From a virus: a DNA stretch of 29,553 nt. A program made the translations under genes and the position numbers. The stretch covers positions 1 through 29,553 of IMG/VR virus record IMGVR_UViG_3300044729_001107. One strand, 5' to 3'. This document shows, piece by piece, positions 1 through 29,553 of this stretch (the first letter of the stretch is position 1; the number at the start of each line of letters is the position of its first letter). The notes beneath the pieces were generated by a model. The model saw nothing but the letters and a program-made list of their open reading frames with translations. It had not been told where the DNA came from and searched no databases.

Positions 1-137
1 GTGGGATAAGCGACATCCATAGATATTCAATGTTGGGGAATGGATGGACAATAGATGTAATAGCACATATATTCAAAAACATAACCCAAAAATGAAAGAA
101 AAAATTGATGAATATTTTACGAAAAACTATAAAAGAC
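1..137. repeat. Left copy of terminal overlap (circular contig)
   Basis: These 137 bases match 29417-29553 at every position except base 11, which is C here and T at 29427. The mismatch changes AGC to AGT, both serine, in the overlapping methyltransferase gene. The join restores two intact genes, so this is best read as the overlap of a circular (or circularly permuted) genome rather than a true biological terminal repeat. The unique length would be about 29,416 bp. Confidence 0.9.
3..95 (+). CDS. C-terminal end of cytosine-C5 DNA methyltransferase (partial copy)
   Basis: This is the last 30 codons plus stop of the methyltransferase that is complete at 28657-29511. It is present twice only because the circular contig overlaps itself. 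The reading frame starts mid-codon at base 3 and ends with TGA at 93-95. It carries the end of the target-recognition/motif IX-X region, including the glycine-asparagine-glycine turn of motif X (LGNGWTIDVIAHIF). It is not a separate gene or a pseudogene. The stop overlaps the ATG of the next gene (ATGA). Confidence 0.9.
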   Translation, partial: GISDIHRYSMLGNGWTIDVIAHIFKNITQK

Positions 138-625
138 TAAAAGAGTATTTTTATAAATTTTGTTCATACCAAGAAAGGGAACATTTTGATGTAATGGTAT
201 CCAACTTATATCAACATATTTATGAAAACCAAGAAAAACTCAAGGGTATTATTGAAAGAGATGAACTCCAATTCTTTTGTGTATCATACATTTACAACCA
301 ACGCAATTGGAATGGAACAGAATATAAAAATTACATCAATATCAAGGAGAACTACAATGACTTATTGAATGAGGACTTCGTTATATTGAACCAAGATGTT
401 GATTATGAGGAGGTATATCAAAAGGAGTTGGATTATAACAACAAATTGAACAAGATAAAGATAGGGTATTTAAACTTACCACTACACGAAAAGATTTTAT
501 ACGATAAATATTTTATCCAAAAACAATCAATGAGAGAAATAGCTGGGGACATAGGGGTTAGTCACGTATCAATCCATTACTCCTTACAGAGTATAAAGAA
601 AAAAATCAAAAACACTAAACTCTAA
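92..625 (+). CDS. Sigma-70-like / helix-turn-helix transcription regulator
   Basis: A 177-residue protein whose C-terminus resembles sigma-70 region 4. A helical stretch LPLHEKILYDKYF is followed by a helix-turn-helix (MREIAGDIGVSHVSIHYSLQ) and a basic tail (IKKKIKNTKL). The N-terminal half is charged and helical and would correspond to region 2, but I cannot recognise it clearly. An in-frame ATG at 44 lies inside the upstream methyltransferase. I choose the ATG at 92 because it forms an ATGA overlap with that gene's stop, typical of translational coupling. It is the last gene before the structural genes, which suits an early-to-late switch protein that redirects host RNA polymerase. That role is inferred. 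An alternative is a general phage HTH regulator without core-polymerase binding. Confidence 0.6.
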   Translation: MKEKIDEYFTKNYKRLKEYFYKFCSYQEREHFDVMVSNLYQHIYENQEKLKGIIERDELQFFCVSYIYNQRNWNGTEYKNYINIKENYNDLLNEDFVILNQDVDYEEVYQKELDYNNKLNKIKIGYLNLPLHEKILYDKYFIQKQSMREIAGDIGVSHVSIHYSLQSIKKKIKNTKL

Positions 626-640
626 AATATATTTATAATT

Positions 641-883
641 ATGAAATCAGTAAATTTTGCAGAAGAAAGGGTAGAAAAAATAAAAGAATTGGGTTTTTTA
701 TTGAGTGCGTTAGATGGAAGAACAAAGGCGACTTCACAAGAATTAACTTTATTATTCAATCTACATAACTATTTTAACCCTAAACGTGCTGAATACTCCA
801 AGCACTGTTCACCATGCGTAGCAAGAGTATATAAACAATGTAAAGCTATATACGAAGAAGTAAAAAATGAAATACAATCTTAA
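641..883 (+). CDS. Small conserved-looking phage protein, function unknown
   Basis: An 80-residue, helix-rich protein with three cysteines in its C-terminal half (HCSPCVARVYKQC). A CxxC followed by a third cysteine could bind a metal or be structural, but a fourth ligand is not obvious. The start ATG at 641 follows an A/T-rich leader (TATATTTATAATT) 15 bases after the sigma-like gene, so the two are probably cotranscribed. Its 3' end overlaps the next gene by 17 bases, suggesting coupled translation. I do not recognise a family. The position just upstream of the appendage-protein array makes either a regulatory or a structural accessory role possible. Confidence 0.55.
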   Translation: MKSVNFAEERVEKIKELGFLLSALDGRTKATSQELTLLFNLHNYFNPKRAEYSKHCSPCVARVYKQCKAIYEEVKNEIQS

Positions 884-1154
884 ACAAGAATATAAAAATA
901 AAACGATTACGTTTAAACCATCCAACCATACATCAGCAATATCTGTTAATCTTTGGAACATTAATGATATGATGGCTGAGTTATTGATAAAAAAGGGTTA
1001 CACACACCTTTTTGACTTGGATGAGGTAATAACTCCAATCCAAGAAGAAAGTGTCACAGACGAAGAATCTATGCCATTGTACGAAGAAGTAACAACTCAA
1101 ACGACAACTGATTGTGGGTGTAAAAATAAAAGAGGAACAAAAACTAAAAAATGA
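867..1154 (+). CDS. Hypothetical protein with acidic linker and Cys-rich basic tail
   Basis: A 95-residue protein. Residues 1-50 look like a compact domain (TFKPSNHTSAISVNLWN, then a helical DMMAELLIKKGYTHLF). An acidic, Glu/Thr-rich linker follows, then a short CGCKNKRGTKTKK tail with CxC and clustered basic residues. It overlaps the previous gene by 17 bases and its stop overlaps the ATG of the next gene (ATGA at 1151), so translation of the small genes and the first adhesin is coupled. The same type of small protein is, to my knowledge, common beside head or tail genes of Bacteroidota phages, but no function can be assigned. Confidence 0.55.
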   Translation: MKYNLKQEYKNKTITFKPSNHTSAISVNLWNINDMMAELLIKKGYTHLFDLDEVITPIQEESVTDEESMPLYEEVTTQTTTDCGCKNKRGTKTKK

Positions 1155-2191
1155 TAATCCAAGATTTACGATATTTAATTAGAAGTAGTTCATTGGCTGG
1201 ATTAGTACCTTATGTATCTAATTCATCATCATTCAATTTTAAAAATACACCAGTTAATCAAATTAACCCTGGTGAATTTTTTTGGAATCAAGAAGATAAA
1301 AAATTATGGTTAGGTTATCAAGACGCATCCAACAATTTGGGTGTTGAATTGATTTATCCTCAACCTGTAACTGGTGGTAGTGGTACTGATGTATTTGTAA
1401 CAGGTGGGACATATTCAGCAGGTACGGCAACATTCACCAACAACACTGGTGGAACATTCAATGTGACAGGATTTGTAAGTGCTGATACATTTACAACAGG
1501 TTTTTCGTATAATAATAATACATTTACGATTAACCAAAATAATGGTGGAGGTAATCTAACCGCTACAATAAATAGTGTTACTGGTTTAACATCAACAGGA
1601 ACAATATCATCATCAGTAATATCTGCAACAACTTATCAAGGATTTGCAACTGCACGTTATTCAAGTGGAACTGTGCAAGGTTTTCTTCAAACTCATATAT
1701 ATCCTGGTTCAACATCATCAGGACACGGGCCTAATACAATGAGAGGATATTATATTACAATTGAAAAGGATGTAACTATTGATACAATCTATTGTAGAGC
1801 AACTGCGACAAATGCTTCAGCAAGAATTACATATGCAATTTATAATCTAACATCATCAGGATATCCAAATACTAAATTATTTAATTCAACTGAATTTACA
1901 TTTGCAACTGCTGGAATACAAACTGAAGCGGTAAGTTTGACATTGAGTGCTGGAACATACGTTGTTGCATCAATTCTTAATAGTGCAAGTGGTACAATGG
2001 TTGGTGTTGGTAGACAAAATATGTATAATACAGGTATAGGTACTTTAGATTTTGGAGCTGGGGCAAACTTTCTACCACAAGGTTATACAGTATCACAAAC
2101 TTATTCAACAACATTACCAACAACATTCCCAGCTGGTGCAACTTCAACAGGTACAGCAGCATTACCCGCATTATGGTTTAAAGTAACATAA
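1151..2191 (+). CDS. Putative tail fibre / receptor-binding protein, anchor type A
   Basis: A 346-residue protein rich in Thr, Ser, Gly and Asn, as in beta-structured phage appendages. Residues about 1-75 form an anchor module ending in PGEFFWNQEDKKLWLGYQD; a related module (PGEIYWNMQDRIMYIGWED) opens the protein at 2625. A short repeat-like beta segment follows (VFVTGGTYSAGTATFTNNTG, about 85-160). The C-terminal domain (about 165-346, with ITYAIYNLTSSGYPNTKLF) resembles the C-terminal domain of the protein at 5273, which has a different anchor. It is first in a seven-gene array and is coupled by ATGA to the gene before it. Attachment to the virion and host binding are inferred from composition, modular design and neighbours. 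Confidence 0.65.
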   Translation: MIIQDLRYLIRSSSLAGLVPYVSNSSSFNFKNTPVNQINPGEFFWNQEDKKLWLGYQDASNNLGVELIYPQPVTGGSGTDVFVTGGTYSAGTATFTNNTGGTFNVTGFVSADTFTTGFSYNNNTFTINQNNGGGNLTATINSVTGLTSTGTISSSVISATTYQGFATARYSSGTVQGFLQTHIYPGSTSSGHGPNTMRGYYITIEKDVTIDTIYCRATATNASARITYAIYNLTSSGYPNTKLFNSTEFTFATAGIQTEAVSLTLSAGTYVVASILNSASGTMVGVGRQNMYNTGIGTLDFGAGANFLPQGYTVSQTYSTTLPTTFPAGATSTGTAALPALWFKVT

Positions 2192-2209
2192 AAATAAAAA
2201 TATAATAAA

Positions 2210-2623
2210 ATGACAACGTATAGAATTTATAAAGATTATTGGAGCACTTACAAAAATTTTAACTCAGCTCAAGATTGTGAAGCTTGGATATTAGCTAATT
2301 TGGGTAGTGGTTATAATTATGAAGTATCACCTGAACAAATACCCGAAGCAACACCAGCTGAAAGGTTGGAGGGTGATAAACAATTTGGTGTATCTCTAAT
2401 TGATAAATTTTTATTAGAAAATAGATACTTCAATCCTCCAATCACAGACAATGAATCATTGAGTTTATTATATGAATTTAGTGATATTGAAAGATTAGCA
2501 AGATTGGGTAATATAAAGGGTGTTAAAGCTTTAATGGAAAACATACAAGTGGATGCAAGATTATTCACCCAACAAAGAAAAGATGAATATCTTCAAACAA
2601 TAAACTCTTATTTACAACAATAA
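2210..2623 (+). CDS. Hypothetical protein within the adhesin array
   Basis: A 137-residue protein that differs from its neighbours in being mostly helical and charged. The N-terminus (TYRIYKDYWSTYKNFNSAQD) looks like a small alpha/beta domain. The rest (GVSLIDKFLLENR, LARLGNIKGVKALMEN, then a Gln-rich end) is a helical bundle. I recall similar helical proteins beside tail-fibre genes of Bacteroidota phages, where a chaperone or connector role would fit, but this is weak. It lies 18 bases after the first adhesin and its stop is one base from the ATG of the next (TAATATG), so the genes form one operon. Confidence 0.55.
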   Translation: MTTYRIYKDYWSTYKNFNSAQDCEAWILANLGSGYNYEVSPEQIPEATPAERLEGDKQFGVSLIDKFLLENRYFNPPITDNESLSLLYEFSDIERLARLGNIKGVKALMENIQVDARLFTQQRKDEYLQTINSYLQQ

Positions 2624-2624
2624 T

Positions 2625-3479
2625 ATGTCTTTAATAGTACAAAATAGTAGAACACTACTTAAACGTAGTCAAATAAGTGGAGCAACCCCAACAGTTAAAA
2701 CGGGTAGCACTCAACATACAGATGGAACTTGGGTTGATACAGATATTTACCCTGGTGAAATCTATTGGAATATGCAAGATAGAATTATGTATATTGGTTG
2801 GGAAGACATAAGTGGAAATACAGGTACTGATGTATTGGTGACAGGAGCTGGTACAGGTAGTTGTGTAACAGATTTTTATGTTGAGAATGTTTTTCCTTGT
2901 AATAATTTATTAAATTTACAAGCTACTGATGGTACTAATTATGATAATAATATTAATATAACTGATAGTAGTTTCTTTGGAGTTACTCTTACATCAACAG
3001 ATTTTACTACTACATCTGAGATTAACATAACTCCTAATGATGTTACAATAAATGGTGGTGGTAACCTACAAATAGAAGTTAATGTTCCTTCTATTGGAAC
3101 TGGAACAATTAATTTTGCTAGAACAAATAATAGATTGCAATATGATTTAAGTTTAGGTAATACAACTGGAGCTACCCCAACAACAATAGCTATAATAGAT
3201 TTTAGTGGGGTATTTGATTCAGTGATTACTATAAATGCAAATATTACTGCTGTAGGTAGTGGTGTTAATTTAGGATATGGTGCAAGACTATTTGCTGCAT
3301 TCAAAAATATTGGAGGTGTAATTACACAACTTTCAACAACTGATAAGAGTGAGAAAACAGATTTTACAACAGCAACATCAGACATAGTTATATCGGGTAC
3401 AGATATAATTATACAAGTTACAGGTGAAGCGGCAACAAACATAAGTTGGAGAAGTAATTTTTCTTATCATATCGTATAA
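2625..3479 (+). CDS. Putative tail fibre / receptor-binding protein, anchor type A
   Basis: A 284-residue, beta-rich (Thr/Asn/Ile/Gly) protein. Its N-terminal ~75 residues share the anchor of the protein at 1151: a basic start with a Leu-Lys-Arg-Ser patch, then PGEIYWNMQDRIMYIGWED. A short cysteine-containing segment (GSCVTDFYVENVFPCNN) follows, then alternating hydrophobic/polar strands (about 120-170) and a C-terminal beta domain ending in WRSNFSYHIV that I cannot match to other array members. The gene follows the helical hypothetical gene with a one-base gap. I infer it is one of several interchangeable appendage proteins attached to the same virion site as the 1151 product. Confidence 0.6.
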   Translation: MSLIVQNSRTLLKRSQISGATPTVKTGSTQHTDGTWVDTDIYPGEIYWNMQDRIMYIGWEDISGNTGTDVLVTGAGTGSCVTDFYVENVFPCNNLLNLQATDGTNYDNNINITDSSFFGVTLTSTDFTTTSEINITPNDVTINGGGNLQIEVNVPSIGTGTINFARTNNRLQYDLSLGNTTGATPTTIAIIDFSGVFDSVITINANITAVGSGVNLGYGARLFAAFKNIGGVITQLSTTDKSEKTDFTTATSDIVISGTDIIIQVTGEAATNISWRSNFSYHIV

Positions 3480-3533
3480 CAATCCTAACCAATAATTAAC
3501 AATCAATAAAAATCTTATCTATAATAAAAACAG

Positions 3534-4403
3534 ATGCCTTTACAATATAACCCTACAGATAGTCGTTTTTTGACTGTGGCTCAATCCAGAACAAACAATG
3601 GACAGAAAGATATTAGAATAATTTTAGACTTACCCACAAACGATTTTTATTCGTTAGATGATGATGGTAACTTTAACATCATAGGAGGTGGTGGAGGAAC
3701 ACAAACTTTAGCTGATGTATTAGATATTGGAAATGTAACTGGCCCTAACCCTATCATATTCGATGAATTCTTTGGATTAATTTTTGATAATAATTCACGA
3801 CTACAAGAGGGAACTATTGATGCTGGACTTGGTGGTAATAAGGGGATTGCTCAAATATGTGGACTTGGATATGAATTAAAGTGGGAAGGTGGTGTTTTAT
3901 ACGTTATGGGTAGTTCGGGTAACACTATTAGACAATCTTTATTTAACTTTTCAAATGCACCTACAATAGATGATGATGATACAAAAGGTTATCAAGTTGG
4001 AAGTCGTTGGACTTGGGATAATGGTAGAATTTATGTGTGTAGTGATAATACGACAGGTGCCGCTGTATGGACTCAACAGACAATATCAATTGACTACACT
4101 GAATATGTTGCATTTGTTAGTCAAAGTGGTGCTACAGCTCCAACAGCAGTAGTAGATAAAAATGATACAGGTTTTGTTTTCACTTATGGTTATTCATCAT
4201 TAGGTTCATATACAATTACAGCAACTGGTGCATTTCCTGATAAAAATAAAGTAATACCTTATTTCAACTCACAAACTAATCAAGGATTTACAACAATAGG
4301 ATGGACTGATGCTGATAATCTTTATGTAGTAACAACTGATACCTCAGCAGTTTTAACTAACGGACAATTTGAAGGAAATTTAGTAATAAGAATATACAAT
4401 TAA
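3534..4403 (+). CDS. Putative receptor-binding protein, anchor type B (copy 1)
   Basis: A 289-residue protein. Residues 1-50 are the type B anchor (YNPTDSRFLTVAQSRTNNG, then RIILDLPTNDFYSLDDDGNF) found in five consecutive genes. The middle is a beta domain including GYQVGSRWTWDNGRIYVCSD, a pattern I associate with phage fibre proteins. The C-terminal ~100 residues (YVAFVSQSGATAPTAVVDKN, then TGFVFTYGYSSLGSYTITATG) form a beta-sandwich module that, as I recall, is common at the C-terminus of Bacteroidota phage appendage proteins. The anchor is almost identical in protein sequence to that of the next gene, while the DNA differs at many synonymous sites. Host adhesion is inferred. Confidence 0.65.
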   Translation: MPLQYNPTDSRFLTVAQSRTNNGQKDIRIILDLPTNDFYSLDDDGNFNIIGGGGGTQTLADVLDIGNVTGPNPIIFDEFFGLIFDNNSRLQEGTIDAGLGGNKGIAQICGLGYELKWEGGVLYVMGSSGNTIRQSLFNFSNAPTIDDDDTKGYQVGSRWTWDNGRIYVCSDNTTGAAVWTQQTISIDYTEYVAFVSQSGATAPTAVVDKNDTGFVFTYGYSSLGSYTITATGAFPDKNKVIPYFNSQTNQGFTTIGWTDADNLYVVTTDTSAVLTNGQFEGNLVIRIYN

Positions 4404-4415
4404 AATTAAAATAAG

Positions 4416-5267
4416 ATGCCAGTACAATACAATCCAACTGATAGTCGTTTTTTGACTGTCGCACAATCAAGAACAAATAACGGACAAAAAGATATTAGAA
4501 TTATCTTAGATATTCCAACAAATGATTTTTATTCATTAGACGATGATGGGAACTTTAACATCATTGGTGGTGCAGGAACAATAACATTAGAACAAGTCTT
4601 AACACAAGGTAATTCAACGGGTGGTGTAGCAATTATTTCACCTGATGGACTAACTGAATTGACTGCAGTTGATACACAAGCTGGACTATATTGTACCGAT
4701 GCTATTGCTTTAGTAAATTCTATCTATGTTCAAACAGCAAAAATTGAGCATGTCGCTCAGGATACTACTAGTGATGAAGACACATTAATTTCACAAGACT
4801 CTAAAAATATACTTTTACAAAATACTTCTGGTAGTGGAAATCAAATAAATCAAGTTACTATTTCACAAACTAAAGTTGGTATTGAAAATAACTTAAGCGG
4901 CTCACAAATACAACAAATTTATGTTGATGGGGATAGTTGTAATATGAAATATGAAGATAGTATAAATATAATCGATGTTGAATTAGGACTTACTAATGGT
5001 TTTAGAGCAGTTCAAACAGTTCAAAGTGGTGATTATGAAAACTTCGTACAGGTTCAATTTGATAAAGTTCAATTAGTATATAATGATATTGCTGGGGGTA
5101 TTAACCACGAATTAAAGGTTGATGCTGATGGATATTTTTTGAAAAACCTACCAGCATATGCTGATGATACAGCAGCATCAGGATTGACAGTAGGATATTT
5201 ATATCAAACAGATGGAACTGGTGCATCTCCATTAGATGTAGCAGGTATATTAATGATTAAACAATAA
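4416..5267 (+). CDS. Putative receptor-binding protein, anchor type B (copy 2)
   Basis: A 283-residue protein with the type B anchor (residues 1-50), differing from the preceding gene's anchor at only about two or three residues (MPVQ for MPLQ, DIP for DLP). The remainder diverges completely. Residues about 60-240 are a long stretch of short Asn/Gln/Ile-rich segments (TEKs are absent; instead HVAQDTTSDEDTLISQDSKN and similar) resembling an elongated beta structure. The C-terminal segment GYFLKNLPAYADDTAASGLT, then GYLYQTDGT, is a short motif I recall from the ends of phage and prophage fibre proteins. It starts 12 bases after copy 1. It looks like a duplication of the anchor followed by exchange of the distal domain. 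Confidence 0.65.
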   Translation: MPVQYNPTDSRFLTVAQSRTNNGQKDIRIILDIPTNDFYSLDDDGNFNIIGGAGTITLEQVLTQGNSTGGVAIISPDGLTELTAVDTQAGLYCTDAIALVNSIYVQTAKIEHVAQDTTSDEDTLISQDSKNILLQNTSGSGNQINQVTISQTKVGIENNLSGSQIQQIYVDGDSCNMKYEDSINIIDVELGLTNGFRAVQTVQSGDYENFVQVQFDKVQLVYNDIAGGINHELKVDADGYFLKNLPAYADDTAASGLTVGYLYQTDGTGASPLDVAGILMIKQ

Positions 5268-5272
5268 CAACA

Positions 5273-6139
5273 ATGCCAACATATAACCCATTAACAGATA
5301 GGTTTTTAACTGTAGCAACAGTCAAAACCAAGAACGGACAAAAAGATGTAAGAGTTGTATTAGATATTGATACAAATATCTTTTACACATTGGATGATGA
5401 TGGGAATTTTATACCTATTGCTTATTCACAAACCAATCCTGATGTATTTGTATCGGGTGGTACTTATAATAATAATACATTTACCTATACAAATACGACT
5501 GGTGGCACATTCAGTGTTAATTTTGATACATTAACAGGTTTAACTGTAACAGGTATTATCTCAGCCACTACAATAAGTGGAGGAACATTATATGGTGATG
5601 GTAGTAATTTAACAGGTATAGACACAACTCAAACAGCATTCTATCAAGAATCAGTATGGACATCATTTCAATCTCCATCAAGGAATGTGGGTACAACAAA
5701 CTTTGGTTCAGGTGGTGCTTTAGCAGTTCCATTTATGGTTAATAGAGAAGTAACGATTTTAAATAGTAGATTAGAATGTACGGGTATATCAACAAACCCA
5801 ACCAATTGTGAATTTGCAATATATGATGTAATAAGTGGGGTTGTAACAAATAGATTATTTCGTCAAGTATTCCAAGTGACAGCAACAGGATTATACACAT
5901 TCCCAACAAATATAACACTTCAACCAGGTATTTATGCTTGGGCAACAACACAAGATATAATTTTAGGATGGAGAAGTTTTACATTACCTGAAAACGCTTT
6001 AGGTGTTGCACCAACAATGGGTACGAATGTATTTATATCAGGGAAATCAAAAGCATCCAATACACTTCCAAATCCATATGGTACTCAAGCAGATAATTTT
6101 GGTAATTTACCATTAGCAATATTTGAAATAACAATATAA
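5273..6139 (+). CDS. Putative receptor-binding protein, anchor type B (copy 3)
   Basis: A 288-residue protein. It opens with a more diverged type B anchor (YNPLTDRFLTVATVKTKNGQ, then VVLDIDTNIFYTLDDDGNF). The segment VFVSGGTYNNNTFTYTNTTG (about 60-80) closely parallels VFVTGGTYSAGTATFTNNTG in the type A protein at 1151. A GTLYGDGSNLTGI turn follows, which is typical of beta-helical fibre shafts. The C-terminal domain (about 125-288, with CEFAIYDVISGVVTNRLFRQ) resembles the C-terminal domain of the 1151 protein. This gene therefore joins the type B anchor to a tip otherwise carried on the type A anchor. It starts five bases after copy 2. Confidence 0.65.
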   Translation: MPTYNPLTDRFLTVATVKTKNGQKDVRVVLDIDTNIFYTLDDDGNFIPIAYSQTNPDVFVSGGTYNNNTFTYTNTTGGTFSVNFDTLTGLTVTGIISATTISGGTLYGDGSNLTGIDTTQTAFYQESVWTSFQSPSRNVGTTNFGSGGALAVPFMVNREVTILNSRLECTGISTNPTNCEFAIYDVISGVVTNRLFRQVFQVTATGLYTFPTNITLQPGIYAWATTQDIILGWRSFTLPENALGVAPTMGTNVFISGKSKASNTLPNPYGTQADNFGNLPLAIFEITI

Positions 6140-6143
6140 AAAT

Positions 6144-6737
6144 ATGACATACAACCCAAATTTAGACAGATATTTAACTGTAGCCCAAGTGATGACAAAT
6201 AAGGGTACAAAGAATATTAGACTTATCCTCGACTTAGATGCAAACACATTCTATACCTTGGATGATGACAATAATTTTTTAGCATTAGAATATCAACCAC
6301 CAACCTTATCATTTTATATTGAAGGTAATACCTCAGCAACAACAATAAGTTCAGCAAATACTTTTTTCAATTTTAGTTCAAATGTTGCCCCTACATTACA
6401 ATATCAATCTCAGTTAAACAATGGAATACATCTTAACACAAGTACTGGTAAAATCGAATATAGTGGGGATACAAGGTATTTTATGATTACAGGACATATA
6501 GAAGTATCAGCAGGTAATAACAATGAAATAGATATTGCAGCATTCAAAAATAATACAATTATACCTGGTTCAACAACTAAAGTAATAACAACAAGTGGAG
6601 GAAAAACCTCATCATTACCTGGTATGGCAATTGTTGAATTATCAAATGGAGATATTGTAGATATTAGAGTAAAAAATAAATCAGCTACAACAAATATAAC
6701 TGTATCATCATTAAATGTTTTAATCAAAGGGATTTAA
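6144..6737 (+). CDS. Putative receptor-binding protein, anchor type B (copy 4)
   Basis: A 197-residue protein, the most compact complete member. Residues 1-50 are the type B anchor (YNPNLDRYLTVAQVMTNKG, then LILDLDANTFYTLDDDNNF). The remaining ~140 residues form a single beta jelly-roll-like domain. The pattern of a TTISSANTFFNF start, a KIEYSGDTRYFMITGHIEVS core and a GDIVDIRVKN strand near the end is the one I know from C1q/TNF-like tip domains of phage fibres, which are usually trimeric. It starts four bases after copy 3 and is followed by a factor-independent terminator, so it is probably the last gene of its transcript. Confidence 0.65.
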   Translation: MTYNPNLDRYLTVAQVMTNKGTKNIRLILDLDANTFYTLDDDNNFLALEYQPPTLSFYIEGNTSATTISSANTFFNFSSNVAPTLQYQSQLNNGIHLNTSTGKIEYSGDTRYFMITGHIEVSAGNNNEIDIAAFKNNTIIPGSTTKVITTSGGKTSSLPGMAIVELSNGDIVDIRVKNKSATTNITVSSLNVLIKGI

Positions 6738-6764
6738 AAAGAGGAGGTATTTTTAGTCTAACTT

Positions 6765-6796
6765 GGAGGTGTTTTTATAACATCTCCATTTTTTTT
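6765..6796 (+). terminator. Rho-independent terminator after adhesin copy 4
   Basis: A 7-bp stem, GGAGGTG (6765-6771) with CATCTCC (6781-6787), has one G-U pair and a 9-base loop. A run of eight T (6789-6796) follows after one A. It lies 28 bases after the stop of the gene ending at 6737 and before the ATG at 6816. An A/T-rich TATATTTA sequence just after it could be a promoter element for the next unit. Confidence 0.75.
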
Positions 6797-6815
6797 ATAT
6801 TTATAAGAAAAAATT

Positions 6816-7259
6816 ATGATGTATAATCCAAATAACCCAAGGTTTTTAACAGTAGCAAACGCCATCACCAAGAATGGACAAAGAAATGTTAGAATTATAT
6901 TAGATGTAGAATCAAACAAATTCTATACCCTGGATGATGATAACAATTTCCTTGAAATAGGGTATAATGAAAATATCCTCACCATAGAAGAAATACAACA
7001 ATATGTAGAGAATTACTTCAATGAAAATAATTGTTGTCCTGAACCCATAGTAGAACCAGTAAAAATGGGTAGGGTAATACATAACGCACAAACACAATTA
7101 ATAAATTATACATATGATGATAGACAAGTATGGTTGGTATTAAAGAATGGGGGTAATATACACGAGATAGTATCCTTCAACCCAAAACCCAATCATAACA
7201 TAACCATAAACGATTTAAGGTATTTTACACACCCCTGTGATAATTTCCCTTGTAATTAA
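6816..7259 (+). CDS. Short type B anchor protein (copy 5)
   Basis: A 147-residue protein with the type B anchor (YNPNNPRFLTVANAITKNGQ, then IILDVESNKFYTLDDDNNF) at residues 2-50. A helical, acidic segment follows (ILTIEEIQQYVENYFNENN), then a cysteine pair and a small C-terminal domain (QVWLVLKNGGNIHEIVSFNP) ending in a second pair of cysteines (HPCDNFPCN). It lacks the long beta-rich distal part of its paralogues. It is separated from them by the terminator at 6765 and heads the terminase/tail unit instead. It may be a constitutive adaptor that uses the same docking site, or a cap on it; both ideas are inference. Confidence 0.6.
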   Translation: MMYNPNNPRFLTVANAITKNGQRNVRIILDVESNKFYTLDDDNNFLEIGYNENILTIEEIQQYVENYFNENNCCPEPIVEPVKMGRVIHNAQTQLINYTYDDRQVWLVLKNGGNIHEIVSFNPKPNHNITINDLRYFTHPCDNFPCN

Positions 7260-7280
7260 ATTTTCAAAATTTTACTTAAA

Positions 7281-7637
7281 ATGAAGAATAAAGACACCAA
7301 GAATAAATTAATAGACGCATTTGCTGAATGTATGGGTATAATCAAATGTGCTTGTGATAGAGTGGGGACAACCAGACAAAACTTTAACACCCACTATAGA
7401 AAGGATGAGGACTTTAAAAAAGCCATTGATGATATACTTGAAGAACAAATTGATTTTGTTGAAACCAAGATGGTGGAGGGTATTAGAAATGGTAATGATA
7501 AACTCATTCTATTTTATTTAAGAACCCGTGGTAAACATAGAGGATGGGGTGAAACAACTGATATAACTTCAAATGGGGAAACCATCAATACAACCCCAAT
7601 GATAAATATAAGCGTAGTTAATCCCAAGGATAAATAA
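7281..7637 (+). CDS. terS: Terminase small subunit
   Basis: A 118-residue, helix-rich protein directly before the large terminase gene. The N-terminal half has a helix-turn-helix (CDRVGTTRQNFNTHYRKDED) of the type used by small terminases to bind packaging-site DNA. The C-terminal half is an oligomerisation-like helix (IDFVETKMVEGIRNGNDKLI) ending in LRTRGKHRGWGE, a pattern I recognise from phage small terminases. Stop and start overlap by one base with the large subunit (TAATG), so translation is probably coupled. The length is short but within the range for this family. In the cell it would recognise the pac/cos site and regulate the large subunit. Confidence 0.8.
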   Translation: MKNKDTKNKLIDAFAECMGIIKCACDRVGTTRQNFNTHYRKDEDFKKAIDDILEEQIDFVETKMVEGIRNGNDKLILFYLRTRGKHRGWGETTDITSNGETINTTPMINISVVNPKDK

Positions 7638-8800
7638 TGGATTTAAAAGTCACCAATGTATTCCAACGCAACTATGACAATCTAACTGGGGATACAAGAT
7701 TTATAATCAATGTAGGGGGAACAAGAAGTAGTAAGACATATTCACTATCCCAACTATTGATTGTGTATTGTTTAACTAACCCGAATAAGATTGTATCAAT
7801 AGTTAGAAAAACCCTACCATCATTAAGAGCATCAGTAATGAGGGATGTAATATCTATTATGAAAGAGATGAATGTCTATAGTGAAAAAAATCACAATAAG
7901 ACTGAGAATATTTATACATTCCCCAATGCTACAATGTTAGAGTTTTTTAGTGTTGATGATGAACAAAAGATTAGGGGTAGAAGGAGGGACATACTATGGA
8001 TGAACGAAGCCAATGAAATAAACTTTGATGAGTTCCAACAATTAAATTTTAGAACGAGTGATAAACTCTTTTTAGACTTCAACCCAAGTGATATGTATCA
8101 CTGGATATATGACTTATATTCTAACCCACAATCAATTAAAATCCATTCAACCTATAAAGATAACCCATTCTTGGAAAAGTCTCTTATAAGGGAAATTGAG
8201 GACTTGATAAAGGTTGATGAAAACTATTATAAGATATATGCACTGGGGGAAACAGCAATACCCAAATCAGCAATATATACCCACCAACAATTAACCAATA
8301 TATTACCCGATAAATATGATAATGAATGTATGGGATTAGACTTTGGGTATAATCACCCCACAGCTCTAATAAAGGTGGGTAGGTTGGATAATAAAATATA
8401 TGCTGAGGAATTATTATATAAAAGTCATTTAACCGCAACAGACTTGGTTAATGAAATGAATGTACTAAAAATATCCAAGACAATCCCCATTGTATGTGAT
8501 TATGCTCGTCCTGAAATAATACAAGAAATACGTAGAGCTGGGTATAATGCAATGAATGCTGATAAGAATGTAAAGGAGGGTATTGATTCAGTTAAGAGTA
8601 GTGAATTACATATACACAACCAATCCATTAACCTGTGGAAAGAAATCAATAACTATAAATGGAGAACAAATGGGGATAAGATAATGGATGAACCTGTAAA
8701 GTTATATGATGATGGATGTGATGCTTTAAGATATGGGGTACTACATTTAAAAAAGAGGAGTGGTAATTCAGCCCCATCATTTTCTTTCTTTACAATATAA
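7637..8800 (+). CDS. terL: Terminase large subunit (ATPase and nuclease)
   Basis: A 387-residue packaging motor. Walker A is GGTRSSKT (residues 27-34). Walker B is DILWMNEANE (118-127), with E124 the likely catalytic glutamate. The C-terminal RNase H-like nuclease shows D235 in MGLDFGYNHPTALIK, D288 in IPIVCDYARPE and D362 in DGCDALRYGV, as expected for a two-metal site. Length and motif spacing fit short phage terminases of the PBSX/Terminase_3 type. It cuts concatemeric DNA and pumps it through the portal, whose gene is unusually far away (22558). All key residues are present and nothing suggests truncation. Confidence 0.93.
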   Translation: MDLKVTNVFQRNYDNLTGDTRFIINVGGTRSSKTYSLSQLLIVYCLTNPNKIVSIVRKTLPSLRASVMRDVISIMKEMNVYSEKNHNKTENIYTFPNATMLEFFSVDDEQKIRGRRRDILWMNEANEINFDEFQQLNFRTSDKLFLDFNPSDMYHWIYDLYSNPQSIKIHSTYKDNPFLEKSLIREIEDLIKVDENYYKIYALGETAIPKSAIYTHQQLTNILPDKYDNECMGLDFGYNHPTALIKVGRLDNKIYAEELLYKSHLTATDLVNEMNVLKISKTIPIVCDYARPEIIQEIRRAGYNAMNADKNVKEGIDSVKSSELHIHNQSINLWKEINNYKWRTNGDKIMDEPVKLYDDGCDALRYGVLHLKKRSGNSAPSFSFFTI

Positions 8801-8830
8801 ACAGATTATAAATTAAATATCTATATTAAA

Positions 8831-9292
8831 ATGGCTAATCAAAAATCATACAACCAATTGATTGATTTTATCAATGACTTTGCAAACAATCACCTTCAAA
8901 TAAAATCATTTGGTGAGGGGTTTCGCCCTACATTAAATACTTATGTAACGGAGAATCAAAACTTTCCCATTCTATTTGTTGAACCACTATCACACACAAT
9001 GAATAACTGGGTACAACAATTTAGAATAAGGGTATATTGTTTAGATGCGTTGAATAAGGACATAACCAATAGGAGGGATGTTATAAGTGATTGTCTACAA
9101 ATACTAAATGACTTGTATAAGTATATCATCAATAATGGTTCAACCCTTGGACAGAATGAGTTTAATGTGGTGGGTACTCCAACATCATTCCCCTCATCTA
9201 ATATAACACCCGAATTTTTCAGTGGGTGGTTTGCTGAATATGTAATAGAAGTAACACTAAACGATAGGGATTGCGACATCCCATTAAATTAA
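8831..9292 (+). CDS. Putative tail terminator / neck protein
   Basis: A 153-residue protein. An N-terminal helix (SYNQLIDFINDFANNHLQIK) precedes a beta-rich region with FPILFVEPLSHTM and VQQFRIRVYCLDAL, then a helix (DVISDCLQILNDLYKYI) and a last strand (GWFAEYVIEVTL). That helix-strand-strand-helix-strand order and the spacing are what I recall of tail-terminator proteins of Bacteroidota phages, which cap the tail tube and join it to the head. It lies between the large terminase and an HK97-gp10-like tail completion gene, which supports a neck function. The assignment rests on resemblance and position only. Confidence 0.55.
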   Translation: MANQKSYNQLIDFINDFANNHLQIKSFGEGFRPTLNTYVTENQNFPILFVEPLSHTMNNWVQQFRIRVYCLDALNKDITNRRDVISDCLQILNDLYKYIINNGSTLGQNEFNVVGTPTSFPSSNITPEFFSGWFAEYVIEVTLNDRDCDIPLN

Positions 9293-9304
9293 AAACATAA
9301 TACT

Positions 9305-9475
9305 ATGCCCTGTTATAAATGTGATAATGGAAAATACAAATATGGAACAAGGGGGAATTGTCAATTCGATACCCTAACCAAATGTAAAGAAGCCGAATTG
9401 GCGATACTTATTGATAAGATGAATAAGATTAAAGAAAGTATAAATAAGAACAATAAAGATTATGGCAAGTCTTAA
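9305..9475 (+). CDS. Small Cys-containing phage protein (56 aa)
   Basis: A 56-residue protein from ATG 9305 to TAA 9475. The N-terminus MPCYKCDNGKYKYGTRGNCQ, followed by a CKEAE helix, has four cysteines (C3, C6, C19 and one near residue 28) arranged like a small zinc ribbon or knuckle. The C-terminal half is a lysine-rich helix. I recall very similar small proteins (CxNGKYRIG...C...Y-K-x-CxxA) in many Bacteroidota phage structural clusters; their role is not known to me. The gene overlaps the next one by 14 bases in another frame, so it would be translationally coupled. Its intact, cysteine-patterned frame supports a real gene. Confidence 0.65.
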   Translation: MPCYKCDNGKYKYGTRGNCQFDTLTKCKEAELAILIDKMNKIKESINKNNKDYGKS

Positions 9476-9770
9476 TGAACTATTAACCCTTATAGAGAGA
9501 GATATACTTCAAGCCTATCAAGAAGTTATTGAAGAGAATAATCTTGTTGATACGGGGTTATTACGTGATAGTGCTAAGGTAGAAATAGATGATGACTTTA
9601 CCATAAGATTAATAACACAAGAGTATTACACTTATTTAGACGAGGGGACAAGATATATTGAACCCTATGATTTAACTCAACAAATAATCAACCACGAATT
9701 GTTCCTTAGAGCTGAAGAAAGAATTGGGGAAGCAATTGCGTTGGAGATAGAGAATAAACTAAAAGGATAA
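9462..9770 (+). CDS. HK97 gp10-like tail completion protein
   Basis: A 102-residue protein. The motif LVDTGLLRDSAKVEI is followed by YYTYLDEGTRYIEP. This matches the HK97 gp10 pattern, in which a V-D-T-G-x-L-R-x-S turn is followed by a Tyr and Glu-Gly-Thr segment. Proteins of this family complete the tail end that joins the head. A C-terminal helix (RAEERIGEAIALEIENKLKG) closes the protein. It starts inside the 56-residue gene and ends five bases before the large tail gene, so the genes are packed in one operon. It is slightly shorter than the usual 110-150 residues. Confidence 0.7.
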   Translation: MASLNELLTLIERDILQAYQEVIEENNLVDTGLLRDSAKVEIDDDFTIRLITQEYYTYLDEGTRYIEPYDLTQQIINHELFLRAEERIGEAIALEIENKLKG

Positions 9771-9774
9771 CACT

Positions 9775-11547
9775 ATGGCATTAACTATAATAAATACCCC
9801 ATTGAAAGTAGCACCAGTCTATAACCCTAACTACTTTATTGTGGATAGTAATAATAAGACTGAGGATAACTTTGAATATTTATATGATGTATATGAATCA
9901 CAAGGTAATACATTGGGTGATAGACTAATAAGAGTTAGAATACCCGCTGAACCTATAAGTGGATGGGGTGTATATAACCCTATGAAAATACTTCAAACCC
10001 AAGTGGAGAATGTATTTGATTATGACTTAACTGGTTGTAGTGTTCAGGACTTCGTTGAATATACAATTAAAGTTGGTGAAGCTTATACATTTGAATGGCC
10101 ATTTAATTCAGTATTTGGATTAGCAGTTAGTGGTACAGGATGTCTATTAAATGTTGTATTGACAGGAACAACCCAACACTTCTATAACACTGGGGATACA
10201 ATAACTTTACAAGGTTCATCAATACCTCAATACAATGGAACGTGGAGTGTAATACAAGTACCCAACAATAATCAAGTGGTATTAGACTTATGTGTTTCAT
10301 CACTATCCTCAACATCGGGGACAACAAAACTATTCAATGATGAACAAACATTCTTTACAGGTTTAACATCATTCACCCAATACTATGCACATAACGCTGC
10401 AATTAATACTTATGATTTTATACCTTATAGAGTTGAACCATTTTTTAGGGATACATATTATCCTTCAAGTGGTGGAACATCATTATGGTATTCTAATGTA
10501 CCCGATGGATATAAGACAAGAATTACAAATAGGGGACATATAACATACTTCAATGGTATTTATACTGGAACAACATACCCTGAGCCAGATGGATTAAAAG
10601 TGGTGACTGATGATGGTAATGAAATCATCATAGACTTGGGTTGTAAGAAAGAAGTATTGAGTGTTGGGGTATTTCCTTGGAATATAAATAATACTGCAAC
10701 CAGTGCAATCACAATCAATAGTGGGACAATACCAGCAATCACCCCCAATACAAATAATTATGATGTATGTTTAATCAATAGTGATTTTACATCAGTGGAT
10801 ATTATTCAAAATTATCCTGGTGTAGTATTAACAGCCACCACAATCTATAAGACTGGTACTTTTAATGGAGCAAATTATTTTACTTGGGTAGATGGGGCAA
10901 ATACATTTGTATTATGGTATAATTCAGGTTCAACAATATGGGAGGTGACTAATGTTTTAGGTGGAGGTAATGATTATCTAAACTCAGTCAATAGTGGTAG
11001 TACAACTTGTCCCCCAATAGGTATATATAATACTGAATGGATAGATGCTAGCAATCCATTATTTACTGACTTTCAAACATTGAATTGTATTAACCCTTGT
11101 TTAAATCAACCACTTACTTTAAACATATACGAGTATTGTCATAAGTGGGACAACTACGAATTTATCTTTATGGATAGAAAGGCTGGTTTTATTCCAATGA
11201 ATTTTGAATTGGTACAGAGGAAGAATGTGGGTGTAGAAAGAAAGTCATTTAAAAAAGGGTTGGAGTATAACTACACATCTTTAGATAGGGGAAAAACAAT
11301 TGTGCAGAATAATATTACTTATAGATACACAGTGGTTTCAAACTGGATGGATGAGGCAACATCTTTATATTTTGAGGAGCTTATGACATCCCCCGAAATA
11401 TATTGGAACTACGAGGGTACTGGTGAGTTTATACCAATCAATTTAACAATCACTGAACAAGAAATAAAAGACAAAAGAAATACCCGACTAATACAATACA
11501 CACTTCAATTTGAATTGGGTAATGACATAATAGGAATGTTAGGTTAA
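9775..11547 (+). CDS. Large tail/baseplate structural protein
   Basis: A 590-residue, beta-rich protein. The N-terminus (PLKVAPVYNPNYFIVDSNN, then NFEYLYDVYESQG) and a middle part with ITNRGHITYFNG and TDDGNEIIIDLG correspond to a tail-protein family I recall downstream of tail completion genes in Bacteroidota phages. Two segments look inserted. Residues about 118-190 (GDTITLQGSSIPQYNGTWSV) resemble small FCCH-like beta modules. Residues about 325-425 (GTFNGANYFTWVDG, then LWYNSGSTIWEVTN) resemble a Trp-rich beta domain. The C-terminal ~130 residues (ISQ-free; YEFIFMDRKAGFIPMNF onward) return to the core. It is probably part of the tail tip or baseplate; which part is unknown. Confidence 0.6.
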   Translation: MALTIINTPLKVAPVYNPNYFIVDSNNKTEDNFEYLYDVYESQGNTLGDRLIRVRIPAEPISGWGVYNPMKILQTQVENVFDYDLTGCSVQDFVEYTIKVGEAYTFEWPFNSVFGLAVSGTGCLLNVVLTGTTQHFYNTGDTITLQGSSIPQYNGTWSVIQVPNNNQVVLDLCVSSLSSTSGTTKLFNDEQTFFTGLTSFTQYYAHNAAINTYDFIPYRVEPFFRDTYYPSSGGTSLWYSNVPDGYKTRITNRGHITYFNGIYTGTTYPEPDGLKVVTDDGNEIIIDLGCKKEVLSVGVFPWNINNTATSAITINSGTIPAITPNTNNYDVCLINSDFTSVDIIQNYPGVVLTATTIYKTGTFNGANYFTWVDGANTFVLWYNSGSTIWEVTNVLGGGNDYLNSVNSGSTTCPPIGIYNTEWIDASNPLFTDFQTLNCINPCLNQPLTLNIYEYCHKWDNYEFIFMDRKAGFIPMNFELVQRKNVGVERKSFKKGLEYNYTSLDRGKTIVQNNITYRYTVVSNWMDEATSLYFEELMTSPEIYWNYEGTGEFIPINLTITEQEIKDKRNTRLIQYTLQFELGNDIIGMLG

Positions 11548-11558
11548 AAAATTAAAAG

Positions 11559-14500
11559 ATGGTTACAACTAAAATATATTTAAAAGATAGGGGGTATTTG
11601 GATACCTATAGCGATATAGTTATACCCCTTAACTTTTCATTAGCTGATGTAAGTGATATTTCAACAAGGAACTCATCATTCTCAAAAACTATTATCTTGC
11701 CAGGTAGTAAGAATAATAATAATTTACTTGGGGAGTTATTTGAAATTAATCTAAACTTCTTGGATGCTGACTTTAACATCAATAGAAAGATTGAGGCAAT
11801 TATCTACCAAGATGATGTACCCGTTATTGATGGGTATTTTAAATTATTGAGGGTTAATAAGCATTCCCCAAGTGATATATCATTTGATGAAAATATTGAG
11901 TATGAGGCGGTTGTATTTAGCAATCAGGCGGGTATATATGACTACATTAAAGATAATGATATTAGTGATGTAGATTTATCACAATACAATCACGTATTGT
12001 CATTCTCAGCAATCACTGGGACATCTAACAATACTTATTTACAGGGGTATAAATACATATGGCATTATACAAGTGCTGATAAATATAAGGTTGGGGATTT
12101 TCGTCCATCAATATATGTTAAAACAATTTGGGACAAGATATTCCAAGATGCTGGTTATACATATACTTCAACCTTTTTGAATGATGAACCATTCACCAAA
12201 TTATTAATACCCACCAATGTAAAGGATTTAACCATTGGGGATGAGGAGGTTGAAAAGAGAAGTATGAGAAGTTCATTCAGTAGTGGATTTACTCAATTTG
12301 CTGTGAATAGATTTTTTAGAGCATCACAATCATTTACATCCAATGGTATATTTTATAACAGGCCTGAGAATATGGTATTCCAAGCCCCACAAGCAAATTA
12401 TAATGCAACAGTCCAATTAAAGTTTAATGATGATACAACGGGTTTAAATTTTGATGGGGCTTATGATAATTTTAACATAACAACACATCTATATACAGCG
12501 GAAAAAACAGGTAGTTATGAGATTGAATTAAACTTGGCTGGTACTATGACATTAATTTGTCCCGAAGATGCTTTTATTAAAATACCATTGGGTACAACAA
12601 TTGCTGAACCAAGGGGATATTTTGATATTGGATTTCCAGCTTTTGAAATATTTGTTGGGTTTATTAAAATTAATCCAAACTTAACACTAGCACAAGGACA
12701 ATTTACAGCATTAAATTCTGCGTCATTGAGTTATAATATCCCCACAGTACCAAGAGTATATAATGGTATTAATTATAGGGGGTTAAATTCTGGTAACACT
12801 ATTTATAATTATACATTCAAGCCTGAAAAATTCATCGTAGATTTAAATGTTGGAGAACAAATTAAAATAGTATTTAAAGTGGTAACGTATGCCACTCAAA
12901 CAAGTAGGATGTCTAATGGACAATACTTCCCATTGGATTATGAATTTTTTATAAATGGCTACCAAGATAATAATAGTTATTGGAAGGTGACTGGGGTTAA
13001 AAACAACTTGAGTAGTGGGGATGAGGTGGATATGTCTAACATCACACCCAAGAATATTAAACAGGTGGATTTTATAAAGTCCATTGCTAATATGTTCAAC
13101 CTATATCTTATCCCTGATAATGATAATGAAAAAAACATCATCATTAAAACGAGGGATGAATTTTATGATGAATTTTCAACTGAATATATAGATTGGACTG
13201 ATAAGATGGATTATAGTCAAGATTATTCTATCACCCTATTGAGTGAATTGCAGAATAAGACATTGAATTATAAATACAAGACATCAGATGATGAGGTTAA
13301 TAAAAGATATATTGAACAAGCTGGTATTGAGTATGGACAATATAAATTAAATTTTGACAATGACTTTTTGAGTGGGGAAAAAGTTATTGAATTGTTATTT
13401 GAACCAACCCCACTTGTTAAAACACTTCTACCACTTGGTAATGAGGGTGATAGTTTTATTGTCCCATATCTAAATTATGGTGTTCAATCAGCACCTAAAA
13501 TCTTATACGATGGGGGTTCAATAAATGTACAACCTTATAACTTGGTTGATGTTGATGATAGTGGAAACACAATCAATTATTCTTTATCATATTACAATTA
13601 TGCTGGACATTTTGATAACCCAACTGAACCCACTTATGATTTGGATTGGAATGTAAATTCGTTGTATTTTTATAATGATGTGTTGGGGAATGTAACCCTA
13701 AATAATTTATTCAACCTATATTGGTATGACTATGTGAATTTGATTGCTCAGTCTAAACTATTGACTGCATACTTCAACTTGAATGAATATGATATTGCAA
13801 CATTAAACTTTGCAAAACAGATTTGGATTAGGGATAGTTATTACATCCTCAATAAAGTAATTGACTATGACGCAACTTCTAATGGATTGACGAAGGTTGA
13901 GTTGATTAAGTCAATAAAGTCCCCTAGATACAATCCTGGTGGTATTAGAGCAGTACCTGGTTATTTAAGTGAAGTACAAACATCCAACCCAATCCGTAGT
14001 GTTAAGGGTAATATCTTTATTGACAATGTTGCACCTGGTATATCGAGCAATCAAAACTGGGGTTCAATGACTTATCTTTATGGTTTTGGTAATAACATTT
14101 TAACATATGTTAAAAACTCAAACATAAATGGGGATGAGAATATCATTGGTACATCAGCACAGAATGTAGATATAAAGGGGAACAATAACTTCGTTGGAGG
14201 GAACTCCACTAAAATCTATATCGCTGGTAATGACAATAAGGTTGATGGAGGTAATACAAATGTATCCCTAATCAATTGTAATAATGTTAGGGTATTATCC
14301 AACCTGAGTAATATAATGGTGGTTAATAAGAGTGATTTAATTATTGATTCCCCCAACAAGTCATATAACTCCACATACTTCAATGTTGTCCAAGGGTTTA
14401 ATGTAAATAGTGCTGATATTGTTGATGGTGGAATGGATATTACATACCCAGTGAAAACAGATAAAACCTATGAGGAGGATGTTGTGGATTGTGGGTTAGA

Positions 14501-14597
14501 TTATACCTACAAGATAGGAAACAATAGAGCAGATTTGATAAATAGTAATATAGAGGGGATACAAGTGGATTTTGAATATTACCTAAATAATTTATAA
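11559..14597 (+). CDS. Large tail-tip / host-contact protein
   Basis: A 1012-residue protein. The N-terminus (DISTRNSSFSKTIILPGSKN, then LFEINLNFLDADFNINRKIE and VVFSNQAGIYDYIKDN) belongs to a family I know from Bacteroidota siphovirus tail modules, usually annotated only as structural. Residues about 85-560 are mixed alpha/beta with a segment VDFIKSIANMFNLYLIPDND resembling baseplate-hub domains. Residues about 855-935 contain short repeats (GNNNFVGGNSTKIYIAGNDN) of about 10-12 residues that look like a beta-helix or beta-solenoid, suited to glycan binding. No hydrolase motif was seen. It lies between the other tail-tip gene and the tape measure gene. Confidence 0.6.
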   Translation: MVTTKIYLKDRGYLDTYSDIVIPLNFSLADVSDISTRNSSFSKTIILPGSKNNNNLLGELFEINLNFLDADFNINRKIEAIIYQDDVPVIDGYFKLLRVNKHSPSDISFDENIEYEAVVFSNQAGIYDYIKDNDISDVDLSQYNHVLSFSAITGTSNNTYLQGYKYIWHYTSADKYKVGDFRPSIYVKTIWDKIFQDAGYTYTSTFLNDEPFTKLLIPTNVKDLTIGDEEVEKRSMRSSFSSGFTQFAVNRFFRASQSFTSNGIFYNRPENMVFQAPQANYNATVQLKFNDDTTGLNFDGAYDNFNITTHLYTAEKTGSYEIELNLAGTMTLICPEDAFIKIPLGTTIAEPRGYFDIGFPAFEIFVGFIKINPNLTLAQGQFTALNSASLSYNIPTVPRVYNGINYRGLNSGNTIYNYTFKPEKFIVDLNVGEQIKIVFKVVTYATQTSRMSNGQYFPLDYEFFINGYQDNNSYWKVTGVKNNLSSGDEVDMSNITPKNIKQVDFIKSIANMFNLYLIPDNDNEKNIIIKTRDEFYDEFSTEYIDWTDKMDYSQDYSITLLSELQNKTLNYKYKTSDDEVNKRYIEQAGIEYGQYKLNFDNDFLSGEKVIELLFEPTPLVKTLLPLGNEGDSFIVPYLNYGVQSAPKILYDGGSINVQPYNLVDVDDSGNTINYSLSYYNYAGHFDNPTEPTYDLDWNVNSLYFYNDVLGNVTLNNLFNLYWYDYVNLIAQSKLLTAYFNLNEYDIATLNFAKQIWIRDSYYILNKVIDYDATSNGLTKVELIKSIKSPRYNPGGIRAVPGYLSEVQTSNPIRSVKGNIFIDNVAPGISSNQNWGSMTYLYGFGNNILTYVKNSNINGDENIIGTSAQNVDIKGNNNFVGGNSTKIYIAGNDNKVDGGNTNVSLINCNNVRVLSNLSNIMVVNKSDLIIDSPNKSYNSTYFNVVQGFNVNSADIVDGGMDITYPVKTDKTYEEDVVDCGLDYTYKIGNNRADLINSNIEGIQVDFEYYLNNL

Positions 14598-14607
14598 AAA
14601 TAGATAT

Positions 14608-17286
14608 ATGGCACAAGAAATAGTAATACAATTAAATGTTGAGGGCATTGATAGTGTTGATGAGGCAACCGAATCAGTTGAACAATTAGAAAAAAGTATT
14701 AAAGATGTACAGAATACATCTAAAAATACTAAACTAAATATTGGTGATAGTATTAATAATGATGTTAAAAATGCAACTAATAATATTGATGGTTTTGAAA
14801 AAAAATTGGTTAAAACTAATGAAGTAATGAAAAATAGTAAAGGGACTGCCCAATTATTAGGTGGTTCTGTTAGAGTTGCTGGAACTGCTTTTGCTGCATT
14901 AGGTGTTCAAAGTACGGAGGTTACTAACGCATTAGGTAGAGTTCAAGGTATTGGACAATTTGCTGGTGGTGTTAGGGATTTAACAAAAGGTTTAGGTAAT
15001 CTTGGTGGAGGATTTAAGGTATTAGGTATTGCGGCAAAAGCAGTCCCATTTGTAGGTATTGGTTTAGCGGTATTTGAAGTGGCAAAATCAACTGGTATAT
15101 TAGATGAGGCATTAAAGAAAGCTGGATTAGCATTTGAAGAAGCCTCAGTTTTGGCAACAGCTTTTAATGAAACATCACAAAAATCCCTAGCTCTTTATGC
15201 TAAAGAAAAAGTTGGGTTAGATGAATTATTTGGTTCTCTTAACGATGTTAATACATCCACAGAAGATAAAAAAAGAATTATAGATGAGGTTAATAATAAG
15301 TATGGGGAATACCTTCCAAATCTATTAACTGAAAAAAGTACGAATGAAGAAATAGCTGTAGCTTATGATTTAGTTAATTCAGCTTTAATTAGAAAGGCTT
15401 TGACTCAGGCAAAGACAAATGCTTTAGAGATTGCTACTACCGACTTATTAAATAAAAGATTAGCTATTCAAAAAGATTTAGCTAAAGTAGAAAAGGAATT
15501 ACAATTCATCTCTTCAACCGAGCAATTAAATAGGTTAAATAAACAAAAAGAGGACATATTAAAAGAAATTGCTAACATTGAAGATAAATTCAAAACTGAG
15601 GTTGCCAAAATTGATAAGGTGGCTAAGGATTTGGAACAAAATCTTTTCAAACCAACAAGTGGTTTAACTCCTGAAGAACTTGAAGCTAAGAGATTAGAGG
15701 CTGAAAGAAAAAAACAACAAAACAAAACTAAAACACAAAATACGGCTACAGCAAAAGACAGATTAGCTCTTTTAGCTAAGGAGCAACAAGATGCCCTTAA
15801 ATTAATACAAGACAGATATGCTAAAGAAATTGATGATATAAATGAGGCTAAACTCCTACAAGAAAATTTATTAAAAGAGGATTTAGCTAATCGTGTTATA
15901 ACTCAACAACAATTTGATGATGCTATATTAGCATTGAATGTTGGGGTTAATAACAAACTCCTAAAACAAAATGAAAACTTTATTGTTACAGATGCTGAAA
16001 AGAAAAAGATTGGTGCCGATGGGGAATTGATTTTACAAGAACAATTGAATGATGATAAGTTAAAAGTTAATGGTGCATATTTGGATGCCTTAAATGCTGT
16101 AAATGCTAAGCAAGACGAAAGAACAAAAGCTCAAAGAGAAAAAGATGCTGAGGATGAAAAAAAGAGATTAGATGACATTGCAGCTGAGGAAAAAAGGATA
16201 GTCCAAGAAAGATTAGATAATTTCAATAATGAATATATATTGAAAAAAACTGCTCTATTACAAGATGTTAATCTTAAAGAAAAGGAATTAGATGTTGAAT
16301 TACAAAAAGCCCAAATTGAAAATTTACAAAATCAATTAAGTGTTTATGCCTTGGGTTCAGATGAATACTTCAAATTAATTGAACAAATTGTTGAAGCTCA
16401 ACGAAAATTGAACCAAACATTAGTTAAAAATACGGAAGAAGCTCAAAAACAAGCACTTGAAAACATTAAAGAATTAGTAGGAAGTATTAGTGATATAGTC
16501 CAAGATGTATCCAAAAACTTTGAAAGTGTTGGGCAGACAGGATTACAAACATTAGAGGATATTACAAATAAAGTCCCCGACTTAATTGCTCAATTCCAAG
16601 ATGAAACATTATCTGAGACAGAAAAAATAGCAGCTGGGTTTGCTTTTGTTGGGGCAAGTATTGGGGAAATTAATAGTATTATACAAGACGCAAGTGAAGA
16701 AAGAATTGCAGCTATTGATAGTGAGGAACAAGCTCGTATTGCTGCATTACAAAGACAAAAAGATGCTGGATTAATAACTGAACAACAATTAGCCAGTGGG
16801 ACACAAAGGATACAAGAGGAATATGCTAAAAAAAGAAGGGCAGCTGAGAAAAAAGCTTTTATCCAAGAAAAAGGAGTTCGTATTGCACAAGCAGTAGCTC
16901 AGACGGCATCTGCTGTATTGGCAGCTTATTCATCTGGGGTAGCAACCCCAATCATCGGGCCAGCGACTGGTGCTATTTATGCGGGTATTGCAGCAGCATT
17001 TGGGGCGGCTCAGATAGCTTTAATTGCATCACAAAAATTTCCTGAAAGTGGTGGGGGTGCATCATCTCCTTCAACACCATCAGCACCTTCTGTTAGTACT
17101 CAAGGTAGTATTACACCACAAACATTTCAACCTGATACATTTGGTACTGGTATATCACAACAACAAACATTTGGTGGTGCTGGTGTTAGTGGTGGGGGAA
17201 ATGTATTGAGGGCTTATGTAACGGAGAGTGATATTACCTCAACCAATTTAAGATTAAATAGTATTCGTAACGCAAGTGAATTATAA
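14608..17286 (+). CDS. Tape measure protein
   Basis: An 892-residue protein with the hallmarks of a tape measure. It has a coiled-coil-prone N-terminus (SVDEATESVEQLEKSIKDVQ), a hydrophobic segment at about 138-158 (GIAAKAVPFVGIGLAVFEVA), long charged helices at about 270-600 rich in Lys/Glu/Gln, and a second hydrophobic Ala/Gly region at about 757-809. A Ser/Pro/Gly-rich tail follows. In siphoviruses this protein sets tail length at roughly 0.15 nm per residue, suggesting a tail of about 130 nm. Uncommonly, the gene precedes the tail chaperone genes (17307-18115) instead of following them. Confidence 0.85.
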   Translation: MAQEIVIQLNVEGIDSVDEATESVEQLEKSIKDVQNTSKNTKLNIGDSINNDVKNATNNIDGFEKKLVKTNEVMKNSKGTAQLLGGSVRVAGTAFAALGVQSTEVTNALGRVQGIGQFAGGVRDLTKGLGNLGGGFKVLGIAAKAVPFVGIGLAVFEVAKSTGILDEALKKAGLAFEEASVLATAFNETSQKSLALYAKEKVGLDELFGSLNDVNTSTEDKKRIIDEVNNKYGEYLPNLLTEKSTNEEIAVAYDLVNSALIRKALTQAKTNALEIATTDLLNKRLAIQKDLAKVEKELQFISSTEQLNRLNKQKEDILKEIANIEDKFKTEVAKIDKVAKDLEQNLFKPTSGLTPEELEAKRLEAERKKQQNKTKTQNTATAKDRLALLAKEQQDALKLIQDRYAKEIDDINEAKLLQENLLKEDLANRVITQQQFDDAILALNVGVNNKLLKQNENFIVTDAEKKKIGADGELILQEQLNDDKLKVNGAYLDALNAVNAKQDERTKAQREKDAEDEKKRLDDIAAEEKRIVQERLDNFNNEYILKKTALLQDVNLKEKELDVELQKAQIENLQNQLSVYALGSDEYFKLIEQIVEAQRKLNQTLVKNTEEAQKQALENIKELVGSISDIVQDVSKNFESVGQTGLQTLEDITNKVPDLIAQFQDETLSETEKIAAGFAFVGASIGEINSIIQDASEERIAAIDSEEQARIAALQRQKDAGLITEQQLASGTQRIQEEYAKKRRAAEKKAFIQEKGVRIAQAVAQTASAVLAAYSSGVATPIIGPATGAIYAGIAAAFGAAQIALIASQKFPESGGGASSPSTPSAPSVSTQGSITPQTFQPDTFGTGISQQQTFGGAGVSGGGNVLRAYVTESDITSTNLRLNSIRNASEL

Positions 17287-17306
17287 CTATATATAAAAAA
17301 AAAATT

Positions 17307-18050
17307 ATGGAACAAATTAAATTAACAATCCCCGATAGTTGGGAAGACATTACATTAGGACAATACCAAGAATATACTCAATATTTACAGGACAATAAGG
17401 ATGAAAGACAATATAAACTTGTATTAAACTTATTGTCCATTTTAACGGATACAGATATAGAAGTATTTTATAAATTACCAATGAGTGCTTTATATGAAAT
17501 CCAAAATAATATAAAATTTATGCAGGAGGAATTAACCCCTCGTTTCAAAAATATTATTGAGGTTAATGGAGTTAAATATGGATTTCAAAAGGATATGCAC
17601 AAACTAACATTAGGAGAATGGATTGATATGGAACATTATATTTTGAATAGTGATGTAATAACTAATTTACATTATATAACCGCCATATTATATAGAAAGA
17701 TAGTTAGAGAGGGTGATGAATATTTTGATTATGAAATTGAACCATATACTGATGTACAATTGGAGGGTAGAGCTAATTTATTCAAATACAATGCAAAAAT
17801 AACCGACATTTATGGTATCAGTGTTTTTTTTTATCATATCGCAAGCGAGTTATGGAACAATATAATCTCCTATTCACCAACGATGACGATGGAGGAGAAA
17901 GTGATGATGATAATCCAGAGAACGCAAGACATAGAAGTAAAGAAGAAGCTGATGCAATTGCACGAGAAAAGTCAATTAAAAAATGGAATTGGGAACTCTT
18001 ACTCTATAAGCTTAGTGGAGGAGATATTACAAAGTATGACAGAATATTAA
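17307..18050 (+). CDS. Tail assembly chaperone (gpG-like, 0 frame)
   Basis: A 247-residue protein. The N-terminus (LTIPDSWEDITLGQYQEYTQ) and the segment GFQKDMHKLTLGEWIDMEHY, then AILYRKIV, fit a tail-chaperone family I recall from Bacteroidota siphoviruses. The codons for VFF at about residues 173-175 are read from a run of nine T (17824-17832). A -1 shift there would join this protein to the overlapping frame at 17831-18115, giving a 269-residue G-T type fusion. Unlike lambda G, the 0 frame continues for about 72 codons after the run and ends in KNGIGNSYSISLVEEILQSM, which also resembles the family, so both products may be needed. The gene lies 20 bases after the tape measure gene. Confidence 0.7.
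   Translation: MEQIKLTIPDSWEDITLGQYQEYTQYLQDNKDERQYKLVLNLLSILTDTDIEVFYKLPMSALYEIQNNIKFMQEELTPRFKNIIEVNGVKYGFQKDMHKLTLGEWIDMEHYILNSDVITNLHYITAILYRKIVREGDEYFDYEIEPYTDVQLEGRANLFKYNAKITDIYGISVFFYHIASELWNNIISYSPTMTMEEKVMMIIQRTQDIEVKKKLMQLHEKSQLKNGIGNSYSISLVEEILQSMTEY
17825..17831 (+). promoter_or_regulatory. Candidate -1 ribosomal frameshift site (T TTT TTT)
   Basis: In the 0 frame of the chaperone gene the codons are GTT-TTT-TTT-TAT, so T-TTT-TTT fits the X-XXY-YYZ slippery heptamer. The full homopolymer is nine T at 17824-17832. After a one-base slip, reading resumes at 17831 (TTA) and stays open to the stop at 18113-18115. Programmed -1 shifting in tail chaperone genes is well established in siphoviruses. 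No strong downstream stem or pseudoknot is evident by eye. Confidence 0.6.
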
Positions 18051-18115
18051 ACACAAATTATCTTTTGATATTGAACCACCTATCAATGGAGAAGGAGTTA
18101 AAACTTAACAAATAA
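17831..18115 (+). CDS. Tail assembly chaperone T domain (-1 frame)
   Basis: The -1 frame is open from the slippery run to TAA at 18113-18115 and gives about 94 extra residues. The segment starts with a short basic stretch, then an acidic linker (NDDDGGESDDDNPENARHR), a charged helix (KEEADAIAREKSIKKWNWEL) and a compact C-terminal domain (LLLYKLSGGDITKYDRILNT, then YLLILNHLSMEKE). The last part fits T domains of chaperone fusions that bind the tape measure protein. An internal ATG at 17852 (MEQYNLLF) could also start it independently, but no ribosome binding signal is evident there. About 200 bases are read in two frames. Confidence 0.6.
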   Translation, partial: LSYRKRVMEQYNLLFTNDDDGGESDDDNPENARHRSKEEADAIAREKSIKKWNWELLLYKLSGGDITKYDRILNTNYLLILNHLSMEKELKLNK

Positions 18116-18136
18116 ACTATTGTATTATATATTAAT

Positions 18137-19786
18137 ATGGAAAAGACTATACCTACATATTATATAACGATTGATGAAATGGAAGATGGTGGTATTGATT
18201 TAATATCACTAGTTGAGAACCCTGCTATTATGATTAAGGGTTTAGCTTTCAACAAGGAAGAAAAACGTTTTGAGTTCAAATATGACAACGATAAACAAAT
18301 TATAGCTGGCCCAGCTATTATCCCCGATTTACCTATATACAGATATGATGATGAGTTGGGAGAATATTATGTTGTATTTACAAAAGAAACAATAGAAAAA
18401 ATGGTTGATAGATTCAACCAAAAACCCAAACAATTACCAATTAATTTAGAACATTCAAGTGAGATTGTACCCGCATTTATAAAGGGTAGTTGGATTATTG
18501 AGGATAGTATAAATGACAAATCACAAATGTATGGATTTACTGATTTACCTGTGGGTACTTTTTTTATTGAAGTCAAAATTACAGATAAAGAATACTGGAA
18601 AAAAATCAAAGAAAGTGATAAAACAGGATTCAGTATTGAGGGAATGATGGGGTTGAGTTTAGCCCAAATCAAAAAAGAATTTGAAATACTACAAGGTGGT
18701 GTTGCATCATCTAATGTTGATAGTTATAGATATAACGATGTTAGTGGTGAATTGATATTAACATTCAACGATGGTAGTCGTTATAGATATTATCAAATAG
18801 ATAAAGATGATTTTGAAAGTATTGTATTGGGTGATGCCGAATGTATTACTGAGGGTGAGAATGAATATGGTAGATGGTACATTGGTAAGTCCCCATCAGT
18901 AGGAGCTGCTGTATGGCAATATCTTATTGATAAGGGTGTTAGGTATCAAAAGCTAACACAAGATGTTATGACATTTGAATCGTATAATGACTACCCCAAG
19001 GCAGCAAGAGATAATGCTTGTAAGGTATTAAGATGGAGGGATGAATACGGAGAAAATGAGGTTGATGGAATGACAAGAGTGGGTTGGATAAGAGCAAATC
19101 AGTTGTGTAATGGTGAAAAGATAAGCGAAGAGACAATTGCGCGTATGAGTGCATTCCAAAGACATAGAGAGAATAGTGAAATAAGTGATGAATTTAGAGG
19201 TACACCTTGGAAAGATAGAGGATATGTAGCTTGGTTAGGATGGGGTGGTACTGAGGGTATTGAATGGGCATCCAACAAGTTAGAAGAAATTAGAAATGAA
19301 CAACTAAATAAAACAAATAAAAAAGATTTTAATATGAAAAACAAAAAATTAATTTTTAGAGACTACAAACTTAAAGATGGTGATATGATTACTATTGATG
19401 GTGATATGGCAATCGGTTCATCTGTATTTATTGTTAAAGAAGATGGTACAAGAGAATCTGCACCCGAAGGTGAGTATATGATTGAGGATGGTACTACATT
19501 ATTTGTTGATGCTGAGGGTTATATCAACGAAGTAAGAACTGCAGCTACAAGTGAAACAGAAGAAAATATGGAGGTAGCTCAATACCAAGTAACCCCAGAA
19601 GAAGTAATGGCTGTTGTTAATCCTATCTTTGAGGAGATGAGAAGAATCATCGGTGAACTACAAGCAAGAGTTGATATGTTGGAGGGTAATATGCCTAAAC
19701 CAATGGATGAAGAAGAAATGGAAGAGTTTTCAAGGGTTGATAATTTAAAATTTAGATTGTCAAGAATTAGAGCAACTCAAGTCTAA
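18137..19786 (+). CDS. Prohead protease fused to KTSC domain and scaffold
   Basis: A 549-residue head maturation protein with at least four parts. Residues 1-185 resemble XkdF-type prohead serine proteases, with likely catalytic H106 (INLEHSSEIVPAF) and S166 (TGFSIEGMMGL). Residues about 190-255 (SSNVDSYRYNDVSGELILTF, then YRYYQI) match a KTSC domain. Residues about 275-390 form a conserved-looking Trp-rich domain (FESYNDYPKAARDNACKVLR, then RGYVAWLGWGGTEGIEWA). Residues 400-549 are acidic and end in a coiled coil (FEEMRRIIGELQARVDMLE), as expected of a scaffold. An in-frame ATG at 19334 after an A/T-rich leader might start a nested scaffold protein, as in lambda C/Nu3. The gene directly precedes the capsid gene. 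Confidence 0.75.
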   Translation: MEKTIPTYYITIDEMEDGGIDLISLVENPAIMIKGLAFNKEEKRFEFKYDNDKQIIAGPAIIPDLPIYRYDDELGEYYVVFTKETIEKMVDRFNQKPKQLPINLEHSSEIVPAFIKGSWIIEDSINDKSQMYGFTDLPVGTFFIEVKITDKEYWKKIKESDKTGFSIEGMMGLSLAQIKKEFEILQGGVASSNVDSYRYNDVSGELILTFNDGSRYRYYQIDKDDFESIVLGDAECITEGENEYGRWYIGKSPSVGAAVWQYLIDKGVRYQKLTQDVMTFESYNDYPKAARDNACKVLRWRDEYGENEVDGMTRVGWIRANQLCNGEKISEETIARMSAFQRHRENSEISDEFRGTPWKDRGYVAWLGWGGTEGIEWASNKLEEIRNEQLNKTNKKDFNMKNKKLIFRDYKLKDGDMITIDGDMAIGSSVFIVKEDGTRESAPEGEYMIEDGTTLFVDAEGYINEVRTAATSETEENMEVAQYQVTPEEVMAVVNPIFEEMRRIIGELQARVDMLEGNMPKPMDEEEMEEFSRVDNLKFRLSRIRATQV

Positions 19787-19812
19787 GACTTAACAAATAA
19801 ACACAATATCTA

Positions 19813-19820
19813 TATATTTG
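19813..19820 (+). promoter_or_regulatory. Candidate -7 promoter element before the major capsid gene
   Basis: TATATTTG is a full match to the Bacteroidota -7 consensus TAnnTTTG and lies 39 bases before the capsid ATG in a 72-base noncoding gap. A TTTG at about -33 is not seen at the expected spacing (about 19789-19794 reads CTTAA), so the element is only half supported. A dedicated promoter for the most abundant virion protein would make sense. Confidence 0.4.
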
Positions 19821-19858
19821 TATAGAAATAAAAAACTAAAAAAAAAAATAACAAAAAT

Positions 19859-20791
19859 ATGAAAAGTTTAGGTAAAAATTTTAAGTTTGCTATAACTGAC
19901 AACACAACTTATGCTGGTAGAGATGCAGTTGATTTTTTCAGTGAAGCACTTTTAGATGGTACAACAATTAGAACATTTAGAACAATACCTGGTGTAAAGT
20001 CAAAAGTTAAATTACCTCAATATGATGCTGGTAACTTAATCAAAGACGCTGGTTGTTCTTGGAGCCCTGCAGGTGAGGGTACATTATCTCAAAAATCTTT
20101 TGAAGTATGTGATAAAGAATTTCAATTAGAACTTTGTGTTACTACTTTTGAAGCTAACTTCTTGGGTGAATACTTGAGAGCTGGTTCTAACACAGGTGAG
20201 GTTGCTCCTGAATTGTTCACTAACTATATGTTGGAACAAGTTAAGAAAAAAGTACAGAATGATTTGGAATTAGCTGTATGGCAAGGTGATGCAACTGGTT
20301 CAACATACCCACAAAACATTTGTGATGGTTTACAAAGAAAATTGAGTGCTGATACTACAGTTATTGATGTAACTGGTACAACTGCAATCACATTAAACAA
20401 CGTAATTGCTGAAATTACTAAGATTTATAATTTAATCCCACAGACAATCATCGGTAATGCTGACTTGGTTATCTATGTTTCAACATCAATCTACAAATTA
20501 TACCAACAAGCAATTGCCGCTGCATCAAATGAGGCTTACTACGTTGGTGCTAAAGAACCTAACTTCTTAGGAATACCTTTAGTATGGAGTCCTGGTTTAC
20601 CTAATAACACAATGGTTGCTGGTGTTAAAACTAACTTCTTATTATTGACTGACTTGTTAGATGATTATGAATCAGTGACAGTTGTTCCTCAGTGGAATGT
20701 TGCTGCTGTAGATACATTAAGAATCGCAGGTAGATTTAAATTTGGTGTTGATTACCTTATCGGTGACGAAATCGTTTACTACACATTCTAA
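19859..20791 (+). CDS. Major capsid protein
   Basis: A 310-residue protein. It begins without a long delta domain (MKSLGKNFKFAITDNTTYAG), followed by strands containing TIPGVKSKVKLPQYDAGNL and helices such as NYMLEQVKKKVQNDLELAVW, then WQGDATGS. This pattern and the glycine- and hydrophobic-rich end (RIAGRFKFGVDYLIGDEIVY) fit HK97-fold capsid proteins of Bacteroidota phages. Placement directly after the protease/scaffold gene and before the major tail gene supports this. The gene is preceded by a candidate promoter and followed by a strong hairpin, both consistent with high expression. Absence of a large N-terminal scaffold domain fits the separate scaffold in the upstream fusion. Confidence 0.85.
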   Translation: MKSLGKNFKFAITDNTTYAGRDAVDFFSEALLDGTTIRTFRTIPGVKSKVKLPQYDAGNLIKDAGCSWSPAGEGTLSQKSFEVCDKEFQLELCVTTFEANFLGEYLRAGSNTGEVAPELFTNYMLEQVKKKVQNDLELAVWQGDATGSTYPQNICDGLQRKLSADTTVIDVTGTTAITLNNVIAEITKIYNLIPQTIIGNADLVIYVSTSIYKLYQQAIAAASNEAYYVGAKEPNFLGIPLVWSPGLPNNTMVAGVKTNFLLLTDLLDDYESVTVVPQWNVAAVDTLRIAGRFKFGVDYLIGDEIVYYTF

Positions 20792-20807
20792 ATATAATTG
20801 GACTTAA

Positions 20808-20828
20808 AGGGGGGTGAATCACCCCCCT
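20808..20828. other. Strong hairpin between capsid and major tail genes
   Basis: A perfect 9-bp stem (AGGGGGGTG with CACCCCCCT) closes a 3-base AAT loop. It starts 17 bases after the capsid stop. No T run follows on the plus strand (an A-rich stretch does), so it is not a standard intrinsic terminator. It may stabilise the 3' end of capsid mRNA or partially reduce read-through into the tail gene. This is the most G/C-rich spot seen in the region. Confidence 0.7.
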
Positions 20829-20867
20829 ATCATCAAAAAATAAACAAAAAAAAAATATAAATATAAA

Positions 20868-21389
20868 ATGGCTGTTTGTAATAGTTTAACAAGTATATTA
20901 AAAAGCTGTGATAACAATGCGGGTGGTATTGTAAAGTTTTACATCGCTCCTGCTGATTTTGTTACTGGTTTTACAGAAAGTGCTGGTATCATTACTGCCG
21001 TTACAATGTCTTCATCAACTACATTTGTTGAGTTTGAATTTAATAGAAATACATCTAACTATGAAGAAGTCCCTACGATTGATTTAGTTAATGGTTCAAC
21101 ATTTTATTCACAAACTTTAACACTTCAGTTAGCAAGACGTGAAGCAGTAAAAAGACAAGCACTATTACTTATCGCATCAGGACAACCTGACTTGACTATA
21201 ATTGTTAAGGATAGTAATGGATTGTATTGGGGATTTGGTTTTACCGAAGATAAAGTGAATTTAACTGGTGGTGGTGGAGGTTCAGGTACGGCTAAGGCTG
21301 ACTTGAATGGTTACACCCTAACATTCACAAGTGAATCAGCTGAACCTCAGTATGAGGTAACTGAAGCGGCTGTATTATCTATAATCTAA
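20868..21389 (+). CDS. Major tail (tube) protein
   Basis: A 173-residue beta-rich protein. It starts with CNSLTSILKSCDNNAGGIVK and contains IVKDSNGLYWGFGFTEDKVN, then a glycine-rich loop (LTGGGGGSGTAKADLNGYTL) and a final strand pair (TFTSESAEPQYEVTEAAV). This order of a GxGF-like strand, glycine loop, DLNGYTLTF strand and Pro/Glu-containing end is one I recall in tube proteins of Bacteroidota siphoviruses. Such proteins polymerise around the tape measure protein to form the tail tube. The gene follows the capsid gene and is closed by a strong terminator, so it ends the second transcription unit. Confidence 0.75.
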   Translation: MAVCNSLTSILKSCDNNAGGIVKFYIAPADFVTGFTESAGIITAVTMSSSTTFVEFEFNRNTSNYEEVPTIDLVNGSTFYSQTLTLQLARREAVKRQALLLIASGQPDLTIIVKDSNGLYWGFGFTEDKVNLTGGGGGSGTAKADLNGYTLTFTSESAEPQYEVTEAAVLSII

Positions 21390-21424
21390 TTCGCTATAGT
21401 GATATAATACCTTCCCAAGGTAGT

Positions 21425-21459
21425 AAAACCCCCAACTACAAGATAGTTCGGGGGTTTTT
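21425..21459 (+). terminator. Rho-independent terminator of the structural unit
   Basis: The left arm AAAACCCCCAACTA (21425-21438) pairs with TAGTT, a bulged C, then GGGGGTTTT (21444-21458), around a 5-base CAAGA loop. T residues at 21455-21459 complete the signal. A smaller perfect hairpin (TACCTT-CCC-AAGGTA, 21408-21422) sits just upstream. It ends transcription after the major tail gene and before the opposing minus-strand gene. Confidence 0.85.
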
Positions 21460-21464
21460 CGTAT

Positions 21465-21500
21465 AAAAAAAACCCTGTCTAATGGGAGCAAGACAGAGTT
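21465..21500 (-). terminator. Rho-independent terminator of the minus-strand gene
   Basis: Read on the minus strand, AACTCTGTCT (from 21500 to 21491) pairs with AGACAGGGTT (21480 to 21471) with one mismatch, around a 10-base loop. Eight T follow (complement of the A run at 21465-21472). It lies 64 bases beyond the minus-strand gene's stop. With the plus-strand terminator next to it, this forms a convergent, insulated boundary. Confidence 0.75.
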
Positions 21501-21563
21501 CATATATAAAACAATAAACAATACAATAATAAATATCACGAATTTTGTAAAAGTATAGATTTT

Positions 21564-22025
21564 TTAAAACTTTTTTACAATAAATTTTTTTCTATATTCG
21601 GGTAATAATCTTGGAATTAAATATCCATATGATTTACTACCATCATTATCAATAGCACACCCACTCCTAAAATAATCCTCAGCTAATAATTCTTTCAATT
21701 CGTTGGTTTTGATGAACCAACCCTGCTTTAAATGTACGAAGTAATAACAATACCAATTTGAATTAGAGGTTCTAATACCTGAATCCTTTCCACGACTTTG
21801 ATATTCAATATAAATATTACCAGTGTCATTTGTTGGAGTAATTTGGTAATCACTTTTGATTTCATATGTGAGTATCTCATTGTTTGGGGTTTTTATTTTA
21901 AAATCAAATTTATTATTGTTATTCATTTCGATGATTTCACATCCATTATCCTTTAAATAGTCTAAGACTATTATTTCAACATCTTGCCCGATTGCTAAAT
22001 CGTTCTTAAATTTACCTGCTCCCAT
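21564..22025 (-). CDS. PD-(D/E)XK-type nuclease candidate
   Basis: A 153-residue protein and the only convincing minus-strand gene here. It shows the order expected of a small PD-(D/E)XK nuclease: a helix with a glutamate (GQDVEIIVLDYL, E17), D41 in NNKFDFKIK, and E55-x-K57 in LTYEIKSDYQ. A segment GNIYIEYQSRGKDSGIRTSN and aromatic-rich strands (WYCYYFVHL) follow, like resolvase- or restriction-type folds of phages. It has its own terminator and, as a lone antisense gene within late genes, resembles a moron. Possible roles are host or competitor DNA cleavage, branch resolution during replication, or a partner of the phage methyltransferases; none is shown by the sequence. Confidence 0.6.
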   Translation of the reverse strand: MGAGKFKNDLAIGQDVEIIVLDYLKDNGCEIIEMNNNNKFDFKIKTPNNEILTYEIKSDYQITPTNDTGNIYIEYQSRGKDSGIRTSNSNWYCYYFVHLKQGWFIKTNELKELLAEDYFRSGCAIDNDGSKSYGYLIPRLLPEYRKKFIVKKF

Positions 22026-22164
22026 ATTTATTGTTTATACAAATAAATATCTGTAGAGGTATTTTATTTTGACATTGTCTATAGTTTAATAGTTAAAGTT
22101 ATGTTAAAGTTTTTTTTTAATTAACAGAGGGGGAATATGATATTTATTACTATAAAAATTAAAG
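22026..22164. promoter_or_regulatory. Divergent control region between nuclease and portal unit
   Basis: These 139 noncoding bases separate the minus-strand nuclease gene from the plus-strand unit that begins at 22165. On the minus strand TTTATTTG (22047 to 22040) matches five of six fixed bases of TAnnTTTG, 14 bases before the gene. A direct repeat GTTAAAG-N4-GTTAAAG (22092-22109) has an 11-bp period and recurs in similar form at 25261-25278. A run of T and an A/T-rich stretch follow. I cannot place a full plus-strand promoter. Confidence 0.45.
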
Positions 22165-22539
22165 ATGATAAATATTGATAAAAATAGTACCAATAAGGTT
22201 ATATTGACATTGACTGAGAAGAGTACATTGTTAAACCCCATTTATTTATTCAGTTTTACATCAACAACTGACTTTAACAATGTGGTTAATTTTGTTGGAG
22301 CTGATACTTCGATATACAAGAGTAGATATAATGAATTTGATATAATTGAAACTGGAACAACATTTGTAAATTTAACTGCCTCAACCATTAATTTAAACCC
22401 TCCTGGTATGTGGGATTATTCGATATACGAAGGTACAGGTGTTACATTGAGTATAAGTGCCACCACTGGTAATATAATTGAGCAGGGGAAGGTTATTGTT
22501 GATGGAGAGGACTTAACTATACCATTGGTATATAGATAA
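22165..22539 (+). CDS. Conserved beta-rich phage structural protein
   Basis: A 124-residue protein starting INIDKNSTNKVILTLTEKST and containing YLFSFTSTTDF, FDIIETGTTFVNLTASTINL and MWDYSIYEGTG. I recall very similar proteins beside portal or tail genes in many Bacteroidota phages, where they are annotated only as structural or hypothetical. The strand-rich pattern suggests a small beta-sandwich. It is the first gene after the divergent control region and ends 18 bases before the portal gene, so the two should be cotranscribed. A role in decorating the head or in the neck is possible but unproven. Confidence 0.6.
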   Translation: MINIDKNSTNKVILTLTEKSTLLNPIYLFSFTSTTDFNNVVNFVGADTSIYKSRYNEFDIIETGTTFVNLTASTINLNPPGMWDYSIYEGTGVTLSISATTGNIIEQGKVIVDGEDLTIPLVYR

Positions 22540-22557
22540 AAATAAAAAAATAATTAT

Positions 22558-23772
22558 ATGAAAATATTTGGATTTGAATTTGGTAGAAAAAAAGATAAGG
22601 TGGATATAATCACTTTACCTATGGGTAATACATATAACCACGAAAAATTTTATAGTGTATCAAGACAAGGTGTTGGTGTGTCAAGAAATGGTAGTGGGTT
22701 GAATTATGACTATAACATCCCCGCTGTTACTGAATTATTAAATAGCAATTACATATATTTTGGAGAAGACAATCAATATCCAAATATATTAAATAATTTA
22801 TATTATTCTTCACCCTTCCACGCATCAATTGTGGATTTTAAAAGACTTAATTTAATTGGTGGGGGTTATGAGGTAACACCTATGTTTGGTGCAACTGAGG
22901 CTGATTTGATAATGATTAAACAGATGGAATATATGTTTGATGAAAACACCATTAATAAATTGACTATGGACTTACTTATACATAATAGAATTTGTATTAG
23001 GGTGACTTGGAATACTGAACATACAAAAATCATTAAATTAGAAAGGGTTGAACCAGCAAATGTTCGTAGTACAAAGAAGGTTGATGGTAAAGTAAAGAAG
23101 TATGCGTATAATATAGATTGGACTGCAGCATTAAATGCAAGACAAAATGATTATATTTACATACCAGCTTTTGATTCTTTTGATAAAAGTGAAAAAGAAC
23201 AATTATATGTATGGCAGGGATTTAGTCCTGGTTTAGAATATTATACTCAACCAACGTATGCTAATGCTGCGAATTGGATGGCTCTTGATGGACAAATATC
23301 ATATTACCACAAGTCTAATATGGAGAATAGTATTAACCCCTCAGTGGTGTTAAAATTCCCTGAAAAACTTGCAAATAAGGAGGAGGAACAACAATTCATT
23401 CAAAATTTAAGAAGAAGTTTTACAGGAGCTAAGAATGCTGGTAAAGTTTTAACATTCTTTAGTAATGGAAGGGACTTATTACCTGAAATAGATGTACTAC
23501 CAGGTAATGAATTGGGTGATGATTTTGCTGTAACAAATGAAACAATCATTAAAAACATTGCTTTTTCTCATACAATTAATCCAATCATAATGGGTATTGC
23601 AGTTCCTGGTAATTTGGGTGCTGGTGCTGAGTTGGAAATTGCTTATAGAATCTTTCAAAATACATTTGTTAAACCCAACCAAAAGACATTGAATGATGTT
23701 ATTAACTTCTTCTATAAGACGAATGGAGTTAAAGCAACATTCACATTAAACGAAACTAACATTTTAATCTAA
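22558..23772 (+). CDS. Portal protein
   Basis: A 404-residue protein. After a basic N-terminus, IYFGEDNQYPNILNNLYYSS and HASIVDFKRLNLIGGGYEV match the entry region of portal proteins from Bacteroidota phages. The middle has IKLERVEPANVRSTKKVDGK, where portals of this type report a return address for DNA clamping. The end contains TNETIIKNIAFSHTINPIIM, then GIAVPGNLGAGAELEIAYRI, the stem/wing helix region. Twelve copies would form the ring through which DNA enters the head and would bind the terminase. The length is on the short side for portals (400-550) but complete. It lies far from the terminase genes, next to the connector gene. Confidence 0.85.
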   Translation: MKIFGFEFGRKKDKVDIITLPMGNTYNHEKFYSVSRQGVGVSRNGSGLNYDYNIPAVTELLNSNYIYFGEDNQYPNILNNLYYSSPFHASIVDFKRLNLIGGGYEVTPMFGATEADLIMIKQMEYMFDENTINKLTMDLLIHNRICIRVTWNTEHTKIIKLERVEPANVRSTKKVDGKVKKYAYNIDWTAALNARQNDYIYIPAFDSFDKSEKEQLYVWQGFSPGLEYYTQPTYANAANWMALDGQISYYHKSNMENSINPSVVLKFPEKLANKEEEQQFIQNLRRSFTGAKNAGKVLTFFSNGRDLLPEIDVLPGNELGDDFAVTNETIIKNIAFSHTINPIIMGIAVPGNLGAGAELEIAYRIFQNTFVKPNQKTLNDVINFFYKTNGVKATFTLNETNILI

Positions 23773-23781
23773 AATAACACT

Positions 23782-24288
23782 ATGCTAAACGTTTTATTCG
23801 TAACAGAACAATATCTACGTGACAACCTACCAATCAGTAGAAATCTAGATACAAAGGATATTAAACCAAATATCCAATCAGCTCAAGAATTATATCTCCA
23901 AGAAATACTTGGGAATAATTTTTATGATTATCTTCAACTACAATTCTCAGCACAGACATTAAATAATGATGAGGTTACATTGGTTCAAGAATATATTAAG
24001 CCAGCTGTAGCATATCGTACATTAGCAATGGCTTTACCCTTTCTTGCGTTCCAAATTAAGAATAAGGGGCCTCAATCACAGAGTGATGATTTTTCTTCTC
24101 CAAGTCCTGGTAATGAATTAAGATTTTTAATAGTTAATGCTGAAAATAGAGCAGAATTTTACGAAAATAGATTACAGCGATATTTATGTCAGTACTCGTC
24201 ATTGTACCCACAATTTACTGTAAACAATAATGACATAATCCCACCTGTTAATCGTAATGCTTTTACATCAGGTTTATTATTTTATTAA
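23782..24288 (+). CDS. Head-tail connector protein
   Basis: A 168-residue, mostly helical protein. MLNVLFVTEQYLRDNLPISR is followed by IKPNIQSAQELYLQEILGNN, in which a multi-helix array with a Tyr-Leu-x-x-Ile-Leu-Gly turn resembles the connector/adaptor proteins (DUF6712-like, from memory) found after portal genes in Bacteroidota phages. Such proteins form a ring below the portal. The C-terminus (RAEFYENRLQRYLCQYSSLY, then PPVNRNAFTSGLLFY) would face the tail. It follows the portal gene by nine bases and precedes the holin gene by 13. Confidence 0.65.
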   Translation: MLNVLFVTEQYLRDNLPISRNLDTKDIKPNIQSAQELYLQEILGNNFYDYLQLQFSAQTLNNDEVTLVQEYIKPAVAYRTLAMALPFLAFQIKNKGPQSQSDDFSSPSPGNELRFLIVNAENRAEFYENRLQRYLCQYSSLYPQFTVNNNDIIPPVNRNAFTSGLLFY

Positions 24289-24301
24289 AAACAAAAAAAC
24301 A

Positions 24302-24784
24302 ATGAAACAGACATTAAATGAATTTTTATTGAGTGTAGGGTTATCCCTATTAACATTCTTTGCACCCGCTGCTGGAATATTATTGGTTGTGTTAGGGTTT
24401 GTATTCCTTGATATACTTACTGCTTACTGCAGGGTAAATAAACAACGTAAAGAAGGTATTAAAGTTAGATGGACAAGTAGAGGTTTTATAAGGGGGTTTT
24501 TGCCCAAGTTGATAGGTTATACTTCTCTTATATTATTATTCTTTATGTTGGATACATTCTTATTGAATGAATTTGTTAAATATGTATTCCCAATACAAAA
24601 TCTTTCAACTAAAGTGATTAGTTTGGGGTTAATTTATGCTGAGGTTAAATCCATTGATGAGAATTGGAAGGTTATGTTTGGAAAGGGGTTGATGAAGTAT
24701 ATTATGGATATGATAAATTTTGGAAAAAAAATTAAAAATAATCTTAAAGAATTTAATACTGAAAAAAATGGAGAAGATAAATAG
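24302..24784 (+). CDS. Holin (phage holin family 4-like membrane protein)
   Basis: A 160-residue membrane protein from the ATG at 24302. An upstream in-frame ATG at 24257 lies within the connector gene and is less likely. Three hydrophobic segments are visible: LLTFFAPAAGILLVVLGFVF with LDILTAYCRV, LIGYTSLILLFFMLDTFLL, and VISLGLIYAEVKSIDENW. The aspartate at the end of segment one, the basic loop (RKEGIKVRWTSRGFIRGFLP) and the glutamate/SI-x-EN pattern after segment three fit the PF05105-type holin layout. It would open the inner membrane at lysis. Its end overlaps the next gene by 17 bases, a coupling often seen between lysis genes. Confidence 0.75.
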   Translation: MKQTLNEFLLSVGLSLLTFFAPAAGILLVVLGFVFLDILTAYCRVNKQRKEGIKVRWTSRGFIRGFLPKLIGYTSLILLFFMLDTFLLNEFVKYVFPIQNLSTKVISLGLIYAEVKSIDENWKVMFGKGLMKYIMDMINFGKKIKNNLKEFNTEKNGEDK

Positions 24785-25184
24785 AAAATCATATGTGCTT
24801 TTGATAGGTAATAGTAGTGTAGAATTATTCGACTATTTTATGACTGATGAACTACACGGATTAACGAGAATGGAAGCTGAGGCTTATGTTGAAAGTAAGG
24901 ATGATGCTTATATTGCTGGTATGGCTAACTACCATCCAATGGATAAGAACTTATCTTTATTATTTAAACCCTATGTATTTATCAATAGGAAGAGATTAAA
25001 AGGTACATATGAGGATATAGCCACATTGAACCACGAATTGCTCCATATGGCAAGATTATTAGCTGGTGGTATAAATGATAACAACGAAGAAGCAATCGTT
25101 ACTTGGATTGAAAAAGAGATAAAATACATTGTGGATAATGGTATTATAGGTATTCTTCAACAACCTTCGAGTTATTTAATGTAA
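24768..25184 (+). CDS. HExxH metallopeptidase-like protein
   Basis: A 138-residue protein from ATG 24768. An earlier in-frame ATG at 24720 is deeper in the holin gene and gives only a basic extension. It contains a canonical zinc-binding motif in IATLNHELLHMARLLAGG (HELLH), followed about 14-17 residues later by NNEEAIVTWIE, where a glutamate could be the third ligand. This layout resembles small phage proteins with an HExxH-x(n)-[ND]E pattern. Overlap with the holin gene suggests a lysis role, for example cross-bridge cleavage, and no other cell-wall hydrolase is recognisable in the genome. Proteolysis of a host regulator is an alternative. Confidence 0.55.
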   Translation: MEKINRKSYVLLIGNSSVELFDYFMTDELHGLTRMEAEAYVESKDDAYIAGMANYHPMDKNLSLLFKPYVFINRKRLKGTYEDIATLNHELLHMARLLAGGINDNNEEAIVTWIEKEIKYIVDNGIIGILQQPSSYLM

Positions 25185-25213
25185 ATTCTTTTTTCCATAA
25201 TTTTTTTTTAATT

Positions 25214-25255
25214 CCCTACACTCCCTGAGCAATCAAAGTGTGGGGTTTCGTTTTT
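25214..25255 (+). terminator. Rho-independent terminator after the lysis genes
   Basis: CCCTACACT (25214-25222) pairs with AGTGTGGGG (25237-25245) through nine pairs including one G-U, around a 14-base loop. TTTCGTTTTT follows (25246-25255), an interrupted T tract. It lies 30 bases beyond the stop at 25184 and closes the portal-to-lysis unit. Confidence 0.7.
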
Positions 25256-25258
25256 ATA

Positions 25259-25300
25259 TAGTTAATGTTTTGTTAAAATATATTAATAACTATACTTTTT
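25259..25300 (+). promoter_or_regulatory. Candidate promoter of the replication/methyltransferase unit
   Basis: TTTTG (25268-25272) and TACTTTTT (25293-25300) are 20 bases apart, fitting the Bacteroidota pattern TTTG-N19/20-TAnnTTTG with a final T in place of G. The -33 part overlaps a direct repeat, GTTAATG-N4-GTTAAAA (25261-25278, 11-bp period), that resembles the repeat at 22092-22109. The first gene follows at 25345. The whole gap 25185-25344 holds only this element, the terminator and A/T-rich DNA. Confidence 0.4.
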
Positions 25301-25344
25301 ATTATCCTATTATATATTTATTAATAAATAAACAAATAAAAATT

Positions 25345-25653
25345 ATGGTTATGAAAAAAGTAGTAAAAAATTTAAAATTCGCATTAGTATCAGGGGATGA
25401 AATTATTGGGTATGCTCCAACAATTACAGAATTAATAAAATATATAGGTATATCATTTTCCTATGTTTATGCACATAAAAATAAAAATATAAATAATGAT
25501 GGTAGTTGGACTTTTAATTATAAAGGTTATCAATACACTATTTATTCTCTTGAAGAAATGTTGGATGTATTTTATCATAAATACCCTAATGCACAAACTA
25601 AATGGATAAAATCATTAATAGAAAAAAGAAAAAAAAGATTGGAGGAACAATAA
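25345..25653 (+). CDS. Small helix-turn-helix-like protein
   Basis: A 102-residue basic protein from ATG 25345; a second ATG two codons on (25351) is also possible. An open frame reaches back to a GTG at 25240, but that lies inside the terminator and upstream of the promoter candidate, so I reject it. A region TITELIKYIGISFSYVYAHK has helix-turn-helix character, followed by a short strand pair (GSWTFNYKGYQYTIYS) and a lysine-rich C-terminal helix. As the first gene of the early unit it might be a DNA-binding regulator. I do not recognise the family. Confidence 0.5.
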   Translation: MVMKKVVKNLKFALVSGDEIIGYAPTITELIKYIGISFSYVYAHKNKNINNDGSWTFNYKGYQYTIYSLEEMLDVFYHKYPNAQTKWIKSLIEKRKKRLEEQ

Positions 25654-25656
25654 AAA

Positions 25657-25712
25657 ATCCCCTACGTCAATAGGGGATGTCCATACGGAATAAATCAGCA
25701 AATAAATCAGTA
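25657..25712. promoter_or_regulatory. Hairpin and tandem repeat before the initiator gene
   Basis: A perfect inverted repeat ATCCCCTA (25657-25664) and TAGGGGAT (25671-25678) surrounds a 6-base spacer. After 10 bases come two adjacent 12-bp repeats, AATAAATCAGCA (25689-25700) and AATAAATCAGTA (25701-25712), nine bases before the ATG at 25721. No T run follows on the plus strand, so termination in that direction is unlikely. The layout fits an operator or translational control site for the initiator gene, possibly autoregulatory. Confidence 0.45.
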
Positions 25713-25720
25713 ATAAATAT

Positions 25721-26341
25721 ATGAAAAATTCTAAAAAGTTAATAATGAACACAGGTTTTTTACCAATAAATTATAAAATAATCCAAGAGCTTGGAGTTGA
25801 AGTAGGTATGTTGTTATGTCTATTAATAGATAAACAAGAATTATTCAATAAAGTTTTTTATTATACCGCACAATCAGCTGAAAAAGAAATCAAAATGAAC
25901 AAAAAGGTTTTTATGAAATCTAAAAAGATTTTAGTTGAAATGGGTTTAGTTAAAAGCTGGAATGGTGAGGGTAATAAATCATACTTCAATTTTGATGAGG
26001 ATACCTATAAAAAATTAGAAGAATTATTAGGACTACAGAAGTCCCAAATAGATACTACAGAAGTCCCAAATGAATACCACAGAAGTCCTAAAATGGTACT
26101 ACAGAAGTCCCAAATACATACTACAGAAGTGCCAAAATGGGACTTAAATAATAACAAAGAACAAGAACAAATAATAAAAACAAAAAATAATAATAAAGAA
26201 GAAGAACAAATTAATAATAATATAGAAAATTTGGTTGAAGAAGATGAATTAGATTCATATTTGAGTGGGAATAAAACATTCAAAATGGAACCAATTATAC
26301 AAAAACCTAAAAATAGTGTTTTTAGCAATATTGAAATATAA
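25721..26341 (+). CDS. Replication initiator-like protein (winged helix)
   Basis: A 206-residue protein. Residues about 10-95 resemble a winged-helix domain of phage replication initiators: IIQELGVEVGMLLCLLIDKQ, then TAQSAEKEIKMNKKVFMKSK as the recognition unit, and KILVEMGLVKSWNGEGNKSY as helix and wing. Residues about 105-140 are encoded by DNA iterons (LQKSQIDTTEVP, later LQKSQIHTTEVP). Residues 140-175 are a low-complexity Asn/Lys/Glu/Gln linker encoded by an A/T-rich tract, and a short C-terminal peptide (PIIQKPKNSVFSNIEI) could recruit host helicase machinery. The organisation parallels lambda O, where the origin lies inside the initiator gene. With no phage polymerase or helicase visible, it presumably recruits the host replisome. 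Confidence 0.6.
   Translation: MKNSKKLIMNTGFLPINYKIIQELGVEVGMLLCLLIDKQELFNKVFYYTAQSAEKEIKMNKKVFMKSKKILVEMGLVKSWNGEGNKSYFNFDEDTYKKLEELLGLQKSQIDTTEVPNEYHRSPKMVLQKSQIHTTEVPKWDLNNNKEQEQIIKTKNNNKEEEQINNNIENLVEEDELDSYLSGNKTFKMEPIIQKPKNSVFSNIEI
26032..26145 (+). repeat. Five 22-bp-spaced iterons inside the initiator gene
   Basis: Five copies of an 18-base element (consensus ACTACAGAAGTCCCAAAT) start at 26032, 26054, 26076, 26098 and 26120. The spacing is exactly 22 bp, about two helical turns. Copies 1, 2 and 4 are identical, copy 3 has two or three changes and copy 5 two. An inverted partial copy, GGGACTT, is at 26139-26145. Because 22 is not a multiple of three, successive copies are read in different frames, so selection must act on the DNA. 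They are probable binding sites for the initiator encoded here. Confidence 0.85.
26146..26230. other. A/T-rich tract next to iterons (candidate unwinding region)
   Basis: About 85 bases of almost pure A and T with strongly biased purines (runs such as AATAATAAAAACAAAAAATA) directly follow the iterons inside the initiator gene. They encode only a low-complexity Asn/Lys/Glu/Gln linker. An easily melted tract beside iterons is the classic layout of a theta origin such as that of lambda. The call as origin is inferred. Confidence 0.6.
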
Positions 26342-26383
26342 TACCTTCAACCCCCGATAGGGATAAACTTTATTCAAATACTT

Positions 26384-26722
26384 ATGACAACAAAAATATT
26401 AATTAACAATCAAGTATATTCAACTGAAACTCATTATTGTCCTCCATACTCACACGGACAGAATGGATATAAACCCTTATCATTAAGAATTAATGTGTTA
26501 ACTGAAACTATCTATTGTAATTCAAGGGAATTTAAGAATTATGATGAACTCTATAACTTCTTAAAAGAAAAAGATAAGAGTGGAAGATGGTTGAAAAATT
26601 ATCATAATTTTTTAGGAGATGAGGATGGAACTTATTTAGATAATATGTTCTTCAACCTCCGCAGGAGATATAAAATATTTTTATCAAAATATGACTTTTC
26701 CCAAAATTCAATATATTTATAA
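26384..26722 (+). CDS. Hypothetical early protein
   Basis: A 112-residue protein with a possible small alpha/beta domain. The N-terminal strand ILINNQVYSTETHYCPPYSH is followed by polar loops, and the C-terminal half is helical and basic (FFNLRRRYKIFLSKYDF). Tyr and aromatic residues are abundant. It follows the initiator gene by 42 bases; that gap holds a short CCC/GGG mini-hairpin too small to call. I do not recognise a family. The position suggests a replication or host-takeover accessory gene. Confidence 0.5.
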   Translation: MTTKILINNQVYSTETHYCPPYSHGQNGYKPLSLRINVLTETIYCNSREFKNYDELYNFLKEKDKSGRWLKNYHNFLGDEDGTYLDNMFFNLRRRYKIFLSKYDFSQNSIYL

Positions 26723-26734
26723 TAAAATTAGAAT

Positions 26735-27169
26735 ATGAACAACAAATGGAAAAAGATTAAAAACAAACTTGATGGGGATGAGTTCCTTTTAGAATCATTA
26801 ACCAAAAAAAATATTACATATAAAAGTCATTTTATCCTACTTCAATTCGAAGAATTATTAAGCGAATTAGATACCTTTTATTTTAACGATGTTTACCTCC
26901 ACAATAAGTCAAATAAGGACATTGTGGAGGATTTTATTCGTGAGGTGTGGATTCAATACATTTATCTAAATTATTTTATTCAAAAGGAAATGTACGAAGA
27001 ATGTAGGTTGATTAGTAACACCATTGAAATGATAAAAGATTTTACTTGTAGAAACTTCAACTATGATGATAAACAAGTTGTAGTACAAATGTTAAATGAT
27101 TATTGTGATGAGGTTATAACCGACATAAATGAAAAATATGAGATAAATTTTTTAAAAGTAGATAAATGA
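26735..27169 (+). CDS. Hypothetical helical early protein
   Basis: A 144-residue protein that appears entirely helical and acidic, with hydrophobic repeats such as FILLQFEELLSELDTFYFND and IREVWIQYIYLNYFIQKEMY and a C-terminal LNDYCDEVITDINEKYE. It has no transmembrane-like run. It lies 12 bases after the previous gene, and its stop overlaps the ATG of the ribbon-helix-helix gene (ATGA at 27166), so the two are probably made together. A pairing of a helical protein with a small DNA-binding protein can indicate a regulatory or toxin-antitoxin-like unit, but there is no specific support. Function is unknown. Confidence 0.5.
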   Translation: MNNKWKKIKNKLDGDEFLLESLTKKNITYKSHFILLQFEELLSELDTFYFNDVYLHNKSNKDIVEDFIREVWIQYIYLNYFIQKEMYEECRLISNTIEMIKDFTCRNFNYDDKQVVVQMLNDYCDEVITDINEKYEINFLKVDK

Positions 27170-27417
27170 AGAAAATCGTAAAATCGCAACATATATTAAT
27201 GAAAATTGAAAAAAAATTAAAAAAACAATTCCAAGATGCGTGTGAAGAAAATTCAATGACAATGTCCTACATATTACACAATTTTATAAAATCTTATGTT
27301 GAGGAGAATGAAAGAATTAAGAAGGAAAAAATAGAATTATTATACAAAGAAAGTAATGTAATGTATAAAATTCGCACACTACAAGATAAACTTGATAACT
27401 ACAATTACAATCAATAA
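27166..27417 (+). CDS. Ribbon-helix-helix (CopG/Arc-like) protein
   Basis: An 83-residue protein. An N-terminal strand (QHILMKIEKKLKKQFQDAC) leads into helix one. After an ENSMTMS turn a second helix (SYILHNFIKSYVEEN) follows, which is the ribbon-helix-helix arrangement of Arc/CopG repressors. The C-terminal 35 residues form a charged helix (KEKIELLYKESN, then YKIRTLQDKLDN) suited to dimer or tetramer assembly. Dimers of such proteins bind short DNA repeats through the strand. Coupled to the preceding gene by ATGA and followed after four bases by the methyltransferase gene, it could regulate the early unit, for instance through the GTTAA repeats; that link is a guess. Confidence 0.6.
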   Translation: MKKIVKSQHILMKIEKKLKKQFQDACEENSMTMSYILHNFIKSYVEENERIKKEKIELLYKESNVMYKIRTLQDKLDNYNYNQ

Positions 27418-27421
27418 AATT

Positions 27422-28660
27422 ATGGAAAAAAAATTATTAAAAGGTAACAATTTAGAATTATTAAAAACACTTGAATTCAACTCGGTTGATAGTGTTGTAA
27501 CTGATGCCCCATATGGCTTATCATTTATGAATAAGAAGTGGGATTATGATGTACCATCAGTTGAGTTTTGGACTGAGGTATATAGGGTATTAAAACCAGG
27601 GGGACATATCTTATGTTTTGGAGGAACAAGAACTTATCACAGAATGGTTGTGAATATCGAAGATGCTGGTTTCGAGATAAGAGATTGTATCCAATGGATA
27701 TATGGTTCAGGTTTTCCTAAATCGTTGAATGTGGGGAAAGAAATAGATAAATTACAAGGTAATGAAAGAGAAGAAAAAGAAATAATTTTTCCAGATGGTT
27801 CTAAGCCAAGAAAAACAGCTGGACATTTTGTAGTTGGTGAAAATATACAAAGAAATACCAAATACACAAAAGGACAAACACAATACGAAGGTTGGGGAAC
27901 AGGACTTAAACCAGCAAATGAACCAATTGTATTAGCAAGAAAACCTATTTGGGAAAATACAATCGCAAAGAATGTATTAGAATTTGGAACTGGTGGTATT
28001 AATATTGATGGATGTAGAATTGGTTATGTAGAAAATGATAAAACAAAAAATATTGTTAATTATAACTACAATTTAAAAGACAAACAAAGTGGGGTTATGT
28101 ATGATAGTTATGATGGTGAAACAAAACCATCAACAGGACATAAAGAAAAAATAATGGTTTTTAATGATGAAGGTAGGTTTCCCACCAATGTAATACTTGA
28201 ATGCACTTGTGATGATGATATTCACACCAATCCAGAATGTCCTTGTTATATTATGGATGAGCAGAGTGGTGGAACATCACGCTTCTTCTATCAAGCCAAG
28301 GTTAGCAAAAAGGAGCGTAATATGGGGTTGGATGGATTTGAGGAAAAAGAACGATTTAGATTATATGAAACTGATACTATAAAAAATTGGAGTGAAGATA
28401 GTATTAAATATCAAAAACGCAATCCACAAAAAAACAACCACCCCACAGTTAAACCAATCAATCTATTAACATATTTGGTTAGAATGGTAACACCCCCAAA
28501 TGGTGTTGTTTTGGACGCATATATGGGTTCAGGTTCAACAGGTATTGCAGCATTATTGGAGGGTTTTAAATTTATAGGAATGGAAATGGATGATGATTAC
28601 TTCAACATTGCTGAGGCAAGAATAAATAACTACGAAGAATATAGAAAATTATTAAAATGA
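27422..28660 (+). CDS. DNA adenine-N6 / cytosine-N4 methyltransferase
   Basis: A 412-residue protein from ATG 27422, which has the A/T-rich leader; an in-frame ATG at 27392 overlaps the upstream gene. Motif IV is D28-A-P-Y31 (VVTDAPYGLSFMNKKWDYD), a DPPY variant. The AdoMet-binding motif I is near the C-terminus (LDAYMGSGSTGIAALLEG, from D365). This IV-before-I order is that of beta-class amino methyltransferases. A Cys-rich loop (ECTCDDD, then NPECPCY; C261, C263, C273, C275) in the centre may bind zinc. TVKPINLLTYLVRM is typical of phage enzymes. It would modify phage DNA, probably against host restriction. Whether it methylates A or C cannot be told. Its stop overlaps the next ATG. Confidence 0.85.
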   Translation: MEKKLLKGNNLELLKTLEFNSVDSVVTDAPYGLSFMNKKWDYDVPSVEFWTEVYRVLKPGGHILCFGGTRTYHRMVVNIEDAGFEIRDCIQWIYGSGFPKSLNVGKEIDKLQGNEREEKEIIFPDGSKPRKTAGHFVVGENIQRNTKYTKGQTQYEGWGTGLKPANEPIVLARKPIWENTIAKNVLEFGTGGINIDGCRIGYVENDKTKNIVNYNYNLKDKQSGVMYDSYDGETKPSTGHKEKIMVFNDEGRFPTNVILECTCDDDIHTNPECPCYIMDEQSGGTSRFFYQAKVSKKERNMGLDGFEEKERFRLYETDTIKNWSEDSIKYQKRNPQKNNHPTVKPINLLTYLVRMVTPPNGVVLDAYMGSGSTGIAALLEGFKFIGMEMDDDYFNIAEARINNYEEYRKLLK

Positions 28661-29511
28661 ATGTACTGAGTTTATTTGATGGGATGAGCGGAGGACAATT
28701 AGCCTTAAATAGAGCATATATTGAATATGATAACTATTATGCTGCTGAGATAGATGTAAATTCAATCAAAGTAACACAACACAACTACCCCAATACAATT
28801 CAATTAGGTGATGTAAAGAATGTTAAAGGATGTGATTTACCATCAATTGAATTGTTAATTGCGGGGAGTCCTTGTCAATCTTTTTCAACACTTGGAGATG
28901 GAACAGGGTTTGATGGAAAAAGTGGTTTATTTTGGGAATTTATAAGAATTTTACACGAAGTTAAACCCAAATATTTTTTGTTGGAGAATGTTGTGATGAA
29001 AAAAGAATGGAGGGATATAATATCAAAGGAGTTGGGTGTTGAACCTATAAAGATAAATAGCAATTTGGTATCAGCTCAAAACAGAAAAAGGTTATATTGG
29101 ACTAACATTCCCAACATTATTCAACCTGAAAACAAGAATATATTTATTGAGGATGTATTAGATAAAGAATTTGATGATAAATATTGGTTGAGGAAGAACA
29201 ATACCGACTTATTACTCAAAAAAGTAAGTATAGATAATGCTCCAAAGATTTCCTGTATTGACGTATATAACAAAAAAGTAAAGTTAGATAGGAAATGTCC
29301 AACATTAACTCTACCCCATCATAACTCAATTAGGTTATTACAGCGTGGTAGAATAAGAAAACTAACCCCAAATGAATGTGAAAGGTTACAGAATGTGCCT
29401 GTAAATTATACAAATTGTGGGATAAGTGACATCCATAGATATTCAATGTTGGGGAATGGATGGACAATAGATGTAATAGCACATATATTCAAAAACATAA
29501 CCCAAAAATGA
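28657..29511 (+). CDS. DNA cytosine-C5 methyltransferase
   Basis: A 284-residue enzyme with the full motif set. Motif I is NVLSLFDGMSGGQLAL, motif IV is GSPCQSFS with catalytic C73, motif VI is LLENVV (E110-N-V), motif VIII is QNRKRLYWTN (141-150), motif IX includes LTPNECERLQNVP and motif X is LGNGWTIDVIA. The target-recognition region between VIII and IX is short, as in phage enzymes related to the Dcm/DNMT3-like subgroup. It is coupled to the amino methyltransferase upstream (ATGA at 28657) and to the sigma-like gene downstream across the circle junction (ATGA at 29508). Two methylases of different chemistry suggest protection against more than one host restriction system. Confidence 0.9.
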   Translation: MNVLSLFDGMSGGQLALNRAYIEYDNYYAAEIDVNSIKVTQHNYPNTIQLGDVKNVKGCDLPSIELLIAGSPCQSFSTLGDGTGFDGKSGLFWEFIRILHEVKPKYFLLENVVMKKEWRDIISKELGVEPIKINSNLVSAQNRKRLYWTNIPNIIQPENKNIFIEDVLDKEFDDKYWLRKNNTDLLLKKVSIDNAPKISCIDVYNKKVKLDRKCPTLTLPHHNSIRLLQRGRIRKLTPNECERLQNVPVNYTNCGISDIHRYSMLGNGWTIDVIAHIFKNITQK

Positions 29512-29553
29512 AAGAAAAAATTGATGAATATTTTACGAAAAACTATAAAAGAC
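29417..29553. repeat. Right copy of terminal overlap (circular contig)
   Basis: This is the second copy of bases 1-137, identical from 29428 to the end and differing only at 29427 (T here, C at base 11). The exact stretch is 126 bases. The overlap supports a closed circle. The single synonymous difference could be a population variant or a sequencing error. Confidence 0.9.
29508..29553 (+). CDS. 5' start of the sigma-like regulator (partial copy)
   Basis: The first 15 codons of the gene complete at 92-625 (MKEKIDEYFTKNYKR) are repeated here and cut by the window end. The ATG overlaps the TGA of the C5 methyltransferase. This shows the two genes are adjacent and coupled in the circular genome, and supports 92 as the true start. 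Confidence 0.85.
   Translation, partial: MKEKIDEYFTKNYKR

Follow-up and report, generated by a model that had tools for sequence, protein, structure and literature searches.

That a phage may carry its replication origin inside the gene of its own initiator has long been known from phage lambda. There, four iterons spaced at 20-24 bp are annotated at about codons 117-144 of gene O, directly after the part encoding the N-terminal domain. Stx phages such as P27 and 933W carry six iterons in gene O followed by an A/T-rich tract, and the two extra copies simply lengthen the O protein by 13 residues (PMC7466680). Our searches of the open literature returned mainly this lambda/Stx comparison and gave no description of iterons in Flavobacterium phages.

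A comparable arrangement is found in a 29,553-nt stretch of viral DNA (IMG/VR record IMGVR_UViG_3300044729_001107, positions 1 to 29,553), analysed in full and called the window below. Its features are as follows.

25721..26341, + strand: putative initiator gene, 206 aa (open reading frame, distant relatives, predicted structure)
25760..26020, + strand: predicted winged-helix DNA-binding domain, residues 14-100 (predicted structure, PDB and BFVD matches)
26032..26048, + strand: iteron 1, ACTACAGAAGTCCCAAA
26054..26070, + strand: iteron 2, ACTACAGAAGTCCCAAA
26076..26092, + strand: iteron 3, ACCACAGAAGTCCTAAA
26098..26114, + strand: iteron 4, ACTACAGAAGTCCCAAA
26120..26136, + strand: iteron 5, ACTACAGAAGTGCCAAA
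26138..26145, - strand: weak 8-nt inverted partial copy, TGGGACTT on the + strand
26146..26230, + strand: A-rich low-stability tract with a 13-bp degenerate repeat, a putative DNA unwinding element (repeat and stability scans)

From sequence comparison, structure prediction and analogy, we consider it probable, at about 0.87, that the array and the tract together form the replication origin of this phage, arranged as in oriLambda and lying within the gene for the initiator itself.

The repeat array and the adjoining tract

The array (26032-26136) holds five 17-bp cores, starting at 26032, 26054, 26076, 26098 and 26120 and thus spaced by 22, 22, 22 and 22 bp, each with 0 to 2 mismatches to ACTACAGAAGTCCCAAA. 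The initial annotation had described five 18-base elements at exactly this spacing; the recurrence and the spacing hold, but 17 bp describes the core length better. When up to 3 mismatches are allowed, the 17-mer has five matches in the whole window, all within the array and none elsewhere in the genome, against 0.10 expected from dinucleotide shuffles. Across periods of 10-60 bp the array is the top tandem repeat of the window (score 50), and the next unrelated one, at 24.6, is the A-rich tract beside the iterons. Several direct repeats with a period within about 18-24 bp, lying inside an initiator gene, are characteristic of an oriLambda-type origin.

The reading frame changes from one copy to the next, all three frames being used: copies 1 and 4 encode LQKSQI, copies 2 and 5 TTEVP and copy 3 HRSPK, so that the peptide recurs only after 66 bases. 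When the protein was held constant and synonymous codons were redrawn from the phage's own usage (n=3000), the number of lag-22 matches in the array averaged 41.3 (sd 4.3, maximum 57), against the observed 68 of 88. Much of the repetition is therefore not forced by the protein, in agreement with the earlier proposal that the conserved unit is DNA, read in three frames with a 66-base protein period. Invariant columns make up 14 of 17 positions in the cores and 0 of 5 in the spacers (p=0.002), and each core contains an imperfect dyad, ACTaCaGaAGT. Conserved cores between diverged spacers speak against a fresh product of slippage. The repeat is a real feature at the DNA level and unique in this genome.

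Behind the array, positions 26140-26234 are 83% A+T (79/95), with a marked excess of A on the coding strand. The tract ranks among the least stable 0.3% of the genome's 60-80 bp windows, although an intergenic stretch at 25251-25330 is less stable still, so that the tract is not the least stable segment of the genome. An easily melted A/T-rich tract next to the iterons is again characteristic of an oriLambda-type origin; its presence agrees with what had been described, whereas the wording "nearly pure A/T" overstated its composition. Within the tract, a 13-bp degenerate tandem repeat of 4.9 copies (26147-26210) encodes an NNNKEQEQ-like sequence that is found again in relatives. An inverted partial copy had also been reported, and an 8-nt match does lie at 26138-26145. 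Inverted 8-mer matches of the TGGGACTT kind occur four times in the genome, however, and this one therefore carries little weight; spacer followed by the beginning of a degraded sixth copy would be an equally good reading of it.

The encoded protein and its relatives

The 206-aa protein is laid out as a winged helix, a linker encoded by the repeats, a segment rich in Asn, Lys, Gln and Glu, and a short C-terminal tail. AlphaFold2 predicts the winged helix (residues 14-100, in the order H-H-H-E-H-H-E-E-H) with a pLDDT mostly of about 90 or more, the linker as disordered and the C-terminal third at low confidence. No match to the protein was found among 50,697 phage records or among plasmid records, and comparison with PHROG and Pfam gave insignificant matches only, the best of the weak profile matches being transcription regulators. 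In viral contigs it occurs in two near-identical copies and, at 25% identity, in a distant relative, L003/L010. A family-alignment search with the winged-helix part alone (residues 5-94) adds L109, at 31% identity and an E-value of 2e-7 among candidates; the E-values for this kinship at 25-31% identity were computed on small candidate sets.

These relatives lead to named proteins. L010 matches a Flavobacterium phage "replication initiation protein" (45%, 2e-23) and a Lactobacillus "replication initiation O-like" protein (33%, 2e-11), as well as proteins of Fusobacterium phage phiBB and Eggerthella phage PMBT5, and it matches O-like families of PHROG. The window protein has no direct PHROG match to those families; its winged helix is tied to them through L010, L109 and the fold. 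The best fold matches in the viral library (BFVD) include O-like proteins from Lactobacillus phages c5 and Ld17 and from Eggerthella phage PMBT5. Matches in the PDB are generic winged helices, mainly of transcription factors and RNA polymerase III subunits. The N-domain of DnaD was considered as a specific PDB match and set aside, as its Z of 7.3 is tied with many others. The chain of sequence similarity through L010 and L109, joined to the fold matches, suggests that the window protein belongs distantly to the O-like winged-helix initiators. The initial annotation could not name the initiator, which can now be placed to this extent.

The relatives agree with the window in position: their repeats, with a period of 22-24 bp, lie between the winged helix and an A/T-rich stretch. 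Among 48 non-redundant related genes, with the window left out, self-similarity of the linker (nt 270-390) peaks at lag 23 (mean excess 0.113) and slightly at lag 24, while the lag-23 signal is absent before and behind the linker. Because most of these genes are close kin, the test was redone on nine relatives besides the window that are less than 60% identical in the winged helix. Their combined p is 5e-8, with no repeat signal in the N-terminal control. Individually, phiBB, PMBT5 and L027 are clear (p 0.001-0.002), L087 is marginal (0.037), and six of the nine miss p<0.03. Repeats between the winged helix and the Asn/Lys-rich segment are a feature of the O-like family that is clear in some members only. 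Just behind the repeats, the A+T content of the relatives climbs to 0.84.

What is kept is the place and the period of the repeat and not its sequence. The window consensus does not rise above background in the linkers of L010, Fpv5, LL-Ku, phiBB, PMBT5 and others, and the exact 17-mer is confined to the two near-identical contigs. Conservation of the repeat in relatives thus holds for position and 22-24 bp period but not for the 17-mer itself, which is what coevolution of initiator and site would produce.

A probable origin within the initiator gene and its alternatives

A probable origin inside the initiator gene had been proposed for this segment, and both the distant O-like kinship of the protein and the 22-24 bp repeats and A/T-rich stretch that its relatives keep at this place strengthen that proposal. 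By this reading, the winged helix would bind the five cores, possibly as a dimer as the core dyad suggests, and since 22 bp comes to about two helical turns, the bound proteins would line up along the same side of the double helix. The nucleoprotein complex so formed may strain and open the A-rich tract (26146-26230), after which the protein tail would recruit the host replicative helicase, with or without the help of a host loader, and the genome would be copied by host enzymes. Since the part of the protein encoded by the repeats is a predicted disordered linker, this stretch of DNA could evolve towards an origin at little cost to the protein.

The array might instead consist of operators through which the winged helix regulates transcription, for example its own by acting as a roadblock, with the origin lying elsewhere. 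The regulators among the weak profile matches and the transcription factors that dominate the PDB matches would suit such a role. Yet the sites are found some 310 nt into the gene rather than at a promoter and recur nowhere else in the genome, the relatives are annotated as replication initiators, some of them beside a DnaC-like loader or DnaB-like helicase gene, and the A/T-rich tract follows the repeats in relatives too, all of which makes operators improbable.

It is more improbable still that the array is a recent, functionless tandem duplication left by replication slippage in a tolerant region. The predicted disorder of the linker and the 13-bp degenerate repeat in the adjoining segment are what such an event might leave, whereas the invariant columns (14/17 in the cores against 0/5 in the diverged spacers) and the 22-24 bp repeats of other sequence at the same place in distant relatives argue against it. 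Scarcely credible is a repeat that serves the protein as a repeated peptide and not the DNA: LQKSQIxTTEVP does recur once, 22 residues apart, but a 22-bp unit is out of frame and read in three frames, the protein forces only 41.3 (sd 4.3) of the lag-22 matches against 68/88 observed, and the period of the relatives, mostly 23 bp, is out of frame as well.

Base-composition signals contribute little in either direction. The GC-skew minimum that might have been looked for at 26.0-26.2 kb is not there; the cumulative curve has no turning point at the array, and its detrended minimum lies at 14.4 kb. AT skew does reach its minimum close to the array, at 25.6 kb, but is confounded by one-strand coding, and with nearly all genes on one strand, skew is uninformative in this genome. 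The array contains no DnaA boxes, and the five TTATNCACA-type matches in the window are unremarkable for its composition.

Genome context and comparison with known systems

Apart from one mismatch, the first 137 bases of the window (1-137) are identical to the last 137 (29417-29553), and the junction is spanned by two other contigs, L007 and L008; the genome therefore closes into a circle of about 29,416 bp. Pfam searches with 30 predicted proteins, ten of them also compared with PHROGs, recognised a terminase, a portal, a protease, a holin and two DNA methylases. No polymerase, helicase, primase or loader was recognised among these 30, a scan that left several tail genes at 2625-6737 outside, and unrecognised proteins such as those at 26384-26722 and 26735-27169 could hold a loader. 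The similarity of the terminase, portal and capsid-region proteins to proteins of Parabacteroides and Nonlabens phages makes a host in Bacteroidota likely; no bacterial genome carrying the initiator or the portal was found.

Several other loci of this genome are worth recording. Five consecutive genes at 3534-7259 (starting at 3534, 4416, 5273, 6144 and 6816) share an N-terminal module of about 45 residues, YNPxxxRFLTVAxxxTxNGQKxIRIILDxxTNxFYxLDDDxNF, and then diverge; they may be read as a tandem set of tail or receptor-binding proteins that share one N-terminal anchor. One 549-aa protein (18137-19786) joins an XkdF-like phage protease to a KTSC domain. The only clear minus-strand gene (21564-22025) matches PHROG 13596, of unknown function, and sits in a local A+T-rich island with a drop in GC skew; it may have been inserted later. 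Two adjacent DNA methylases (27392-29511), one of the N6/N4 and one of the C5 type, lie a short way past the replication region, with no restriction enzyme recognised beside them.

Compared with oriLambda, the likeness lies in the iterons and the A/T-rich tract that follow each other in the middle of the initiator gene, behind the part for the DNA-binding domain, so that window and lambda share the order of DNA-binding domain, iterons, A/T-rich tract and tail. The parallel drawn at the outset is upheld in position too, with iterons at codons 104-139 of the 206-aa frame against about 117-144 in O. The window differs in having five repeats at a strict 22-bp spacing and of unrelated sequence, in a protein with a short C-terminus that, the general layout apart, shows no detectable similarity to lambda O in sequence, in lacking a recognised gene P-like loader, and in its apparent Bacteroidota host.

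A second comparison is with the O-like initiators of Lactobacillus delbrueckii phages LL-Ku, Ld17 and Ld25A, Fusobacterium phage phiBB and Eggerthella phage PMBT5 (PHROG 678/9773), which have a winged helix like that of the window; it is followed by a linker with 23-24 bp repeats, clear in phiBB and PMBT5, and then by an A/T- and Asn/Lys-rich stretch. These proteins are longer (240-281 aa), and in alignment the 206-aa protein ends before the C-terminal part of LL-Ku, phiBB and PMBT5, while 205-aa relatives have another C-terminal part. Most of these initiator genes are followed by a gene for a DnaC-like loader or a DnaB-like helicase. That the window encodes a minimal initiator, a winged helix and disordered tail without a recognisable C-terminal domain, which in a complete 29.4-kb genome without a recognised loader recruits the helicase of its Bacteroidota host by itself, seems to us rather doubtful.

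The closest named relatives of L010 are the "replication initiation protein" of Flavobacterium phage Fpv5 (PHROG 428) and the viral-contig relatives L027-L106, a group in which the winged helix is followed by a lag-23 repeat and which has an A/T-rich tract; in Fpv5 itself the repeat is weak or degenerate (p 0.06), and its iteron sequence is other than that of the window. Taken by itself the find is well supported but ordinary, a precise origin candidate for a small phage probably of Bacteroidota. Its wider interest lies in a lambda-like layout that recurs across phages of several phyla with a nearly fixed period of 22-24 bp and differing repeat sequences, and that would make the origins of many unannotated phages predictable from one gene.
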